Source: Halobellus sp. LT62 (lineage in GTDB: Archaea; Halobacteriota; Halobacteria; Halobacteriales; Haloferacaceae). From it: DNA of 64,000 nt. This document shows, piece after piece, positions 1 to 64,000 of this stretch. Position 1 is the first letter of the stretch. Each line of letters begins with the position of its first letter. The stretch lies in NCBI RefSeq assembly GCF_037031285.1, contig NZ_JAYEZO010000001.1:1116001-1180000 (forward strand), given 5' to 3'. The notes under the pieces were generated by a model. That model saw nothing but the letters and a program-made list of their open reading frames with translations, was not told the DNA's origin and did not search any database. The position numbers were made by a program, and so were the translations under genes.

Positions 1-19
1 TCGCCGGACCTCCCAATAG

Positions 20-2206
20 TCAGCGCTGAATATCCGCATCAGAGATTTCGAACCGGGCGCCACCGGCAGTACTCTCGGATATCGTGATATCCCAACCATG
101 TCCGTCAACGATTTCGCGGACAATATAGAGTCCAAACCCGGTTCCATCATCTTGTGAGGTAAACCCACGTTCAAATACTCGGTCACGATCAGACTTGGAT
201 ATTCCAGGGCCATTATCGGCGATCGCAAATCCGTCCTCGATAGCTTCGACCCAGATTCGGACATCGGATCCCCCGTGTTCAATTGCATTCCGGAAAATGT
301 TTTCAAAGAGTTGGCTAAGACGATCATCGTCAGCCGATATTTCGCCTAAATCGTTATGAAGTACGAGCTCTCCAGCAGAATTAGTATCGAGAACAGTCTC
401 CCATGCCGAGCTAGCTATATACTGTAGGTCGACAGATTCCAGTTCGCCGATTTGTTGATTCTCGCGTGCTAGATAGAGCAAGTCATCGATGATTCGCTCC
501 ATCCGATCAAGGGCCACCTCGATTCGATCGAATTGTTCGGGGTCACCATCTTCACGGGCGAGTTCGAGGAATCCAGTAGCAACCGAGAGCGGATTCTGAA
601 GATCATGACTTACTACGGAGGCGAATTCTTCGAGGCGATCGTTTTTGCGTTGGAGCTCTTCCTCGCGCCGCTGTCGTTCCGTTACGTCTCGAGCGGTCAA
701 AACGACCGCTCTCTTGCCGTCGATCCGGGTTTGTAAGGGCGCTATCCGTGCCTCAAACCATCGATCACCAGCCGGCACGTTGAGTTCGTATTCGAGTGTT
801 TGTACGTCACCTGTTTCCAGTGTCTTCTTGATTGTTGAAAAAATCTGCCTGCCAAGGTCTTCTGGAAGCAACTCCTGCATCTGCTGATCGCGAAGCGTCT
901 CAGCGGGAAGATAGAGATGCTCCTCGTGGTCAGGACCAACGAAGCACTCCTTCGTGTAGCCTTCTTCGTCAACGATGAACGTGATATCCGGTGTAGTCTT
1001 TGTGAAGGCTTTCAACTGGCGTTCACGTCGTTTCTGCTCGGTGAGATCGATATAGATGGCGAAGCCTCCCCGTTGATCGGCCCCTGAGGGATCACCAAAT
1101 GGAACGACAGTGAGCAAAAAGTCACGCGTCCCGTCCACTGCATCGCGTTGGACCTCGGTTTCGAACTGCTCTCCCTCCCGAACGCATTCGTTGAACTCAT
1201 CGGCATCTGATTCGCATTCTGCTGGTACGATGAGATCGTCGAGCGATTCTCCAATAACGGCATCCCCATCGACACCGAACGTCCGCTCGAATGCAGGGTT
1301 CACTCCCTGAATCAAAGGATAGTCCTCCTCAAAAACCGTCTCTGCGAGAGGAACATCGATATGTTGCCACAGGATGGCAAATCGGTCACGTTCGGTTTGG
1401 AGCGCCGACTCACGCGCTTTGAGTTCAGAGATGTCATGTGCAACGAGCAGGAGCCGATGTTGCCCGCCCAATGTAACCGGCTTCATTGTCAATTCCGCCC
1501 AGAACGAATTACCATCAGCCCCCTCACACTTCCAGTTGACCGATCGTTCTCCCTCCTCAAGTGTTCGTTCGAACAGTTCGTGGGCTCGTTCTTTGGTGAA
1601 GTTTGAGTCGTCAGAACTCAAATCATCGATCGACTGAGTTTTCAATTCCTCCTGTGAGTAGCCCCAGAGGTTGGAAGCTGAGGAGTTGACACCAACAACG
1701 TCGAAACTGGTCGCATCATAAACCAAGACAGCCGCATTGACGGCGTTGAATAGCTCTCGGTATTCGAGGCTTTTGCGATAGTCTTCGACAAGGTCTGCAA
1801 CGATAGCCGCCAATTTCTCCCATTGCCTCGATTCTGAATGCTCTAGATACTCGGATACGTCAGCCGAGATAGCTTCGGAAACGACCCCCTCGTCTCCACT
1901 ATCGGTCGAAAGAATGAATGGCAATTCGGGATACTCCTCCCGGACTGTTTTGAGCACCTCGAGTCCATTCGAGTTCGGCAAGTGGTGTCTACTAACAATA
2001 CAGTCGATCTGTTCTTCATCAATCAGCGTGAGAATGTTCTCAGTACCGCTTTTCGTGACTATCTGGAACGGTTGTTGATGTTCCAGACGCGTCGCTGAGG
2101 GCTCTCCGTCACCGTCCCCGTCAATATAAAGGATCCGAACAGGCGACGTGAAATTCGATTGCCGTATCCAGCCCTCTCCGTGGTCCGTACTGCTAGCGTT
2201 TTTCAT
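20..2206 (-). CDS. Hybrid PAS histidine kinase with degenerate receiver domain
   Basis: A 728-residue soluble sensor kinase with no membrane segment. In order: a receiver-like domain (about 22-135), three PAS domains (about 150-265, 275-395, 405-515), a HisKA helix with phospho-acceptor His534 in VVSHDLQNP, and an HATPase domain (about 620-725) with N box NIFRNAIEHG, G1 DNGPGI and G2 GTGFGLYIV. The receiver has Arg73 (CIVSRHHLP) where the phosphorylated Asp of the family sits, so this domain probably cannot be phosphorylated. The kinase core looks intact. The start overlaps the stop of the preceding kinase by 4 bases, so it is the last gene of a four-gene signalling operon. The PAS domains suggest a cytoplasmic redox, light or small-molecule cue; the ligand is unknown. 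Confidence 0.9.
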   Translation of the reverse strand: MKNASSTDHGEGWIRQSNFTSPVRILYIDGDGDGEPSATRLEHQQPFQIVTKSGTENILTLIDEEQIDCIVSRHHLPNSNGLEVLKTVREEYPELPFILSTDSGDEGVVSEAISADVSEYLEHSESRQWEKLAAIVADLVEDYRKSLEYRELFNAVNAAVLVYDATSFDVVGVNSSASNLWGYSQEELKTQSIDDLSSDDSNFTKERAHELFERTLEEGERSVNWKCEGADGNSFWAELTMKPVTLGGQHRLLLVAHDISELKARESALQTERDRFAILWQHIDVPLAETVFEEDYPLIQGVNPAFERTFGVDGDAVIGESLDDLIVPAECESDADEFNECVREGEQFETEVQRDAVDGTRDFLLTVVPFGDPSGADQRGGFAIYIDLTEQKRRERQLKAFTKTTPDITFIVDEEGYTKECFVGPDHEEHLYLPAETLRDQQMQELLPEDLGRQIFSTIKKTLETGDVQTLEYELNVPAGDRWFEARIAPLQTRIDGKRAVVLTARDVTERQRREEELQRKNDRLEEFASVVSHDLQNPLSVATGFLELAREDGDPEQFDRIEVALDRMERIIDDLLYLARENQQIGELESVDLQYIASSAWETVLDTNSAGELVLHNDLGEISADDDRLSQLFENIFRNAIEHGGSDVRIWVEAIEDGFAIADNGPGISKSDRDRVFERGFTSQDDGTGFGLYIVREIVDGHGWDITISESTAGGARFEISDADIQR

Positions 2207-4077
2207 TCGTCGTTGCTCAAGCCTTCGATGTTGTATAGTTCGAAACGAGTGCCGTCGTCTTCGCTCTCAGTGATTCGAATCTCCCAGTCGTGTGCGTCGA
2301 CAATTTGTGCGATCGTCGCCAATCCGAAGCCCGTTCCATCGTGTTTTGTCGAATATTCAGCTTCGAATACCTTATCACGCTGTTCTGGAGGGATGCCAGG
2401 ACCATCGTCCGCGACATAGAACCCCTGTACATCGGGCAGGAGTCCAACGCGTACGGTGACATCATCAGGACCGTGTTCGTTCGCATTCCGGAACAGGTTC
2501 TCGAAAATTTGTTGAAGACGACTGGCGTCTGCATCGATCGTCGTCGTTTCCTCTATCGAGAGTGTGGCACTACCAGTCTGGAGTAACGCCCACGATTTAT
2601 CCGCGACAGTTGCCAGCTCGACAGAATCGTATTCGCTCAGACTGATCTGTTCACCGGTTTGCGCGAGAGTGAGGATGTCAGAGATCAGGTTTTCCATTCG
2701 AGCGAGTGCTCGGTTGGCTGTCTCGTAGTATTTTGCCTCACCGGTTTCATTGAGTAATTCGAGATTCCCCTGTGCGACGCTCAAGGGATTACGAAGGTCG
2801 TGTGAAAGTCGCTCAGCGAAGTGTTCGAGTCGCTGGATCTGTTGTTTGTCCTGTTTTTGTTCCGTAATATCGGTGAAGATTGCGTATGTTTCGGTGACAC
2901 CGCCATCAGAACGTATCGGCACTGCTCGATGGCTGAACGTGCGAATACCGTTCGCTGTTTGGCACTGGAGTTCCGTTTCCACTCGTTCTCCTTCCTTCAC
3001 TCGTTGGGCAATGCGCCGACCCTTTTTACGACTCTCTGAGGGGAGGATGGTCTCCTCAAATGGTTCACCGATCACATCGCCTGCTTCGAATCCGAATGTC
3101 GTCTCGAATGCTGAGTTCACATCGACGATAACAGGGCTATCGCACTCGAACTCGCAGTAGGCAACGCAATCAGTCGTATTGTCGAAGAGTGTCTGAAGGT
3201 GATCGGGATCGCGCTCCAATTCACTCTCCGTACCCTCCTTGCGTTCGGAGATGTCAGTGATAAACCCCTCAAGTGCTTGGGGCTCTCCGTTGACCGGGTT
3301 CAGGCCCCGACCACGTTCCCAGACCCACTTCTCGGTATCATCCTTGGTGACGATGCGATACGTAAGTTCGAACGGGTCAGACTCACCGAGCGCGTCTTGA
3401 ACAGTTTGCCAGACCAAGTCACGATCCGCTGGATGAATAATATCAGCTCCAAACGAAACTTCACCACATTCGATTTCTGCAGATGTATATCCGGTGAGAG
3501 ACTCACACTCTCCCTCGACGCTTTTCATCGGCCATCCTCTCTCCGTTCGACAGCGATAGACGACGCCCGGAAGGTTGTTGATCAATGTGTCGAGACGGCG
3601 TCCACGTTCAGCGGAAGCTATCTGGAACCGATATCCTTCGACAACGTTTGCGATCCGGTTGGCTAGTATTTCATACTGATCTGTTCCACTCACTTTTTGC
3701 ATATAATCGGTCACACCGGCCGACACGGCATCGCTAGCGACCTCTTCGCTACCCTTGCCAGTAAAGAGAATGAACGGCAGATGCGGGTAATCCGCGCGCA
3801 CCTCCCGAAGGAACTCAATTCCATTCTTATTGGGCATCTCGTAGTCACTCACAACGCAGTCGACAGCATCTCCATCACGCAAACGGGCCAGTGCATCGTC
3901 AGCACTCGTTTCGACGATCGTCTCGATTTTGTCGCTCGTGCGCTCGAGGAACGTTGTAGCCATCTCCGCGAAGTCTGGTTCGTCGTCGACGTGAAGGACG
4001 GTGATCGTGTCGGCGTCGACGTGCGCCTCTACGTCGATTGCAGATGCTAGCGTTTCTAATTGTGGTGTGTCAGACAT
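2203..4077 (-). CDS. Hybrid receiver-PAS-PAS histidine kinase
   Basis: A 624-residue soluble kinase. The N-terminal receiver (about 25-140) has the acidic pair in HVDDEPD and phospho-acceptor Asp78 in VVSDYEMPN. Two PAS domains (about 155-280 and 290-405) follow, then HisKA with His426 in RLSHDLRNP, and an HATPase domain with NLFRNANEHG, DDGPGIP and GTGFGLAT. It resembles the downstream kinase closely in its core, suggesting an old duplication, but here the receiver Asp is kept. It overlaps the downstream kinase by 4 bases and lies 3 bases after the REC-HalX gene. Likely phospho-partner of that regulator; the signal is not known. Confidence 0.92.
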   Translation of the reverse strand: MSDTPQLETLASAIDVEAHVDADTITVLHVDDEPDFAEMATTFLERTSDKIETIVETSADDALARLRDGDAVDCVVSDYEMPNKNGIEFLREVRADYPHLPFILFTGKGSEEVASDAVSAGVTDYMQKVSGTDQYEILANRIANVVEGYRFQIASAERGRRLDTLINNLPGVVYRCRTERGWPMKSVEGECESLTGYTSAEIECGEVSFGADIIHPADRDLVWQTVQDALGESDPFELTYRIVTKDDTEKWVWERGRGLNPVNGEPQALEGFITDISERKEGTESELERDPDHLQTLFDNTTDCVAYCEFECDSPVIVDVNSAFETTFGFEAGDVIGEPFEETILPSESRKKGRRIAQRVKEGERVETELQCQTANGIRTFSHRAVPIRSDGGVTETYAIFTDITEQKQDKQQIQRLEHFAERLSHDLRNPLSVAQGNLELLNETGEAKYYETANRALARMENLISDILTLAQTGEQISLSEYDSVELATVADKSWALLQTGSATLSIEETTTIDADASRLQQIFENLFRNANEHGPDDVTVRVGLLPDVQGFYVADDGPGIPPEQRDKVFEAEYSTKHDGTGFGLATIAQIVDAHDWEIRITESEDDGTRFELYNIEGLSNDE

Positions 4078-4080
4078 AAA

Positions 4081-4725
4081 TTATCCCGTAGGTGAATTCC
4101 AATCCGATCCGCCTGGTTGCCCGTTCTCGTCTGGCGCGTGTGCATCGATATTATGTGCTGAGAGATCGAGATCGCGGAACAATACTCGATAGTCCGCGGC
4201 ATCGAGTTGTGCGAGCAGCCGCTCTGACTGGTTCCGGCAGTCCTCAAACTCAGTCGTTAGCGTCGCATACTCGCGACTCGACTCAAGCTCACACTTCGAT
4301 TTTGCTGCCTCCAAGACAGCTAGCTTCGATGCCAACGAGAAATATGTCCGTAAGCTCGCGTCAACGGAGCCGATGGTAAGCAGTCGCTCGACTGTTGCTC
4401 GTAATTCTTCTTCGGAACTGGGTTTCATAAGATACGCATCAAAGCCCATCTGGATGATATCGAACTCCGGCTCAAGACCGGTAACCATCGCAACGCGACA
4501 GTCAAGCCCTTCTGACCGTATTTCATCTAGGACATCATCGCCCGATAGATCAGGCATCTGCCGGTCAAGTAAAACCACAGCTACGTCTTCAGTTAGTATC
4601 TCGAGCGCTTCCGCCCCATCATAGGCCGTTTGCACATCGTAGGTGTCCTGTAACCAAGCCGTATGGAGGTCACCGACGTCTTCCTGGTCATCCACGACGA
4701 CAACTTGTGGCGCTTCACCAGCCAT
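4081..4725 (-). CDS. Response regulator, REC-HalX
   Basis: A 214-residue response regulator. Residues 5-125 form a receiver with the acidic pair at VVDDQED and phospho-acceptor Asp54 in VLLDRQMPD. The C-terminal part (about 150-214) is the helical HalX domain of haloarchaeal regulators, which has no known DNA-binding fold. The ATG at 4725 was chosen because the receiver begins straight after it; the frame stays open further upstream but that part has no homology-like pattern. It overlaps the upstream HalOD1 gene by 11 bases and is 3 bases from the hybrid kinase. Probably the output or relay protein of this operon. Confidence 0.9.
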   Translation of the reverse strand: MAGEAPQVVVVDDQEDVGDLHTAWLQDTYDVQTAYDGAEALEILTEDVAVVLLDRQMPDLSGDDVLDEIRSEGLDCRVAMVTGLEPEFDIIQMGFDAYLMKPSSEEELRATVERLLTIGSVDASLRTYFSLASKLAVLEAAKSKCELESSREYATLTTEFEDCRNQSERLLAQLDAADYRVLFRDLDLSAHNIDAHAPDENGQPGGSDWNSPTG

Positions 4726-5329
4726 TATTTCCTCTCTCTGATGAGGGACGAGAAGCGTGATCGAACTTGATTTGACCCGAAGCCTCGACAGTAATCCTGA
4801 ATCCATCCACTGAAAACGATAACCACCCAGCATCCCGCCGGGATTGCTCATCAATAGGCGCAAATAGCCGATCGAGCGAATCGAGATCGATTATCTTGGT
4901 GAGGGGCACCGGATACGTCAAATCACGTTGTTGAGAGAATTCCTTAAGCGCTTGCAGTAACGTGATGCTGAACGAGGAGACCGCCGTCCACTCGTGTTTC
5001 GCTTGATACACCTCACGTTGTGAGGGAGCCGGAGAGACATTCAGCTCTTCCTGAGGAACGACAGTTATCCCGTCATCCAGCCATACGGCAATCCAACAAT
5101 CCTCGAATGGGAAAGTTATCTGTGCCTCACCGCTTCGGTTGCTTCTCGGCTCGTCAGCAAATAATTGATTCAAGGCATCGGGATCAAGAACCTCGTACAG
5201 GGGAGGCAGCTCTAATGCGTCGGTGTCGGTCACTTCTGCAACTGCCAAGCCCACGGCCGTACTTGGTTCCTCCTCCGCTACACACCGGTTCTGGGTGATA
5301 TTGGGAGGGGAATTATCCAACAAGTGCAT
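4715..5329 (-). CDS. Tandem HalOD1 output-domain protein
   Basis: A 204-residue protein made of two HalOD1 (haloarchaeal output domain 1) units. The first carries ELPPLYEVLDPDALNQLF near residue 45 and the second PVPLTKIIDLDSLDRLF near residue 140. Both are followed by a strand-rich half ending in a hydrophobic phrase about a quantity to be tested (FPFEDCWIAVW and SFSVDGFRITV). HalOD1 domains usually sit alone or follow a receiver; a free-standing tandem pair is less common. The ATG at 5329 is preferred to upstream starts because the conserved region begins after it. First gene of the signalling operon. Biochemical role unknown. Confidence 0.8.
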   Translation of the reverse strand: MHLLDNSPPNITQNRCVAEEEPSTAVGLAVAEVTDTDALELPPLYEVLDPDALNQLFADEPRSNRSGEAQITFPFEDCWIAVWLDDGITVVPQEELNVSPAPSQREVYQAKHEWTAVSSFSITLLQALKEFSQQRDLTYPVPLTKIIDLDSLDRLFAPIDEQSRRDAGWLSFSVDGFRITVEASGQIKFDHASRPSSERGNNGW

Positions 5330-5459
5330 TATCAAACCCAGCGTTTTCGACCGGAAGTCGATTGCCGCTACGTATGATGAGGGGGAGGCGGTTCTATATT
5401 CTACATTTGTAGAAAGACAGTGGTGAACGCCTAGTCGAATCAAGGACTAAGTTGGATTC

Positions 5460-5711
5460 TCAATTGCCAGTACGCCGCTGTCGTTCTTTTTTGAGCCGCT
5501 GACAGCCAGTCACTAACGTCTCAGGGATTTCCGCTGATATGGAATGTAATGCCCCGAAAACAACTGCAACCTCCTCGAACCGTGGTCCACGAGTGGCGCT
5601 TAATGGATCAGCCTTCCACTCGGTATATCCAAGATCCGCTAACAGCGGGGGATGACAGTGGTATAGTTCGACTCTCAGGGATTCTGAATTAGTAGGTACG
5701 TTTGGATTCAT
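5460..5711 (-). CDS. Small hypothetical protein
   Basis: An 83-residue soluble protein with an ATG at 5711 (a TTG lies five codons upstream). I do not recognise the family. The central part, around LYHCHPPLLADLGYTEWKA and FEEVAVVFGAL, has a regular codon pattern and hydrophobic spacing consistent with a folded domain, and the C-terminus is basic (KKERQRRTGN). It lies upstream of the HalOD1 operon on the same strand with a 130-base gap, so it may be co-transcribed. No start or domain evidence goes beyond this. Confidence 0.45.
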   Translation of the reverse strand: MNPNVPTNSESLRVELYHCHPPLLADLGYTEWKADPLSATRGPRFEEVAVVFGALHSISAEIPETLVTGCQRLKKERQRRTGN

Positions 5712-6007
5712 TGCGCTCTCTGGCAAGAAAACTGGAGTATCTGCTGTACTGTCTATTAACGAGACGATCAGTTGTCGGCGTGGCTCAGCAGAAACGGCTT
5801 TGAAAGCGTTATTCCACCGTTCGACTACTCTTGCCCCTCAGTAAATCGGGTGGTTACCATACTTGAGCGAACTACGGTTAGAAATTTAACTATTAGTTGC
5901 GCAGGGGCGATGTGAGTTCCTATTCCGATACTTCGTTAGCTACTCAGAATCGAGGGATCTGCGAGTAGGCGAAGATACGTACAACAGGGAACGGGCTCAC
6001 CGCGTAC
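5712..6007. other. Gene-free stretch
   Basis: About 300 bases between the end of the MEDS/HTH_10 regulator and the small hypothetical gene, both on the minus strand. It is AT-richer than its surroundings and probably holds the promoter of the downstream signalling genes. I see no gene, strong hairpin or repeat in it. Confidence 0.5.
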
Positions 6008-8353
6008 TCACTTATCCCCGAAGATCTCGGTCAATACGCGCCGATGAGCTTCGCGCAGGTGCCGACTGATAGTCGGATGGGTTACTCCAAGCATCTCTGC
6101 AAGCTCTTCGGTCGATGTATCTCGGGGCCACTCGAAATAGCCGCCGAAATACGCCGTTTTGAGTGTCTCCAGTTGTCGCTGTGTCAGAGACTGTTGGATA
6201 TCCGCTCGAAATCCGGCAGGAGTCCGAACTGTTCTCTCTCGTTGGTTTTTCGAAACGAGTTCGACTTCCGGATATCTACGTCTGAAAGCATGCATAAATT
6301 CGCTCACGCTTTTTTCACCGGGCAGATCAAGAACGGTGTGTGCGGATTCGTTATTTGCCACTAAGGTCTTAGGGACGACGTTATGCTCTAAGAGGAACTC
6401 GAGAAAGCAATCGCCGGTGACCGCACACTCATACAAGTAGTCGCTTTCGCGTTCTGTCACGACCGTCGCCGTTTCTACGACAGGTGCCGTCTCAACAAAG
6501 TCGAGGAGTTGTTCGGGCGGTGTATCAATTCCCGCGAAGACATGAAACGACTCATCATCTGCGGGGACGACGCCCTCCAACACAAACTGACAGTCCAGCT
6601 CTGATACAAGCTGAATCGCCGCGTGCTCATCACTATGGAGGCGAAGCTTGACTTCAGTCACTCGGTCTCCCACGAGTGCCCGTTTCCGCTCAATTCCGTT
6701 GATTGTCCGAGCGACTAATCCAGATAGGCGTTCAAAGACGCCTCGTACCTCTTCATCCAAGACACGAGCGTCTCGTAAGTAGACAGTGAGAACTCCATGC
6801 AATTCCTCATCGTATAGAAGTGGGAGACTGATGACTGAACGGACACCTCGTTGTAGCGCTTCTTTCCTCCAATCCTGCATCGGAGTGGGTGACCGCACGT
6901 TCTGGACTGACTGGGAGTCGCGAGTCATCGCAGCCGCCCACGACGGCTCAGTCTCGGTCGCCTCCCACTCGGAAGCGATTGCGTCGAAATATCCGTCCGG
7001 GTCTCCAGCGATATGGATATTCTCTAGCTGTTCAGTCGCTGTGTCGAAACCACCGACCCATGCAAATGCTACGTCCTCAATCGTTGTGAGATCGTCGCAA
7101 GCAGCGGTCAGTATCTCGCGTCTCGTCGAAGCGCTAATGAGAACATCGCTCAATCGCTGGAAGACTTCGTTGATCCGTTCTACCCGACGGAGACGTTCGT
7201 TCTGACGCTCCAACTCGGAATTTTTTCGCTCGATCGCGGACTCGTACTCCTGTCGGTCAAGGGTAGCCTCAGCGATCCCGGCTACAGTTTCTAGAAGATG
7301 CCAGTCCGGTTCTGAAAGGTTCCATTCCTCGTTGTTGGCAACGAGGAAGACACCGTGATTTCCCAGTGGGAGAAGAGCCCCGTTCAATCGGTTCGTGTCG
7401 CTCTCAGTAGATTCAGCTATCGTCTCGTCGAACGTCTGCTTACTCCGGTCTGTGAAGGCACCCCAGATCTGATCGTGAAGAACTGGCTCTATTTCCTCAA
7501 TGTCGACTGTCTGGTCGAACTGCTTCTTTTCTACAAGTTCGAGACTCCCCGTTTCTTCGTCATAGACCCAAATCGAAGCGATGGAAGCGTCCAGCGAATT
7601 CCTGATCGTATCGAATGGAAGTTTGAGGGGTTCGTCTTTCCCGGGGTGATTGGCTTGTTGAATCGTTCGGTTGAGCGATTCGAGATACTGTTCCCGTTCG
7701 GAAAGTGATCGCTGGGTCTCTTGATGCTGCGAGAGCGCCCACAGTTTCTGATCGAGGTCGTCCGCGCTGGCCGCTACTGCCGAAAGTTCTGGAGGAGATC
7801 GATAGTAGATGTTCTCAATGGCGTCTGATCCCTCCGCGACTTTCGGATGGGAGCAGAGCGTATCAGAAAGCAGATCCGCCGAAAATCGGGATCGGTTATA
7901 GAGACAGAGGCCCATCGCAGGACGTTCTCGAAAGACCCTATTCATTCGTCGCTCGTACTCCCGCCACTCGTCAAGGTCGACATCAGAGTCAGTAATCCAG
8001 CTGGTTTCACCAGCGATACAGACGCCGTTATACCCCTCCGAGAGAGCAGTATCAATCAGCTCCTCGAGTAAATCGACCGTTCTTACCGAGTCGAACTCGC
8101 TATTTTCGAGATAGATGTGATCGGGTAAACGGAACAACAAATCGCCGGAACCAATACGGGTGATGACGTCGATACCGCCCTCAACCAGACCTTCAGTTAT
8201 CGATTGGTGCCTCTCTTCACCACCGACATAGATACATTGTTTGTCCGACTCAAGGCCCTCTCGGAAGAAGGAGATAACGCCGTCTACGACTTCGGCTTCG
8301 GCCTCGTGAATGAGGACAGAATGTTCGTGAGAGGGAGGATGGTGCGTAGACAT
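6008..8353 (-). CDS. MEDS-GAF-GAF HTH_10 (Bat-like) regulator
   Basis: A 781-residue soluble sensor-regulator. Residues about 10-190 form a MEDS domain (start HSVLIHEAEAEVVDGVISF, end LCLYNRSRF), seen in DcmR-type and archaeal sensors. GAF domains follow at about 220-370 and 390-550, separated by a charged coiled-coil around residue 375. A bacterio-opsin activator output region (about 560-700) precedes the C-terminal HTH_10 (about 720-775), with TQRQLETLKTAYFGGYFEWP and the recognition helix in VTHPTISRHLREA. By family it should bind DNA in response to a small ligand or redox state. It is transcribed alone, away from the signalling operon. The target is unknown. Confidence 0.88.
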   Translation of the reverse strand: MSTHHPPSHEHSVLIHEAEAEVVDGVISFFREGLESDKQCIYVGGEERHQSITEGLVEGGIDVITRIGSGDLLFRLPDHIYLENSEFDSVRTVDLLEELIDTALSEGYNGVCIAGETSWITDSDVDLDEWREYERRMNRVFRERPAMGLCLYNRSRFSADLLSDTLCSHPKVAEGSDAIENIYYRSPPELSAVAASADDLDQKLWALSQHQETQRSLSEREQYLESLNRTIQQANHPGKDEPLKLPFDTIRNSLDASIASIWVYDEETGSLELVEKKQFDQTVDIEEIEPVLHDQIWGAFTDRSKQTFDETIAESTESDTNRLNGALLPLGNHGVFLVANNEEWNLSEPDWHLLETVAGIAEATLDRQEYESAIERKNSELERQNERLRRVERINEVFQRLSDVLISASTRREILTAACDDLTTIEDVAFAWVGGFDTATEQLENIHIAGDPDGYFDAIASEWEATETEPSWAAAMTRDSQSVQNVRSPTPMQDWRKEALQRGVRSVISLPLLYDEELHGVLTVYLRDARVLDEEVRGVFERLSGLVARTINGIERKRALVGDRVTEVKLRLHSDEHAAIQLVSELDCQFVLEGVVPADDESFHVFAGIDTPPEQLLDFVETAPVVETATVVTERESDYLYECAVTGDCFLEFLLEHNVVPKTLVANNESAHTVLDLPGEKSVSEFMHAFRRRYPEVELVSKNQRERTVRTPAGFRADIQQSLTQRQLETLKTAYFGGYFEWPRDTSTEELAEMLGVTHPTISRHLREAHRRVLTEIFGDK

Positions 8354-8512
8354 CTTTGCGATCAGTAGCCTATTGAGGACGGGTGGGAGGGTGGGGGACC
8401 GTTGAGCTAACGTTCTAACTACTTACTGCAGTATCAGAAACGTGCGGGTGAAAAATTTTACCTTTTATATATCCACCTCCGTTTGACCCATCCAATCAAT
8501 TGATTTGGTTAT

Positions 8513-9154
8513 TCACTCATCGGAGATCAGTGTCCGTTGGACCAAGTTCGAGATTCCCCTTCTAAGGCGGCCACTGACCGCCGCAGCCGAGAGATCCAAC
8601 TTGGTCGCTAATTCCTCCATAGTTAGATCGCGTGGTTCGTCAAAATAGCCCCCTCGATCTGCTGCAACGAGCGTCTCTCGCTGGGCAGGAGTCAATCCAT
8701 ACGCTTCGTCCATTGGCTCAGTCAAGGAGTGTACGTATTCGAGGTCAACATCAAATCCAATCTCCGAACAGTAGTCCCCAAACGCTGAGAGATCATCGTG
8801 CTCCTCAAACACGATCTCAAACTCCCATCGGTCTTCACCGACTGCCGATTTGAGAATGCCATTATTTGTTCGAACAGCGTCCAGAAGGCCTTGGACAGTC
8901 GTTTTCCACTCAGTTCGGTAGAGCCGGCTGCCTTCGAGTGAGTCTATCTTTTCGATCGTATCAATCGATGGTTCTGTCCGGACGGCTTTTTCGAATCCGT
9001 CAAATGATGAGCCCCATACCCAAAAGTACGGCATTACACCGATCCGTGTCGGAATATTGCAGGCAAATTCGATACTCTCGATTTCGTCGGTTTCTAATGG
9101 GTCCCCAAGAACGAACGACTCTGAAGGGAGTGCGAACGCTGCCACTAAACTCAT
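8513..9154 (-). CDS. HTH_10 (Bat-like) transcriptional regulator
   Basis: A 213-residue regulator of the short Bat type: an N-terminal sensor-like half (residues 1-150) without a recognisable ligand domain, then a C-terminal HTH_10 with LTPAQRETLVAADRGGYFDEP and a recognition helix around LDLSAAAVSGRLRRG. The ATG at 9154 was taken because MSLVAAFALP opens the usual family N-terminus; the longer form adds six residues starting from a non-ATG codon. It is followed on the same strand, after a 159-base gap, by the large MEDS/HTH_10 regulator. The two share the same output domain and may control related genes. Confidence 0.82.
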   Translation of the reverse strand: MSLVAAFALPSESFVLGDPLETDEIESIEFACNIPTRIGVMPYFWVWGSSFDGFEKAVRTEPSIDTIEKIDSLEGSRLYRTEWKTTVQGLLDAVRTNNGILKSAVGEDRWEFEIVFEEHDDLSAFGDYCSEIGFDVDLEYVHSLTEPMDEAYGLTPAQRETLVAADRGGYFDEPRDLTMEELATKLDLSAAAVSGRLRRGISNLVQRTLISDE

Positions 9155-9220
9155 AATATGAATCCGCAACAAGGCGGCCTATAGCTTTCGGGCACTCAAA
9201 AAGTCACACCTGAAAGATAG

Positions 9221-10100
9221 CTATCGAACCGAGGATAGATAATAGCAGTTTCGGAGTGACGGCGTTTGTCGGCCCTTGAATAGCTGAGGGGCTCGCTTCA
9301 AGGCGGCTACGTTCTGAGTATTCTGTGAGTAGCCCTCCAGCGGCTTGGAAACACGATTCCGCTCGACGAGCCGCTCCACTGCTACGGTACCCGCCTGCAG
9401 TTCGTCGATTGCTCGTTCGAGACGCCCGAGCACCGCGTCCGGTGACCGCGTGGCATCGAGCCGGTCGAGACAGTCCCGCTGGATGTCCTCGATGAACGGC
9501 GGGGTCGAGCGCTGCCGGGCTTCGATGCCTCTGATCTTGAAATCGTCGTCGCCGGCGACCTTCCCGAAGTACTTCGTCAGTGCGCCGGCGTCGCTCTCGC
9601 GCTGGGGCACGAACGCCACCCAGTCGTAATGAGCCTCGTGTTCGAGCCGAATCTCGACGCATTCCGTGATCTCCGTCGCGAGTGCTTTGAGGTCCTCGCA
9701 GTCATCGTCGTCGACTTTGGGATCCCGTGTCACCCAGATGGAGCCGACGATGCCGTGGACGACGCGCCAGCCGCCGGCTTCCAGCCGCTGTTTCGCCGTC
9801 AGCAGAATCTCGCGAGCGAACGCGTTAATCGCTTCGTGGCACTCGACTCGGCCGAATTTCGCGTTGCTGAACCCTTGATAGCCGAAGCAGGCGACGAGGA
9901 TTCACTTCAGCGCTCCCGACCGCCCCTCGAGTTCCGCGAGCAGGTGCCGCCAGTACGCGAACGTCGTCTGTAGTACGCACCGTCGTCGCCGGGATAGATG
10001 AGCGTCTCGAAGTCCTCGCCGACGACCCGTGGCCCCATCCGGGTTCGAGGTGGTGGTCGGCGACCGTCGCGGCCGGCTCGGTGAATTCGTTTCGTTCGTT
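9221..10100 (-). pseudogene. polB2: Decayed type B DNA polymerase (PolB2-like)
   Basis: The minus strand encodes, in pieces, the C-terminal half of a haloarchaeal family B DNA polymerase. Recognisable parts are GEDFETLIYPGDD, LQTTFAYWRHLLAELEGR, ILVACFGYQGFSNAKFGR, GGWRVVHGIVGSIWVT and EGYSQNTQNVAALKRA. At least three lesions are visible: a frameshift near 9975 between GDDGAY and the next block, an in-frame TGA near 9905 at the place where the family has Trp (ALK-stop-ILVAC), and loss of homology after about 9290, where the frame runs on into unrelated sequence. The N-terminal exonuclease half is absent. It cannot make a working polymerase. It directly precedes the AddAB-like pair, so it may be a relic of an older replication and repair block. 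Confidence 0.8.
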
Positions 10101-10123
10101 TCGCGTAACGAGCACGGGATGTC

Positions 10124-10273
10124 TTACCCCTCGGCGTCGGTCGCCAGCCGGGCGAGGAGTTGGGCCTGAAAGGTTTTCGCGTGGGTCTCGCCGAGAGTAT
10201 CGTCGGCACGGTACTGGCGTCGACAGCCGGCGCAACGATAAGGCGGGTGTGTGGGGAGACGTGACCCCGTCAC
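10124..10273 (-). CDS. Possible mini zinc-finger protein
   Basis: A 49-codon frame with a GTG start encodes YRCAGCRRQY and then a helical tail (GETHAKTFQAQLLARL). The CxxC pair and short length recall haloarchaeal small zinc-finger proteins, although only two of the usual four cysteines are present. It may instead be the 3' scrap of a larger lost gene, since it sits next to a decayed polymerase. Weak call. Confidence 0.2.
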   Translation of the reverse strand: MTGSRLPTHPPYRCAGCRRQYRADDTLGETHAKTFQAQLLARLATDAEG

Positions 10274-10711
10274 GGTTCACCGACTGCCTATCGCGTGTTC
10301 CGGTGTCGGTGGTCAAGTTTCGGATAAACCCGCGTGCCACGTGGATTCGGTTGAGCAACCGTTGACTGGGCGCGATCTGGGCGAGTGTCGTCGTCGTACT
10401 TGTTGCACCGAAAGATATCGTGGACACCACCGGCCGCAACGCCAGTGCCGGCGGCGGTCCCCGTTGCAGTGAGGTTGAGACGCAGTGACGTGACGGCAGG
10501 GTCCATTACACTGAAACATACAAACCGGTGATACTTTGAATCTATTGCCAAATCCGGAACCGACGGTTCTGGATTGAGTGCAGCGTCTCAGTCACTACAT
10601 TAGCAATACTCTGCCCTCTCAGTTTTATTTGGCCTCCCCCGGTAAGCCACCTCGAAGCTGTCAATCCCGCCAAGAGTGAAGTGCGGCCGATATCTTGGTA
10701 GAGAGTGTTCG

Positions 10712-13700
10712 ATGGATTCAACGCTTCTCACCGGTCCGAAACACGCCCGATTGGAACAACGGGCATTTCAGTGGGCTGTTGACATCGCCACCGATTCGCT
10801 GGGGAGTATTCTCTATATTACCCGGAACGACGCCCGTCGGAGTGCAGTTGCGGACAGCTGGGCCGCGTCGTACGACCCACTCCGCCTTCGTGCCGAGACG
10901 CTTGATGCGGTCGTTCGTGAGTGGTATGAGCATCTCCACGGTCCGGTCCAACCACTCTCCGGACAGTTGAACCGCCGGCTCGCGGAGTACGCGCTCGACA
11001 GAACAACAGCCGAAACAGATGGCGCTCTCGCCGGCGAATCGGCCTCAGCCGCTCTCGCGGATTCGTTCAGTAGCCGCTTTTCACTTTTCGACGAGGCCGG
11101 CGTCGGGACCGCCGACGCTCTGGCAGCGGAGTTTGGAGACTCAGCGCTCGATGACCGGATTGCAACAGCCACCGTCGACGCCTATCACCACTATCGCGAT
11201 CTTCATGCCGACTATGTCGACGAGTGGGTCTGTCTCCGAGGCGAGATATTCGAGGCCGTCGCGACGACAGCCCAGCCACTATCCGAACTCTCCCCGGAGC
11301 TGGATGTCGTCGTTCTCTCTGGGTATCACGAGTTCCGTCCTATCGAACGCCGTCTCATCGAACGCCTTGTCGATGAATTCCCGGTGATCGCACTCCTACC
11401 ACTCCATCAAGGTGGTCAAAGCGGAGTCGATGCCGTTGCGGATGACGCCCTAGACGTCTATGAAGCGCTGGACTTCGAGAGGGTAGAACTCGAGCCCGTT
11501 GACGAGTCGGGGCGGGCCTTCAGAACGATCACCGAGTCACTCTACCGCCCGGATCCCGACACCGTCACTGTTCCAGACTCGCTCCGGTGGCGGGAACTCC
11601 CGACACCCGAGCGTGAGATCCGCTTCGTCGCTCGCGAGCTCCGAACCGAGTTAGCCAATGGCCGTGATCCAGACGACGTGGCCGTCGTCATCCCGGGGAC
11701 TGAGGCGTATTCGGGCTACGTCGAGGACACGTTCGAGACGTTCGACATTCCGCACGTCACGACCGCTGCCTCACAGCTGAACCGGACATTCACCGGGAGT
11801 GTCGTACACGACCTCCTGAACTTGGCCGAACCCGACCCGCGCGCCGAGGATCTCACGTCGTTGCTGGCGAATCCACTGGTTGACATCGTCGATACTGACC
11901 AAGCCAACGCCGTCACGGCAGCTGCTCGCCGGCGCGACACCGTTTCTGTGTCGCCCCTGCTTGACGACGTCGACGATGAGGCGGCGGCGCTGATTGAGGA
12001 CTTACTGGCCACGCTGGAGACGCTTCGAGGGGGCGACGTTGAGGATGCAACCGAGACGCTCCGACAACTGTTGGACGACCGGTTCGACTTGGAAACGGCG
12101 ACGGATGACTACGCCAGTGGGGCCGAGCAAGCCGTCGAACAGCAGGCGTACGACCTCGTGGACGAGGTCCTCACCTCGTTCGAGTCGCTGGCGGCGGTCA
12201 ATAGCGACCTTTCCCCGTTGGCACTGTTCACCCGTGCCTTCGACGGTATCCCGATCCAGGTTCCACAGCGCGCTGCCGGCGGCCACGTCGAAGTGATGGG
12301 GTTACTCGACGCGCGGATGCGCTCGTTCGAGAAGGTGTTCCTCGTGGGACTGTCGAGCGAGCACTTCCCAGCGACACCGGAACGCCCGGCCTTCTTCGAG
12401 GAGATGACCGACGCCCACCAACAGTTCGACACCGGTGACGAGCGCCTCCGTGGCCGCTATCTCTTTGCGACGCTGCTCGCGAATGTCGACGAACTCACGA
12501 TCACGACGCCTGAGACAGGCGACGACGAATCTGCGGTCGTCCGGTCGCCGGTCCTCGACGAACTCCAACGTGTGACCGGCATCGAACCCGAAGCCGGCGT
12601 CGACGACCGCGTGGGCTCCCGCGAGGATCTCCAGCGGCACGTCGCTGCAACGGCCGACCGGCGTGCGGCAGTCAGCCGCGCCGGCGACCGAGGTGACCTC
12701 TCCCCCGAACAGACCAAGCGCACGGATCGGGGACTCCACTGTGCGGACAACAGAGGAACGGCAGGCCTCTCCGAACACGACGGCATATTGGACCCCGAGA
12801 CAGTCGATGAGGTATACCCTCCGTCGGAGAGGGAACCCTACAGTGCGAGTCGAATCGAGCGATACGTCGAGTGTGGGTTCAAGTTCTACGCTGACGAAGT
12901 GCTCGGACTCGAGGATCCCGACGACGTCGAGGTCGTCCCCACGCCGCTCGAAACCGGGTCGTACGTTCACGACGTCTTGGAACGGTTTTTCGCGGATCTG
13001 CAGGACGGGACCGAGGATGGTGTCGATCTCACGGAATTCGATCGGGACGAACTGGCGACGCACCTTCGCGAGATCGGCGTCGAGGAACTCCGGGATGCTG
13101 ACTTTGAGTACGAGGGCCTGTTCTACGAGCGGTGGAAAGCGGAGCTGTTCGCGGGCCTCGGTGACGATGAGAGCGCCCCGTACGAGGCCGGGAGCAAACC
13201 CCACGACGCATCGGAACAGGGATTGTTCGCTACCTTCCTCGACAACGAACTCTCCCGGGACGGCGCCGCCCGCCCACACCTATTCGAGGCCCCATTCGGC
13301 GAGGGGCTTCCCGACTCGGATGCTGGTCCGTTCACGGTTGAGCGACCGGACGGTTCGACAGTCTCGATTCGCGGATACATCGACCGGGTTGACGTGAGCC
13401 GGGATGGCGAACAACCGTCTCTCACGCTGTACGACTACAAGACTGGTCGAGCACCGTATATGACGAAGACGACCGGCGGCACGAAGTTCCAGCTCCCCAT
13501 CTATCTGCTTGCTGCGGCCAACGTCGTTGACGGTGATCCGTTCGATCAGGGATCGCTTTCAGCGACGTACTATCAGGTACGACCGCCAAACGACCTCAAG
13601 GTTCCACGCGGCGTCGAGTCGAAGTTCGATTCACAGACTGAGCTCCGCCGTTTCCTGAACGACGTCGTTCCGGAGTGGCTAGGCCAAATCGACGAGGCTA

Positions 13701-13900
13701 TCGCCAACGGACGGTTCCACACGACGCTCCTGTCCGCTCGGGGTGCGAGCTGCCGATACTGTGACTACCGGCGGGCGTGCGATGTCCGCCATCACCGCAA
13801 GCGGGAGTTCGTCGACGAGGTTCACGAGGACGACGCCGCGTACGTTCCGCTCCGTGTTCGCGACGACGAGGACATCGAGGCGGTGATGAGCGATGACTGA
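10712..13900 (+). CDS. AddB-like PD-(D/E)XK nuclease with Fe-S cluster motif
   Basis: A 1062-residue partner of a RecBCD/AddAB-type machine for resecting double-strand DNA ends. The N-terminal half keeps the general AddB helicase-like layout but has TGPKHARLEQ where AddB has a Walker A loop, so it probably does not hydrolyse ATP. The C-terminal third is a RecB-family nuclease: SRIERYVECGFKFYADEVLG, then RVDV and LYDYKTG (Asp about 908, Lys about 910), and CRYCDYRRAC. Cys about 721 and the three cysteines at about 1014-1023 match the four-cysteine iron-sulphur 'staple' of AddB. The ATG at 10712 is preferred to a GTG 12 codons upstream. It overlaps the helicase gene by 8 bases, so the two are translationally coupled. 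Confidence 0.85.
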   Translation: MDSTLLTGPKHARLEQRAFQWAVDIATDSLGSILYITRNDARRSAVADSWAASYDPLRLRAETLDAVVREWYEHLHGPVQPLSGQLNRRLAEYALDRTTAETDGALAGESASAALADSFSSRFSLFDEAGVGTADALAAEFGDSALDDRIATATVDAYHHYRDLHADYVDEWVCLRGEIFEAVATTAQPLSELSPELDVVVLSGYHEFRPIERRLIERLVDEFPVIALLPLHQGGQSGVDAVADDALDVYEALDFERVELEPVDESGRAFRTITESLYRPDPDTVTVPDSLRWRELPTPEREIRFVARELRTELANGRDPDDVAVVIPGTEAYSGYVEDTFETFDIPHVTTAASQLNRTFTGSVVHDLLNLAEPDPRAEDLTSLLANPLVDIVDTDQANAVTAAARRRDTVSVSPLLDDVDDEAAALIEDLLATLETLRGGDVEDATETLRQLLDDRFDLETATDDYASGAEQAVEQQAYDLVDEVLTSFESLAAVNSDLSPLALFTRAFDGIPIQVPQRAAGGHVEVMGLLDARMRSFEKVFLVGLSSEHFPATPERPAFFEEMTDAHQQFDTGDERLRGRYLFATLLANVDELTITTPETGDDESAVVRSPVLDELQRVTGIEPEAGVDDRVGSREDLQRHVAATADRRAAVSRAGDRGDLSPEQTKRTDRGLHCADNRGTAGLSEHDGILDPETVDEVYPPSEREPYSASRIERYVECGFKFYADEVLGLEDPDDVEVVPTPLETGSYVHDVLERFFADLQDGTEDGVDLTEFDRDELATHLREIGVEELRDADFEYEGLFYERWKAELFAGLGDDESAPYEAGSKPHDASEQGLFATFLDNELSRDGAARPHLFEAPFGEGLPDSDAGPFTVERPDGSTVSIRGYIDRVDVSRDGEQPSLTLYDYKTGRAPYMTKTTGGTKFQLPIYLLAAANVVDGDPFDQGSLSATYYQVRPPNDLKVPRGVESKFDSQTELRRFLNDVVPEWLGQIDEAIANGRFHTTLLSARGASCRYCDYRRACDVRHHRKREFVDEVHEDDAAYVPLRVRDDEDIEAVMSDD

Positions 13901-16900
13901 GGAACCCGAGGAGATTCAGCTCACAGAGGAACAGGAGGACGCGCTCGTCCAGGGCCGGAACGTCGCGATCACTGCCGGCGCTGGGACGGGGAAGACGACA
14001 ACGCTCACCGAGCGGTACGTGACGATACTGGCCGAGAACCCGTCGCTCACGCCGGAGAACATCGTCACGATTACCTTCACGCGAAAGGCTGCTGCCGAAC
14101 TGACCGAGCGCGTCCGGGAAGAAGTGTACGACCGTCTCGAAGCCGTCGACTCACCGGATGCCTACCACCGCTGGCGGGATGTCCTTGACGAGTTGGAGGA
14201 CGGCTACGTTCACACTATTCACGCGTTCTGTACCCGGCTCTTGCGAGAACGGGCCGTCGAGGCCCCGGTCCCGCTCGGCTTCGACGTACTCGACGAAGAC
14301 GGCGCCGCGACACTCCAACGCGAGGTCGTGACGGAGTTCCTCGAACGCAACCAGGACGATGACGATGTCGCGCTCCTCGCTCAGCTCTGGGGTCGCGACC
14401 AGTTGGTAGACGTGCTCGCAGGGCTGCTCGATGAACGCCCACAGATCGAGGCCGTCCTCGGGGAGTGGCGTGACGCGGAGATCGACGAGTACATCGATGT
14501 CTGCTGGGAGGTCGTCTGTGATCTCGACGCTGCCGACGCCCGCCAGACGCTGTATGCGGACGGACTTCTCGAGCAGCTACGCCCGGTCGCAGGCCGTGTC
14601 GACCGCGAAGCCGTGATCTCCGACGAGGACGGCCTTCGGTCCTACCGGACCTTCACCGGGGTCGCGACCACACTTCCTGACGAGCCTGCAGAGAGCGATC
14701 CCCGCGACTGTCAGCGGGCAATTCTCGAGCTTTACGAGGTCTGTGAGAAGAAGAACGGCGGCCTGTACAGCAGTTCCGGGTACGTTGTCGGTGACCGGGA
14801 GAACTGGGGTGAGTACGGTGACGTCTACGACGACCTGAAGGACGTCATCGACGCGGTCATCGCTGCCGTCGAGCCGCACGCGGATGCGGTCGAAACGACG
14901 CCCGGTGACTTGGAAGCGAATAGCGCTCACTACGCGCTCGCCCTGACGCGGGTCTTCGACGACGTACTCGCAACCTACACTGCCGAGAAGAATCGGCGCG
15001 ACACGCTCGACTTTCCTGACGTGATCGAGACGACGCTCGAGTTCTTGCGAGCTAACGATGCCGTCACGGAGCGGCTTCGAGAGCAGTTTGCGGCTGTGAT
15101 GGTCGATGAATTCCAGGACACGGACCCGCGCCAGTGGGAGTTGGTCAAGCTCCTCACGGGCGTCGACGAGCAGACGGCGTCGAACGTCTTCTTGGTCGGC
15201 GACGAGAAACAGAGCATCTACGGATTCCGTGGCGCCGACGTGACGACGTTCGGGGAGGCGAGAGCGGAACTCCAGACCGTCAACGAAGTCCGTGAGGTCG
15301 ACGACGTCCCCGACGGCGACGCCGAGAGTCCGACGGCGCTCGAACTCTCCGGGAACTTCCGGACGCTGGACGAGCCGCTGTCGTTCCTGAACGAGCTCTT
15401 CGAGTACCTGTTCCAACCGGAAGGTGAGACCCACGAACCTTACGAAGCGCCACCTCAGGGACTGACTACGCAGCGCGACCGTGTCGAAGACATCGAGGGA
15501 CTGACTGGCAGCGTCGAGTATCTCGCTGTGCCCGACGACGCCGACACGGCAGCGGAACTCTTCGGCGACGACCATCCGGTCGCCGAAGGTGCGCTCGACC
15601 ACACCATCGAGGCCGAGGCGAGAGCGCTCGCTGCTCGACTGACCCACCTGTTCGACGATCCGCCGCAAGTCCAAGACCCGGACACGGGTGCTCATCGCTA
15701 CGCCACACCCGACGATACGGCGATCCTCCTTCGCCGGCGTACGCATCTGGATCGGTATCAGCGAGCCCTCGAGGAGTACGGTATTCCCTACACTGTCGTC
15801 GGTGGCGTCGGGTTCTACGATACGCCCGAAGTCCAGGCGCTCACGAACCTACTTCGGGTACTCGGTGATCCACAGGACGACGTCTCCCTCTATGGGGTGC
15901 TTCGGTCACCGCTGTTCGGGTTTACCGATGACCGCCTCGCACCGTCGGTCGCGGATGCCGAGTCAGTGTGGGACGCGCTCGCCGAGACGGACGATCCACA
16001 GCTCGCGGACGCTTTCGACCTCCTCACGACGTGGCGGACCCTCAGCGGCTGTGCGACGCCGTCCGAGGATGGCGTCCTCCCGTGGAACCGCCTGCTGTCC
16101 CGGGTGATCGACGACACCGGGTATCTGGCGAGTGTGAGTGCCGACGAACGCGGTCGACAGGCCGTCGCGAATGTGGAGAAGTTCCGCGATCAGGTCCGCA
16201 CCTGGAGCGAGAACGGTGTTCACACCGTTGCCGGGTTGCTCCACCGGATCGACCGCCAGGCCGAAATCGACCCTCGTGAGGGGGAGGCAGATATTCCGGG
16301 TGACGCCGAGGGCGTCCGGATTATGACGATTCATTCCGCGAAGGGACTCGAATTCCCGATCGTCACCGTCCCCGATCTCGGGAGTGACCTCAACTTCGGT
16401 CGCTCCGTCGACGACCATGGGTACGTTCGACTCGTGGACGGAACTGGTGAGGCGCCGCCGGTGCCGGCAGTCGGTGGGCCGAATCCGAGCGATGCGTTCT
16501 CGATCGAGAAGACGGCCGTCAACGAGTACGCCGACCGACGGTCGCGTCCTCAGGATCGGGCGGAGTCGAAACGGCTCCTCTACGTTGCGTGTACACGAAC
16601 GCGGGATCACCTCCTTCTCTGCGGCACGCACGACATCGACGTCGACGAGTCCGGTACAATCGAACTCGGCGAGCCTGCAGCCTTCGACGACGCAGACCGG
16701 TGGCGCGACTGGTTACAGCCAGCCCTCCTCGACGGAGCTCTCGTCGACGAGGCGGTTCGGGACGGACAGGCCCGTGGCGAGATGGATGGGGCCAGCTATA
16801 CTGTTCGCAAGCCGCCGCGCCCAGTAGACTGGCACACCGACGACGACGCTGTTGATTCAGCGCCGGAGATATCGATTCCTTCACCGCTGTCGCGAGCGCC

Positions 16901-17528
16901 GGCGAAACGGATCGCGGCCACGACGCTCGTGAATGCGGTGGCGGATGTGACTGGGGACGGTCACAGTTACTCTCAACGGGAGGAGTCGGCGGGCCTGAGC
17001 CCAACGACGTTTGGGACGGTAGTCCACCGGATCAATGAACTTCGCCCACCGAGAGACGAGTGGCCTACCCTGATCCGCCGTTTGAGTCGGATGTCCGGTG
17101 AGGAGCCGACAGAAACTGACCTCCGCGATGCTGTCGATCACGCCGCTGATGCGGTCGAATTTGTAGACCAGGTTGAGGCCGATGCCCAGCTCCAAGCGGT
17201 CTACGACGAGTATTCTGTTGTCGCTCGAATTGATGAGTCGCGAATTGTCGGTGATATCGACCGGCTGCTCGTCACGCCGGATGCCTTCCACATTATCGAC
17301 TACAAGACCAACGACCTCTCAGGTACGACGTTGGATGACCTCGCAGAACATTATCGACCGCAGATGCTCGCGTACGCTCTCGCACTTCTCCAACACGACC
17401 GGACCCGTGACATACGAGCTTCACTCCGGTTTACTGACGCGGGGGTAGAGGAACGGTTCAATTGGGAGTCGGATCAGATGGCGGAAATTGAATCTGAACT
17501 ACGGTCGATGGTGGACTTGGTCAAGTAG
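13893..17528 (+). CDS. AddA-like UvrD/Rep helicase-nuclease
   Basis: A 1211-residue superfamily 1 helicase fused to a RecB-type nuclease. Walker A is AGAGTGKTT at about residues 28-36. Motif II is VDEFQDTDPRQWE (about 404), motif III region FLVGDEKQSIYGFRGA, motif V MTIHSAKGLEFPIV, and motif VI LLYVACTRTRDHL. The C-terminal nuclease has GDIDRLLV and IIDYKTND (Asp about 1136, Lys about 1138). By family it loads on DNA ends, unwinds and degrades them before homologous recombination. It starts inside the end of the AddB-like gene. With that gene it forms a two-subunit AddAB-like enzyme; nothing suggests damage to either gene. Confidence 0.9.
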   Translation: MTEEPEEIQLTEEQEDALVQGRNVAITAGAGTGKTTTLTERYVTILAENPSLTPENIVTITFTRKAAAELTERVREEVYDRLEAVDSPDAYHRWRDVLDELEDGYVHTIHAFCTRLLRERAVEAPVPLGFDVLDEDGAATLQREVVTEFLERNQDDDDVALLAQLWGRDQLVDVLAGLLDERPQIEAVLGEWRDAEIDEYIDVCWEVVCDLDAADARQTLYADGLLEQLRPVAGRVDREAVISDEDGLRSYRTFTGVATTLPDEPAESDPRDCQRAILELYEVCEKKNGGLYSSSGYVVGDRENWGEYGDVYDDLKDVIDAVIAAVEPHADAVETTPGDLEANSAHYALALTRVFDDVLATYTAEKNRRDTLDFPDVIETTLEFLRANDAVTERLREQFAAVMVDEFQDTDPRQWELVKLLTGVDEQTASNVFLVGDEKQSIYGFRGADVTTFGEARAELQTVNEVREVDDVPDGDAESPTALELSGNFRTLDEPLSFLNELFEYLFQPEGETHEPYEAPPQGLTTQRDRVEDIEGLTGSVEYLAVPDDADTAAELFGDDHPVAEGALDHTIEAEARALAARLTHLFDDPPQVQDPDTGAHRYATPDDTAILLRRRTHLDRYQRALEEYGIPYTVVGGVGFYDTPEVQALTNLLRVLGDPQDDVSLYGVLRSPLFGFTDDRLAPSVADAESVWDALAETDDPQLADAFDLLTTWRTLSGCATPSEDGVLPWNRLLSRVIDDTGYLASVSADERGRQAVANVEKFRDQVRTWSENGVHTVAGLLHRIDRQAEIDPREGEADIPGDAEGVRIMTIHSAKGLEFPIVTVPDLGSDLNFGRSVDDHGYVRLVDGTGEAPPVPAVGGPNPSDAFSIEKTAVNEYADRRSRPQDRAESKRLLYVACTRTRDHLLLCGTHDIDVDESGTIELGEPAAFDDADRWRDWLQPALLDGALVDEAVRDGQARGEMDGASYTVRKPPRPVDWHTDDDAVDSAPEISIPSPLSRAPAKRIAATTLVNAVADVTGDGHSYSQREESAGLSPTTFGTVVHRINELRPPRDEWPTLIRRLSRMSGEEPTETDLRDAVDHAADAVEFVDQVEADAQLQAVYDEYSVVARIDESRIVGDIDRLLVTPDAFHIIDYKTNDLSGTTLDDLAEHYRPQMLAYALALLQHDRTRDIRASLRFTDAGVEERFNWESDQMAEIESELRSMVDLVK

Positions 17529-17583
17529 TCATACGCGATTCGACAAACAGCTGTCCGCGATGGTTAGTAGCCACGACAGATTC

Positions 17584-18278
17584 TCAATCCAACCTATTCA
17601 CCTGTTCTGTCAGATACTCTTGAAGGGCAGTGACTGTTTCTTCTGAGACAGCTGAGGCTCCGAAGCCACTCCGATAGCCGTGCTTGAGTTCGTCGCTCTC
17701 TAAGATCTCCAAGCCACGCTCAAGTTGCTCCCGTAGGGCATTGTCGTCCCCTCGTCGCAGGTGGGGCGTGACAGCGTCGAGATCGATTTCTTCTGCGACT
17801 GCCAGGACATCTCGAAGGTCTGTTTCGCGGCCGCTGTGGAGCTTTGCCGCCACGAGGACGGCCCCATCGATCACTCTGGCCGTCGTCGTCACTGTACCCC
17901 CGCTCACCTCCTGTTGGTGGCTGTGGTCGTACAGGTAGTCGAACGACCACTGTGCCTCCGTCTGGCGACACCCGAGGCCGTTTACCAAGAGATCGAAGCC
18001 GATCGACTGCTGCGGCGTGAGCCGCTTCTCGTACTCGATTACTTCGGTGTCGTAGAACCATTTCTTGGCGTGGCTGTCCGTTTCCTCGAATCCCTGCTGT
18101 TCGAGGAATTCGCTGAACTCGGCCTTGGAGTCCGGCGCGACGACGATATTGAGGTCGTGGAGAAGCGAGCATTGAACGCTGAGACAGCGTAGCCGCCTAC
18201 AAGGACGTACTTGTGCCCGTCTGGGGTGAGCTCCTCGAGCAGTTCGATGAGCGCGTCACTTCGGTTGTTGAAGCTTAT
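17584..18278 (-). pseudogene. Broken nucleotidyltransferase (AbiEii/DUF6036-like)
   Basis: The minus strand encodes a nucleotidyltransferase-fold protein of the kind paired with winged-helix regulators: SDALIELLEELTPDGHKYV, VGGYAVSAFNARFST, then in another frame NIVVAPDSKAEFSEFL, down to the stop at 17584. Two lesions are visible. The codon where the gene should start (18276-18278) reads ATA rather than ATG, inside the end of the upstream regulator gene. One base is missing near 18156, where the catalytic Asp codon of the GG...S/T-D motif is expected (ACGAC instead of ACGGAC). Only a 134-codon tail could still be read, from a TTG at 17988. The catalytic site is therefore lost. Confidence 0.7.
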
Positions 18279-18948
18279 AGCTGTGCCCTTCGGTCTCTCG
18301 ATACGTGACGCCGAGGTCGAGGTCCTCGTACATCCGGTCGAGCATTGCCAACGCCGACTGGAACTGAGCGTAGTTCTCGCGCATATACTCGATCGTCTCT
18401 GCTCTCGGGATCACCGGGTACCCTTCGACGTGCTCGATGTCGAGTGACGGGCGTGGCTCGAGGACTATCTGCAGCGGTCCCTCCAGCTCGTCTCGGGGCT
18501 GTCGCTCGAATGCGGTGGGAAGGTCGAAGGACTCGAAAAAAGCCCCCCAGGCGTCGACGTCCCGCTCACGGACGGCTAGGAACAACGGATAGTCGTCGGG
18601 CTCGCGACCGACCTGGTAGCCGCCCTGAGTCCACACGTAGACGGCGTCGATCCGCGTGAACGCGAACGGCCAGTCACCGAACTGTGGGATGACGTAGGCT
18701 TCCTCGATGGAGGGTGGACTGACGCCGGCGCTGGCAGCGACGAGCTCTCGTGCTGCGTCTCTCACGCGGTCATCGACGACTGAGAGGCCGTCATCATAGC
18801 GGACGTAGCCTGCGTCTTCGAGACGGTTGACGGCCTGTCTCACCGTCTCGTACGGCGTGTGGAGGTGTTGGGCGACACGACGGATGGAGTCACCACTCTC
18901 GATAGCGAGGATGATCTGCGCCGCCGTGTCGTCGAGCACTTCGTACAT
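18256..18948 (-). CDS. Winged-helix regulator of a nucleotidyltransferase pair
   Basis: A 230-residue protein. Residues 1-65 form a winged helix (AQIILAIESGDSIRRVAQHL, PYETVRQAVNRLEDAGYVR); the remaining part, with FAFTRIDAVYVWTQGGYQVG and PLFLAVRERDV, is the domain found in regulators placed beside AbiEii-like nucleotidyltransferases. The ATG at 18948 opens the winged helix directly; the longer frame adds 36 unconvincing residues. Its last codons overlap the start of the broken transferase, the layout of a toxin-antitoxin-like pair with the regulator first. A fragment of a close copy of this gene lies near 36975-37045. Confidence 0.75.
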   Translation of the reverse strand: MYEVLDDTAAQIILAIESGDSIRRVAQHLHTPYETVRQAVNRLEDAGYVRYDDGLSVVDDRVRDAARELVAASAGVSPPSIEEAYVIPQFGDWPFAFTRIDAVYVWTQGGYQVGREPDDYPLFLAVRERDVDAWGAFFESFDLPTAFERQPRDELEGPLQIVLEPRPSLDIEHVEGYPVIPRAETIEYMRENYAQFQSALAMLDRMYEDLDLGVTYRETEGHSYKLQQPK

Positions 18949-19060
18949 TTGATGGTTACCAATAATTCGGTAACAATTAAAAGCCTTACTCGAAAGGCCG
19001 TAAAGCACGATCTCCCTACTTGTCTCGAAGGTAGTCCAGATCCCCGCTGAAAACACGCGG

Positions 19061-19374
19061 AACGACTATAACGAATTCAACGAGCAAAACGAACAGAACG
19101 AGAAAAATGAATGGATTGAACGCATTCTGAGGAACGAACTGGTTGAGGATGGGCTGGCCGGCTTGTACTCGATGAACAGAACGAGTGAAACGAACGTAAC
19201 GAATAGAACGAATGTATTGATGGAAACGAGTGGGTTTGCCTCAACGAGCGAAACGAACAATTGGTTTTAACATCGTAGTATTCCTCTCACCGAGTGAAAC
19301 ACCCTCACCGAACCAAACGAACAGAACAAGCAAAACGAACGAAATGAACATAACGAGAGACACGAAGAAAATGA
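19061..19374 (+). repeat. 9-bp-period AACGA array upstream of parA
   Basis: The pentamer AACGA, or a one- or two-base variant, recurs every 9 bases in three blocks. Block 1: 19061, 19070, 19079, 19088, 19097, with variants at 19106 and 19115, then 19133. Block 2: variant at 19171, then 19180, 19189, 19198, 19207, variant 19216, 19225, 19243, 19252. Block 3: variants at 19289, 19298, 19307, then 19316, 19325 (variant), 19334, 19343 (variant), 19352, 19361 (variant) and 19370, the last covering the parA ATG. The spacing between blocks is not a multiple of 9. This fits a centromere and/or operator bound by the ParA partner protein; function is inferred. Confidence 0.8.
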
Positions 19375-20186
19375 CCGACAATACCGCACGAGTTACGGTG
19401 GCGAATCAAAAAGGCGGCGCGGGGAAGACAACCGACGTTATTCACACAGGCGGCGCACTCTCCGCCCGAGGCCACAACGTCCTCCTCGTCGATATCGACT
19501 ACCACGGAGGGCTCACCTGCTCGCTTGGCTACAACGATCTGTACTACGATACCGACCGCACAACGCTGTTCGACGTCCTCGACTTCGATCAGATGGGGTC
19601 AGTGAACGACATCATCGTCGAGCACGAGGAATTCGACATCCTCCCCGCGAGCGAGAAGCTCGCGAACAACAAGAACATCCAGACGCTGCTTGAGGCGCCG
19701 AAGAGCCGAGAACGGTTGGGGATGACACTCGATGAACTCGATACAAATTACGACTACATCATCGTTGACACGCCGCCATCTCTGAACGTCCTCACCGATA
19801 ATGCCCTCGTCGCGACTGGCAACGTCGTCATCCCCGTCATTCCCGAGAAACTCAACGCCAACAGCCTCCAAATTTTCGCGAAGCAGTTGGGCTCTCTTGA
19901 ACCGGCATACGGGGACATTAACCGGCTTGCGATTGTCTGCAACCGTGTCGAGCAGAACAGTGAGCACCGCGACACCATCGAGGAGATCAAATCGGCGTAC
20001 TCGCTTCCAGTCTTTGAGATCTCGAAGCGGACCGATCTTTCCCAGTCGATCGGCGAAGGTGTGTCTGTTTTCGGCTTCGCCAAGGAGAACAAGCGCGTTG
20101 AGGATGCACGCGATCTGTTCAACGATATCGCCGACCTGTTCGATGAAACGTTTGAGAAGACAGCTCCTGAGGGGGTGACAGTATGA
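19371..20186 (+). CDS. parA: ParA-family partition ATPase
   Basis: A 271-residue ParA/Soj-type ATPase. It opens with VTVANQKGGAGKTTDVIHTG, the deviant Walker A with the signature lysine, then LLVDIDYHGGLT (A' motif) and YIIVDTPPSLNVLTDN (Walker B). The ATG at 19371 places the P-loop about 10 residues from the N-terminus; an ATG at 19344 would add nine residues that are encoded by the repeat array. By family it uses ATP to move or position plasmid or chromosome DNA together with a centromere-binding partner. The next gene overlaps it by 4 bases and is the likely partner. Because the last repeat of the array covers the start codon, the partner may also repress this operon. Confidence 0.9.
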   Translation: MTDNTARVTVANQKGGAGKTTDVIHTGGALSARGHNVLLVDIDYHGGLTCSLGYNDLYYDTDRTTLFDVLDFDQMGSVNDIIVEHEEFDILPASEKLANNKNIQTLLEAPKSRERLGMTLDELDTNYDYIIVDTPPSLNVLTDNALVATGNVVIPVIPEKLNANSLQIFAKQLGSLEPAYGDINRLAIVCNRVEQNSEHRDTIEEIKSAYSLPVFEISKRTDLSQSIGEGVSVFGFAKENKRVEDARDLFNDIADLFDETFEKTAPEGVTV

Positions 20187-20590
20187 CCGACGGCTGGGGC
20201 GACGCGTCCGGCATCGAAGGGAACTACGAAGACGAGGCCGATGAAGCCGATTCCAGCGAAACGAGTGAGTTGAGTGAAACGGTGGAAACCAGTTCATCGA
20301 CAGAAACGACCGAATCGAATTCAACGAGTGGAACGAACGAAACGAGCAAAACGAAGACAAACATCAAGGACGAGTGGAATGGACGGACGATCTACATTCC
20401 CGACGATGTACTCGACCAGATGGAAGATACCTATCTTGAGTCCCAACTAAAGCTCCGAAAGGCGGGTCAGGACGAGTTTAAGAAGAATCGCCACTTCTAC
20501 CCGCTACTGGTGCAGTTTGGCGTTGAGGCGCTCTCTGATGCGGGTGCTGAGGAAATTCAGGCTCGACTATCTGAACTTGGTGACGAATGA
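20183..20590 (+). CDS. ParA partner, putative centromere-binding protein
   Basis: A 135-residue acidic protein overlapping parA by 4 bases. Residues about 24-60 are a low-complexity Ser/Thr/Glu linker with a three-residue beat (SET, VET, TET, NET, SKT). The C-terminal half (EWNGRTIYIPDDVLDQMED, then a Lys/Arg-rich helix and FYPLLVQFGVEAL) could be a small DNA-binding dimer such as a ribbon-helix-helix type: a strand followed by two helices. I do not recognise a named family. Position and length match the small centromere-binding partners of archaeal and plasmid ParA proteins (SegB or ParG-like role). The DNA encoding the linker repeats the AACGA array found before parA. Confidence 0.7.
   Translation: MTDGWGDASGIEGNYEDEADEADSSETSELSETVETSSSTETTESNSTSGTNETSKTKTNIKDEWNGRTIYIPDDVLDQMEDTYLESQLKLRKAGQDEFKKNRHFYPLLVQFGVEALSDAGAEEIQARLSELGDE
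20260..20354 (+). repeat. Second 9-bp-period AACGA array, inside the ParA partner gene
   Basis: Within the partner gene the pentamer AACGA or a variant occurs at 20260, 20269 (variant), 20278 (variant), 20287 (variant), 20296 (variant), 20305, 20314 (variant), 20323, 20332, 20341 and 20350, with no break in the 9-base register. Nine bases are three codons, so the repeats are read as the S/T-E-T linker. The motif and period are the same as in the array before parA. Confidence 0.8.
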
Positions 20591-20788
20591 CCCCGCCCCG
20601 CCGGAGAACTCTAGGACCCGTTCCAAAGCCTCGGAGGATAGCATTGATGCGTGATTTCTGTTCAATTCATCTCTCCTGAATCTCAATCGAGGTGGATCTC
20701 TCCTGTCGGCTTTGAGCTGGGTACCCTTCCGCAATTTTCCGGATGTCGTTCTCTCCGTCTAGAAAAAGTACGCCCCTTGAGGTGAGTT

Positions 20789-21220
20789 TCAGATCCGTCC
20801 GTTCGGCCGCTCGACACCTTCGGCGGCCTTGATTCCGTCTGTTTTCTCGACTTCGGCGAATAGCTCTCGGTACGCATCGGGCTCGAAGAGATTGTTCCGG
20901 TCGAACAGCTCGCGGGCGGCGTCGGTGAGCTGAAAGAATCGGTATGGTTGGCCTCGTTCGAGCCCTTCACGATCTCGTTCGATGGCCTCGATTAGTCCCA
21001 CCTCCTCCAGCCGGATGAGGTGGTCGGTGAGCGTCGACGCGGCGACGCTCGGGTTGTAGTATTCGAGTTCCTTCTTCGAGGGCGCGCCTTTCGGATGACC
21101 GACGATCGTCCCGATGATATTCGCGCGGGTCGTGTCGTCGAGGACACTCAACGCTGTGATCGGATCGAGGCCGGCCGTGTTCTCGGCTGGCGTGAGCGGG
21201 GTGGCGTCAGGCCGGGACAT
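20789..21220 (-). CDS. ArsR-like winged-helix regulator
   Basis: A 143-residue one-domain transcription regulator. Residues about 18-100 form a winged helix: LDPITALSVLDDTTRANIIG, then ELEYYNPSVAASTLTDHLIR as the helix-turn-helix, LEEVGLIEAIERD, and a wing ending YRFFQLTDAAREL. No metal-binding cysteines are present, so it is not a classical metal sensor. It starts with ATG at 21220 and diverges from the 191-residue gene at 21353; the 132-base gap is the natural place for a shared operator. It ends convergent to the ParA partner gene about 200 bases away. Confidence 0.75.
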   Translation of the reverse strand: MSRPDATPLTPAENTAGLDPITALSVLDDTTRANIIGTIVGHPKGAPSKKELEYYNPSVAASTLTDHLIRLEEVGLIEAIERDREGLERGQPYRFFQLTDAARELFDRNNLFEPDAYRELFAEVEKTDGIKAAEGVERPNGRI

Positions 21221-21352
21221 TGTGTATCAGTGTTTGTTCCTCGGTCGGATAACCATTTCGGTGAAATCCGAAGTGGTAGACAGAGTGCTTGGGTATTCCA
21301 CTTCCGGTCGTATTTCCGTACCGTTAGGTGGCGGTAGTGAATCCTGCCCAGT

Positions 21353-21928
21353 ATGAACAACGACGACGCTACTCGTACCGTCATCGACAAATTGGGTGAC
21401 CAGCCGGGCGAGACGCTCACACCAGAACGGGTCGAGGCGATCCAGACCGCGATGCACGAGGACCTCGGACGATTCATCAACAACACGTCCTACTTTGTTC
21501 TCGGTTCCTACGGTGAGGAGGAGCGGCCACGATTGGAGGCTGTTCGCGACCAACTCGCGAGCGATGCCGCAGCCTCGAACTCCGATGACGGGGTCGACGC
21601 GTTCCTGATGGATGATATTCTGGATGTCTCGGAGTTCTTCACGTCGAAATTCAAGCTGCTGGTCAGCTACGCGGATCATATCGTGGGGGTGTGCGAACAC
21701 TCCCAAGGCGGGCACGCGTGGGAAGCGGGCTACATCGATCAGCCGACCTATCGGGATCGGACGCGAGCCTTCTATCGAACTTACGAGACTGAGGAGGACC
21801 AGTACGCGGCCTACGACGGGATGTTCGCACACTATCTCCTCTCGATGGAGCGAGTGGGCCGTGCGTACACGTGGACGACGCCCGAGGAACTTCGTGACTA
21901 TGTTGAGGATGCCTACGCGCCCGACTGA
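21353..21928 (+). CDS. Unknown protein with NDT/TIR-like nucleotide-binding pattern
   Basis: A 191-residue soluble protein, family not recognised with certainty. Its core alternates strands and helices: YFVLGSYGEEERPRLEAVR, then AFLMDDI, then ADHIVGVCEHSQGGHAWEAG (residues about 107-126). The last phrase resembles the nucleoside 2-deoxyribosyltransferase and TIR-like pattern in which a Glu (here Glu124, in WEAGY) attacks an N-glycosidic bond in a nucleoside or NAD. The N-terminal 40 residues are helical and the C-terminal 50, with Tyr and acidic residues, are also helical. It diverges from an ArsR-like regulator. An enzymatic role on a nucleotide is an inference from this pattern only. Confidence 0.5.
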   Translation: MNNDDATRTVIDKLGDQPGETLTPERVEAIQTAMHEDLGRFINNTSYFVLGSYGEEERPRLEAVRDQLASDAAASNSDDGVDAFLMDDILDVSEFFTSKFKLLVSYADHIVGVCEHSQGGHAWEAGYIDQPTYRDRTRAFYRTYETEEDQYAAYDGMFAHYLLSMERVGRAYTWTTPEELRDYVEDAYAPD

Positions 21929-22136
21929 TTTGGGCTTCTCAAGTCAAATCTATGCTGACTCCGCTGCTCAGGAGTGGTAACACTATTCAGCATCGCCAGA
22001 CTCCATTCCATATCTTACATTCGGCTGATAGACACGACTCAGAGTGCTCAAAGGATGCTTCTTTCGTGAAACTCACCACGAATCGGGGACAGTAGTTGAG
22101 GCTGGCGTTCTCAATGCATATGGTAGTCTGGCGTAG

Positions 22137-22147
22137 TTCATAAATAG
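22137..22147 (+). promoter_or_regulatory. TATA box of the UPF0175/PIN module
   Basis: TTCATAAATAG lies about 28-35 bases before the ATG at 22175, the distance expected for a leaderless haloarchaeal transcript starting at or near the ATG. This supports that ATG over the codon four triplets upstream. Confidence 0.55.
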
Positions 22148-22174
22148 TATGAAGCCGTAATCTTGGATAGAACG

Positions 22175-22543
22175 ATGGCACGAATCACCGGCTCCTATCC
22201 AGACGATCTTGACCTCCTCATCGAAGGTGCTGTCGAGGCTGGGGTGTTTGGGGGCAAAAGCGATGCATTACGCGAGTTCGTCCGTGAGTACTTCGAGGAC
22301 CACGAAAACGAGCGCATTGCAGCTGCAGTTGCTCTCTACGAACGCGAGCGAATCACGCTCGGCGAGGCAGCGAGACTCGCTGCTGTCGACCGATGGACGA
22401 TGCGTGACATCCTCCGTGAACACGGGGTCGAACTTCGTCTCGGTCTCGATGACGAGGACGACGCAGCCTACGAGGTAGAGGCAGCGAAAGAACTCGAATT
22501 CGATGATGAAGACTCGGACGACGAGGAGTCACGTGCGAAATGA
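22175..22543 (+). CDS. UPF0175-family antitoxin-like protein
   Basis: A 122-residue protein. Residues 1-45 resemble a ribbon-helix-helix DNA-binding unit (ARITGSYPDDLDLLIEGA, KSDALREFVREYFED). Residues about 45-85 form the UPF0175 helix-turn-helix (AAVALYERERITLGEAARLA, DRWTMRDILREHGVELR). The tail is very acidic (DDEDSDDEESRAK). In archaea such proteins pair with PIN-like toxins and act as antitoxins and repressors. It overlaps the next gene, a PIN-like protein, by 4 bases, as expected. Its own frame is intact although the toxin is not. Confidence 0.8.
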   Translation: MARITGSYPDDLDLLIEGAVEAGVFGGKSDALREFVREYFEDHENERIAAAVALYERERITLGEAARLAAVDRWTMRDILREHGVELRLGLDDEDDAAYEVEAAKELEFDDEDSDDEESRAK

Positions 22544-23046
22544 CAGGCGACGGTGTTCCAGCAACCCCGAGCGTCCTGAACACGACTGTCCTCTCGAATT
22601 TTGCCTACATCGACCAGCTGTGGGTGGTTGCAGGGCTCTCTGGAATCTGTGCGGCTCCAGTCGTTCGCGAGGAACTCGAACGCGGCGTCGATAACCATCC
22701 GTATCTCCAGTCCGCTCTTGACTTCTTGGACGACGAAATTCCGGTCACGACGATTTCGGACACCGTCGCAAACAGAGAGGCAGTTGTCAGTAGCCATCTT
22801 GATCCCGGCGAGGCACAGGCGTTCGCCGTGGCAGACGCACGCGACGGTCGCTTGCTAACTGACGACGGGGATGCTCGCTCGTTTGCGAAAGACTAGGGTG
22901 TGACCGTTGTTGGGTCGGTCGGCGTCCTGTTGGCTGCTATTGATTCTGGAAAAATCGATGAAGCAACTGCTGACAAATGGCTGTCGACGTGGATCGATGA
23001 GATCGGTTGCTATGTCCCGTACCGAACGATTTCAGAGTATCGCTGA
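22540..23046 (+). pseudogene. PIN-like (DUF3368-type) toxin interrupted by an amber codon
   Basis: The frame from 22540 encodes VLNTTVLSNFAYIDQLWVV, a VREELERGV block, and GEAQAFAVADARDGRLLTDD, the order of acidic residues of the PIN-like DUF3368 family. It stops at TAG (22894-22896) after RSFAKD, but the same frame continues without a break as GVTVVGSVGVLLAAIDSGKI to TGA at 23044-23046. The family normally has a full-length product with a Gln or similar residue just before this GVTVVG block, so a CAG to TAG change is the simplest explanation. The remaining 118-residue product keeps most acidic residues but lacks the last strands and helices. Probably inactive. Confidence 0.75.
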
Positions 23047-23062
23047 CAACGCTGACTGTAGC

Positions 23063-23093
23063 CTCAACTTTCTCAGGTCCGAGAGTAGTTGAG
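23063..23093. terminator. Inverted repeat after the toxin gene
   Basis: CTCAACT (23063-23069) and AGTTGAG (23087-23093) form a 7-bp stem that can extend inward through TTCTC/GAGAG with a small mismatch. It lies 17 bases after the last stop of the PIN gene, so a transcription end or RNA-stabilising hairpin is likely. A second short stem, TTGAGA/TCTCAA, begins at 23090. Confidence 0.4.
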
Positions 23094-23372
23094 ATTGGTC
23101 GTCTCAATCCATACGGTTCTCGAACTGGGTTGTAGCTATGGACGAGGTACTCCTTCGACGTTTTCGTCGCTTTCACCCCTGACAACAGACGAGACAGGAG
23201 GGCTGTCCGTTCGATGGAGATCAGTCTATTGAGTTGATGTCAAAGTCGTGAATGGACGTGCTGATACTGGTCAAACCGTCAAAATGTGCTCTACTCATTC
23301 CACGTGAGTTGGCCGACGGTTGGAAACTCAACCTTCGCTGTTTGGGGTGGGTTGTAGTATCGAGACTTGATC
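23094..23372. other. Gene-free stretch with decayed sequence
   Basis: No convincing gene. The first 30 bases resemble, imperfectly, a stretch near 22095-22125 before the UPF0175 gene (GTAGTTGAG, TGG, CTCAAT and CATA in the same order), so the toxin module may be bounded by diverged direct repeats. Near 23320-23335 there is a short GGTTG/CAACC stem. The stretch ends where the truncated PIN gene loses homology. Confidence 0.4.
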
Positions 23373-23783
23373 TCATAGTACCCGAATTCGGGCATTCGAA
23401 TCGAACAATCGAACTGCCAATGCGACCAACGCAGCATCCAGCCAGTTGTTCGTCTCTGGATACTTGCTCTGTTGGTTGAGAAACTCATCTGCCACGAATC
23501 GTGCTTTCTCAACTGGTCCAGCGCTACTATCAAACCCTTTTGTCCGATCACTTGGCAGCGGTGGGGCTACCCGAAGCCATCCCTCTTCGATAGCCGTATC
23601 GAGGTACGGATTTGTCGGTGAGTCGGCACTCCCCGTATCAGCTAGCTCGTGGTAGACTGCTGCTGGTACCCAAATTTCTGTACCGGCATCTTCTACGGCG
23701 GCCTTGAGATTCTGTAACCACGGACTGGGATGCTTCCCTAAATTCCGAAACATCACCGTGTCCGCAATGTTCGCAGTGTACAT
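23373..23783 (-). pseudogene. PIN-domain protein truncated at its C-terminus
   Basis: The 136-residue frame starts at ATG 23783 with ANIADTVMFRNLG, the first Asp of a PIN ribonuclease domain, followed by WVPAAVYHELADTG, AIEEGWLRVAPPLP and NNWLDAALVALAVRLFDSN. PIN proteins of this family continue with a strand and a further acidic motif after this point; here the frame ends at TGA within a few residues (ARIRVL) and the following DNA does not resemble the family. The last part of the active site is therefore missing. It lies 14 bases after the stop of its probable regulator partner, which is itself truncated. Confidence 0.6.
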
Positions 23784-23797
23784 CCTCGACGTTCGGT

Positions 23798-24295
23798 CTA
23801 CTTGTCGACGAATTCCTCGAGGAGGTCGCCGTCGTCCGCATCGAACTCATCCGGTGTGTAAGTCGTCGGGGACGATTCGTCGGCCCCGAGCTCGAGAATC
23901 GAATAGAGCGCTTCGATGAGATCATACACAGTTCCAGAAGAAAGGTCAGTGAGGCTTACGATCTGCCGGATTGTAACGTCGCCCTCACTGTGTGCTTTCA
24001 CGAGATCGTATGCGAGTGCGAACGTGACGATCCCATGGTCTTCGAGGACCCGTTCGATAGCTGGGTACTCGTTCTTCTGGGCGATCACCTCGATAATCCC
24101 GGGAGTGATCGAGACTTCCGTCTCGCGGATCGTCAACGTTAGTTCGAACTCCTCAGCGGTGTATACGGTAGTCCCCGCTTCGTTACCGACCTTGCTGATT
24201 AGGCCCGCTTGCTCCAGCTTGTGCAGGTAGTCGTATACCGTCTTTTTGGAGACGGTCGTTGTTTCGACGAGTTCGGGGCCTGTTGTAGTCTCTGA
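23798..24295 (-). pseudogene. 5'-truncated HTH regulator (DUF7437-like) of the PIN gene
   Basis: Open sequence on the minus strand encodes VSKKTVYDYLHKLEQAGLI (a winged helix), a VYTAEEFELTLTIRE hinge, and a second domain with VTFALAYDLVKAHSEGDVT and SSGTVYDLIEALYSI. This is the two-part layout of haloarchaeal DUF7437-type regulators that precede PIN genes. A TAA lies directly upstream of the first preserved helix, near 24295, and no ATG or GTG falls between it and the winged helix; the first possible start is a TTG at 24136, after the DNA-binding domain. The N-terminal helices are lost. Confidence 0.55.
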
Positions 24296-24375
24296 TTATA
24301 ATCGATTGGGGTGAGCGGCTCCACGTGAACTGCTCCGAGGAGGCTCAAACGAGGAGGCAACGGTGGAACGACGAA

Positions 24376-25236
24376 TTAGGTCTCGACTCGGAATCGAATC
24401 TCGATCTCGTCTGCATCCCTGACTACGATACCCTCATCCGTTTCGGTCACGGTAGATTGGCTCCCAACGAGTCGGTCTCGAAGCGCGTCGAGTGCCTGTG
24501 TCCCCGGGAGGACTACCTCGAACCAGGCTAATCCTCGGCCATTGCTTGGACCTGTCCGATGGTGCCACGTGTTCGCCCCGATGTGATGGTGGTACCCTCC
24601 GGCAGACACGAAGTGTGCGTTTGGCCAGGTTGCTTGCACCTCGAACCCGAGAGTGTCTACGTAGAAGTCCCTGAATGCGTCGAGCGAGGAGACTTCGAGA
24701 TGGATATGGCCGACGTCTGTTCCCGGCGGTGCCCGAGCTCCACCACTACCAGCGGCTTCGATTCTATCGAGATCGAGTCGGTCGGAGCCGATTCTGATCC
24801 TCCCATTGTCGTCGATGGACCACTCGTCGCGGGGGAAGTCCCGGTAGATCTCAACGCCGTTCCCCTCGGGGTCTGTGAGATACAGCGCCTCGCTGACGAG
24901 ATGGTCAGACGAACCACCGAGCTGCCAGTGCTCTCGTATCCGACCGAGCGCGTCACCGAGCGCCTCGCGTGAGGGCACTCTGAATGCATTGTGGTAGAGC
25001 CCGGTGCCCGATCGGTGACGCTTCAGAGCATCTTCCGCTCCCTCCAGGACGAGCAGTGACGTGTCGTCCACGCCGAGAATGGCGGTCGTGTCGCTTGTGT
25101 GGAGCACACTGAGACCGACGACATCCCGGTAGAACCCGGTCATCTCAGCGAGCTCCGCGACGCGAAGCGCAGTCCGGCCGATACGGGTTCCTTGCGGGAG
25201 TGCGTCTGCATTTTCTTGATTCGCTTGGGTGAACAT
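24376..25236 (-). CDS. VOC-family ring-cleavage dioxygenase/glyoxalase (CatE-like)
   Basis: A 286-residue protein with two vicinal-oxygen-chelate modules (residues about 18-130 and 150-280). The first has TALRVAELAEMTGFYRDVVG, the second GHIHLEVSSLDAFRDFYVD, then GGYHHHIGANTW and WFEVVLPG, giving His, His and Glu metal ligands as in CatE/YfiE dioxygenases. The ATG at 25236 was chosen; the open frame upstream adds 17 residues inside the end of the DoxX gene. It follows DoxX by 10 bases and is the last gene of the HxlR-linked operon. A role in removing catechol or quinone-like compounds fits the context but is inferred. Confidence 0.85.
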   Translation of the reverse strand: MFTQANQENADALPQGTRIGRTALRVAELAEMTGFYRDVVGLSVLHTSDTTAILGVDDTSLLVLEGAEDALKRHRSGTGLYHNAFRVPSREALGDALGRIREHWQLGGSSDHLVSEALYLTDPEGNGVEIYRDFPRDEWSIDDNGRIRIGSDRLDLDRIEAAGSGGARAPPGTDVGHIHLEVSSLDAFRDFYVDTLGFEVQATWPNAHFVSAGGYHHHIGANTWHHRTGPSNGRGLAWFEVVLPGTQALDALRDRLVGSQSTVTETDEGIVVRDADEIEIRFRVET

Positions 25237-25246
25237 CCGTTCCTCT

Positions 25247-25666
25247 TTAGAGTCCGATGTTGAGTGCGTAGGGCCAGTCGGTTCCACTCAGCGCACCGAA
25301 TACGAGCGCGGCTCCGAAGAGCGCAGCGTTCTTCAGGAAGTTCGTCATCTCGGACTGGCGCTGTTCGGGATCCTCGACCGTCCAGAAGTCGTGCATGACC
25401 GGCGTTACGCCCAGGAAGAACAGGGCGATGACCGCCGCACCGATGAATGGGTATACCCCGAGGATGATGGCGAGTCCGCCCACGATGAGCATGAGGCCGG
25501 ACCCCGCAACGGATAGCCGGGGGGCGGGGATGCCCTTTGAGGCAGCGTAGCCACTCATTCCCTCCAGCCCGATGAAGTGGTTCAGTCCCATAAACCCGAG
25601 CACTGCGCCGAAGATGAGGCGGCCAATCAAGAAGGCAAGCCCACCACCGGCAGTTTCCAGAGCCAT
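25247..25666 (-). CDS. DoxX-family membrane protein
   Basis: A 139-residue integral membrane protein with four hydrophobic segments, at about residues 9-30, 55-72, 73-90 and 112-130. LIFGAVLGFMGLNHFIG and a conserved FWTVEDPEQR loop are typical of the DoxX/DoxD family, which is related to a subunit of thiosulfate:quinone oxidoreductase and is often placed with detoxification enzymes. Its start codon shares one base with the stop of the SDR gene, and the VOC gene follows 10 bases later. Probably contacts the quinone pool; its substrate is unknown. Confidence 0.85.
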   Translation of the reverse strand: MALETAGGGLAFLIGRLIFGAVLGFMGLNHFIGLEGMSGYAASKGIPAPRLSVAGSGLMLIVGGLAIILGVYPFIGAAVIALFFLGVTPVMHDFWTVEDPEQRQSEMTNFLKNAALFGAALVFGALSGTDWPYALNIGL

Positions 25667-26367
25667 TATGCCTCCAGCTCCGGCTGACCGCCAGTCATCT
25701 GGACGATCTGGCCCGTAACACCCTCATTCGAGAGCAGGTGGGTGACTTCATCGACGATTGCCGCGGGGGCCGTCCACTCGGAGAAGTCGGCGTCCGGCAT
25801 CGCTTCGCGGTTCCCCGGCACGTCGATGAGGAACGGGGCGATCGCATTGACGCGAGCATCGAGTTCGACGTCGAGCGACTCGGTCAACGTTCGGACTGCA
25901 CCCTTGCCAACGTTGTAGGCCAGTGTGCCCGGGACCGGATCGATTGCTCGGTCGGAGCTGAACAGCACGATACCGCTGTGTTCACTGAGCTGGTCGGCGA
26001 ACGCCTTGACCGTCAGGAACGCCGTCGTTGCGTGGAGGCTGAGGGCAGATTCGAATGCGTCTCCATCGGTTTCGTTGATCCCGCCCATCGAGAACCCACC
26101 AGCGAGGCCGACGATGTGATCGACCGAGCCGTGTTCTTCGGTGACGGTCTCAGCGAACGCTTCGACCGCAGCTTGGTTGGTGAGGTCGACTTGGTGGTAT
26201 GACACCGCGTCGGCGTGCTCAGCGCTGGTTTCGACATCATCCCTTGCGGTTTCGGTAACGTAGGTGCCGATCACATCAGCGCCTTGGTCAACGAGCTGGT
26301 CCGTCACGTACGGGCCGATATTGCCGGTGGCACCGGTCACAAGCACCGTCGAGTTTTGTAGTTCCAT
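25666..26367 (-). CDS. Short-chain dehydrogenase/reductase
   Basis: A 233-residue SDR oxidoreductase. The cofactor loop is LVTGATGNIGPYV (TGxxxGxG type, NAD(P)H), followed by the VGLAGGFS block, where many SDRs have NNAG, and a Tyr/Lys pair in AYNVGKGAVRT. The catalytic Ser probably lies in IVLFSSDRA. The ATG at 26367 gives a normal SDR N-terminus; a longer frame exists but runs through the promoter. First gene of the operon SDR-DoxX-VOC, divergent from the HxlR regulator, from which it is separated by 61 bases. Confidence 0.88.
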   Translation of the reverse strand: MELQNSTVLVTGATGNIGPYVTDQLVDQGADVIGTYVTETARDDVETSAEHADAVSYHQVDLTNQAAVEAFAETVTEEHGSVDHIVGLAGGFSMGGINETDGDAFESALSLHATTAFLTVKAFADQLSEHSGIVLFSSDRAIDPVPGTLAYNVGKGAVRTLTESLDVELDARVNAIAPFLIDVPGNREAMPDADFSEWTAPAAIVDEVTHLLSNEGVTGQIVQMTGGQPELEA

Positions 26368-26379
26368 TACATTACCTAG

Positions 26380-26401
26380 TTGGCTGCCAAACCTTATATA
26401 G
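26380..26401. promoter_or_regulatory. Shared TATA element and palindrome between SDR and HxlR genes
   Basis: TTGGC-T-GCCAA (26380-26390) is a perfect inverted repeat. Directly next to it, TTATATAG (26394-26401) is nearly symmetric and lies about 27-30 bases from both the SDR ATG (26367, minus) and the HxlR ATG (26429, plus). One TATA region could therefore serve two leaderless transcripts running in opposite directions, and the palindrome would be a suitable site for the HxlR protein. Confidence 0.55.
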
Positions 26402-26428
26402 CTCAGGCAACAAGAGTATGACCAAGTA

Positions 26429-26782
26429 ATGGTAACCCAACCACCGACGTCTGAATCCGAGACAGAATCGAACATCGAGCAACGGAATGCAGATGTTTGT
26501 AATGTAGTGGGGTCGATTGAGGAGATCGGTTCGAAGTGGAAGCTCATCGTCCTCAACGACCTGCGAGACGGCGAAAAGCGGTTCAACGAGCTCAAGCGAT
26601 CGACGGGGGCGAGTTCGTACACGCTCTCGCGCGTGCTTGACGACTTGAAGGACGAAGAGCTCATTGAGAACCGAAAGGAGTTCGAATCGCCGGTCGCAAG
26701 CTATTACAAGATGACTGAGAAAAGCAGTGCGCTCTGTCCCGTCTTCGACGTGTTAGACGAGTGGGGCGAGGACTGGCTCTAA
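26429..26782 (+). CDS. HxlR-family transcriptional regulator
   Basis: A 117-residue winged-helix regulator. It shows the family signature: Cys24 in ADVCNVVGSIEEIGSKWKLI, then GEKRFNELKRSTGASSYTL, SRVLDDLKDEELIENRKEF and a wing with VASYYKMTEKS. HxlR proteins often sense electrophiles, quinones or aldehydes through the N-terminal cysteine. It is divergent from the SDR-DoxX-VOC operon and very likely its local regulator. The start at 26429 is supported by a TATA element about 28 bases upstream. Confidence 0.9.
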   Translation: MVTQPPTSESETESNIEQRNADVCNVVGSIEEIGSKWKLIVLNDLRDGEKRFNELKRSTGASSYTLSRVLDDLKDEELIENRKEFESPVASYYKMTEKSSALCPVFDVLDEWGEDWL

Positions 26783-26798
26783 ATTTGGTGGCTAATAC

Positions 26799-27092
26799 AT
26801 GACAGACGACACGCCATTCGATGATCTCGATGTCCCTGAGGACCCACTCGAAGATCTGGACCGTGCGACCCAACAGTTGACTGCCCGGACCGAAGAGCGT
26901 CGCTATGGCAAGAAAATGGTCATTATCGAGGGATTCGAAGGCGACACCGACCTCGATTCACTCGCGTCGGAGCTGAAATCCGCACTCGGAACTGGTGGTA
27001 CGGTCAAAGAAGACACCATCGAACTGCAGGGCGATCACGAGAAGCGTGTCCGCGAACTGCTCAAAGAACACGGATACGCTGTCAAAGGATAA
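26799..27092 (+). CDS. Translation initiation factor SUI1/eIF1 family
   Basis: A 97-residue protein with a disordered acidic N-terminus and a SUI1 domain (residues about 35-97): YGKKMVIIEGFEGDTDLDS, LKSALGTGGTVKEDTIELQG and RVRELLKEHGYAVKG. The basic loop and GTGGTVK turn are those of eIF1/YciH, which binds the small ribosomal subunit and checks the start codon. Length is normal for haloarchaeal SUI1 proteins. It starts 16 bases after the HxlR stop on the same strand, but the functional link is unclear. It may be an accessory copy beside a chromosomal one. Confidence 0.92.
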   Translation: MTDDTPFDDLDVPEDPLEDLDRATQQLTARTEERRYGKKMVIIEGFEGDTDLDSLASELKSALGTGGTVKEDTIELQGDHEKRVRELLKEHGYAVKG

Positions 27093-27552
27093 TTCGTGTG
27101 TTGAACACGAGTGCGGCTAACCGACATTCGATTGCAGTATCGCGATTACCTAGGACGGCTATCGCTATTAGTAGAGTACTTCCAAACTACCAAGTCTCCG
27201 AGCACCTTGGATGAGATTATGTATCGCGATATATGATATATAACTGTGGTCCCTGTCGGAAATCAGCCGTATGGGGTCCTATCCCCCTGGAATTTATCGA
27301 TAATCCTAATTTTACTAGTGGTTATGATTATGCCAATAATCACGACCACTTTGAAGTACCTCGACGCCGTCAGTGAAGCACGAATGCTGCAATCGGCTCA
27401 GAAAGACGCTTTCCCGTGGTAAAGCAGTCGAGACTACGGTCCGAGTTTGCTCCTGCACTCCACAGCTGAGGTTGGAGCGATGGCGAACGATGAGATTCGA
27501 TATAGAACTAATGACCTCAACCTATATTAAGACAAAGCCCGAACGGTGTTGT
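27093..27552. other. Gene-free stretch before the DUF7342 cassette
   Basis: No gene is supported. It holds a 10-base palindrome TATCGCGATA (27222-27231) in an AT-rich patch, a long inverted repeat at 27317-27350 (listed separately), and a CTATATTA element about 27 bases before the ATG at 27553 that fits a leaderless promoter. Confidence 0.5.
27317..27350. repeat. Long inverted repeat, 15-base arms
   Basis: Arms AGTGGT-TA-TGATTAT and ATAATCA-CG-ACCACT pair in 13 of 15 positions around a four-base loop GCCA. The two mismatches are adjacent and face each other. It lies about 200 bases before the DUF7342-integrase operon and about 225 bases after SUI1. It could be a regulator site, a recombination core or an RNA hairpin. 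Confidence 0.7.
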
Positions 27553-28092
27553 ATGACCGAAGATGAATCGAACTCCGAGGGCCTGATGGAACGCCAGACC
27601 ACGGGTGAAGACCGAGTTCGGATGACCGCCCGGCAGCTGTCGGAGCCGCGGACGGCCAACTGGATTGCCTCCGAAGCGGGCTGGTCACACGAACCAACCA
27701 AGCGTGTCCTCGAACGGCTCGTCGACGATGGTATTCTCCATCGTGACGAGAGCGGCACCCACACGACGTACTACCCTGATTATCGCCGCCAAGCGATGCA
27801 GGAGGCGATGCGGCTTCGAGACAGCGGACACACTGTCGAGAAGCTCACGGACCGTCTCGCCGATATGAAGACGCAGATCCGCGACTGGGAGGCCGAATTC
27901 GGCGTCGAGTCACCGAACCAACTTCGCGGGACGCTCGCTGACGAGTCCCTTGATGCTGAGGAGGAAGACCGTCGCCGTGAGATCGCCCACGAGTGGGAGC
28001 ACCTTCAACGGCGTATCCAGATCGTCGGCTTCGCCATCCGCGAATGGGACTTTCTCGCGCCGACGACAGAACCTGCCGAGGCCAGTAGCTAA
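27553..28092 (+). CDS. DUF7342 winged-helix protein
   Basis: A 179-residue haloarchaeal protein. The N-terminal part is a winged helix: RQLSEPRTANWIASEAGWS, TKRVLERLVDDGILHRDE and THTTYYPDYRRQAMQEAM. The second half is a charged coiled coil (VEKLTDRLADMKTQIRDWE, RREIAHEWEHLQRRIQ) that could support dimer formation. This matches DUF7342, a family often found beside toxin-like or mobile genes. The ATG at 27553 has a TATA element about 27 bases upstream. It is followed after 3 bases by an unknown gene and then the integrase, so it is probably the regulator of the cassette. Confidence 0.8.
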   Translation: MTEDESNSEGLMERQTTGEDRVRMTARQLSEPRTANWIASEAGWSHEPTKRVLERLVDDGILHRDESGTHTTYYPDYRRQAMQEAMRLRDSGHTVEKLTDRLADMKTQIRDWEAEFGVESPNQLRGTLADESLDAEEEDRRREIAHEWEHLQRRIQIVGFAIREWDFLAPTTEPAEASS

Positions 28093-28095
28093 CGG

Positions 28096-28554
28096 ATGTC
28101 GGTTCCGCATCTAGGTGGTGATCCGAATGCGAACCTCTACGCCCAGCTGAAGCGAGACGTCCTTGACCGTGTGCCACAGATCAGGGCCGTTGAGTACGTT
28201 CCGGACGATATCGAGACCAAGCAGCTGCGGGCGATTTTCGATCCAACTCGTCTTGATCCTCCGACAGGCCCCGATTCGCCCGAACTGACTGTCAAGTGGT
28301 ATCGACAGGATCCACACGATTGGTTCCGCATCAACTACACCGACCCGAACACGGGCTTTCACGCTGGCTGGCATCAGGACGAAGACCATCCCGATCTGGG
28401 ACGGACGCATTTCCAGTACTCAGTCGCCGATACGGAGGATCGCTGGGGGATCACGTTCGAGCACGAGACCCCTTCCCTGATCCTTTGGGAAATCATCGAA
28501 GAGCTTCTCGAGGATGTCCGTCCGACCTACCAGTACGCGAACGAAGAATTATGA
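28096..28554 (+). CDS. Conserved haloarchaeal protein of unknown function
   Basis: A 152-residue soluble acidic protein, family not recognised. Visible features are LKRDVLDRVPQIRAVEYVPD, a Trp-rich middle (VKWYRQDPHDWFRINYTD), a His/Asp-rich loop (HAGWHQDEDHPDLGR), and a final helix LILWEIIEELLEDV. It looks like a compact alpha/beta domain. It begins 3 bases after the DUF7342 stop and overlaps the integrase start by 4 bases. The layout DUF7342 then this protein suggests a regulator and effector pair, but nothing in the sequence names an activity. Confidence 0.65.
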   Translation: MSVPHLGGDPNANLYAQLKRDVLDRVPQIRAVEYVPDDIETKQLRAIFDPTRLDPPTGPDSPELTVKWYRQDPHDWFRINYTDPNTGFHAGWHQDEDHPDLGRTHFQYSVADTEDRWGITFEHETPSLILWEIIEELLEDVRPTYQYANEEL

Positions 28555-29789
28555 CTCCCGGTACACCTCGAAACCGTTCCGATCAGTCACTCGCGAGTTC
28601 CTTCGAGCGCTACCTCCAGGACAAGGGGAAAGGCCGCGGTGGCGGCGGCGGGAACTATCGACGCAACGCTTCGCGCGAGCTCGAGCGGTTCGCCGAGTGG
28701 GTTGCCGGCGACCGCGGCGGCGACGACTGGACCGGGATCGTCCCCGACGACGTCGACCGCGACCCCACCTTTGAGGACCTCGACGAGCGAGTGTTCCGGG
28801 AGTATGCCCGGCATCTCGGTGGAGATCGAGGTCTCAAACAGAATACGGTACAAACCTATTACCGCTATATCTCTGCGTGGTGTGGCTGGTGTGTCAACGA
28901 GGGGTATCTCGAAGCGCACTACGCACAACGGGCGAGCGCGATGGCGCCGCTGCCGGAGGACGACGGCCGCAAGCCCGGCGACCAGCAGGCTTGGACGTCC
29001 GAACAGCGCCACGCGCTCACCCGCCACGTCGACGAACGGGCCCGCGACGCCATCGAGACGTTAACCACACTCCCGGAGGATACTGACCCTCTTGACAGAC
29101 AGCGAGCGCACTACGCGGCGCTGAAGGCAACCCGCGACCGTGCTCTCGTGTTTGTCCTCGCGTACACGGCCGTCCGCGTCGGGGAACTACTCCGGGACCC
29201 GAACGACCCACGCCGGCGCGGCGTCCGCTGGGAGGACCTGTCGTTCGAGGACGGGAGTATGGACGTCTACCGGAAGAAACAGCAGTGGGACGCTGCCAGT
29301 CTTCCCGACCCGGTGATCTCGCCGCTCCGGAGCTACCGCCAGCTGATGGACCCGCCGACGGAGCGCTGGCCGGTGTTTCCGACGTTCGACCAACGAACGC
29401 TTTCGGGGCTCGTCCAGGATGAGCTAGCCGACCGAGGGGAACGCCCAGAAGCAATTACTGAACGCCGTGAAAATTACGCTCGCGACCTCCTGCTGGCGTT
29501 CGATGAGGACATTCGGCCGCCGTCGATCACGACGGACGGCGCACGAACGATTCTCCAGCGCCTTTCGGAGGCCGCAGAGATCGACATCGACCATCCGAAA
29601 CACGACTATCTCGCCCCCCACGGTGGGCGACGTGGGATGGGTGAGGTCCTCGTCCGGGCCTTCGGGTACACGGTCGCAGCCCGCTATCTCGATAACTCGG
29701 AGGAGATGGTTCGGGAACGGTATTCACATATTGAGGCCGGCGAATTGGGTGATGTCGCTACAGAAGCTCTCGAAGAGATCGACGAATAA
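28551..29789 (+). CDS. Tyrosine recombinase/integrase
   Basis: A 412-residue site-specific recombinase. The N-terminal SAM-like domain covers about residues 10-130, with a glycine-rich insert near residue 25. The catalytic domain has Arg209 (YTAVRVGELL), His357 and Arg360 (HGGRRG), and Tyr391 in RERYSHIEAG, with AARYLDNS between. These make up the R-H-R-Y set. It overlaps the unknown gene by 4 bases, so integrase expression is tied to the DUF7342 cassette. No tRNA or clear att repeat is seen next to it. A decayed piece of a related integrase lies at 39151-39336. Confidence 0.9.
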   Translation: MTPGTPRNRSDQSLASSFERYLQDKGKGRGGGGGNYRRNASRELERFAEWVAGDRGGDDWTGIVPDDVDRDPTFEDLDERVFREYARHLGGDRGLKQNTVQTYYRYISAWCGWCVNEGYLEAHYAQRASAMAPLPEDDGRKPGDQQAWTSEQRHALTRHVDERARDAIETLTTLPEDTDPLDRQRAHYAALKATRDRALVFVLAYTAVRVGELLRDPNDPRRRGVRWEDLSFEDGSMDVYRKKQQWDAASLPDPVISPLRSYRQLMDPPTERWPVFPTFDQRTLSGLVQDELADRGERPEAITERRENYARDLLLAFDEDIRPPSITTDGARTILQRLSEAAEIDIDHPKHDYLAPHGGRRGMGEVLVRAFGYTVAARYLDNSEEMVRERYSHIEAGELGDVATEALEEIDE

Positions 29790-29821
29790 TGAACTGACGT
29801 GCGACTACGTCGGAGAGGCTC

Positions 29822-30493
29822 TCACGTGAACCGGACGCCGACGTCGTGCATATCGTCGTTGTTCAGCGCGAGATTGATCAGAAGCGGCGTGATCGACTCG
29901 ACTTCGACGGCGTTCGAAATCGGCCCCGCGAAGACCGCTCGCAGTCCCTCGATACTCGCTACCACCGCTGCGACGGTTTCGGCTGCCGCCTCGTCGTCGG
30001 CAACGATGGCGGTGTCGATACCTAACTCCGTGTCGAGTGCTGCGAGCCGCTTTGCGGGCAGATTGTGGAAGGAACCCACCACCGAGACGTTCGCGGGGAC
30101 GGCCTCCGCGACATCCGCCGTTATGCTGTTTCCCACATCCGTTCTCTCGAAGTGAAACCCGTCGCCGTCCCGGTGCATCTTCACGGCCGGACTGACCACT
30201 ATCGTCTCCTCGTCTAATGCCTCTCTCACCGTGTCGATCGTATCGACGACGTATTCCGGTGGCACCGCGAGCACGACCAGATCGGCGTCTTCGGTCGCCA
30301 CTGGGTTAGAACCGCCCTCGATCGTCGCGCGCTCTCCGGATTCGTCAAGTCGTTCGAGGTAGTCTTCGGCGCATCGACGTGCCTTTTCCGGATCCCGTGA
30401 CCCGATGACGAGTTCGTGACCCGTGTCTCGACCCAAGCGCAAGGCGAGCCCTTCACCGACAGCTCCAGTACCGCCTAAGAGTGCAATTCGCAT
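29822..30493 (-). CDS. npdG: NADPH-dependent F420 reductase
   Basis: A 223-residue enzyme that moves hydride between NADPH and coenzyme F420. It opens with MRIALLGGTGAVGEGLALRL, the Rossmann loop of the family, then IGSRDPEKAR (NADP-binding Ser/Arg), VVLAVPPEYV, SPAVKM and NVSVVGSFHNLPA, and ends with PISNAVEVESITPLLINLAL. Length is normal. It diverges from mer, with 148 bases between; a GTTTAATATG element lies about 25 bases before its ATG. Next to an F420-dependent reductase, its likely job is to supply F420H2 for methylene-pterin reduction. Confidence 0.92.
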   Translation of the reverse strand: MRIALLGGTGAVGEGLALRLGRDTGHELVIGSRDPEKARRCAEDYLERLDESGERATIEGGSNPVATEDADLVVLAVPPEYVVDTIDTVREALDEETIVVSPAVKMHRDGDGFHFERTDVGNSITADVAEAVPANVSVVGSFHNLPAKRLAALDTELGIDTAIVADDEAAAETVAAVVASIEGLRAVFAGPISNAVEVESITPLLINLALNNDDMHDVGVRFT

Positions 30494-30641
30494 ATCCGTA
30501 CCTTCCTATTACCCATATTAAACGTTGCGGATTTAATGATTCTTTATTGTCATAAAACCGCGACGAACCGCACCATGTCACCACAACATTCAAACCCCTC
30601 CACGAAGTCATTCCGATTAGAGCATAATCGAATCGAATATA

Positions 30642-31664
30642 ATGAGTATAAATAATAAAACCTCGTTTGAGTGGGGAATCGAACTTACGCCCGACGTACC
30701 GCCGAGTGATGTCGCCCAGTTGGGGAAGACCGTCGAATCATCCGGGTTCGATGTCGTATTCGGCTCGTGTCACTACAACAACCGCGATCCCTTCATCGCG
30801 CTCGATCGCCTCGCCGACGCGACCGACGAGATACGACTCGGGCCGGGGGTAGTGAACCCTTACGACGTCCACCCGGTACGATTGGCGTCGCTGGTGGCAA
30901 CGCTCTCGGAGGCCAGCGACGGGCGCACGGTGTTGGGACTGGGAGCGGGCGACCCCTCCACCTTGCGGAATCTCGGCCTTGAATGGGACCGGCCGCTCAC
31001 CCGGGTTCACGAAACGATGCGCGTTCACCGACAGCTCTGGGCGGGTGAGCGTGTCGACCACGACGGAACCTTTCAGGTCAACGATGCGGGCTTGAACTAC
31101 GAGGCGGACCAAGTCCCCGTGTTTGTCGGCGCGCAGGGACCGCGGATGATCCAGATGGCGGCGAAGAACGCCGATGGCGTGCTGGTGAACGCCTCGCATC
31201 CCGACGACTACGCTTGGGCGGCAAAGCAGGTGAGTTCCGGTCTCGGTTCCCGGGCGGACTCCCGCGAGGCGTTCACGTTCGCCGCCTTCGCGAGTGTCAG
31301 CGTCGACACGGACGCGTCCGCGGCAAGGAACGCCGCACGCCCGCCGGTCGCGTTCATCGCCGCCGGTGCCCCCGAGGAGGTCGTAGAGCGTCACGGACTC
31401 GACGCCGATCGCACCGAGGAGATCGGTGCGGCCATCTCTGCGGGGGAGTTCGATCTGGCCTACGAACTGGTGACGGCGAATATGCTCGATGCCTTCTGTA
31501 TCGCCGGCACGCCGTCATCGGTGGCGGATCGGATCGCGTCCATTCGCGAGTACACCGACGCCTTCGTCGCGGCGTCGCCGCTGGGACCGGACAGGCACGC
31601 GGCCGTTGAGCTCCTTGGGGAGGTTCGCGAACGGCTGTCGACACGGGGTTCGACGGATGACTGA
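30642..31664 (+). CDS. mer: Methylene-tetrahydro(methano)pterin reductase, Mer-type
   Basis: A 340-residue member of the F420-dependent luciferase-like family, closest in layout to Mer, which reduces N5,N10-methylene-H4MPT to methyl-H4MPT with F420H2. It shows the family start (FEWGIELTPDVPPSDVAQLG), RLGPGVVNPYDVHPV, GLGAGDPSTLRNLG and VPVFVGAQGPRMIQMAAKNADG. The C-terminal half ends FCIAGTPSSVADRI and ASPLGPD. It lies divergent from the F420:NADP reductase and overlaps the DUF447 gene by 8 bases. Haloarchaeal Mer homologues are usually labelled methylene-THF reductases; the pterin used here is an open question, and the neighbouring mptG favours a methanopterin-like carrier. Confidence 0.88.
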   Translation: MSINNKTSFEWGIELTPDVPPSDVAQLGKTVESSGFDVVFGSCHYNNRDPFIALDRLADATDEIRLGPGVVNPYDVHPVRLASLVATLSEASDGRTVLGLGAGDPSTLRNLGLEWDRPLTRVHETMRVHRQLWAGERVDHDGTFQVNDAGLNYEADQVPVFVGAQGPRMIQMAAKNADGVLVNASHPDDYAWAAKQVSSGLGSRADSREAFTFAAFASVSVDTDASAARNAARPPVAFIAAGAPEEVVERHGLDADRTEEIGAAISAGEFDLAYELVTANMLDAFCIAGTPSSVADRIASIREYTDAFVAASPLGPDRHAAVELLGEVRERLSTRGSTDD

Positions 31665-32313
31665 CGGTCAGTGGCCGGTGGACCTCGTCGGCGTCGTCGA
31701 GAGCGTGGCCTCGACACGCGATCCGAACGGTAACTGGAGCGTCGCCGCGCTCGGCTTACACGCAGGCGACGACCACGATCTGACCGATCCGGTTCGTGTG
31801 CGGACGTGGGGACGGACTAGGACGCGCGAAAACTTCGAACGCCGGGGGAGTGGCTACGTCCAGTTCGTTCGTGACCCGGTCGTCTTCGTTGAGGCGGCCC
31901 TCGACGCGGTCGAGACCGCCGACCCGGTTCTGGAAGCTGCAACGGCGTGGGCCGAAGTCGACGCGACGCGTATTGAAACGGGCGAATCCGGTGGCACGCA
32001 GTGGGTGGATTGGCGACTCCGTCCGAAACGAGCCGCCGTCATTCAGCGTCGCGTGCCGACGACGACGCGCTCGCTCGGTGCGGTCGTGGAACTGGCCGTC
32101 GCGGGGTCGCGCTTGGGCGTTGCCGAGTACGACGACGGTCGGCTTCGCGACAGGATGGCGTTTTTCGCCGATGTCGCCGACAAGTGTGGCGGTCCGAGAC
32201 ATCGGGAGGCCGTCGCACTCGTCGCGTCACTCACCGACTGGAGCCCCCCGCAGCGTCCGGACGTGGACCGCGAGGCGGAGACCGAGTCCGAAACGGCGCG
32301 CGTCGACAGATAG
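31657..32313 (+). CDS. DUF447 family protein
   Basis: A 218-residue protein of the DUF447 family, known in methanogens and haloarchaea. Features: WPVDLVGVVESVASTRDPNG at the start, VRVRTWGRTRTRENFERRG, GYVQFVRDPVVFVEAAL and WVDWRLRPKRAAVIQRRVPT. The first half has the look of a split-barrel flavin-binding fold, as in FMN-binding reductases, but no catalytic motif is certain. The ATG at 31657 lies 8 bases inside mer, and mptG follows 14 bases after its stop. Its place between a pterin reductase and the methanopterin-committing enzyme suggests a role in making or reducing the pterin cofactor. Confidence 0.82.
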   Translation: MTDGQWPVDLVGVVESVASTRDPNGNWSVAALGLHAGDDHDLTDPVRVRTWGRTRTRENFERRGSGYVQFVRDPVVFVEAALDAVETADPVLEAATAWAEVDATRIETGESGGTQWVDWRLRPKRAAVIQRRVPTTTRSLGAVVELAVAGSRLGVAEYDDGRLRDRMAFFADVADKCGGPRHREAVALVASLTDWSPPQRPDVDREAETESETARVDR

Positions 32314-32327
32314 CGAGGAACGGACAA

Positions 32328-33344
32328 ATGGCTGCTCGGATTACCGGCTGTGCTCGACTCCACTTCGGGTTCCGGAACCTCTCTCCGAAGCGCGACCGGC
32401 TCTTCGGCGGACTCGGTGTTACGCTGGAACGCCCGCGAGTCGTCGTCGAAGCCGACCCCGCGGCTGGAGTGCTGTGCACCGGGGCGGCGTCAGTCGACGA
32501 CGAGACCGTCGCGGCCGCGACGAGATACGCTAGGCGGGCCGTTTCGCTCCTCGACGTCGACGGGGCGCGGGTGACCGTCGAGCGGTCCCTGCCGAGACAC
32601 GTCGGCCTGGGATCGGGGACCCAACTGGCGCTCAGCACGCTCACGGCGATCGCGCGTGCCCACGGTCGAGACCCGGCGATCCGGGAGAACGCGGGCCGGT
32701 TGGGGCGCGGGAGACGGAGCGGCGTCGGCATCGCCGCGTTCGAGGCCGGCGGCTTTGTCCTTGATCGCGGGATCCCCACCGAGGCCTACCCCGTAGATAG
32801 CGCGGCCGGGGACGACCCCACCGCCCCTCCACTCGCTACTCGAAAAGCGATTCCCGAGGAGTGGCGGTTTCTGCTCGTCCTGCCGGACGTTTCGCCCGGA
32901 AAGAGCGGTGACGGCGAAGACACGTGTATGCGCACGGTCGTTCGCCGGGCGAATCCCTCGATAGCCGATCGTATCGACGCCACGGTTACGCAGCGAGTGT
33001 TGCCCGCGCTGGTGGACGAAGACGTCGCGAACTTCGGCAGGGCCGTGACGACTGTCGATCGCCTCAACGGCCTGTGGTACGCCGACGAACAGGGGGACAC
33101 CTACCGTCCCCCAGTCGGCAGTATCGTCGATGAAGTGACCGACTCTCCGGCGGTGTTCGGAGCCGGTCAGTCCTCGTGGGGGCCGGCGGTGTACGGGGTC
33201 ACAACCGCCGGGCGCGCCGCTGCCGCGCGCGAGGCCGGCGTCCGTGCGCTCTCGCGGGCTGGGATCTCCGGGACGGTGACGATCGTCGCTGGCCGGAATC
33301 GCGGCTCAATTACTAGCAAGAATAAAATAAACAGAAAGAATTAA
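32328..33344 (+). CDS. mptG: Beta-ribofuranosylaminobenzene 5'-phosphate synthase
   Basis: A 338-residue GHMP-superfamily protein of the beta-RFAP synthase type, which joins a 4-aminobenzoate compound to PRPP with loss of CO2 and pyrophosphate, the first committed step of methanopterin synthesis. It begins ARITGCARLHFGFRNLSP, has the GHMP glycine loop SLPRHVGLGSGTQLALSTL at about residues 87-105, then GIAAFEAGGFVLDRG and FLLVLPDVSPG. The C-terminal part has FGAGQSSWGPAVYGVT. The ATG at 32328 starts the conserved region; an open extension upstream overlaps DUF447 and was dropped. It lies between DUF447 and two MetE-like genes, all on one strand with short gaps. Confidence 0.85.
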   Translation: MAARITGCARLHFGFRNLSPKRDRLFGGLGVTLERPRVVVEADPAAGVLCTGAASVDDETVAAATRYARRAVSLLDVDGARVTVERSLPRHVGLGSGTQLALSTLTAIARAHGRDPAIRENAGRLGRGRRSGVGIAAFEAGGFVLDRGIPTEAYPVDSAAGDDPTAPPLATRKAIPEEWRFLLVLPDVSPGKSGDGEDTCMRTVVRRANPSIADRIDATVTQRVLPALVDEDVANFGRAVTTVDRLNGLWYADEQGDTYRPPVGSIVDEVTDSPAVFGAGQSSWGPAVYGVTTAGRAAAAREAGVRALSRAGISGTVTIVAGRNRGSITSKNKINRKN

Positions 33345-33368
33345 AATAATGCATACTGACGTCAAAAT

Positions 33369-34370
33369 ATGTCGCACTTAGCCGCGACGGTAGGACTGTA
33401 TCCGCTTCCCGACTGGGCGAAAGACGACCTCTCGGAACTGAAGGGACACCAGAAAGAGGACCTCCTCAGCGGTACCGAGGGGGCGGCAGTGGCCAAGACG
33501 TACGACCGGGCGCGAGCGGAGGTGATCGAGAGGCAGGTGGACGCTGGTCTCGATCGGATCGTCGAGGGCCAACTCCGCTGGGACGACATGCTGGGTCATC
33601 CGTTCGCCGTTCACGACGCGGTAGAGACCGGCGGCATCGTCCGGTACTACGACAACAACAACTTCCATCGCGAGTTGGCCGTGACCGGTGAACTGACCTT
33701 CGACGGTACGCTCGCGGAGGAACTCGACGCAGTGACGTCACGCGCGGACGGAACACCGATTCAGGCGGTCTTACCGGGACCGTACTCCCTGATCGACCTC
33801 GCCGTCGACGAGTACTACGGCGACGACCGGGAGTTCCTCGCGGGGACAGCCGAGTTCCTCGCTGCGGAGGGCGGAGCGTTTCCCGAGGTCGAGACGGTGT
33901 TCGTCCTAGAGCCGTCGCTGGCGGTGAATCCACCCACGGGCGAGGAATCGACCGTCGACGTCGACGACGTGATCGACGCCCTCTCGAAGGTCGCCGAGGC
34001 GTTTGAGGCGGAGGTCGTCGTCCACACCTACTGGGACGCGCTGTCGGAAGACGTTTACACGGCGGCGCTGGACGCCGCCGTCGATGGGCTCGGCTTTGAC
34101 CTCGTCAACGCCGAACCGGAGGTCCAGTCGATCATTTCGGAACACGGAACGCCCGATACGGTCGCACTGGGCGTCGCCGATGGACAGAACACCCGGGTTG
34201 AATCGCTGCGAGAGATCGATGACCGCGTCTCGCGGTTCGAGGAGGTCGCGAGCCCCGAGACGATCTACCTCACGCCGAACACGGAACTGTTCTATCTCCC
34301 GGTCACGAGTGCCGAGGCGAAACTCGACGTGCTCGGTCGAGCGGCGAGCGTGTCGGAGGTGACGGTATGA
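33369..34370 (+). CDS. MetE-like barrel lacking the zinc ligands
   Basis: A 333-residue (beta/alpha)8 protein of the cobalamin-independent methionine synthase fold. It starts AATVGLYPLPDWAKDDLSEL and has QAVLPGPYSLIDLAVDEYYG, as in MetE. The zinc and homocysteine site is lost: where the partner has HVCYG this protein has HTYWD (His219, Thr220, Tyr221), and where the partner has PDCGL it has PNTEL (Thr305). It thus resembles the non-catalytic N-terminal barrel of bacterial MetE, which arose by duplication and helps hold the methyl-folate. It overlaps the catalytic partner by 4 bases. Probable role: pterin-binding half of a two-chain methionine synthase. Confidence 0.85.
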   Translation: MSHLAATVGLYPLPDWAKDDLSELKGHQKEDLLSGTEGAAVAKTYDRARAEVIERQVDAGLDRIVEGQLRWDDMLGHPFAVHDAVETGGIVRYYDNNNFHRELAVTGELTFDGTLAEELDAVTSRADGTPIQAVLPGPYSLIDLAVDEYYGDDREFLAGTAEFLAAEGGAFPEVETVFVLEPSLAVNPPTGEESTVDVDDVIDALSKVAEAFEAEVVVHTYWDALSEDVYTAALDAAVDGLGFDLVNAEPEVQSIISEHGTPDTVALGVADGQNTRVESLREIDDRVSRFEEVASPETIYLTPNTELFYLPVTSAEAKLDVLGRAASVSEVTV

Positions 34371-35458
34371 GCGACCGCGATCGGTTCCGACCCGCCGAGC
34401 ATCCGAACGACCACTTCCTGTTGACGACCGTCGTCGGCAGCTATCCGAAGCCGGCGTGGCTCGAAAACGAGTACGACCGGGTTGTGGACGCCGACGAGGA
34501 CGTCGAGCGGCCGGCGGAAGCGACTGACGACGCGAGCGACGGCTTCACGGAGGCGCTGGACGACGCCGCCCGCCTCATCACTCGGGAACACGAGCGTGCG
34601 GGCTTGGATGTCGTCGTCGACGGGGAGGTACGCCGTACCGAGATGGTCGAGTACTTTGCGGACAGGATCGACGGGTACGAATTCAACGGGCCGGTGAAGG
34701 TGTGGGGACACAACTACTTCCACAAGCCCAGCGTGACCGACCGCGTTTCGTACGATGACTCGTGGTTGCGCGAGGAGTTCGAGTTCACCAGTTTCGTCGC
34801 GAGCGGTGCAGTGAAAGTCCCGATCACCGGCCCGTACACGCTCGCGAACTGGGCCTTCGACGAGCACTACGGGGACAGCGAAGAACTCGCGTACGACCTC
34901 GCAGACCTCGTGAACGAGGAGATACACGCGCTCGTCGAGGCGGGCGCGCGCTACGTACAGATCGACGAACCGGCGCTGGCGACGACGCCTGATGACCACG
35001 CCATCGTGGGCGCGTGTCTCGACCGGATCGCTGCGGACATCCCTGACGACGTCAGACTCGGCATCCACGTCTGCTACGGTGACTACTCGCGCATCTACCC
35101 CGAAATCCTCGAGTACCCCGTGGACGAAGTTGACGTGGAACTGGCCAATACGGACTACAACCAACTCGACGTGTTCACCGAACCGGAGTTCACCAAGGAC
35201 TTCGCACTCGGCGTGGTCGACGCCCACGACACCACCGTCGAATCCGTCGAAGAGATCAAGCGCAACATCGAGCGTGGATTGGAGGTCGTGCCACCGGAGC
35301 GGCTCACGGTCAGTCCCGATTGCGGATTGAAACTACTACCGCGTGAGGTCGCCTACCGGAAGATGGAGAACCTCGTGCAGGCGGCACGGGAGGTCGAGGC
35401 TGAACTCGACGCCGGCGAAGTCAGGGCGACCAAGATCGCAACGGCGAGGAGTGACTGA
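34367..35458 (+). CDS. metE: Methionine synthase, catalytic MetE-like barrel
   Basis: A 363-residue protein matching the C-terminal catalytic barrel of MetE. It starts LTTVVGSYPKPAWLENEY and carries the zinc set His234 and Cys236 (HVCYG), Glu258 (VELANTD) and Cys319 (SPDCGLKLL), with KVPITGPYTLANWAFDEHYG and YVQIDEPALATTP as substrate segments. It should transfer a methyl group from a reduced pterin to homocysteine without cobalamin. It is the last gene of the mer-DUF447-mptG-MetE operon and overlaps its zinc-less partner by 4 bases. The methyl donor is expected to be the product of Mer. Confidence 0.9.
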   Translation: MSDRDRFRPAEHPNDHFLLTTVVGSYPKPAWLENEYDRVVDADEDVERPAEATDDASDGFTEALDDAARLITREHERAGLDVVVDGEVRRTEMVEYFADRIDGYEFNGPVKVWGHNYFHKPSVTDRVSYDDSWLREEFEFTSFVASGAVKVPITGPYTLANWAFDEHYGDSEELAYDLADLVNEEIHALVEAGARYVQIDEPALATTPDDHAIVGACLDRIAADIPDDVRLGIHVCYGDYSRIYPEILEYPVDEVDVELANTDYNQLDVFTEPEFTKDFALGVVDAHDTTVESVEEIKRNIERGLEVVPPERLTVSPDCGLKLLPREVAYRKMENLVQAAREVEAELDAGEVRATKIATARSD

Positions 35459-36067
35459 CCCCCATCGGCACCAGTTCGAACCGGTTCCGGTACCAGTTAC
35501 GAGGACCCGTACCCATCGGTGCCGACTGTCCCACCGGTCTCGCTCGGACACACTCCGAACCGGCGTGACTGTCTCCCCGCGACGGCCGTTCCGTAGTCGT
35601 CCGTGTGCGGCCACATAGTAACGAACGTACTTTTGTTATTCCCGGAGATGCCGGGCCGGACAGAACTGGCGTGATGAATAGGTTCAGCACGGGAACTCGA
35701 CTGCTTCACCGTCCTGTCGAACGAGGAGGAGAGATTGCACACGCGATAGGATTTCCCCCGACTACTATCGATATTCATCGTATTTTATATTATCGCCGAC
35801 TAGATCACCGATCGACATACTGACTGAATTCTCGACAGAGGGAATAAAGCAATTAATCGCGCTTTCCGTGATGAATACGTCAATCAATACGGTGAAACTA
35901 TCTCGAAAAATAAATATAATATATACTTTACTAACTTGAAAATATCAGTAAAACAGGTGTAAAGACTCGGCCCAAATTGATTCTTGGGGTAAGCACCGGG
36001 ACCTCCATCGCCGAATCACGACGGAGTACGGTATCTGTATGATTAAGTCGCTGCGACGGTCACACAC
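35459..36067. other. Gene-free stretch, AT-rich in its second half
   Basis: About 600 bases with no supported gene. A short CCGG-ending stem near 35640-35660 could end the methionine operon. From about 35780 to 35990 the DNA is clearly AT-rich with runs of A/T, unlike the genes on both sides; it may be a promoter region that lost its gene, since the next recognisable sequence is a decayed BtpA gene. Confidence 0.45.
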
Positions 36068-36672
36068 CCATATCGACGTCTTCAGCACGGAGACACCGAT
36101 TCTTGGGATGATTCACTTGCCGCCGCTCCCGGGTTCACCGGGTTTCGGAGGGGACCGAACCGAACTCCGCGAGTGATTACTCCGGATGCAGAAGCGCTCG
36201 AATCCGGAGTGCCGATGGGATTCTGCTCGAAAGTTTCGGTGACGCGCCCTTCTGTCCGGACCGAGTCCCGCGTCAGTCGTTGCCGATGTCGCGGCACTTG
36301 CGGCCACGCTCTGTGATGCGGCCTCGATCCCGTTCGGCGCTCACCTCCTCAGGAATGACGTCCAGAGTGCACTGGGAATCGCCGCCGCAACGGGTGGCGA
36401 ATTCGTCCGCGTGAACGTCCACACCGGGGCTCGCCTCACGATTAGGGCCTCATCGAAGGACGGCGCACGAGACGGTACGCCTCCGTGAGAAACTCGATGC
36501 CAACGTGGTTATTCTTGCGGACATCGACGTGAAACAATCCGCGCCGCTTACCGAACGGTCCCACGCGGAAGTGGTGAGCGAACTCGTCGAACGAGGCAGG
36601 GCCGACGCAGTCGTCGTAAGCGGGGCCGGCACGGGCGAGGCCGTCGATACCACCGTCCTTGAGCGAGTGGGA
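36068..36672 (+). pseudogene. Decayed BtpA/SgcQ-family gene
   Basis: Plus-strand sequence in at least four frame changes encodes a BtpA/SgcQ-type barrel: ETPILGMIHLPPLPGSPGFG, DAEALES, DGILLESFGDAPF, VVADVAALAATLCDAAS, GIAAATGGEFVRVNVHTGAR, VILADIDVKQSAPLTERSHA and DAVVVSGAGTGEAVDTTVLE. Internal stops occur near 36174 and 36240. No continuous frame covers more than about a third of the protein. In archaea this family lies beside PfkB-type kinases in nucleoside or sugar use, and a PfkB scrap follows here on the other strand. Confidence 0.85.
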
Positions 36673-36674
36673 GA

Positions 36675-36835
36675 CACCCACGCGCGCCGACAGCAGTACA
36701 GTTGACCGCGGCCGTTGCAGCGGCAAAGATACCCGCTTCACGCGCCGAATAGTCATCGAGTAGCCACGTCCGGATGAGGCCCGCTGTGAAGGTGTCACCG
36801 GCTCCGGTTGTGATTAAATTGGGGTGATGCGAGTG
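36675..36835 (-). pseudogene. C-terminal scrap of a PfkB-family sugar kinase
   Basis: The minus strand reads TTGAGDTFTAGLIRTWLLDD and then AREAGIFAAATAAVNCTAVG, the C-terminal part of a ribokinase/PfkB enzyme with the GAGD catalytic motif. The N-terminal two-thirds are missing: reading upstream, the sequence turns at about 36835 into an SMC-like scrap. It is convergent to the decayed BtpA gene and ends where that gene ends. Confidence 0.8.
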
Positions 36836-36837
36836 AA

Positions 36838-37045
36838 GCCGTCGTCGAGTGCTTGGGCGTCCTCGGACAGCAGTGTCACGACGAGGTAGTCCGCATAATC
36901 TGCGAAGTACTCCACCAACGCAGCGGTTCTGTCGGGGTCGATGGCTTCCAGCGAGTCCAACAGTATGAACGGCACCGTCTCGTACGGTGTGGAGGCGGTG
37001 GGCGACACGACGGATGGAGTCGCCGCTCTTGATGGCTTCAGTGGT
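36838..37045 (-). pseudogene. Fused scraps: SMC-related tail and winged-helix regulator head
   Basis: From 36838 to about 36978 the minus strand reads TVPFILLDSLEAIDPDRTAA, ALVEYFADYADYLVVTLLSE and ALDDGFTRITPI, the end of an archaeal SMC-related/Rad50-like protein. Upstream of this, to about 37045, it reads KSGDSIRRVAHRLHT, nearly the same as residues 17-31 of the regulator encoded at 18256-18948. The two meet at a short shared sequence around 36975-36985 (the regulator has PYETV, the SMC tail ETVPF, both from TACGAGAC-like DNA). Neither scrap can be functional. Confidence 0.7.
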
Positions 37046-37175
37046 CCTAAGATCAACCGAGGCAAGACACAATCATCAGTTACCAAGCCTCTACGACGTT
37101 ATAATCAGTATTTCGTTGTATGGATTCCACACTCGGAGGTTCATTCTGAAATCGAAAATCGATATCAACTCCCTC

Positions 37176-37670
37176 TCACCCGAGCGTACCGAACCCCTCG
37201 TCCCGCATCAAGTCAGCAACCTGTTTGGGATTGTGAAATGCTGCGAGCAGGGCGAACTCTCGGGCATCTGTTTTTGAGATTTCGTTCGTTCCGAGGTGCT
37301 CGGCCAGTTCACTCCTGAATTTGCCTTCCTGCTCGGCCACCTTGTCGCGAACGTGGATTTCAAGACGTGTGTCGCGTTCGTCGCCAACATTATTCCGCCG
37401 GACGAAGTACGGGTATTTCTCCGCTTCGGAGGTGGGGGCTGTTGTCGCTGTTTGTGTCTGTCCCCCCGGTTTGGATTCCTTCGAGCTACTAGTCGTTTCT
37501 GTAGGCTGGTTTTCTGCGGAGGCTGCTCGGGCCGTTCCTGATTCTGTCGACTTTGCAGTGTTCCTCTCGTCTTGAGTCTTTGTGGATTCAGTGGCCGATT
37601 TGCTTTTCTCGTCCTTCTCATCATCTCCACCGAAATTGAGATTTCCGGAGCCGGATTTGAAGTTGCTCAT
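37176..37670 (-). CDS. ParA partner protein, putative centromere binder (second pair)
   Basis: A 164-residue protein. The first 85 residues are a low-complexity linker rich in Ser, Thr, Glu, Lys and Gln (ESTKTQDERNTAKSTESG and similar). The C-terminal domain begins YPYFVRRNNVGDERDTRLEI and continues HVRDKVAEQEGKFRSELAEH and EFALLAAFHNPKQVADLM, mostly helical. I do not know a named family. It overlaps the ParA-like gene by 4 bases, in the same order (ATPase first) and with the same build (long linker, small folded C-terminus) as the pair at 19371-20590, so it is the likely DNA-binding partner. Confidence 0.7.
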   Translation of the reverse strand: MSNFKSGSGNLNFGGDDEKDEKSKSATESTKTQDERNTAKSTESGTARAASAENQPTETTSSSKESKPGGQTQTATTAPTSEAEKYPYFVRRNNVGDERDTRLEIHVRDKVAEQEGKFRSELAEHLGTNEISKTDAREFALLAAFHNPKQVADLMRDEGFGTLG

Positions 37671-38662
37671 ATGGTTGTCGCCTCCGTTGTCTCGTCACTT
37701 CGAAGATTGATTGTCTTCGTCTCGTGGTCCTGAATATCGAGTTCCAGCACTGGATCGACATTCGCATCGAACGTATCGGTGGCAATGAACCACGCGAGTT
37801 CGTACAACTTCTGCAGCGTCTCGATTTCTCGGTTTCGTATCCGTCGCTGACCGGGTTCGCTCACCATCGTACCGTCCTTCTCGAAGGTTTTCCACCGTTC
37901 TTCGACGACCTTGAACGCGGACCCTCTGGCTTCCCACATTGCGTCCATTAGGCTTTCCCGGTTTCCAATAGTGACAGGCGTGGCGAATGCGTCCGTGTTC
38001 TCAAACTGTTGCTGATACTGCTGGTGAGCATTCGTTTGGCCAACTCCTGATGGAACGACGCAGGACAGGCCGATTTCGATATCTAATTGGTTTTCCATAT
38101 TCCCGACAAGTTCTTCGAGCCCCTCCAAGCTCAGATTTCCTTTCCCAGCCGGTTTGACAGGCGCGACAAGCGTTCGGAGGGCGAAAATCGCATTATACAG
38201 CAAGTCCTCCGCCCGGGCGTTTGGATCGATGAGGACGGCATCGTATTTATCCTGCAGTTTCTGCTTATTCCAGAGGAGTTCGTACAGAAGTTCGAACCGA
38301 GGATACTCTTCGCGGCTTATATTTTGCATCCCCGTCTCATAGGCGATCTTCTGCTCGAGGTTCGACGTAAAGTCACCGAGCATATCGTGACTTGGAGTAA
38401 TGTCGACGCCTTCTGCTGTTGTCTCAATCAACTCGTGAAAGTCTCCATCAGGCATATCGAGAATGTGTTTGACTAGATTGTCGGCGTCTGGATCGCTACG
38501 GTGTTCACCGACGTCAAAGAGGCTCGTTAGATTCCCCTCCTGTGGATCAAGATCCAGTACGAGTGTATTGAGTCCCATCCGCTCAAGCGCAACTGCGAGG
38601 TTGGCCGTCATCGTCGTCTTGTACGTTCCCCCTGATTCCGAGTAGACTACGGCCGTGATCAT
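37667..38662 (-). CDS. ParA-like ATPase with unusual P-loop (second pair)
   Basis: A 331-residue ParA/MinD-fold protein. The P-loop region is VVYSESGGTYKTTMTANLAV: the signature lysine of ParA proteins (KGG) is replaced and the residue before the P-loop lysine is Tyr instead of Gly. The A' motif LVLDLDPQEGNLTSLFDVGE and Walker B region YDAVLIDPNARAEDLLYN are kept. The C-terminal 100 residues (EVVEERWKTF-like region to DETTEATTI) extend beyond typical ParA length. The variant P-loop recurs, to my knowledge, in haloarchaeal plasmid ParA-like proteins. The 13-bp CTGTA array lies 60-270 bases upstream. ATPase activity is plausible but needs proof. Confidence 0.8.
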   Translation of the reverse strand: MITAVVYSESGGTYKTTMTANLAVALERMGLNTLVLDLDPQEGNLTSLFDVGEHRSDPDADNLVKHILDMPDGDFHELIETTAEGVDITPSHDMLGDFTSNLEQKIAYETGMQNISREEYPRFELLYELLWNKQKLQDKYDAVLIDPNARAEDLLYNAIFALRTLVAPVKPAGKGNLSLEGLEELVGNMENQLDIEIGLSCVVPSGVGQTNAHQQYQQQFENTDAFATPVTIGNRESLMDAMWEARGSAFKVVEERWKTFEKDGTMVSEPGQRRIRNREIETLQKLYELAWFIATDTFDANVDPVLELDIQDHETKTINLRSDETTEATTI

Positions 38663-38721
38663 ACGCTCGGTGTTTCTATCTCCTATCGCATAAATCTGTG
38701 CCAGACGTTAGTTCAGAATAT

Positions 38722-38964
38722 CTGTACTAAATGTCTGTAACGTCTATCTGTATTTTATTTCTGTAATATCTGTAGTGCTGTGATTTTGTGGAAAGATACT
38801 GTTTGCCACAGATCTTTATCATCTATATCTGTAACACGTATCTGTAATAGCTTTCTGGGGGGGTAGCTACACCAGCCTCCCCATCGACAGCTATTACCGA
38901 AGCTTTTTACAGACTATCGGAACAGGTATCTGTAGCAGTTTTACGGCATAGGAAGCTGGTACAG
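38722..38964 (+). repeat. 13-bp-period CTGTA array upstream of the second ParA gene
   Basis: CTGTA occurs at 38722, 38735, 38748 and 38761, exactly 13 bases apart, then at 38770; a second pair at 38829 and 38842 is again 13 apart, and a single copy is at 38930. The reverse complement TACAG occurs at 38909 and 38960. The DNA between is AT-rich. Position, direct orientation and fixed period fit a centromere or an iteron-like operator for the ParA partner at 37176. No Rep or Orc gene is seen here, so an origin is less likely. Confidence 0.7.
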
Positions 38965-39150
38965 ACCGTTGGGAAAAACTGAAGCCCCGTATAGACGCAC
39001 CCTTATGATCCATATCGATCGCGATTGATTCAACTTGGCAATTGAATCAATGAATATTGTTACCCTACGCCTCGATGTCATCGGACCACGGTCTGCCACA
39101 CCGATCTCGAGAACAATTGCATTACAATATGACCGCGGGGTTTGTACCTA
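38965..39150. other. Gene-free stretch between the CTGTA array and the integrase scrap
   Basis: No gene or clear repeat is seen. The sequence just before 39151 does not resemble an integrase, so the left break of the scrap lies about here. Confidence 0.4.
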
Positions 39151-39336
39151 TGTGGAGTCCATCCGAGAGTTCGGATACGTTGCCGCGGCCCGATATCTAG
39201 ATAACTCGAAGAGCAAATCCGGCAAGCATACCAGCACATCGAGGCCGCTGAGCGGGCCGATATGGCGACTGAAGCACTCTCAAAAACAGACCAACGGGTG
39301 AAAACGATTCACCCTAATGAGACAACGTCTGAGTAA
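39151..39336 (+). pseudogene. C-terminal scrap of a tyrosine integrase
   Basis: The plus strand encodes ESIREFGYVAAARYLDNSK and, after a one-base shift near 39210, EQIRQAYQHIEAAERADMAT and a short tail to TAA at 39334. This is the part around the catalytic Tyr (AYQHIEA) and the AARYLDNS phrase shared with the intact integrase at 28551. The remaining 350 residues are absent. DNA identity to the intact gene is only moderate, so this is not a recent copy of it. Confidence 0.8.
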
Positions 39337-39614
39337 TTACAGTTGTCACTTTCGAATATTATACCATACGACCGCCGTACTTCTGGCCGATGGCGCTCAA
39401 CACCTCCAAACCGCGCTAGCCGGATCTGGGCTCCGATTTCAAATTGAACAAAATGGAAATAGGCATACCACCGGACAAATTTTTTAAGAATTAAAACGCC
39501 GAAGCACTCGTTCTCAAATTTTTTCAGCCACATTGAGATCAAGCGGATGAAAGTTGATTCAAGAATTTACTGTCTGGCTCAATGCTCCTAACTAAACACT
39601 ACCGTCGTCGGGAC
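39337..39614. other. Gene-free stretch
   Basis: About 280 bases downstream of both the integrase scrap and the hydroxyacid dehydrogenase gene, which converge on it. AT-rich, with no gene seen. It marks the left edge of the catabolic region. Confidence 0.4.
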
Positions 39615-40580
39615 TCAGCAGTGGATCCTGTTTCGGAACGCCTCGGGAGCCTCCCCCGCATCTAGGTGGCGGATGTTTTCAGCGACGATTTCAGCGAGTC
39701 GGATCCACAGCTTCGGGCTGTATCCGGAGGTGTGGGGGGTAATCGTCACGTTATCGAACCGCCAGAGGGGGTGTTTCTGCGGGAGTGGCTCGGGATCTGT
39801 CACGTCGAGCGCCGCGCCATTGACCCAGTTTTTCCGTACTGCCTCGACCAGTGCTTTGGTATCCACTATCGGTCCCCGGCCGACGTTCACGAGGTACGCG
39901 TGGTTCGGGAGCGACTTGAACGCCTGCCGGTCGACGAGTCCACGGGTCGTCTCCGTAAGCGGCGAGGCGATTACGAGGTGGTCGGTCTCGACGAGTGCCT
40001 GATGGAACGCTCGATCGTTGAACCCAATCACTTCATCGGTCGGACCTCCTTTTTTCGGAGTGTATCTGACGCCGATCGTCTCCACCCCGAAGGCTGACAC
40101 GCGCTGCGTGATTGCCCTTCCGATCGACCCGAGGCCGACGATGGTGACGGTACTCCCGTAGAGCTCATTCGACTGATAGTGTTGCCAGACCCGACGTTTC
40201 TGCTGGTCTCGAGCGACCTCCAAACTGCGGACGAATCCAAGGATGTACGCCAGAACTTGTTCGGCGATGTTTGGGGCGTGAACCCCGGATCCGGTCGTGA
40301 CCGTGACCCCTGCATCGGATAACGCCTCTAGGGGCAGATGGTCGTATCCTGACGCTAGGCCGGCGAACAACTCCAGTTCACCTGCACGTCGCAGGAGTTC
40401 TCGATCGATGGATACCCCCGAAATGGCGCGTGCCTGTGGTGCAAGCTCTTGTCTATCCTCCGGCGTTTGTGCTATCCTGATCTCGTGGTTCGGTAATCGC
40501 TCCCGAAGGGATTCCGCATAAGGACCCACCGAGAGTCCGTGAATCCCGTCCCGGAGAATAAGAACGTCGATTTTAGGCAT
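39615..40580 (-). CDS. D-isomer 2-hydroxyacid dehydrogenase
   Basis: A 321-residue NAD(P)-dependent dehydrogenase. The cofactor domain has VTIVGLGSIGRAITQRVSAF. Catalytic residues are Arg in VNVGRGPIVD, Glu in DVTDPEPLP and His in ITPHTSGYSP. The Tyr-Asp phrase SGYDHLPLEAL matches the substrate loop of the haloarchaeal family. It converts a 2-oxoacid to the D-2-hydroxyacid or the reverse; the substrate is not evident. An AATATAAG element about 22-27 bases before the ATG suggests a leaderless transcript of its own. It lies at the left end of the MR/MLE region. Confidence 0.88.
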   Translation of the reverse strand: MPKIDVLILRDGIHGLSVGPYAESLRERLPNHEIRIAQTPEDRQELAPQARAISGVSIDRELLRRAGELELFAGLASGYDHLPLEALSDAGVTVTTGSGVHAPNIAEQVLAYILGFVRSLEVARDQQKRRVWQHYQSNELYGSTVTIVGLGSIGRAITQRVSAFGVETIGVRYTPKKGGPTDEVIGFNDRAFHQALVETDHLVIASPLTETTRGLVDRQAFKSLPNHAYLVNVGRGPIVDTKALVEAVRKNWVNGAALDVTDPEPLPQKHPLWRFDNVTITPHTSGYSPKLWIRLAEIVAENIRHLDAGEAPEAFRNRIHC

Positions 40581-40741
40581 TTCTGTGTTAGCCTCATCTT
40601 ATATTTCCGATAAAGGATCATAGTGTTTTCTTTGAGTAATCTATGGCTTGGAACCATATCATTGCCGTATTCTTCCGTTGGCGGTGACTTGGTAGCTGCG
40701 TATGGCCTCACCGGAACGGGCGATAATATATAATAAAATAG

Positions 40742-41884
40742 TTACTGATCAACTACTGAACCATCCTCGTGAAGCCGTGTCGGCTTCTGCCGATCCGACC
40801 TTGTTCGGCTTTCGACCGCCGAACCATTCAGCTCAACGCCGATTCCGGGACGATCGGGAATGATGAGGAAACCATCTTCGCAGGTGATTGGGTCCTTAAT
40901 GAGACGCTCATTTTCGTCGCCCTCTTCTCCGGTGTACATATACTCTTGTATGGCAAAATTCGGGATCACCGCGGCCAGTTGCAGACTCGCAGCGAGGCCG
41001 ATTGGGCTCAGCGGGGTGTGCGGAACGACGTCGACGTACCGGGCTTCCGCAAGCGCAGCGACCTTCACTGCCTGTGTTATTCCGCCGACCAGACAGACGT
41101 CTGGACGAATGTAGTCGACAGCGTCACGGGACAGCAGCATCTCGAATTCGTGTATCGTCTGCAGTCGCTCCCCGGTTGCAATTGGAAGGTTGATTTTCCG
41201 CGCGATACGCGCCATCGCGTCGAAGTTATCCGGGCGAGTGGGATCCTCATAGAACATCGGCGTGAATTCCTCGAGTTTCCTGCCAAGAACGATCGCTTCG
41301 GCGGGATCGAGCCGCCGGTGGATCTCGAGGCAGAGGTCGACTGTGGGTCCCACGACTTCCCGAAGCATCCCAACGCGCTCGACGGCGGCAGTGATACGCT
41401 GGGAATGCGTCTCAAAGTACGGTTCACTCCGATCGTGGTCAGTGAGCGGATTCAGATGGCCGATCGCAGTGAACCCTTCGTCGACCATCCGCTCTGCGCC
41501 CGCCACGAGTTCTTCAGTCGTCTCGCCGAGCACCCAAGGGTACGCTCGCGCCTTCGTCCGCGTCGGTCCCCCTAGGAGTTCGTACACGGGGACATTGTTG
41601 TACTTCCCCGCGATATCCCACAGGGCGATATCTATCGCACTAAGCGCCGCAGTGACGACCGCTCCGCGGAAATGCGCGTTTCGGTACAGTGCTTGGAAGT
41701 GGTGCCGGATCCTCAGAGGATCTGTCCCGAGGAGCTGTCGCTCGAACCCGGCGATGGCCCTCGTTGTCGCCTCGGGGTGTGCCCACGCACCTGCCTCGCC
41801 GAGGCCCGTGGTACCTGCATCCGTGTGTATTCGAACGAAAAGGTACGGACCCACCCGTATCGGCTCGACCTCAGTGATCTTCAT
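40742..41884 (-). CDS. Enolase-superfamily dehydratase, galactonate-dehydratase-like (MR1)
   Basis: A 380-residue MR/MLE-type enzyme that abstracts a proton next to a carboxylate. It starts KITEVEPIRVGPYLFVRIHT. Visible active-site segments are CLEIHRRLDP (metal ligand and His), MFYEDPTRPD, PIATGERL, and VVPHTPLSPIG in place of the HxD dyad, the layout of DgoD-type sugar-acid dehydratases. There is no KxK on the second strand (AIGHLNPL). The first ligand position seems to be Glu rather than Asp. The ATG at 41884 opens the conserved region; the frame continues for 32 residues upstream without meaning. It lies upstream of the hydroxyacid dehydrogenase on the same strand. Confidence 0.85.
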   Translation of the reverse strand: MKITEVEPIRVGPYLFVRIHTDAGTTGLGEAGAWAHPEATTRAIAGFERQLLGTDPLRIRHHFQALYRNAHFRGAVVTAALSAIDIALWDIAGKYNNVPVYELLGGPTRTKARAYPWVLGETTEELVAGAERMVDEGFTAIGHLNPLTDHDRSEPYFETHSQRITAAVERVGMLREVVGPTVDLCLEIHRRLDPAEAIVLGRKLEEFTPMFYEDPTRPDNFDAMARIARKINLPIATGERLQTIHEFEMLLSRDAVDYIRPDVCLVGGITQAVKVAALAEARYVDVVPHTPLSPIGLAASLQLAAVIPNFAIQEYMYTGEEGDENERLIKDPITCEDGFLIIPDRPGIGVELNGSAVESRTRSDRQKPTRLHEDGSVVDQ

Positions 41885-42054
41885 CGTGTCTGATACTCCT
41901 CTACCAGAAAAAAATGTACCGTCGAAGATCGGACATCCGCTCCGTTCCTTGGCATATTTTCGCATCTCTATCGGTTCCAAGTTGGCTTCTGTGATCTATG
42001 ACCACCGAAGGGGCTCCCCCATATTGATCCAGCCCGACGATCTGCCCACTGGAA

Positions 42055-43344
42055 TCAGTCCGCTTCGACGTCCGAGGCCGGCAGTAGCATCGTAGTCACC
42101 AATACACACAGGACAATTCCCACCATCCCCGCACAGAGGAGGTACTCCATAGCGTAGCCGACCCGTTCGGCTACCGGGAGCGCCACCAGCGGACCGAGCG
42201 TCATCCCGAGATCACCGAACATATTGTACACTCCGCCCAGTTTTCCCGTGTCGCCCGCCGGGCTGAGGTCACCCAGTAAGGCCAACAGCGGTGGACTGGT
42301 ACCGCCAATACCGATGCCGATCACGGCCAAGCCCGTGAGGGTCCCTTCCAGAGTTGGTATAGCACTCAATATGACGAAACCTGCCGTGATCGCGGCCAAC
42401 GACGGGACCGTGATGTACAGTCGATTCCGTACCCGGTCCGAGAGGCTGCCGGTCACGGCGGTCGTGGTACTGGAAAAGATGACGCTGAACCCCATAATGA
42501 CTCCGCTGACACCGATAGCAGAAAACTCTCCGATCGTGATCTCGTTGACCGTCGCGAAAACAACGATCGTCGACAGCAGCACGCCGTGAAACAGGAATCG
42601 AACGGTGAAGTTTATTGATCCAATCATAAAGATCCGCGAATCCGATAGGACAATCCCCGGAACGTCCCGGAATCGCGTGGGTTGGGTAAACGACGGGGAT
42701 ACGTCCGGGAGCACGACGGCGCTCACGCCCGCCGCCAACAATCCCAGCGTGCCGGCGATGCCGAAGGCCACCTCGTACCCGTACAGATCGGTGAGGATCC
42801 CCCCAGCGATAAGTCCGCTTGGAAACCCCAAGCTCTGTCCACCGCGGAAGTATCCGATCCATTTCCCGCGGTTGTTATCGGAGGTGACGTGGACGACTGT
42901 GCTAAATGCGCCGACAAAGACGAACGCCGAACCCAGTCCCCAGACGATTCTTGCAGCGATGAAGATTGATGCTGGTCCGAACAGAGGTATCATATCTGCG
43001 TGCAAGCCGACGATGTACCCGAACGGCGGAACCCCTTGGAAGATGAACCCGACAATCATCGGCTTGCGAGTTCCCACCTTGTCGATGTAGCCTCCGGCGG
43101 GCGTGTTCATCAGTAGGCGCGTAAACCGATTTATCGATAGGATGACTCCGACCAATAGCGGTGACAGGCCGAGTACCGTCCCCAGCGTCGGGAGAGTCGG
43201 GAACGCCACGCCGCCACCGACACCACCGAAGAAGACGCCGGCAACCAGACTTCCGACCACGGTCGGCATATGGAACTCCGACTCAGACCCATCGGAATCT
43301 CGCGAGCTCATCGTTCCTTCTGACGGTTTTTCGTCAGTTTGCAT
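42055..43344 (-). CDS. MFS transporter
   Basis: A 429-residue integral membrane protein with about 12 hydrophobic segments, beginning at residue 26 after a charged cytoplasmic N-terminus. The loop GGYIDKVGTRKPMIVG after helix 2 is the MFS motif A (GxxxDxxGxR). The second half has SLSDRVRNRLYITVP as the matching loop. The family includes sugar-acid and drug carriers; the neighbours (MR1 on one side, MR2 on the other) favour import of an organic acid. It starts with ATG at 43344 and diverges from MR2. Confidence 0.85.
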   Translation of the reverse strand: MQTDEKPSEGTMSSRDSDGSESEFHMPTVVGSLVAGVFFGGVGGGVAFPTLPTLGTVLGLSPLLVGVILSINRFTRLLMNTPAGGYIDKVGTRKPMIVGFIFQGVPPFGYIVGLHADMIPLFGPASIFIAARIVWGLGSAFVFVGAFSTVVHVTSDNNRGKWIGYFRGGQSLGFPSGLIAGGILTDLYGYEVAFGIAGTLGLLAAGVSAVVLPDVSPSFTQPTRFRDVPGIVLSDSRIFMIGSINFTVRFLFHGVLLSTIVVFATVNEITIGEFSAIGVSGVIMGFSVIFSSTTTAVTGSLSDRVRNRLYITVPSLAAITAGFVILSAIPTLEGTLTGLAVIGIGIGGTSPPLLALLGDLSPAGDTGKLGGVYNMFGDLGMTLGPLVALPVAERVGYAMEYLLCAGMVGIVLCVLVTTMLLPASDVEAD

Positions 43345-43752
43345 ATCTCTGATATGAGGCTGGAATCTCCGATTTCACTCTTGCCGAAGCCGATTTCCTA
43401 TTAGACGGCACGCCTTGGAACGGTAATCTTTGGACAGAACGAGTCGCGTGGAGCGTGCTGGCATCACCGATAGTCGAACCCGCAATATTCGTGGTTTAGA
43501 CTTGGAGCCGATATCGTGGGAGAGGTATGTCGATGCAGGGTACCGAATGGTGTCGCTCGTGGGGGCGGTCCTCCGTTCTCGATCACCCATCCTACGGTAC
43601 GGGAATGAGGAGGTGCCGCCCGTAGACATCCCCACCCGCTGGTGTCTCCGATCGCACACAACACACGTTGTATCGCTCAACTGAATGTCGAGAAGCACTA
43701 TAGAACGTCTCGGTCCCAAATAATAAAATACGATCGATGTATCTACCGTCCT
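43345..43752. other. Divergent promoter region between MFS and MR2
   Basis: About 400 bases. An AATAATAAAATAC element at about 43720-43732 lies 20-30 bases before the GTG start of MR2, consistent with a leaderless promoter. The remaining sequence holds no gene that I can support and may contain regulator sites. Confidence 0.45.
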
Positions 43753-44892
43753 GTGCAAATTACCGATGTCAGCGTCCGCCCCGTCGTCGCGGAGACCGAC
43801 AGGGTCGTGAGCGGGAGCAACTACACGAAAACACAGCGTGCAACGATCGTCGTCGAGGTGCACACCGGGACGGACGTGACTGGACGGATCTACTCCGGTG
43901 TCCTGTTGGATGTCAACCCCGAACTCGGACGCCGGTTCGTCGAGATCATCGACACGGTAATCGCGCCAGTCGTGATCGGAGAGGATCTCCATTCGGTCGA
44001 TCGTCACTGGAAGCGGATGTTCCAGACGACAACCACGTGTTCGCTGTACGAGGGCACCGACCGGTACGTCTTTTTGGCTGCCATCGGTGCTGTCGACGTC
44101 GCGGTGTGGGATGCGATCGGGACGGCGGCCGGTGAACCCCTCTCCCGACTTTGGGGTGGCGCGCGGGACACCGTTCCAGTTTTGGCCATAGGTGGCTACT
44201 ACGAGGACGGGAAGGGTACCGAAGAGATCAGAGCAGAGATTGAGGCCTACGAGAAACTGGGCGTGGCGGGCGTGAAATTCAAGATCGGGGACCGGTCTCC
44301 CGAGGAAGACCTCGCGCGAGTGGAAGCCGCGCACGAGGTGGCCTCCGACGGATTCGAGATCGCTGTCGACGCAAACCAGGGATACACGATCGACGAGGCG
44401 GTAGCGTTCGGGCGGATGGCCGATCACTTGGACCTCCTGTGGTTCGAAGAGCCGGTTGTCTGGTACAACCAGTACGACGGAATGCGTACGGTCCGAGAAC
44501 GGACCGATCTCTGGGTAGTAGCCGGACAGAGCGAGCACATTCCTCGAGGCTGTCGCCGTCTCGTCGAGGACGGGTCGGTGGACATACTTAATTACGACGC
44601 GACGATAGGTGGGGGCGCGACTGCGTGGCGACGGGTCGCCGGGTTCGCGGAAATCCACGGCGTGTCGATGGGGCACCACCACAGTACGCAGGTCGGACTG
44701 CAACTCTTGGCCTCGACAGCGAGCGAATCCTTCGCTGAAATATTTGCCCCAGGGCTGGATCCACTCTGGTACGAGATGGTGGAGAATACGCCCGATATCG
44801 AGGACGGCGAAATCCGCGTCCCGAAAGATCCCGGGTTCGGTCTGACGTTGGATGAATCCTTCATCGACGAACACGAGGTGAAGTTTTCGTAA
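43753..44892 (+). CDS. Enolase-superfamily enzyme with KxK motif, MR/MLE-like (MR2)
   Basis: A 379-residue MR/MLE enzyme with a GTG start at 43753, chosen because QITDVSVRPVVAETDRVVSG is the usual family opening and a promoter lies just before it. Key segments: GVKFKIGDRS (KxK on strand 2), AVDANQGYT (Asp ligand), LWFEEPVVW (Glu ligand), VVAGQSEHIPRG (third ligand region; Gln where many members have Glu, followed by a Glu), NYDATIGGG (Asp of the HxD dyad) and MGHHHSTQVG (His). This is the mandelate-racemase type of site and unlike MR1. It is divergent from the MFS gene. Substrate unknown. Confidence 0.85.
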   Translation: MQITDVSVRPVVAETDRVVSGSNYTKTQRATIVVEVHTGTDVTGRIYSGVLLDVNPELGRRFVEIIDTVIAPVVIGEDLHSVDRHWKRMFQTTTTCSLYEGTDRYVFLAAIGAVDVAVWDAIGTAAGEPLSRLWGGARDTVPVLAIGGYYEDGKGTEEIRAEIEAYEKLGVAGVKFKIGDRSPEEDLARVEAAHEVASDGFEIAVDANQGYTIDEAVAFGRMADHLDLLWFEEPVVWYNQYDGMRTVRERTDLWVVAGQSEHIPRGCRRLVEDGSVDILNYDATIGGGATAWRRVAGFAEIHGVSMGHHHSTQVGLQLLASTASESFAEIFAPGLDPLWYEMVENTPDIEDGEIRVPKDPGFGLTLDESFIDEHEVKFS

Positions 44893-44959
44893 CGGCGATC
44901 GCACCGCTGACATCCGGATTCTCGTGATCGTGCTGTGAATACCTCTCCGACGAGCGACT

Positions 44960-46816
44960 CTACTGGCTCAGTTCCTCAACGCAAGGGAATCGGTCGGGAT
45001 AGTCCATTGGAGTCTCGCCCTCGGGCCAAAGGGGTTCGAGATCTGCATCCGGCGGGTAGTGGAGCCGACCGTTGTCGTCCCATCCCCACCCGGCGTCGCT
45101 GAGTATCTGCCTCGCCCGCTCCTCGGAGCCCTCGAGCGAATCGGCGATCTTCGTCAGCACCTCGTCCTCATTCTCCGGGTAGAAGGGATGCGTCGGCGAG
45201 AATCCACAGGAGTACTCCATCGAGATGGCGTTTCCGTAGTTCGCCACTTGGTTCATTTGCTGTCGGTTGAGACACTGTGAAACCGCCATCCGGAACTCGC
45301 GGAACTTCGTGGGGCCGTAGTTCGTCTGCGGGTTCATCGACCACGAGGTGAACCCTTGGACGGTCGAGACTTCCGCGACGTCACTCATCTGATTCGAGAT
45401 CTGGTCCGCGATCCCTGGGCTGATTCCAACAAAGATGTTTAGCGTCCCGTCTTGGAAGGCACGGTACGCGCTCTGTTGATCTTGGAATACCTGCATACTC
45501 ATCGATCCATCTGGAGTATTCCAGTGGTCCTCGTGCGGTTCAACCTGCAGCAACTGCTGTTGCTGGAAGTTGGTGACCTGATACGGGCCGGACCCCACGA
45601 CTGTGTCGATGTCGACATCCTCTGGGTTCTCTTCGGCTCCGCCCTCGATCCACGTGTCACTGTGCAGAATTCCCCACACGGCTAAGTGCTGCCGGAGGAA
45701 CGCTGGCGAGGTTTCGCTGAGATTGAATCTGACTGTGTAGTCGTCCACGGCCTCGATTGACTCCACCGGCCACTGGCTGACGCCGTCGTAGCTCTGGTAG
45801 TTATCCAGAAGGAACTCGTGAGTCCACTTCACGTCCTCGGCGGTGATTTCGTCGCCGTTGTGGAAGGTCGCACCCTCGCGGAGTGTGAATTCGAACGTCT
45901 GGAACTCGTCGGAGACGTCCCAGTCGGTGGCGAACGTCGACGTAAGCTCCCAGTTCCGGTCGTGCCGGATGAGCGGAGAGTGAATCAGGTTGTTCCACAG
46001 CGACACCGACGTCGCGTCCGTGCTCGTCATATACGTCTTCGTCCGCACCGCTGACGTGGCGATGTTCAGCACCTTCTCGTTGTCTCCCTTCACGCCGGAG
46101 TTGATAAGGACATCTGAGTTCGTGTCCATCATTCCGGCGTTGCCGGTGTCGCCCACCTCCAGTTGATCCGTCCGGTACGCACCGTACACGGCCCGGTTGA
46201 ACATACTCAGTTCAGCGACTTCGTCCGAAAGCACCGATAGCGCCTCGTTGACAATCTCTCGGCGCTCCTCCTCGGACGCCGCATTCGACTGTTCACGGAC
46301 GAGCGTCGAGTACTCGCAGTTCGCGAGCTGAGTGTGACTGACCTGCCCGTTGGCGCCCGCTCGCCAGATCGTGTTCAGGTTGAGTATTTCGGTCGGATCT
46401 AGGCGGCGTGCGTTCAGCGTGAGCGTATTTGGCTGGAACGCGGTGTTCCGTGAATCGTTGTAGACCTCGTTGAGGACAGTCGAGAACTCCTTCGGGACGG
46501 GCTCAGCGGGGACGCCGATCCGCTCGGAGATGTTATCTGCGGCGATCGCGAGCGAATCCTCCATCACCTTGGTTGAGTCCCCGAGACCTGCCATATAGGT
46601 CATCTGTACCGCAGGGACGCGTTCTCCTAGGTCGCCCGAGGAGCCTCCGTCGCCGGAACCGCCGTCGTCGGAACCTCCGCCACCGGAGCCGTCCCCACCG
46701 CTGGAGCCGCCGCACCCCGCTATGGCACCGCTGCCCGCGACGGCGAGTGCCGAGATGAAAGCCCGTCTCCCTGTCGTCCGATCTGTCGTGTCCGTCCCGT
46801 TGGTATTGCTAGTCAT
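44960..46816 (-). CDS. dppA: Family 5 ABC substrate-binding lipoprotein (Tat)
   Basis: A 618-residue secreted binding protein. The N-terminus has a twin-arginine signal (GRRAFISALAVAGSGAIAG) ending in a lipobox AGC, then a Gly/Ser/Asp-rich tether, as usual for haloarchaeal lipoproteins. The body is a solute-binding protein of family 5 (SBP_bac_5): FEFTLREGATFHNGDEITA, DVKWTHEFLLDNYQ and VGSGPYQVTNF. Family 5 proteins bind peptides, nickel or oligosaccharides. It is the last gene of the importer operon; an ATTTATAATG element about 100 bases upstream could give it an extra promoter, which suits a protein needed in excess. Confidence 0.9.
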   Translation of the reverse strand: MTSNTNGTDTTDRTTGRRAFISALAVAGSGAIAGCGGSSGGDGSGGGGSDDGGSGDGGSSGDLGERVPAVQMTYMAGLGDSTKVMEDSLAIAADNISERIGVPAEPVPKEFSTVLNEVYNDSRNTAFQPNTLTLNARRLDPTEILNLNTIWRAGANGQVSHTQLANCEYSTLVREQSNAASEEERREIVNEALSVLSDEVAELSMFNRAVYGAYRTDQLEVGDTGNAGMMDTNSDVLINSGVKGDNEKVLNIATSAVRTKTYMTSTDATSVSLWNNLIHSPLIRHDRNWELTSTFATDWDVSDEFQTFEFTLREGATFHNGDEITAEDVKWTHEFLLDNYQSYDGVSQWPVESIEAVDDYTVRFNLSETSPAFLRQHLAVWGILHSDTWIEGGAEENPEDVDIDTVVGSGPYQVTNFQQQQLLQVEPHEDHWNTPDGSMSMQVFQDQQSAYRAFQDGTLNIFVGISPGIADQISNQMSDVAEVSTVQGFTSWSMNPQTNYGPTKFREFRMAVSQCLNRQQMNQVANYGNAISMEYSCGFSPTHPFYPENEDEVLTKIADSLEGSEERARQILSDAGWGWDDNGRLHYPPDADLEPLWPEGETPMDYPDRFPCVEELSQ

Positions 46817-46963
46817 TGTATAGCGTTCGCTTGATTTTCCGCGTGTCTTATTCAGTCTCGTCCCGGTACGCTTGGAAACCGTTACCGTGGGTGACGCCTG
46901 CGGATTTCTAGTATATCATTATAAATGTATCGGAGAGCGACACAAGGAAGCAGCTGTTTGAGC

Positions 46964-47971
46964 CTATTCTGCCTCGTTATCCCCCTCGATGGTGATTCGC
47001 GGATCGATCACGCTGTAGAGGATGTCAACGATGAAATTCCCGAGGATCACCCACACCGCTACGAGTAGGAAGACGAACTGGAGCACGGGCGTATCGCGGG
47101 CGAAGACGGAGTCGACCAGAAGTTTCCCGATGCCGGGCCAGTTGAAGACGACTTCGATTAGTACTAGTCCGCTAATCGCCCTCGCCATAGTCGTTGGCAG
47201 CAGGGTGATGACGGGGAGAGACGCGTGTCGCATCAGGTGACGAAGCTGGGTGCTCTGTGAGAGTCCCTTGATCCGGTGGTAGTACGCGAAGTCCTGCCCC
47301 TTCACCTCTACGATACTTCCTCGCATCACGAGTGTCGGGTAGTAGAGGTACTTGAGAACGATCGCCAAGAACGGGAGCGTGTAGTGCCACCAGAAGTCGA
47401 GGGTAGTGAATATGTCGAGGTTCGTGGCATCCTGACCCAGCGCGTTGTACGTATCCAAGGACAGCATCCCCGAAGTCGGGAAGAGGCCGAGGTACCCGGC
47501 GAACACGAAGATGAGCAAGATTCCAATAAAGAAGTCCGGTGTCGTTCCGATCATCGTCGGCGGGATGATCCCGTACTTGTCGAGGAGCGAGTCCTGCCGG
47601 CTTCCCATCAGCGTTCCGTAAAGCGACCCTAAGAGGTACGCCGTGATGACGGCGGGGGCAACGAGGATGAACGAATTCAGCAGGGCTGGTCGGACGTACT
47701 CCCAGACAGGAAGCCCCGACACCCGGGATGTGCCCAAGTTACCGGTGAAGAGGTTCGTCACAAACCGGAGGTACTGTTGCCACAGCGGATCGTTTAGTCC
47801 CCATTGTTCCCGCAGTGCTTCCACCTGCTCCGCCGACGCTCCAGACTGTGCAAGTAACGTAGCGTAGTCGCCGGGCAACGCCCGGAAAAAAAAGAATAGG
47901 GCCGTCGCAGTCCCAAGAATCAATAGGAGCGAGACGATCGACCGCTTGACGTAGTATGCCGCTTTACCCAT
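46964..47971 (-). CDS. dppB: Dpp/Opp-type ABC permease (DppB-like)
   Basis: A 335-residue membrane protein with six hydrophobic segments: one near residue 12, then about 100, 135, 190-210, 255-280 and 290-315. It has the typical periplasmic loop after helix 1 (LREQWGLNDPLWQQYLRFVT) and the coupling loop EVKGQDFAYYHRIKGLSQ of the binding-protein-dependent permease family. Its start overlaps the second ATPase gene by 8 bases and the binding-protein gene follows 147 bases later. Confidence 0.9.
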   Translation of the reverse strand: MGKAAYYVKRSIVSLLLILGTATALFFFFRALPGDYATLLAQSGASAEQVEALREQWGLNDPLWQQYLRFVTNLFTGNLGTSRVSGLPVWEYVRPALLNSFILVAPAVITAYLLGSLYGTLMGSRQDSLLDKYGIIPPTMIGTTPDFFIGILLIFVFAGYLGLFPTSGMLSLDTYNALGQDATNLDIFTTLDFWWHYTLPFLAIVLKYLYYPTLVMRGSIVEVKGQDFAYYHRIKGLSQSTQLRHLMRHASLPVITLLPTTMARAISGLVLIEVVFNWPGIGKLLVDSVFARDTPVLQFVFLLVAVWVILGNFIVDILYSVIDPRITIEGDNEAE

Positions 47972-49043
47972 CGAACATCACCTCCGGTTCCGTTGTCACC
48001 GCGGCAGGAGCCCCTTGTTCGTGATTGTAATAGAGATGACACGCCACTTGATGTGCGTCGTCATCGTAACTGGCGAACACGGGGTCTTGATCGCAGATGT
48101 CCATCCGTTCGGGACATCGATCTTTGAACCGACACCCCTCCGGCAGGTCGCTGGGGTCCCCCGGCGTCCCCTTGAGGTCCGTCGGTTCCCGGTTGTGGCT
48201 GGGGTCGGGAATCGGGATTGCGTTGATGAGTGCTTGCGTGTACGGGTGCTTCGGCTCATCTAGGAGCTTCCTCGTTGGTGCGCTCTCGACAACTCTGCCG
48301 AGATACATCACATTCACGCGGTCACAGATGTACGAGACTGTCGAGAGGTCGTGTGAGACGTAGAACATCGACACGCCGTACTCGTCGACCAGATCGCCGA
48401 GCAACCGGAGGATCGCCGCCTGCGTCGATACGTCGAGCATCGATACGGGCTCGTCAGCCAAGATTACGTCCGGCTCAAGCACCAGCGCCTTCGCGATCGA
48501 CACGCGCTGTTTCTCGCCGCCGGACAGCTGGGACTCACGTCGGTCGAGGTAGTTCTCGGGCGGGTTCAGTTGCACCTGTTCGAGCACGTCGAGAAGAGTC
48601 TCCTCGGTGTACTCCACGTCGTGAATTTCGAGTGGTTCCCGGAGAACCTCCCGGACTGAGAACTTCGGGTTCATCGCGTTGAACGGATCTTGGAAGATCA
48701 TCTGTACCCGGCGTCTGTATTCCTTCCAATCGGCCTTGTCGAACCTCGAGACGGGCCTACCGTCCAAACGGAGTTCACCGCTCGTTGGCGTGTACAATCC
48801 CATCAGCGTAGACAGGAGCGTCGACTTCCCACACCCGCTCTCTCCGATGATCCCTTGAACCTGATCTGATTCCAGCGTGAGGTCGACCCCATCCACGGCA
48901 CGAACCTTTGATTGCTCCTTCCCAAACAGCTTCCCGCGGATCGTTTCGGTGATGTTCGCGTTTGGATCGAAGTGCTTGTTCAACCCGCGAAGCTCCATCA
49001 CTGGACCGGTGTTTTGCTGTGTACCGTTGTTTCCTTGGGACAT
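47964..49043 (-). CDS. dppF: Dpp/Opp-type ABC ATPase (DppF-like)
   Basis: A 359-residue ABC ATPase. Walker A is GIIGESGCGKSTLLSTLMG at about residues 63-81, signature ESQLSGGEKQRVSIAKALVL, Walker B DVILADEPVSMLD, and H-loop YVSHDLSTV. The C-terminal oligopeptide-family extension has PEGCRFKDRCPERMDIC, a Cys set that in relatives can hold an Fe-S cluster. It shares one base with the stop of the other ATPase gene. With DppD it should drive the importer as a heterodimer. Confidence 0.9.
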   Translation of the reverse strand: MSQGNNGTQQNTGPVMELRGLNKHFDPNANITETIRGKLFGKEQSKVRAVDGVDLTLESDQVQGIIGESGCGKSTLLSTLMGLYTPTSGELRLDGRPVSRFDKADWKEYRRRVQMIFQDPFNAMNPKFSVREVLREPLEIHDVEYTEETLLDVLEQVQLNPPENYLDRRESQLSGGEKQRVSIAKALVLEPDVILADEPVSMLDVSTQAAILRLLGDLVDEYGVSMFYVSHDLSTVSYICDRVNVMYLGRVVESAPTRKLLDEPKHPYTQALINAIPIPDPSHNREPTDLKGTPGDPSDLPEGCRFKDRCPERMDICDQDPVFASYDDDAHQVACHLYYNHEQGAPAAVTTEPEVMFDG

Positions 49044-50083
49044 CAGTTTCCTCCCCCTTGTTCAATCTGGACTCTATCGTCTTTTGTGAAGTATTCCTCG
49101 GCAAGATCGACAAGTTCGTCGCTCCGGAAACAAGACGTCTTGTGGTCGGGATCGTCTGACAGGCCTTCGAGCGGCGGTGCCGACTGGTGACACTCGGGTT
49201 CTGCCCACGGACACCGGTCGGCGAACGTGCAGTAGTTCACCTCTTCGCGCAGCGCTGGCGGGTTCCCCTTGATTACCTCCAACTCCCGATCCGGATAGCG
49301 GACATCCGGGAACGCCTGCTGGAGCAGGAGTGCGTATGGGTGTCGTGGTGAGTTGAACACATCCATCACGTCGCCCACCTCGGCCAACTGTCCGGCGTGT
49401 AGAACACCCATCGCGTCACACTGCTCGAAGATTACGGAGATGTCGTGTGTTATCATCAACATCCCTAGATCGCCCTCGCCTTTGATCTCTTGAATGTACT
49501 TCAGGATCTGATCTTGCATAATCACGTCTAGAGCCGTCGTGGGTTCGTCCGCGATAATCAGATCTGGGTCGAGGAGGAGGGCAAGCGCGATGATCGCCCG
49601 CTGTTTCATCCCACCTGAAAACTGGTGTGGGTAATCGTCGATACGTGATGTTGGGAGTCCGACCACCTCGAACAGCTCGTAGAGGCGTTCCACTGCGCGG
49701 TGCTCGGTCCAGTCCGTGTGACGTTGAGCGAGTTCTACTGCCTGATCTTGAACCTTCATCAGAGGATCAAGACTGTTCATCGCGGCCTGAGGAATCACTG
49801 CGATCTCTTTCCACCGGATTTCGTCGCTGTACTGGTCCTCGGAGAAGTCTTGGATCTCCCGGCCCTTGTACTTGACCGTGCCGGAGACTACCTCTCCGTT
49901 CGAGTCTAGGCCGCCGATGACCGACTTAGCAATGGTGCTCTTTCCGCTTCCGCTCTCGCCGACCAACCCGAAGTATTCGTTTTGATCGATGGTGAATGAC
50001 ACATCTGACACTGCCCGGAGGTCGTCGTTGCGCGCTTCGTAATTGATGCGGAGGTTCTCGATTTCGAGTAAAGGTTCGGTCAT
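49043..50083 (-). CDS. dppD: Dpp/Opp-type ABC ATPase (DppD-like)
   Basis: A 346-residue ABC ATPase. It starts [20 protein letters not shown], with Walker [21 protein letters not shown], signature [20 protein letters not shown], Walker [13 protein letters not shown] and H-loop [10 protein letters not shown]. The C-terminal extension has [16 protein letters not shown]. The ATG at 50083 shares a base with the stop of the upstream permease; a longer frame exists but overlaps that gene by over 100 bases. Both ATPases keep all catalytic motifs. Confidence 0.9.
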
Positions 50084-51027
50084 CAGACCTGAACCCCCTC
50101 TGACTTGGCTTTCTGTACGCGTTCGTACCCACGTCCGAGCATAAAGGTCGTGAGCACCGTGATTGAGATCATAAATCCTGGCGGGAGCGCCCACCACCAC
50201 GCGCTCGTCATCAGACCGGACCCGTACGCGTTCCGGAGCATAACTCCCCAGGATGGGATGAACGGACTTGTGACGCCAAGGAAAGAGAGGGAAGCGCTGA
50301 TGAGGATCGACACGCCAATGCCGAGAGCGAAAAAGAGGACCATCATCCCACCTAGGTTCGGCAGGATGTGTTTGAAGATCACATACCGGCTGCTTCCGCC
50401 TAGGGCCTCGGCAGACCTCACGTAGGGGCGTTCCTTTATTTGCAATACCTGTGATCGGAACACCCTAGCGTTTCCTCGCCACAGCAACCCGCCGATTATG
50501 AGAATGGATTTCCAGAACCCGATTCCAAAGAAGGCGACGATCACGATCGCGGTGGGTATCAGTGGGATTCCGTAGACGAAGTCGGTAAAGCGCATCAGTG
50601 CGCTTTCGATCAGTCCACCGAAGTAGCCCGCCGTCACGCCGATCGTCAATCCCGTGACGAGGATGATCGTCCCGCCGAGGAAGCCCGTAATGAGTGTCGG
50701 CCGCGCGCCGTATATCAGACGGGATAGGACGTCCTGTCCCTGCTGATTTGTCCCCAACAGGTGATCGGCCGACGGAGCCTCAGCTCTGAGTAACTCCCCG
50801 TCTTCGTCCGTGTGTGACGTTTGGTAATCGTACGGCGTCAGCATCGGGCCGAAAACCCCCACAAAGATGACACCCAAGAGGATGGCGAGGCTCACAACAG
50901 TCACTCGCTCCGACAGAAAGACACGTAGCCCCCCTTTGATACTGATGATCACATAGTGGTTTTCCAGTCGATCTCGCCCCTCCTGGAGTCCCGCTACGAA
51001 CTTTTGATCCAAATCATCGATGATCAT
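50083..51027 (-). CDS. dppC: Dpp/Opp-type ABC permease (DppC-like)
   Basis: A 314-residue permease. After a charged N-terminus of about 45 residues comes a first helix (VVSLAILLGVIFVGVFGPML), a long outer loop with ADHLLGTNQQGQDVLSRLIY, and five more helices; the coupling loop is QIKERPYVRSAEALGGSSRY. The ATG at 51027 is chosen over ones at 51108 and further up because a TTTAAATAG element lies about 30 bases before it. First gene of the five-gene importer operon (permease C, ATPase D, ATPase F, permease B, binding protein). Confidence 0.88.
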   Translation of the reverse strand: MIIDDLDQKFVAGLQEGRDRLENHYVIISIKGGLRVFLSERVTVVSLAILLGVIFVGVFGPMLTPYDYQTSHTDEDGELLRAEAPSADHLLGTNQQGQDVLSRLIYGARPTLITGFLGGTIILVTGLTIGVTAGYFGGLIESALMRFTDFVYGIPLIPTAIVIVAFFGIGFWKSILIIGGLLWRGNARVFRSQVLQIKERPYVRSAEALGGSSRYVIFKHILPNLGGMMVLFFALGIGVSILISASLSFLGVTSPFIPSWGVMLRNAYGSGLMTSAWWWALPPGFMISITVLTTFMLGRGYERVQKAKSEGVQV

Positions 51028-51055
51028 TGACTTCGGAAAAAGAAACCAATCTATT

Positions 51056-51064
51056 CTATTTAAA
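51056..51064 (-). promoter_or_regulatory. TATA box of the Dpp-type importer operon
   Basis: On the minus strand TTTAAATAG lies about 30 bases ahead of the ATG at 51027, giving a transcript with almost no leader. This decides the start of the DppC-like gene. Confidence 0.6.
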
Positions 51065-51183
51065 CTTTGGGTAGCGGCCCAGAAGGTATCAGAGTCGGTG
51101 GTGGGCATATCACGAATGCGAGATCTACAGAAGTGCAAGAAGAATTCCCCAAGGCTTGACCTCGGAGTTGAATCCGACAACTC

Positions 51184-51396
51184 GTGAAACAACCATTGAG
51201 TCAATATACTTCTGACCAAGAAACCAAGATAGAATACGGTCACAGCTATCACGCCTACTCGACACAAGAGGTAGCAGAGCGACTGGAATGCCATCTCGAC
51301 ATTCATCGACAACTCTACAACTACGTCCGCTGGGACTACGAGAACAGCCCTGAGGACGACAAGTCGGTGCGGTGCAGTAGCGCCGCCACGGCGTAG
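51184..51396 (+). pseudogene. tnpB: 5' scrap of an IS1341-type TnpB gene
   Basis: The plus strand encodes GHSYHAYSTQEVAERLECHL and DIHRQLYNYVRWDYENSPED, the N-terminal part of haloarchaeal TnpB (IS200/IS605-associated RNA-guided nuclease). After DDK the family pattern is lost and the frame ends at 51396. The remaining 350 residues, including the RuvC nuclease and zinc finger, are absent. It lies in the gap between the importer promoter and the AOR gene and marks an old insertion. Confidence 0.75.
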
Positions 51397-51523
51397 CGTA
51401 CCCGTGCGTCCCCTCGCTTGAGCCGCTGTTCACCCACTTGTTCACCACGTCCCCAAACCGTTAGAGACGTCCAGAATGTCGCCTGTTTGGGTGGTTCCTT
51501 CACGCTGTGTGTGACGAACAGAA

Positions 51524-51530
51524 TTAAATA
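51524..51530 (+). promoter_or_regulatory. TATA box of the AOR gene
   Basis: TTAAATA lies about 31-37 bases before the ATG at 51561, a distance that allows a leaderless or very short-leader transcript. Confidence 0.5.
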
Positions 51531-51560
51531 AGTCCTCGCGGTGTTGTTTGTATACTTCGT

Positions 51561-53222
51561 ATGTTACACTCTAAAGGCCCGCTCCTGACGATCGATGTCG
51601 GTTCGGAGGAAACAGCGGAAACACGGATCGACGACACCGCACAGACGTACATCGGTGGCAGGGGAATCGCCACCAAACTCGCTCACGACAGGGTGCCGTT
51701 CGACGCCGCCCCGTTGGGTCCGGAGAATCGGTTGATCTTCACCACCGGGCCGATGCAGACGTCGAATATGAGTTTCACTGGCCGGATGAACTGCACGGGT
51801 CTCTCTCCCCTGACTAACGGTCTCCTCTCGTCGAACGCGGGCGGGTTCCTGTCGCGGCACTTCGCCGCTACCGGATACAGCGCAGTCGAATTTACCGGCG
51901 TGAGCGACGAACTCGTGGCCGTTCACGTCTCCGACGACGGCGTCGAGTTCGAGGCGGTTCCTCACCTCGAAGATACTACGATACCCGAGACAGTGGCACA
52001 TCTGATGTCAGAACGGGATGTGGACACGGAGCAGACGGCAGTCATCGGTCCGGCCGGGGAGCAACAGGTCCGGTTCGCGTCGATTATGACGACGGAAGAG
52101 CGTGCGTTCGGCCGCGGTGGTCTAGGTGCCGTCCTCGGCTCGAAGAGGGTGAAGGCGATCACGTTCGGTGGTGATTCTCGACCCGATATTAATTTCCCCG
52201 CAGAGCAGATGAAGATCCACCGCGAGGCGGCGACCGACGACCACATTATGAAACAGCAGGGGACAGTTGCGGTGATGGATCTCGCCAACGAGATGAACGG
52301 CCTCCCGTCGTACTACTTTTCTCAACAGACGTTTGAGGGCGTAGAGGGAATCAACGGCGACGCCGTCGCCGAGAAAAAATACAAGAAGGGAACCTGCTCG
52401 GCGTGTGCGTTTGCGTGCAAGCTCCCGACGAGGGACGAGGGACGCGGCGTCGAAACCGAGGGCCCGGAGTTCGAGGTAGCAATGGCGTTCGGATCGAATG
52501 CTGGCGTCGACGATATCGTAGACGTGATGAAATCAAATCAACTGTGTGACGAGTTCGGCCTTGATGCGATCTCCACTGGCAACGTCATTGCGGCTTACCT
52601 CGCCGCCAACGATGAGTTCGGAAACCGGGAACTGATCTGGTCTCTCGTCGAGAAGATAGCCCGGCGTGAGGGCATCGGAGACACGCTCGCCGAGGGAATC
52701 GACCGAATTTACGACGACCTCGGCGTCGAGAATTGGTCGGTAAAGGGGATGGATTTTGCCGCCCACGAGGGGCGAATACTGCACGGACAGGGCCTCTCGT
52801 ACGCGGTCGCGAATCGGGGGGCAGATCATATGTACGCGACTTTTTACTCGATCGAGTACCCACTTGTTCCGCAGGAAGAGGCGGTCGCCCCCGAGGGAAC
52901 GGTCGGGAAGACGGATCGGCTCATCGAGCGCGAGAACTTGATGGCGTTGAACGACAGCGGCATCGTCTGCAAATTCTCCCGGGACTTTATGACGACCGAC
53001 CGGTACGAGATACTCTTCGATGCGGACTTCGCGCGACTGCTGGATGTCGGAGCACGAATCGTCACGCTGGAGCGACATTTCAACAACCAGCGTGGTTTCG
53101 ACAGGGAAAACGACAGACTGCCGTACGAAATCCCCGATTTTGAGGCGGCATTGGACGAATACTACGGGGCTCGGGGATGGCGTTCGGACGGCACCGTTCC
53201 GCAGCGTCGGGTCCCGCAATAA
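51561..53222 (+). CDS. Aldehyde:ferredoxin oxidoreductase family, tungsten enzyme
   Basis: A 553-residue AOR-family protein. AORs oxidise aldehydes to acids with a tungsten bis-pterin and one [4Fe-4S] cluster, passing electrons to ferredoxin. The N-terminal domain has YIGGRGIATKLAHDRVP, SNMSFTGRMNC and GRGGLGAVLGSKRVKAI (pterin phosphate binding). Cluster ligands are Cys279, Cys282 and Cys286 (CSACAFACK), and a fourth at Cys470 (GIVCKFSRD). EFGLDAISTGNVIAAYLA is the second pterin segment. At 553 residues it is slightly shorter than well-known AORs. It is transcribed alone and its neighbours suggest oxidation of an aldehyde made in sugar-acid breakdown. Confidence 0.9.
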   Translation: MLHSKGPLLTIDVGSEETAETRIDDTAQTYIGGRGIATKLAHDRVPFDAAPLGPENRLIFTTGPMQTSNMSFTGRMNCTGLSPLTNGLLSSNAGGFLSRHFAATGYSAVEFTGVSDELVAVHVSDDGVEFEAVPHLEDTTIPETVAHLMSERDVDTEQTAVIGPAGEQQVRFASIMTTEERAFGRGGLGAVLGSKRVKAITFGGDSRPDINFPAEQMKIHREAATDDHIMKQQGTVAVMDLANEMNGLPSYYFSQQTFEGVEGINGDAVAEKKYKKGTCSACAFACKLPTRDEGRGVETEGPEFEVAMAFGSNAGVDDIVDVMKSNQLCDEFGLDAISTGNVIAAYLAANDEFGNRELIWSLVEKIARREGIGDTLAEGIDRIYDDLGVENWSVKGMDFAAHEGRILHGQGLSYAVANRGADHMYATFYSIEYPLVPQEEAVAPEGTVGKTDRLIERENLMALNDSGIVCKFSRDFMTTDRYEILFDADFARLLDVGARIVTLERHFNNQRGFDRENDRLPYEIPDFEAALDEYYGARGWRSDGTVPQRRVPQ

Positions 53223-53320
53223 TAGGGGCAGAATTTCACAGTACTCTTCTAGAGATCACGTTGAAGCGACAGACTGCGACGGGTCCGAAGTACCGGCTCG
53301 GGGCGGCTCAGCGGTGGTGA

Positions 53321-54520
53321 TCAGCCGAATACCCCGGCGGCCTCCAGTTCGTTGATCTCCGCCTCCGAGTAGCCGAGCTCCCGGAACGTCTCCCGGTTGT
53401 GTTCCCCCAGTACCGGCGGCGGGACTCGAAAGCCGTTGTCGGCGTTCGCGAACTTCAGGGGATGTTCGATCACGGGAAGGGTACCGAGTTCCGGATGCTC
53501 GATTTCATCGAGCGTGCCTCGGGCATCGATCTGGGGGTTGTGCAGTGCCTCCTCGACCTCGAACACTGGCCCTGCGGGCACGCCGCCCTCTTCCGCGATA
53601 ATCTCGATCCAGTCCTCCGTCGGTCGGTCCTGCAGCGTGCGTTCGATTTCCGATTCCAATTCGTCGATGTGGGCGACGCGATCCGCGTTGGTCTCGAAGC
53701 GGTCGTCGTCACGGAGCTCTTGTCGGTCGATAGCGTCGCAGAGTTCCCCCCAAAGTTTCTCGTTGAGGATGCAGATGTTGATGTAGCCGTCCTCTGTCTC
53801 GAACGTCTGGTACGGCGCGAGGACGGGATCCTTCGTTCCCATCCGCTCGGGCGTCTCGCCAGCAAACACCTGTCCGGCTTGCTTGGTCAGCCACGGCAGC
53901 ACGGATTCGAGCATTCCGATGTCGATGTACTCGCCCGTACCGGTGGATTGCCGTCGGTACAAGGCCAACGTCACGCCGAAGGCGGCCCACATCGCAGTGA
54001 TGAGATCTGTGATCGGGAGCCCGACCTTTACCGGCTGCCCGTCCTCCTCTCCAGTGACGCTCATAATCCCGCTGAGCCCTTGGATGAGCAGGTCGTATCC
54101 GGTTCGCTCGCGCCACGGCCCGGTCTGACCGAACGCCGAGACCGCGAGATAGATGATCCCGTCGTTATGCTCCGCTATCGACTCGTAATCGACACCCAAG
54201 CGCTCTGCCACGCCCGGTCGGAAGTTCTGAATGAAGACATCCGCCTCGGCGATCAGCTCGTACAGCGCCTCCTTTCCACGCTGGTTTTTTAAATTGAGTT
54301 CGATGCTCCGTTTTCCGTAATTGACCGTCCAGTAGTATGGTGACTCCCCGTTGATGAAGGGCGGTCCCGAGTGTCGGATCGCATCTCCGTATCCCGGTTG
54401 TTCGACTTTGAGCACTTCGGCACCTTGGTTTGCGAGCATTGACGAGCAGAACCCGCCCGTCACGAACGTCGAGAGATCGACAACGGTCACACCGTCCAAT
54501 ATCGGGTCGTTTTCGAGCAT
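53321..54520 (-). CDS. Class III CoA-transferase (CaiB/BaiF family)
   Basis: A 399-residue enzyme that transfers CoA between carboxylic acids. It starts DPILDGVTVVDLSTFVTGGF, then GAEVLKVEQPGYGDAIRHSG, SIELNLKNQRGKEALYELI and VFIQNFRPGVAERLGVDYE, the usual family blocks; the active-site Asp probably lies in GLPITDLITAMWAAFG. The ATG at 54520 opens the conserved region, and the frame continues upstream for 61 codons without homology. It converges on the AOR gene (98 bases between stops) and diverges from MR3. Possible role: activation of a dehydrated or racemised acid to its CoA ester. Confidence 0.88.
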   Translation of the reverse strand: MLENDPILDGVTVVDLSTFVTGGFCSSMLANQGAEVLKVEQPGYGDAIRHSGPPFINGESPYYWTVNYGKRSIELNLKNQRGKEALYELIAEADVFIQNFRPGVAERLGVDYESIAEHNDGIIYLAVSAFGQTGPWRERTGYDLLIQGLSGIMSVTGEEDGQPVKVGLPITDLITAMWAAFGVTLALYRRQSTGTGEYIDIGMLESVLPWLTKQAGQVFAGETPERMGTKDPVLAPYQTFETEDGYINICILNEKLWGELCDAIDRQELRDDDRFETNADRVAHIDELESEIERTLQDRPTEDWIEIIAEEGGVPAGPVFEVEEALHNPQIDARGTLDEIEHPELGTLPVIEHPLKFANADNGFRVPPPVLGEHNRETFRELGYSEAEINELEAAGVFG

Positions 54521-54778
54521 ATGTTGGTTATGTGCGTCGCCCGGAAGTCCCACGTCGGGGAGTGTCGGAAGGCCCCACGATGTCGATACGGGGCCTGCTT
54601 CGGTGACCGGCTCCCCGTACTTCGGCGACGTCCCAACCCAAGGTTGGGAATATCTTTCAATAAAACTACCGACGAGGCCACCCACTGAAGTTGCCGAAGC
54701 CACCGTGTCGAGCGGTAAGTTCGGGGCGTGGGAACCATTGACGAAGGTTTATGGCCCCATCTTCCGTCAGTCGGATCT

Positions 54779-55942
54779 ATGCGGATTACAGAAGTCGAAG
54801 TAGACGAGTTTACGTACCTGCTCAACGATGTCGGGAACGTAGACGGCCACATCACGTACGATCCCGGGAGCGTCACGGAACCACGTGGCTTCGTGCTTAC
54901 GATCCGAACGGCGGACGGCACTGAAGGGCACTATCGCGGGTTTATGATGGTTCCACCGATGGTGACGCAGATCGAGATGAGCGCTGGACAACTCATCGGA
55001 CGAAGCCCCCTCGAACGAGAAGCGATCTGGCAGGACCTCTGGCAATCGCTTCGTCACACCGACCACTTTGGGGTCGGACCGATCGATATTGCACTGTGGG
55101 ACCTCGCCGGAAAACACTACGGAGAGAGCGTTTCTGCTCTTCTCGGGGGGTTCCGAGACTCGGTCCCAGCGTACGCGTCGACGAATATGGGTGACGAGAG
55201 CGAAGATGGCCTCAACAGTCCCGAGGGGTATGCGAATTTCGCCGAGGAATGTCGTGACAAAGGCTATCCTAGCTTCAAAATCCATCCGTTCGGCGATCCC
55301 GACCGTGACGTCGACGTGATCAGAGCCGTCGCTGAGGCCGTCGGTGATGAGATGGACCTGATGCTGGACCCGGCAGATGGGTATGAGACGTACGCCGACG
55401 CACTCAAAGTCGGACGCGTGTTGGACGAGTGCGAGTACTTCTGGTACGAGGACCCGACGCCGGCCTCCGGCCACAGTACCCACCTCTCAGCACGGTTGTC
55501 CGATCAACTGCAGACGCCGCTCGTTGGCGGCGAACACGTGCGGACTGGACCGACGGGAACTGCCGACCTCCTCGCGGAAAACACGTTCGAGTTCATCCGG
55601 GCCGACGGGCACTTGGACGGTGGCATTACTGGCGTGATGAAACTCGCCCACGTCGCAGAATCGTTCGGGGCTGATGTCGAACTACACGCAGGCGGCCCTG
55701 CGCACCTACATTGCATTAGCGCCATCCGGAATACGAACTACTTCGAGCACGCCCTCCTCCATCCGAAGGTCACTTGGAAAAACAACCAAGCGCTCGTTCA
55801 GGACGTCGAGATTCCGGACAGCAACGGGCGAGTGGCAGTCCCCGACGGAGACGGACTTGGAGTCGACATCGACTGGGACTTCGTCGGATCTCGACGAACG
55901 GGGCAGACACGCTTCGATTCGAACGGGATGGTGAAAGACTGA
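54779..55942 (+). CDS. Enolase-superfamily enzyme with KIH motif (MR3)
   Basis: A 387-residue MR/MLE enzyme. It starts RITEVEVDEFTYLLNDVGNV. Key segments: PSFKIHPFGD (Lys on strand 2 with His two residues later), LMLDPADGYETY (Asp ligand), FWYEDPTPAS (Glu), LVGGEHVRTGP (Glu), IRADGHLDGG (Asp) and ADVELHAGGPAHLH (His). The KxH set differs from MR2 (KxK) and MR1 (none), so these are not copies of one enzyme. The ATG at 54779 follows a divergent gap of 258 bases. Substrate unknown; close placement of the CoA-transferase and alcohol dehydrogenase suggests one pathway. Confidence 0.85.
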   Translation: MRITEVEVDEFTYLLNDVGNVDGHITYDPGSVTEPRGFVLTIRTADGTEGHYRGFMMVPPMVTQIEMSAGQLIGRSPLEREAIWQDLWQSLRHTDHFGVGPIDIALWDLAGKHYGESVSALLGGFRDSVPAYASTNMGDESEDGLNSPEGYANFAEECRDKGYPSFKIHPFGDPDRDVDVIRAVAEAVGDEMDLMLDPADGYETYADALKVGRVLDECEYFWYEDPTPASGHSTHLSARLSDQLQTPLVGGEHVRTGPTGTADLLAENTFEFIRADGHLDGGITGVMKLAHVAESFGADVELHAGGPAHLHCISAIRNTNYFEHALLHPKVTWKNNQALVQDVEIPDSNGRVAVPDGDGLGVDIDWDFVGSRRTGQTRFDSNGMVKD

Positions 55943-56095
55943 GACTGGCGGTTCGAACGTATTGCGACGAGGGTGACACCGATCAACCACGTTTTCGGGA
56001 AGCCGACTGCACGTCCACGAACCCGTTTCCGAAACCTCCGCCAAGAGGAAGCTATTTCTGGGGATACACAGATTACTCAGTCGGCGTAGACTACT

Positions 56096-57322
56096 ATGTT
56101 CGACCAAGAGACAGTCTGGGAATTCAATATGACGGACCGTGTGAAGTTCGGTAGTGGAGCCAGCCGCGAGCTCAGTGCCGAGGCAAAGCAGATCGGCGCT
56201 GAAACGGTGCTGTTCGTCACCGACGAAGGTGTCGTAGGAGCCGGTATCGTCGACTATCTGGCCGACCGATTCGGATCCAAACAGGTGATCGTGTACGACG
56301 ACGTCGAGCCGGATCCCAATATCGGGCTCTTCGAGGATGCACTCGAGTTCGCTGCACAGGTCGATCCTGACCTTATCATCGGTGTCGGGGGCGGAAGCTG
56401 CATCGATGTCGCAAAGACGACAAGCGTTGTCATAGAGCACGAGGGAGAACTCATCGATTACGTCGCGCCACCGACAGGCGGCGGAGAGCCGATTCGTCGC
56501 TCCGGCGTTCCGATGGTCGCCATCCCAACGACCGCAGGCACCGGGTCAGAGACATCCCCCGTGTCCGTGATTTCACTCCCGTCGAAGAACCTGAAGGTCG
56601 GCATCTCCTCGCAGTTTCAGTACCCCGATCTGGCTGTCATCGATCCTGAACTCACCGTAACGCTTCCATCGGGACCGACCGCGGCTTCCGGAATGGACGC
56701 GCTCTGTCACGCCATCGAGGCGTACACGACGCGCGGCTTCGGTTCGAAGGCGCGACCCGAAGATCCCGCGATGCGACCTGATTACGGCGGCCGAACGACA
56801 GTGACGGACGCGTTCGCCCTGAAGGCGATCGAACTTGTGTCGGGGAACCTCCGCCAAGCGGTCAACGTCGGCGAAGACCTCGACGCACGTCGGAATATGT
56901 CGCTCGCAAGCTTCCTCGCGGGCGTCGCATTCACCAACGCCGGACTCGGCGCGACCCACGCGCTCGCCCTTTCAGCCGCCGGCGAGTACGGCACCGGTCA
57001 CGGGGTCACAATCGCGACGCTTCTCCCCGAAGTGATGCGGTTTAACGCCGGAGCAGCGGCCGATCGATACGCCGACGTGTACGAGCGGCTCGCGTCTACG
57101 GAGGAGTCTCTACCGGCAGACCCGGCCGAAGGGGCGATCCGCGAAGTCACGGCGCTTGCCGACGACATTGGGATTCCCGAGGGACTCTCCGATCTCGGCG
57201 TCGAGTCCGAGTACCTCACGTCGTTGGCGGAGGGGACGATGCAGCTCGAACGATTGTTAGTCGGTAATCCGAGACGGCTTAGCGTCGAAGATGCGAAAGC
57301 AATACTCACGGACGCCTACTGA
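56096..57322 (+). CDS. Iron-containing alcohol dehydrogenase
   Basis: A 408-residue group III dehydrogenase. The NAD(P) part has LIIGVGGGSCIDVAKTTSVV and VPMVAIPTTAGTGSETSPVS. Metal ligands are expected at the Asp and His in AASGMDALCHAIEAY and the His residues in LGATHALALS and YGTGHGVTIATLLPEV. Overall layout is nearest to the maleylacetate reductase/hydroxyacid-oxoacid transhydrogenase side of the family. It lies 153 bases after MR3 on the same strand, probably one transcript with it or with its own promoter, and 15 bases from the convergent MR4 gene. Likely oxidises or reduces a hydroxyacid or aldehyde of the pathway. Confidence 0.9.
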   Translation: MFDQETVWEFNMTDRVKFGSGASRELSAEAKQIGAETVLFVTDEGVVGAGIVDYLADRFGSKQVIVYDDVEPDPNIGLFEDALEFAAQVDPDLIIGVGGGSCIDVAKTTSVVIEHEGELIDYVAPPTGGGEPIRRSGVPMVAIPTTAGTGSETSPVSVISLPSKNLKVGISSQFQYPDLAVIDPELTVTLPSGPTAASGMDALCHAIEAYTTRGFGSKARPEDPAMRPDYGGRTTVTDAFALKAIELVSGNLRQAVNVGEDLDARRNMSLASFLAGVAFTNAGLGATHALALSAAGEYGTGHGVTIATLLPEVMRFNAGAAADRYADVYERLASTEESLPADPAEGAIREVTALADDIGIPEGLSDLGVESEYLTSLAEGTMQLERLLVGNPRRLSVEDAKAILTDAY

Positions 57323-57337
57323 CCTCCGCAAACTGAT

Positions 57338-58501
57338 TCACCGAATCTCCTCTTCCCACCCGCCCTCAAAGTGGTGAATCGTTCGAATTGAATCGCCGTC
57401 GTCGAGTTCGTGTTCCGCGACGACGTCGGGATTCAGATCAACGCCGATGCCGGGACCGTTAGGAATCTGAAGGAACCCGTCCTCGATTACGACGGGCGTG
57501 TCGAAAAGGTCGTGCCGCCAGTCGACGCTGTAGTCCTCGAACACCTCCTGAATCATAAAGTTCGGCAGGGTCGAGTCGATATGCGCGTACACCGCTGTCA
57601 TAAGCGGACTCTGGGGGTTGTGCGGAGCGATGCTGACGTGTTCGGCCTCTGCGAGCGCGGCGATTTTCTTGCCCTCCGTGATGCCCCCTGCATTCGCGAG
57701 ATCCGGCTGGATCACGTCGACATCCGTCTGTGAGAGGATATCACGAAAGCCGAACTTCGCCATCGCCCGTTCACCGGTGGCGATGGGGACCGTAGACGTA
57801 GCTGCGACCTGACGAAGGGTGTCGAGATTATCCGGGGGCGTCGGCTCCTCAAACCACGACAGGTCGAAATCCTCGGTCTTATCCGCGATTTCGACAGCCG
57901 TTCCAGGGGTAAACCGACCGTGACCCTCCAGAAATAGATCGATGGAGGGTCCGACCGCCTCGCGCACTGCCCGGATGATTTCGATCGCGTGATTCATTTG
58001 CGCTCGAGTCATCCGTTGCCAAGAAGTCCCAAAGGGATCGAACTTCAGTGCGTCGTAGCCGTCGGCAATGACGTCTGCCGCGCCAGCTGCGAACTCCTCG
58101 GGACTGCAACGGTGCATATCGCACCACCCGTTCGCGTACGTCCGGAGCTCCTCGTGTACCTTCCCACCGAGGAGCTCATAGAGGGGCACGTCGAGGATTT
58201 TCCCCTTGATGTCCCAACAGGCGATATCCACCGCGCTAATCACGGAAGTGTTGATCAGGTTCTGTGCGAACCACTCGTCGCGATACATCGTCTGCCACAG
58301 TCGCTCCGTGTCGAACGGAGCGGCCCCGATGAAGTGATCCCGCATATTCTCTACGGCTGTCGCTACCGAGCGAGCTTTGCCGTGGACGGTTCCCTCGCCG
58401 ATACCGTGGACGCCGGCGTCCGTCTCGACACGCAGTAACACCCACGGTGTACTGGGCGATTCGATGATATACGTCTCAATGTCGGTTATCTGTACGTCCA
58501 T
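57338..58501 (-). CDS. Enolase-superfamily dehydratase, galactonate-dehydratase-like (MR4)
   Basis: A 387-residue MR/MLE enzyme. Start DVQITDIETYIIESPSTPWV. Segments: DALKFDPFGTSW on strand 2, LFLEGHGRFTPG (metal ligand and His), SWFEEPTPPDN, PIATGERAMAK, VIQPDLANAGGI and SIAPHNPQSPL. This is the DgoD-type layout, like MR1, but with KFD on strand 2 and a different first loop. The product should be a 2-keto-3-deoxy sugar acid if the substrate is an aldonate. It lies 110 bases downstream of MR5 on the same strand. Confidence 0.86.
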   Translation of the reverse strand: MDVQITDIETYIIESPSTPWVLLRVETDAGVHGIGEGTVHGKARSVATAVENMRDHFIGAAPFDTERLWQTMYRDEWFAQNLINTSVISAVDIACWDIKGKILDVPLYELLGGKVHEELRTYANGWCDMHRCSPEEFAAGAADVIADGYDALKFDPFGTSWQRMTRAQMNHAIEIIRAVREAVGPSIDLFLEGHGRFTPGTAVEIADKTEDFDLSWFEEPTPPDNLDTLRQVAATSTVPIATGERAMAKFGFRDILSQTDVDVIQPDLANAGGITEGKKIAALAEAEHVSIAPHNPQSPLMTAVYAHIDSTLPNFMIQEVFEDYSVDWRHDLFDTPVVIEDGFLQIPNGPGIGVDLNPDVVAEHELDDGDSIRTIHHFEGGWEEEIR

Positions 58502-58611
58502 ATCGCTACGTCTCTGGAGTGATCTCTTAATCGTTCCGGCGATAACCCGACGCGGATGCGATACGGCGACTGAGGAGATATGACGACGGGAGAAACGGCC
58601 TCGACGGTCGT

Positions 58612-59739
58612 CTACTTGTTCGGTGGGTACTCCTCGGCGAGTGATTCGTCGAGTTCGACTCCGAGCCCCGGACCAGACGGCGGATCGAACGTTCCGTCCT
58701 CGAACGTCGGCGCCCCCTCAACCAGTTCGCGATGGAACCCATTCCACTCCTCGATCCCCTCCTGAACGAGGAAGTTCGGCGTTGCGACGTCTAAGTGAAG
58801 CGCGGCCGCCCATTGGATCGGCCCGCAGTAAATCCACGGAGCGACCTGCGCGTAGTGTGTCTCGGCCATCCCGGCAACTTTCTTCGCACCGAGGAGCCCG
58901 AGGAATCCGATATTCGGCTGCACGACGTCGACGGCGTCCCGTTCAAGCAGTTCCGAAAACAGGTGGATCGACGTGATCCGTTCGCCCGTTGCGATGGGAA
59001 TATCGGTCGCAGCACCGACCGCCGCCATTTCGTCGATTCGTTCCGGCGGGACGGGCTCTTCCAACCACATCGGGTCGTATTGTTCGAGGCGGTGAGCGAA
59101 TCGGATCACACCGTCCGTAGTCAGTTGTCCATGCGTGCCGAGGATGATTTCACACTCGTTGCCGACGCGCGAACGGATCGACGCCACGACGTCCTCGGCG
59201 TAGTCCAGTTCCGTCGTCGAAACGGCGCGGTTCCCGGTAAACGGAGGTATCGGATCGAGCTTGACGGCAGTGAATCCCCGGTCGGCGTAGGATTCGACGG
59301 TGTCGGCCGCTTTGCTCGGTGACTCCGAGGGCTCCCACTCGTAATGGATATACGTATACGCGCGGAGGGATTCGTTGACGCACCCGCCGAGGAGGTTGTA
59401 GACCGGTTCACCGGCGGACTTCCCGAGGAGGTCCCAGCAAGCCATCTCGATGGCAGCGTACACCTGTGACTGCAACGGACCCGGAATGTTGAACCAATGG
59501 CTGTCTTGGTCTAACTCCTGTCTCAGTTGCTCGATATCGTGCGGATCTGTTCCACGGACGAACGGCGCCATATCCTCGACGAGTTGTTCGAGCGTTCTGA
59601 GCCGGTGTTCGGCCCACGGACACTCGCCGTAGCCGACTCGCCCGTCGCCGGTAGTGAGTTTCACGAACAGGAAGTTGTCGCCGCCACGGTGCGGCTCCGG
59701 TGTCCCGACTGCGATGGTCTCGATATCGCGAATCTTCAT
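58612..59739 (-). CDS. Enolase-superfamily dehydratase (MR5)
   Basis: A 375-residue MR/MLE enzyme. Start KIRDIETIAVGTPEPHRGGD. Segments: TAVKLDPIPPFTG on strand 2, EIILGTHGQLTT (the ligand position before His reads Gly-Thr, which is unusual), MWLEEPVPPERID, PIATGERITS, VVQPNIGFLGLL and APWIYCGPIQWA where MR1 and MR4 have a PHxPxSP loop. The catalytic His seems to be missing from that last loop, so the reaction may differ or the enzyme may use other residues. The ATG at 59739 begins the conserved part. It diverges from the glyoxylate-reductase-like gene. Confidence 0.82.
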   Translation of the reverse strand: MKIRDIETIAVGTPEPHRGGDNFLFVKLTTGDGRVGYGECPWAEHRLRTLEQLVEDMAPFVRGTDPHDIEQLRQELDQDSHWFNIPGPLQSQVYAAIEMACWDLLGKSAGEPVYNLLGGCVNESLRAYTYIHYEWEPSESPSKAADTVESYADRGFTAVKLDPIPPFTGNRAVSTTELDYAEDVVASIRSRVGNECEIILGTHGQLTTDGVIRFAHRLEQYDPMWLEEPVPPERIDEMAAVGAATDIPIATGERITSIHLFSELLERDAVDVVQPNIGFLGLLGAKKVAGMAETHYAQVAPWIYCGPIQWAAALHLDVATPNFLVQEGIEEWNGFHRELVEGAPTFEDGTFDPPSGPGLGVELDESLAEEYPPNK

Positions 59740-59802
59740 ATCCGATCTATTCAATGATTGGTACTTATCGTTATGGGTGTATCGCCGATCCGTCCCCCGT
59801 AA

Positions 59803-59809
59803 TTTATAA
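59803..59809 (+). promoter_or_regulatory. TATA box of the second hydroxyacid dehydrogenase gene
   Basis: TTTATAA lies 26-32 bases before the ATG at 59835, as in a leaderless haloarchaeal promoter. An ATG at 59818 is too close to it to be used, so the start at 59835 is preferred. Confidence 0.6.
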
Positions 59810-59834
59810 GAGTGGTATGAGAACCCGAATTACG

Positions 59835-60857
59835 ATGCCGAAGAATGAGGCTGTAGTGTATATTACACGAAAGATTCCAGATCCTGGAATTGAGATATTG
59901 GAGTCGGTTGCCGATGTCTATGTGAACGACTGCGGCCCGCAGAATCCCCCGTCGAAAACTGAGATCATCGAGGACGTCACTGAACTCGAGGCGGATGGGC
60001 TGTTGTGTATGCTTCCAGACGAAATCGATCGCGACGTACTCACGGCATCTCCAGACCTCGAAGTGGTGAGTACCCTCTCGGTCGGCTTCGACCACATCGA
60101 CCTCGAGGCGGCGAATGACTACGGAATCGCGGTCGGTCACACTCCCGGCGTCCTCTCGGAGACGTGTGCGGACCTTGTCTGGGCCTTGGTGCTAGCGACC
60201 GCTCGCCGGATCGTAGAAGGCTATCGGTTCGTCACGGACGGTGAGTGGAAAACTTGGGCACCGGAAGCGATCGTCGGACAGGATGTCTATGGGTCGACGC
60301 TTGGAATCATCGGGCTGGGAAAGATCGGGACAGCGGTCGCAAAGCGTGGTGCAGGTTTCGATATCGACGTGTGCTATACCGCGCGGTCGAGAAAACCCGA
60401 GCGCGAAGCTGAACTGGAGGAACTCGGCGTCGAGGTTACGCACGTGTCTCTGGATGAACTGCTTCGACGGAGCGATCTCGTCTCGGTGAACGTGCCGCTA
60501 ACGGACGAAACCGAGGGTCTGCTCGGTCGGCGTGAGTTCCAACAGATGGACGATGACGCCCTCCTCGTCAACACGTCTCGCGGAGAGGTCATCCAGACAG
60601 ACGCGTTGTATGAGGCCCTTGCCGCAGATGAGATCAGTCGCGTCTGTCTCGACGTCACTGACCCGGAACCGCTTCCACCGACGCACCGATTACTGGAGTT
60701 CGCACCGGATCGCCTCATCGTCACCCCCCACATTGGGAGTTCAAGCGTCCCGACGCGGAATAAAATGGCCGAGATGGCGGCTGAGAACATTGTCGCAAGA
60801 TTCCGTGATGAGCAGCTCCCAAACGCGGTGGTGAGTCCGCCCAACCCCGGGGTATAG
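59835..60857 (+). CDS. D-2-hydroxyacid dehydrogenase, glyoxylate/hydroxypyruvate reductase type
   Basis: A 340-residue enzyme of the GyaR type. It starts EAVVYITRKIPDPGIEILES and has STLSVGFDHIDLEAANDYGI, STLGIIGLGKIGTAVAKRGA (NAD(P) loop), Arg in VNTSRGEVIQ, Glu in DVTDPEPLPP and His in VTPHIGSSS. It probably interconverts glyoxylate or hydroxypyruvate with glycolate or D-glycerate, or acts on a related 2-oxoacid. It is divergent from MR5 and MR4 and lies just before the IclR regulator on the same strand. Confidence 0.9.
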   Translation: MPKNEAVVYITRKIPDPGIEILESVADVYVNDCGPQNPPSKTEIIEDVTELEADGLLCMLPDEIDRDVLTASPDLEVVSTLSVGFDHIDLEAANDYGIAVGHTPGVLSETCADLVWALVLATARRIVEGYRFVTDGEWKTWAPEAIVGQDVYGSTLGIIGLGKIGTAVAKRGAGFDIDVCYTARSRKPEREAELEELGVEVTHVSLDELLRRSDLVSVNVPLTDETEGLLGRREFQQMDDDALLVNTSRGEVIQTDALYEALAADEISRVCLDVTDPEPLPPTHRLLEFAPDRLIVTPHIGSSSVPTRNKMAEMAAENIVARFRDEQLPNAVVSPPNPGV

Positions 60858-60924
60858 ACCTCGAGTCATCGTTTCGGCGGATAATGGCCGATCGCGATTT
60901 CTGACGGTGCCCCTCCCGATCGTA

Positions 60925-60953
60925 TTTCCCCTAGTGAAATAATTTTTTATAAT
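60925..60953 (+). promoter_or_regulatory. IclR gene promoter with imperfect palindrome
   Basis: TTTTATAAT (60945-60953) lies about 25 bases before the ATG at 60974, giving a leaderless transcript. Just upstream, TTTCC-N5-TGAAA (60925-60939) is an imperfect palindrome related to two perfect TTTCC-N5-GGAAA sites at 62020 and near 62275. Its place next to the TATA box suits autoregulation. Confidence 0.5.
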
Positions 60954-60973
60954 GCAATACCATATCTGTAGCT

Positions 60974-61729
60974 ATGAGCGGGAAAACGATCAAATCGAGC
61001 GTGACCACGATGCGGGTAATCAACGGTCTGAAAGAACTCGGAGGGGCCAAAGTGACGCAGTTAGCCGATTATCTCGATCTCACGAAGCCCACCGTACACC
61101 ACCATCTGAGTACGCTCGTTCAGGAGGAGTACGTCGTGAAGGAAGCGGACACATATTACATTGGGCTGCGGTTCCTCGAGTTGGGAGAGCTCGCCCGTGA
61201 CCGTTTTAAAATACACAAAGTCGCGAAGCCGGAAGTCGAGAAACTGGCCGAACAGACCGGCGAACTCGCGAACGTGGCCGTACTCGAATACGGCCGAGTG
61301 GTGTATCTCTACCGAGCACGGGGGAGTGAAGCTGTGAATTTGGATACGTATTCGGGAAAGCGTGTGCAGATACACTGTACGGCACTCGGCAAAGCAATGC
61401 TTGCGAACCTTCCACAGGAACAGGTCGATGAGATCCTTGCAGAAAATGAATTCCAAGCCGAAACAGACGCGACAATAACCAAGCGGGACGAGTTCTTGGC
61501 AGAACTGGAAGAAGTCCGTCAGCAGGGGGTCGCCTTCGACAGAGAGGAGGCTTTCTCGGGTCTCCACTGCGTGGCCGCGCCGATCCTTGACGCCGACGGA
61601 AGAGCGATGGGGGCGATCAGTGTTTCGGGGCCGACGAGTCGCCTTCGCGGTAACCAGTTCTCCGAGGACTTGCCCGATATGGTGACCCGTGCTGGGAACG
61701 TCATCGAATTGAATATTACGTACTCGTAA
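60974..61729 (+). CDS. IclR-family transcriptional regulator
   Basis: A 251-residue regulator. The N-terminal winged helix has MRVINGLKELGGAKVTQLAD, DLTKPTVHHHLSTLVQEEYV and YYIGLRFLELGELARD. The C-terminal effector domain has VAVLEYGRVVYLYRARGSEA, QIHCTALGKAMLANLPQEQ and FSGLHCVAAPILDADGRAMG, with the two cysteines common in the family. IclR proteins in haloarchaea control sugar-acid pathways (for example XacR of pentose oxidation). Its position beside five MR/MLE genes and two dehydrogenases makes it the likely local regulator. The promoter is leaderless. Confidence 0.92.
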   Translation: MSGKTIKSSVTTMRVINGLKELGGAKVTQLADYLDLTKPTVHHHLSTLVQEEYVVKEADTYYIGLRFLELGELARDRFKIHKVAKPEVEKLAEQTGELANVAVLEYGRVVYLYRARGSEAVNLDTYSGKRVQIHCTALGKAMLANLPQEQVDEILAENEFQAETDATITKRDEFLAELEEVRQQGVAFDREEAFSGLHCVAAPILDADGRAMGAISVSGPTSRLRGNQFSEDLPDMVTRAGNVIELNITYS

Positions 61730-62019
61730 TCCGCCGACGGACCCTCCGCCGTCGCCGCCCGCAGTTTTGCTGGGAAGTCACCGACAATATATCTACTCCG
61801 CGCCCACGACCTTCGAGCAGGGCTTCAAAGTGCGCCTGTATTTCCCCGCTGTTCCGACAGCGTGGCGTTCGCGCGTCGCAGCGACGTCACAGACCGTGTT
61901 TCTGGTTATTATCCCGCTCCATCCGATTTCGTATGAAGGAGAGTGAGGTGTACCGGATCATACAGCGATGAATCGATAGTGCTCAAGCATTTTACAATAG
62001 GAAATATTTATTGTATTAA

Positions 62020-62034
62020 TTTCCCTATGGGAAA
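62020..62034. promoter_or_regulatory. Perfect palindrome TTTCCC-TAT-GGGAAA
   Basis: Six-base arms around a three-base centre, also readable as TTTCC-N5-GGAAA. It fits a dimeric regulator such as the nearby IclR protein. The sequence around it is AT-rich with the look of promoter DNA but no gene follows. Confidence 0.5.
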
Positions 62035-62272
62035 CAATATCGTATCAGTCAATAGCAAGAGATTCCTTCTCAGGAGCACTAAAATAACACGTGTACGTGT
62101 GTGATGAAAATTCAATCCCCAATCTTTCAGGTCAACTCGCGACGGCGCAGATCTGACGCTTCTCTTGACATATTCGATCGAGAATTAACCTAGTCCTCGA
62201 TTGAGATAATCCTACCGCCGACGTTGGCTGTGCCGAACTGACGAGAGCATCATATCCTAACGAATTATCATC

Positions 62273-62291
62273 CGTTTCCTCAGAGGAAACG
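62273..62291. promoter_or_regulatory. Perfect palindrome CGTTTCCTC-A-GAGGAAACG
   Basis: Nine-base arms around one base, with the same TTTCC-N5-GGAAA core as the palindrome at 62020. A 19-base perfect palindrome is unlikely by chance. Position is 182 bases beyond the stop of leuD. Confidence 0.55.
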
Positions 62292-62461
62292 TTGAATACA
62301 TACTAATTATTGTATTATTATATTTCGTCGATATCCCTCACCGATCGGATCACCGACGACACTGGTCGAGAATGTATCCCAATCGGACGCTTTCAGTGCA
62401 CAGTATCGGACCGTAGAAGGAAGAGGGGAGGGCCTGTCCGATTACTTGAGTTTACGGACCA

Positions 62462-62956
62462 CTACTCGGAGTGTCCATCTCGACGGTCGATTTTGCGGTT
62501 CCCGTATTCGATCAGTCCCCCCGCATCGATGATCTCTTCGAGAAACGCCGGATGGGATGGGGCAGAGTAGCTTATTCCACTCGATTCGTTCGAGATCACC
62601 CCGTTCGATCGGTCCACAACTACGTCGTCGCCCTGAGAAAATTTTGCTGTCGCGTCCGCAATCTCGAATACGGGCAGCCCGATGTTAATCGCGTTTCGAT
62701 AAAAAATCCGTGCGAAGGACGACGCGATTATCGCGTCGGCTCCGAGTCGGCGTAGCGAGAGCGGGGCCGTCTCGCGGGATGAACCACAGCCGAAGTTCTC
62801 TCCGGCGACGACGACATCGCCCTCGCCGAACTTCTCGTGAAAAGAGGGATCGACGCCGCTCATACACAACTCGACCAGCGTCTTGTCCTCGTCCGCCGTC
62901 GTCGGTGCGATCAGATCCGTGTCGATGTTGTCGCCGAAGAGAAACGCCGTGCTCAT
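62462..62956 (-). CDS. leuD: LeuD-type small subunit of a hydro-lyase
   Basis: A 164-residue swivel-domain subunit of the aconitase superfamily. It has FGDNIDTDLIAP, VVAGENFGCGSSRETAPLSL and FARIFYRNAINIGLPVFE, the substrate-recognition and phosphate loops of 3-isopropylmalate dehydratase small subunits. Together with LeuC it adds and removes water in a dicarboxylic acid. It starts one base after the LeuC stop. In leucine synthesis the substrate is isopropylmalate; because it lies in a catabolic region, citraconate/citramalate or a dimethylmalate-like substrate is also possible. Confidence 0.88.
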   Translation of the reverse strand: MSTAFLFGDNIDTDLIAPTTADEDKTLVELCMSGVDPSFHEKFGEGDVVVAGENFGCGSSRETAPLSLRRLGADAIIASSFARIFYRNAINIGLPVFEIADATAKFSQGDDVVVDRSNGVISNESSGISYSAPSHPAFLEEIIDAGGLIEYGNRKIDRRDGHSE

Positions 62957-64000
62957 TTATGCCACCTCCGACGGATGGGTTAGCCGCCCCGTGACCGCGC
63001 TCGCGGCTGCGACCGCTGGACTGGCGAGGTATACCTCGCTCGACCGATGGCCCATCCGCCCGCGGACGTTCCGGTTCGTCGTTGATACGGCTACCTCACC
63101 CGGACCGAGGGCCCCCGTCCGCATACCGAAACACGCTCCGCATCCGGGATTCTCCATCGTCGCACCGGCTTCTAGGAACGTCTCCGTGAGCCCCTCTTCG
63201 ATGCACAGCCGTTCGAGTCGCTGTGATCCGGGGGTGATGATCAGACGCACGTCCGCATCGACCGTATTCCCCGAGAGGACCTTCGCCGCGGTGCGGAGGT
63301 CCGCCTCGCGACCGTTCGTGCACGATCCGATCACCGCTTGGTCGACTTGGACCTCGGGATCTTGAAGCTCCGAGAGTGACGCGACGTTCGATACTTGGTG
63401 GGGTTTCGCCACCTGCGGTTCTAGGTCGTCGCAATCGATCGTGTACGTTAACGCGTAGTCGGCATCTGGATCCGGACTGTGGAGCTGATACTCCGCGTCG
63501 GTCCTGCGGTCGACGTACTTTCTCGTCCGCCGGTCAGGATCGACGAATCCCGTGACGCCCCCCATCTCGATCGTCATATTTGCCATCGTAAACCGCTCAT
63601 CCATCGGCAGATCACCGACGACAGGGCCGCCGTATTCTACGGCTTTGTTGAGTGCCCCGCTGATCCCGACCCTCCCGATCGCGGCCAAAATAAGGTCCTT
63701 GCCACTTACCCACGTTTCGGGGTCACCGACGAACTCGAACCTGACAGTGTCCGGGACTTGGAGCCACAGTTCGCCAAACGCCATCGCATACGCCATATCG
63801 GTACTTCCGACTCCGGACCCGAACACGCCGATCGCCCCATGGGTACACGAGTGGCTGTCCGCGGCGAGCATCACGTCGCCGGGGGTGATCAGGCCCTCCT
63901 CGGGGATGTGGACGTGCTCTTGACTCTGGGTGCCTTGGGGGTAAAACAGCGTATTATGTTTCATTGCGAACTCCTTACATCGGTTGTACAACGTTATCGC
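62957..64000 (-). CDS. leuC: LeuC-type large subunit of a hydro-lyase (partial at window edge)
   Basis: The C-terminal 347 residues of a large subunit of the aconitase superfamily; the reading frame is open at base 64000, and about 70-80 N-terminal residues lie outside the window. Visible blocks: PEEGLITPGDVMLAADSHSC, THGAIGVFGSGVGSTDMA, VIGSCTNGREADLRTAAKVL and NPGCGACFGMRTGALGPGEV. The cysteines in SCTNG and CGACFG bind the [4Fe-4S] cluster. The end, NVRGRMGHRSSEVYLASPA, is normal. It lies directly before leuD, so the two form one transcription unit that begins beyond the window. Confidence 0.9.
   Translation of the reverse strand, partial: AITLYNRCKEFAMKHNTLFYPQGTQSQEHVHIPEEGLITPGDVMLAADSHSCTHGAIGVFGSGVGSTDMAYAMAFGELWLQVPDTVRFEFVGDPETWVSGKDLILAAIGRVGISGALNKAVEYGGPVVGDLPMDERFTMANMTIEMGGVTGFVDPDRRTRKYVDRRTDAEYQLHSPDPDADYALTYTIDCDDLEPQVAKPHQVSNVASLSELQDPEVQVDQAVIGSCTNGREADLRTAAKVLSGNTVDADVRLIITPGSQRLERLCIEEGLTETFLEAGATMENPGCGACFGMRTGALGPGEVAVSTTNRNVRGRMGHRSSEVYLASPAVAAASAVTGRLTHPSEVA

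Follow-up and report, generated by a model that had tools for sequence, protein, structure and literature searches.

The window, i.e., the whole 64,000-nucleotide stretch of Halobellus sp. LT62 DNA that was analyzed, harbors a ParA-family gene and a small, overlapping partner gene, together with four blocks of a 9-bp repeat (Table 1). The ParA protein matched the Pfam family AAA_31 (E-value 4.6e-34) and has ParA/Soj relatives in the PDB. A longer ParA was considered, as the parA frame stays open through block 3 of the repeat in the window, and was set aside; the start at the listed ATG was preferred because the ParA alignment begins there in the relatives. The window lies on a 1.95-Mb contig, which may represent either a chromosome or a megaplasmid, since the 16S gene found in the assembly is located on another contig.

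Table 1. Positions of the genes, repeat blocks and other features in the window.
Feature	Position	Strand	Description
parA	19371..20186	+	ParA-family ATPase, 271 aa; deviant Walker A motif KGGAGKTT
Partner gene	20183..20590	+	135 aa; overlaps the parA stop by 4 bases
Array block 1	19061..19141	+	Upstream noncoding; 9-bp units AACGANNNN; exact AACGA at 19061, 19070, 19079, 19088, 19097 (five consecutive) and 19133
Array block 2	19180..19260	+	Upstream noncoding; ends immediately 5' of the TATA-like element; conserved in relatives; exact AACGA at 19180, 19189, 19198, 19207, 19225, 19243, 19252
TTTTAA	19265..19270	+	Candidate archaeal TATA element of the parA promoter; conserved as ...CAGTTGGTTTTAACATCGTAGTA in relatives, by eye
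Array block 3	19289..19378	+	parA leader; units from 19289 to 19370; exact AACGA at 19316, 19334, 19352; one mismatch at 19307, 19325, 19343, 19361, 19370; last unit spans the ATG
Array block 4	20260..20358	+	Coding, within the partner linker; 11 slots, each 9 bp or three codons long and of the form xxA ACG Axx; exact AACGA at 20260, 20305, 20323, 20332, 20341, 20350
HTH-domain gene	18256-18948	-	Divergent; beside the module in 28/61 close relatives
UPF0175 gene and small ORF	22163-22896	+	Downstream of the module; laid out like a toxin-antitoxin pair, with the UPF0175 gene overlapped by the small ORF that follows it
Second ParA/MinD-like ATPase	37667-38662	-	AAA_31, E-value 9.7e-18
Two-unit AACGA copy	10087-10104	-	Minus strand reading; in an apparently decayed gene

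In the AF2 model of the partner, residues 1-60 are disordered and residues 61-135 form a helical domain of no annotated family. This C-terminal domain is predicted as an extended stretch followed by helices, in a monomer model that cannot show a dimeric RHH ribbon. Searches of Pfam and NCBIfam returned weak chance hits only, with no curated family and no Pfam RHH hit; neither Foldseek and VIA comparisons of the full-length and domain models nor a profile search of the PDB gave a convincing match, results which do not exclude an RHH fold. The partner matched PHROG 29165 and PHROG 26668, both without known function, and no replication domain was detected in it with Pfam, NCBIfam or PHROGs.

Three features of a type I partition system were found at the locus, namely, a ParA ATPase with a deviant Walker A motif, a partner in the same operon and a repeated cis site beside the operon. 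The N-terminal CTPase domain of ParB/Spo0J, the mark of type Ia and chromosomal ParB, was absent from the 135-aa partner in Pfam and NCBIfam. A disordered tail is present as in the type Ib partners (ParG/omega), which carry an N-terminal Arg finger, whereas the window partner has no Arg within its first 60 residues; some divergent partners do carry RLRRRR tails. The parA-partner pair is retained in dozens of relatives, many of them on plasmids. The divergently oriented HTH-domain gene is an unlikely binder of the array because it is missing in 33/61 close relatives with enough upstream sequence, and it is also absent from all 48 distant loci tested. In the Haloarcula marismortui plasmid pNG600, which carries a close relative of the partner (L159), a nucleotidyltransferase gene adjoins the counterpart of this HTH gene.

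Nine-base arrays ahead of parA and in the partner codons

Reading of the window sequence revealed AACGA at 9-bp spacing in three blocks ahead of parA (19061-19378), as the earlier note had claimed, including the extension of the last block over the ATG; the coordinates in Table 1 and comparison with shuffled sequence bear this out. In the 330 nt before parA, 17 AACGA were counted against a mean of 3.98 in 5000 dinucleotide shuffles, and 8 pairs at a lag of 9 against a mean of 0.05 and a maximum of 2 in these shuffles. Lag identity ahead of parA peaked at 9, 18, and 27. Across the entire genome (3.23 Mb), three successive units (AACGAN4AACGAN4AACGA) were found 7 times, all at the parA locus and all on the same strand, and the reversed control had no occurrence. 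Block 1 is kept in most relatives having enough upstream DNA. The TTTTAA hexamer between blocks 2 and 3 is, from its sequence, the probable archaeal TATA element of the parA promoter. Nothing useful was obtained from a promoter scan, which covers sigma-70 sites only, or from an Rfam scan, in which the array matched no family.

The fourth block lies within the partner codons for the linker. It had been described earlier as a single unbroken block of 11 repeats in which 9 bases equal three codons. The 11 slots are indeed in register and read as xxA ACG Axx, in keeping with the three-codon reading; six of them carry an exact AACGA and the remaining five are degenerate (GTTGA, AACGG, AACCA, ATCGA, and ATCGA). 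The window linker contains 7 AACGA against 1.0 expected with background codon usage, a count reached in 0/5000 simulations, and the count remained exceptional when the linker's own synonymous codons were permuted (P = 4e-4).

The codon choice was further evaluated in 66 distinct linkers of close relatives, whose partners are about 70-95% identical, lie beside ParA and occur in many haloarchaeal genera, often plasmid-borne; as these loci are related, the counts are not independent events. The linkers contain on average 6.58 AACGA, compared with 1.16 for background codons, 2.76 for linker codons and 2.94 for synonymous permutation. Lag-9 pairs numbered 2.98 per linker, compared with 0.09, 0.31, and 0.30 under the same three nulls (sd of about 0.1 for synonymous permutation). 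The core of the array runs from the wobble base of codon 1 through codon 2 to the first base of codon 3. Codon 1, which precedes the array Thr, ended in A in 317/323 cases across 11 kinds of residue. The array Thr itself was ACG in 319/323 cases in phase vs 40/159 out of phase, and Ser following the array Thr was encoded by AGY in 108/108 cases vs 13/214 for Ser of the C-terminal domain. At codon 3, by contrast, the wobble base belongs to the spacer and was free (AGT 51, AGC 57).

The presence of 11 different residues before Thr indicates that amino-acid substitutions have repeatedly kept the DNA word. The noncoding units (750) and the coding units (275) share the 9-bp consensus AACGARYRA (AACGA-[A/G]-[C/T]-[A/G]-A), and a three-unit array was found in 58/61 upstream regions and 59/61 linkers of the close relatives and within parA in none of them. 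Two of the checks proposed along with the original observation, the count of AACGA at 9-base phase against shuffled codons and the conservation of the period at wobble positions in relatives, thus came out in its favor: all three synonymous-codon nulls were exceeded, and the wobble base was fixed in the array core and free in the spacer. Loss of the nucleotide period with retention of the amino-acid repeat, which had been named as the outcome that would defeat the idea, was not seen in the relatives, where the situation is closer to the reverse. As judged from these sequences, the wobble bases of the coding array are under selection as DNA.

Words of the distant relatives

In more distant relatives (partner identity 26-41% and ParA identity about 28-42%), other 9-bp words were found, which tend to match between the upstream region and the partner gene of the same system. 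These words are read in other frames and, in one clade, on opposite strands. A 9-periodic GAAACG word was present both directly upstream of parA and in the partner gene in five systems (L053, L057, L060, L065, and L071); its array seems to run into the first ParA codons, the start codon being uncertain. In L062, the word GAACG reads as AAC-G in the linker (N-D/E/G) and as GAA-CGC in the C-terminal tail. In the RLRRRR-tailed clade, whose cyclic word is TTTGGACGG, 8-mers of this word were counted 35 vs 0 times on one strand in the linker and 13 vs 1 times on the other strand in the C-tail, together with 15 in 5250 nt upstream and 1 in 16,224 nt of parA; these counts are descriptive, as the word was chosen after viewing those loci. 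The reading frame differs with the lineage: A-ACG-A in one, AAC-G in another, and AAA-CCG-TCC (linker) and GGT-TTG-GAC (C-terminal helix) in a third.

A less biased test was based on the sharing of 7-mers in 23 ParA-divergent representatives. In 19/23 systems, the 7-mer sharing of the upstream region was greater with the cognate partner gene than with the cognate parA (p = 1.8e-4), and the sharing with its own partner gene was above the expectation from the partner genes of other systems in 18/23 (p = 6e-5). The parA control showed no excess over other systems in the same representatives (p = 0.12). About five divergent systems (L059, L075, L133, L148, and L151) showed no word sharing, and phiH has a 9-bp periodicity inside the gene but no clear upstream array. 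Taken together, the comparison shows that the upstream word and the word inside the gene tend to agree in each lineage.

These observations bear on two alternative explanations of the repeat. The first is that the 9-bp period has no DNA function and arose from replication slippage or from selection on the peptide for an S/N-E/K-T linker. The low complexity of the linker and the equality of 9 bp with three codons favor such an origin, but it is highly improbable in view of the wobble base that stays A before the array Thr despite the variety of residues there, the identical word and spacer preferences in noncoding DNA, and the divergent systems, whose own words are read in different frames and from the opposite strand. 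A repeat driven by the peptide only was rejected on the basis of these wobble and frame tests. The second is that the array works within the mRNA, e.g., by controlling translation or localizing the transcript. The transcription of block 4 and the position of block 3 over the region of the parA start are in line with a role in RNA; blocks 1 and 2, however, are located 5' of the probable promoter element, Rfam gave no match, and one divergent clade has its word on opposite strands in the linker and the C-tail. An RNA-level element therefore seems scarcely probable.

The word was also observed away from the parA locus. On several plasmids (L160-L165, e.g., L161:1677-1699), a shorter AACGA array of three units (AACGAACGGAACGAACGAAACGA) is present in the C-terminal codons of a VirB4-like gene, in some of them roughly 17-22 kb from parA, and a genome that lacks a close partner gene (G011) also carries this array. 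The two-unit copy in the window (Table 1) has a matching copy of three units in a second genome, where the surrounding stretch is similar (L166, near 1782). The VirB4-tail copies and this copy may be secondary sites, or sites of a different binder. Elsewhere in the family, another genome contains a perfect tandem repeat of the 9-mer AACGAGAAG with 11 pattern matches (G005:C2:1307356-1307468); its spacers are identical, which suggests a plain repeat, unlike the array of the parA locus with its degenerate spacers.

Comparison with known systems and the proposed partition module

Several characterized systems resemble the locus in part. In the type Ib delta/omega/parS system of pSM19035, a small RHH partner acts with ParA and binds contiguous short non-palindromic repeats that overlap the partition promoters, and full activation of ParA requires four or more such repeats in a contiguous row (PMC9499535). 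The present locus likewise combines ParA and a small partner with contiguous short repeats over the probable promoter region; it differs in its 9-bp units (7-bp in pSM19035), its archaeal host, the location of the array partly within partner codons, and a partner of no annotated family without Arg in the tail (PMC9499535). Direct repeats upstream of the operon, serving as centromere and operator, and an unstructured N-terminal partner tail are also known from TP228 parFGH and other type Ib loci, but the repeats of TP228 are upstream of the genes and its partner has a proven RHH fold, to which the models of the window partner gave no convincing match (PMC5016525). The archaeal SegAB system similarly consists of a ParA-like ATPase and a site-specific DNA-binding partner, which is putative here, and some SegB sites are inside genes; those sites are palindromic and scattered on the chromosome with no direct-repeat array, and SegB is an RHH protein of Sulfolobales (PMC12284271).

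The arrays could alternatively serve as an operator only, bound by the partner or another repressor to autoregulate parA and the partner, with the centromere elsewhere on the replicon. Blocks 2 and 3 lie on either side of the probable TATA element and extend over the start of parA, and in many divergent systems the array sits between a conserved TCTGACG..TTTATA-like element and parA, positions which suit such a role. However, about 20 units over 300 bp and about 10 more 900 bp downstream in the gene are more than an operator needs, no other three-unit AACGA array exists in the genome, and in the RHH system of pSM19035 the centromere and the operator are the same arrays (PMC9499535). An operator-only function is, hence, unlikely.

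The location of a site within the gene of its binder also has precedents. In ParT of the Streptomyces plasmid SCP2, parS lies within the parT coding sequence, as does the putative site of the window partner within its own gene; in SCP2 it is a single 18-bp inverted repeat and the protein diffuses along DNA, in contrast to the direct-repeat array found here, which is also present upstream of parA (PMC12260392). In lambda, the origin is in gene O, and the iterons bound by the initiator are inside the initiator's own gene (PMC6022878). The resemblance to repeated putative sites in the partner gene extends to the flexible linker separating the O domains; lambda O, however, functions in replication initiation and not in partition as proposed here, and binds four iterons, each an 18-bp inverted repeat (PMC6022878). 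By analogy with oriLambda inside gene O, the array might be bound by a plasmid initiator, with the partner gene merely hosting part of an origin, and short direct-repeat arrays are also typical of iteron origins. Such replication iterons are very unlikely, as no initiator gene was recognized beside the array among the neighboring genes examined and the array words vary with the ParA-partner pair.

The statement in the earlier note that no centromere of this build had been described holds in part. A parS in the coding sequence of the partner itself is known from ParT (PMC12260392), as are the iterons in lambda O (PMC6022878). The open-access literature searched contained no description of a direct-repeat array that is common to the promoter and the linker codons and whose words are specific to the lineage. 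The principle of a site in its binder's own gene is, therefore, known, and the direct-repeat array split between promoter and linker, together with an unannotated partner family, appears to be new within that literature.

It is probable that the locus is a ParA-type partition module in which the small partner binds a split 9-bp array, part of it protein-coding, as centromere and operator. Gene pairing and position, the co-variation of partner and array, and the analogy with known ParA systems point to the partner as the putative binder, and the gene pairing, the co-variation and the known ParA systems likewise argue for the array as the candidate centromere; repression of the operon is suggested by analogy. 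Points against such a module are the partner fold, for which no solved counterpart was found, its lack of family annotation beyond the two PHROGs, its tail devoid of Arg, the divergent systems in which no words are shared, the missing clear upstream array of phiH, and the presence of the word in the VirB4-like gene of G011. The DNA site would consist of AACGARYRA units in two parts, one of about 320 bp before parA, framing the promoter and the parA start codon, and the other of about 100 bp in the partner codons for the flexible linker between the N-terminal tail and the C-terminal domain, forming a second cluster about 0.9 kb downstream. The partner would most likely bind the units cooperatively through its C-terminal domain. 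Upstream, this binding would act as repression of the operon, while the array occupied by the partner would constitute the partition complex that stimulates ParA. The linker codons would be free for selection as DNA because the linker tolerates many residues.

A broader proposition, towards which we incline on balance, is that the linker sequence of haloarchaeal ParA partners may largely be a by-product of selection on DNA, each lineage having its own 9-bp word upstream and in the partner gene, in any frame or strand, and hence a split centromere encoded partly by the gene of its binder.

The partition of haloarchaeal plasmids is little described in the searchable literature, in which no centromere of this type was found, and the present analysis provides a candidate centromere and a candidate partner for a large set of these plasmids. 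The claim is directly testable with the protein unchanged because synonymous recoding separates the DNA role from the protein role. One stretch of DNA appears to act both as protein code and as the predicted landing strip for a DNA-binding protein, and in dozens of relatives the codons used keep the DNA word intact even where the amino acids change. The locus would thus represent a natural case in which a putative DNA-protein interaction site shapes a protein linker, the bases being selected as DNA and the amino acids following.
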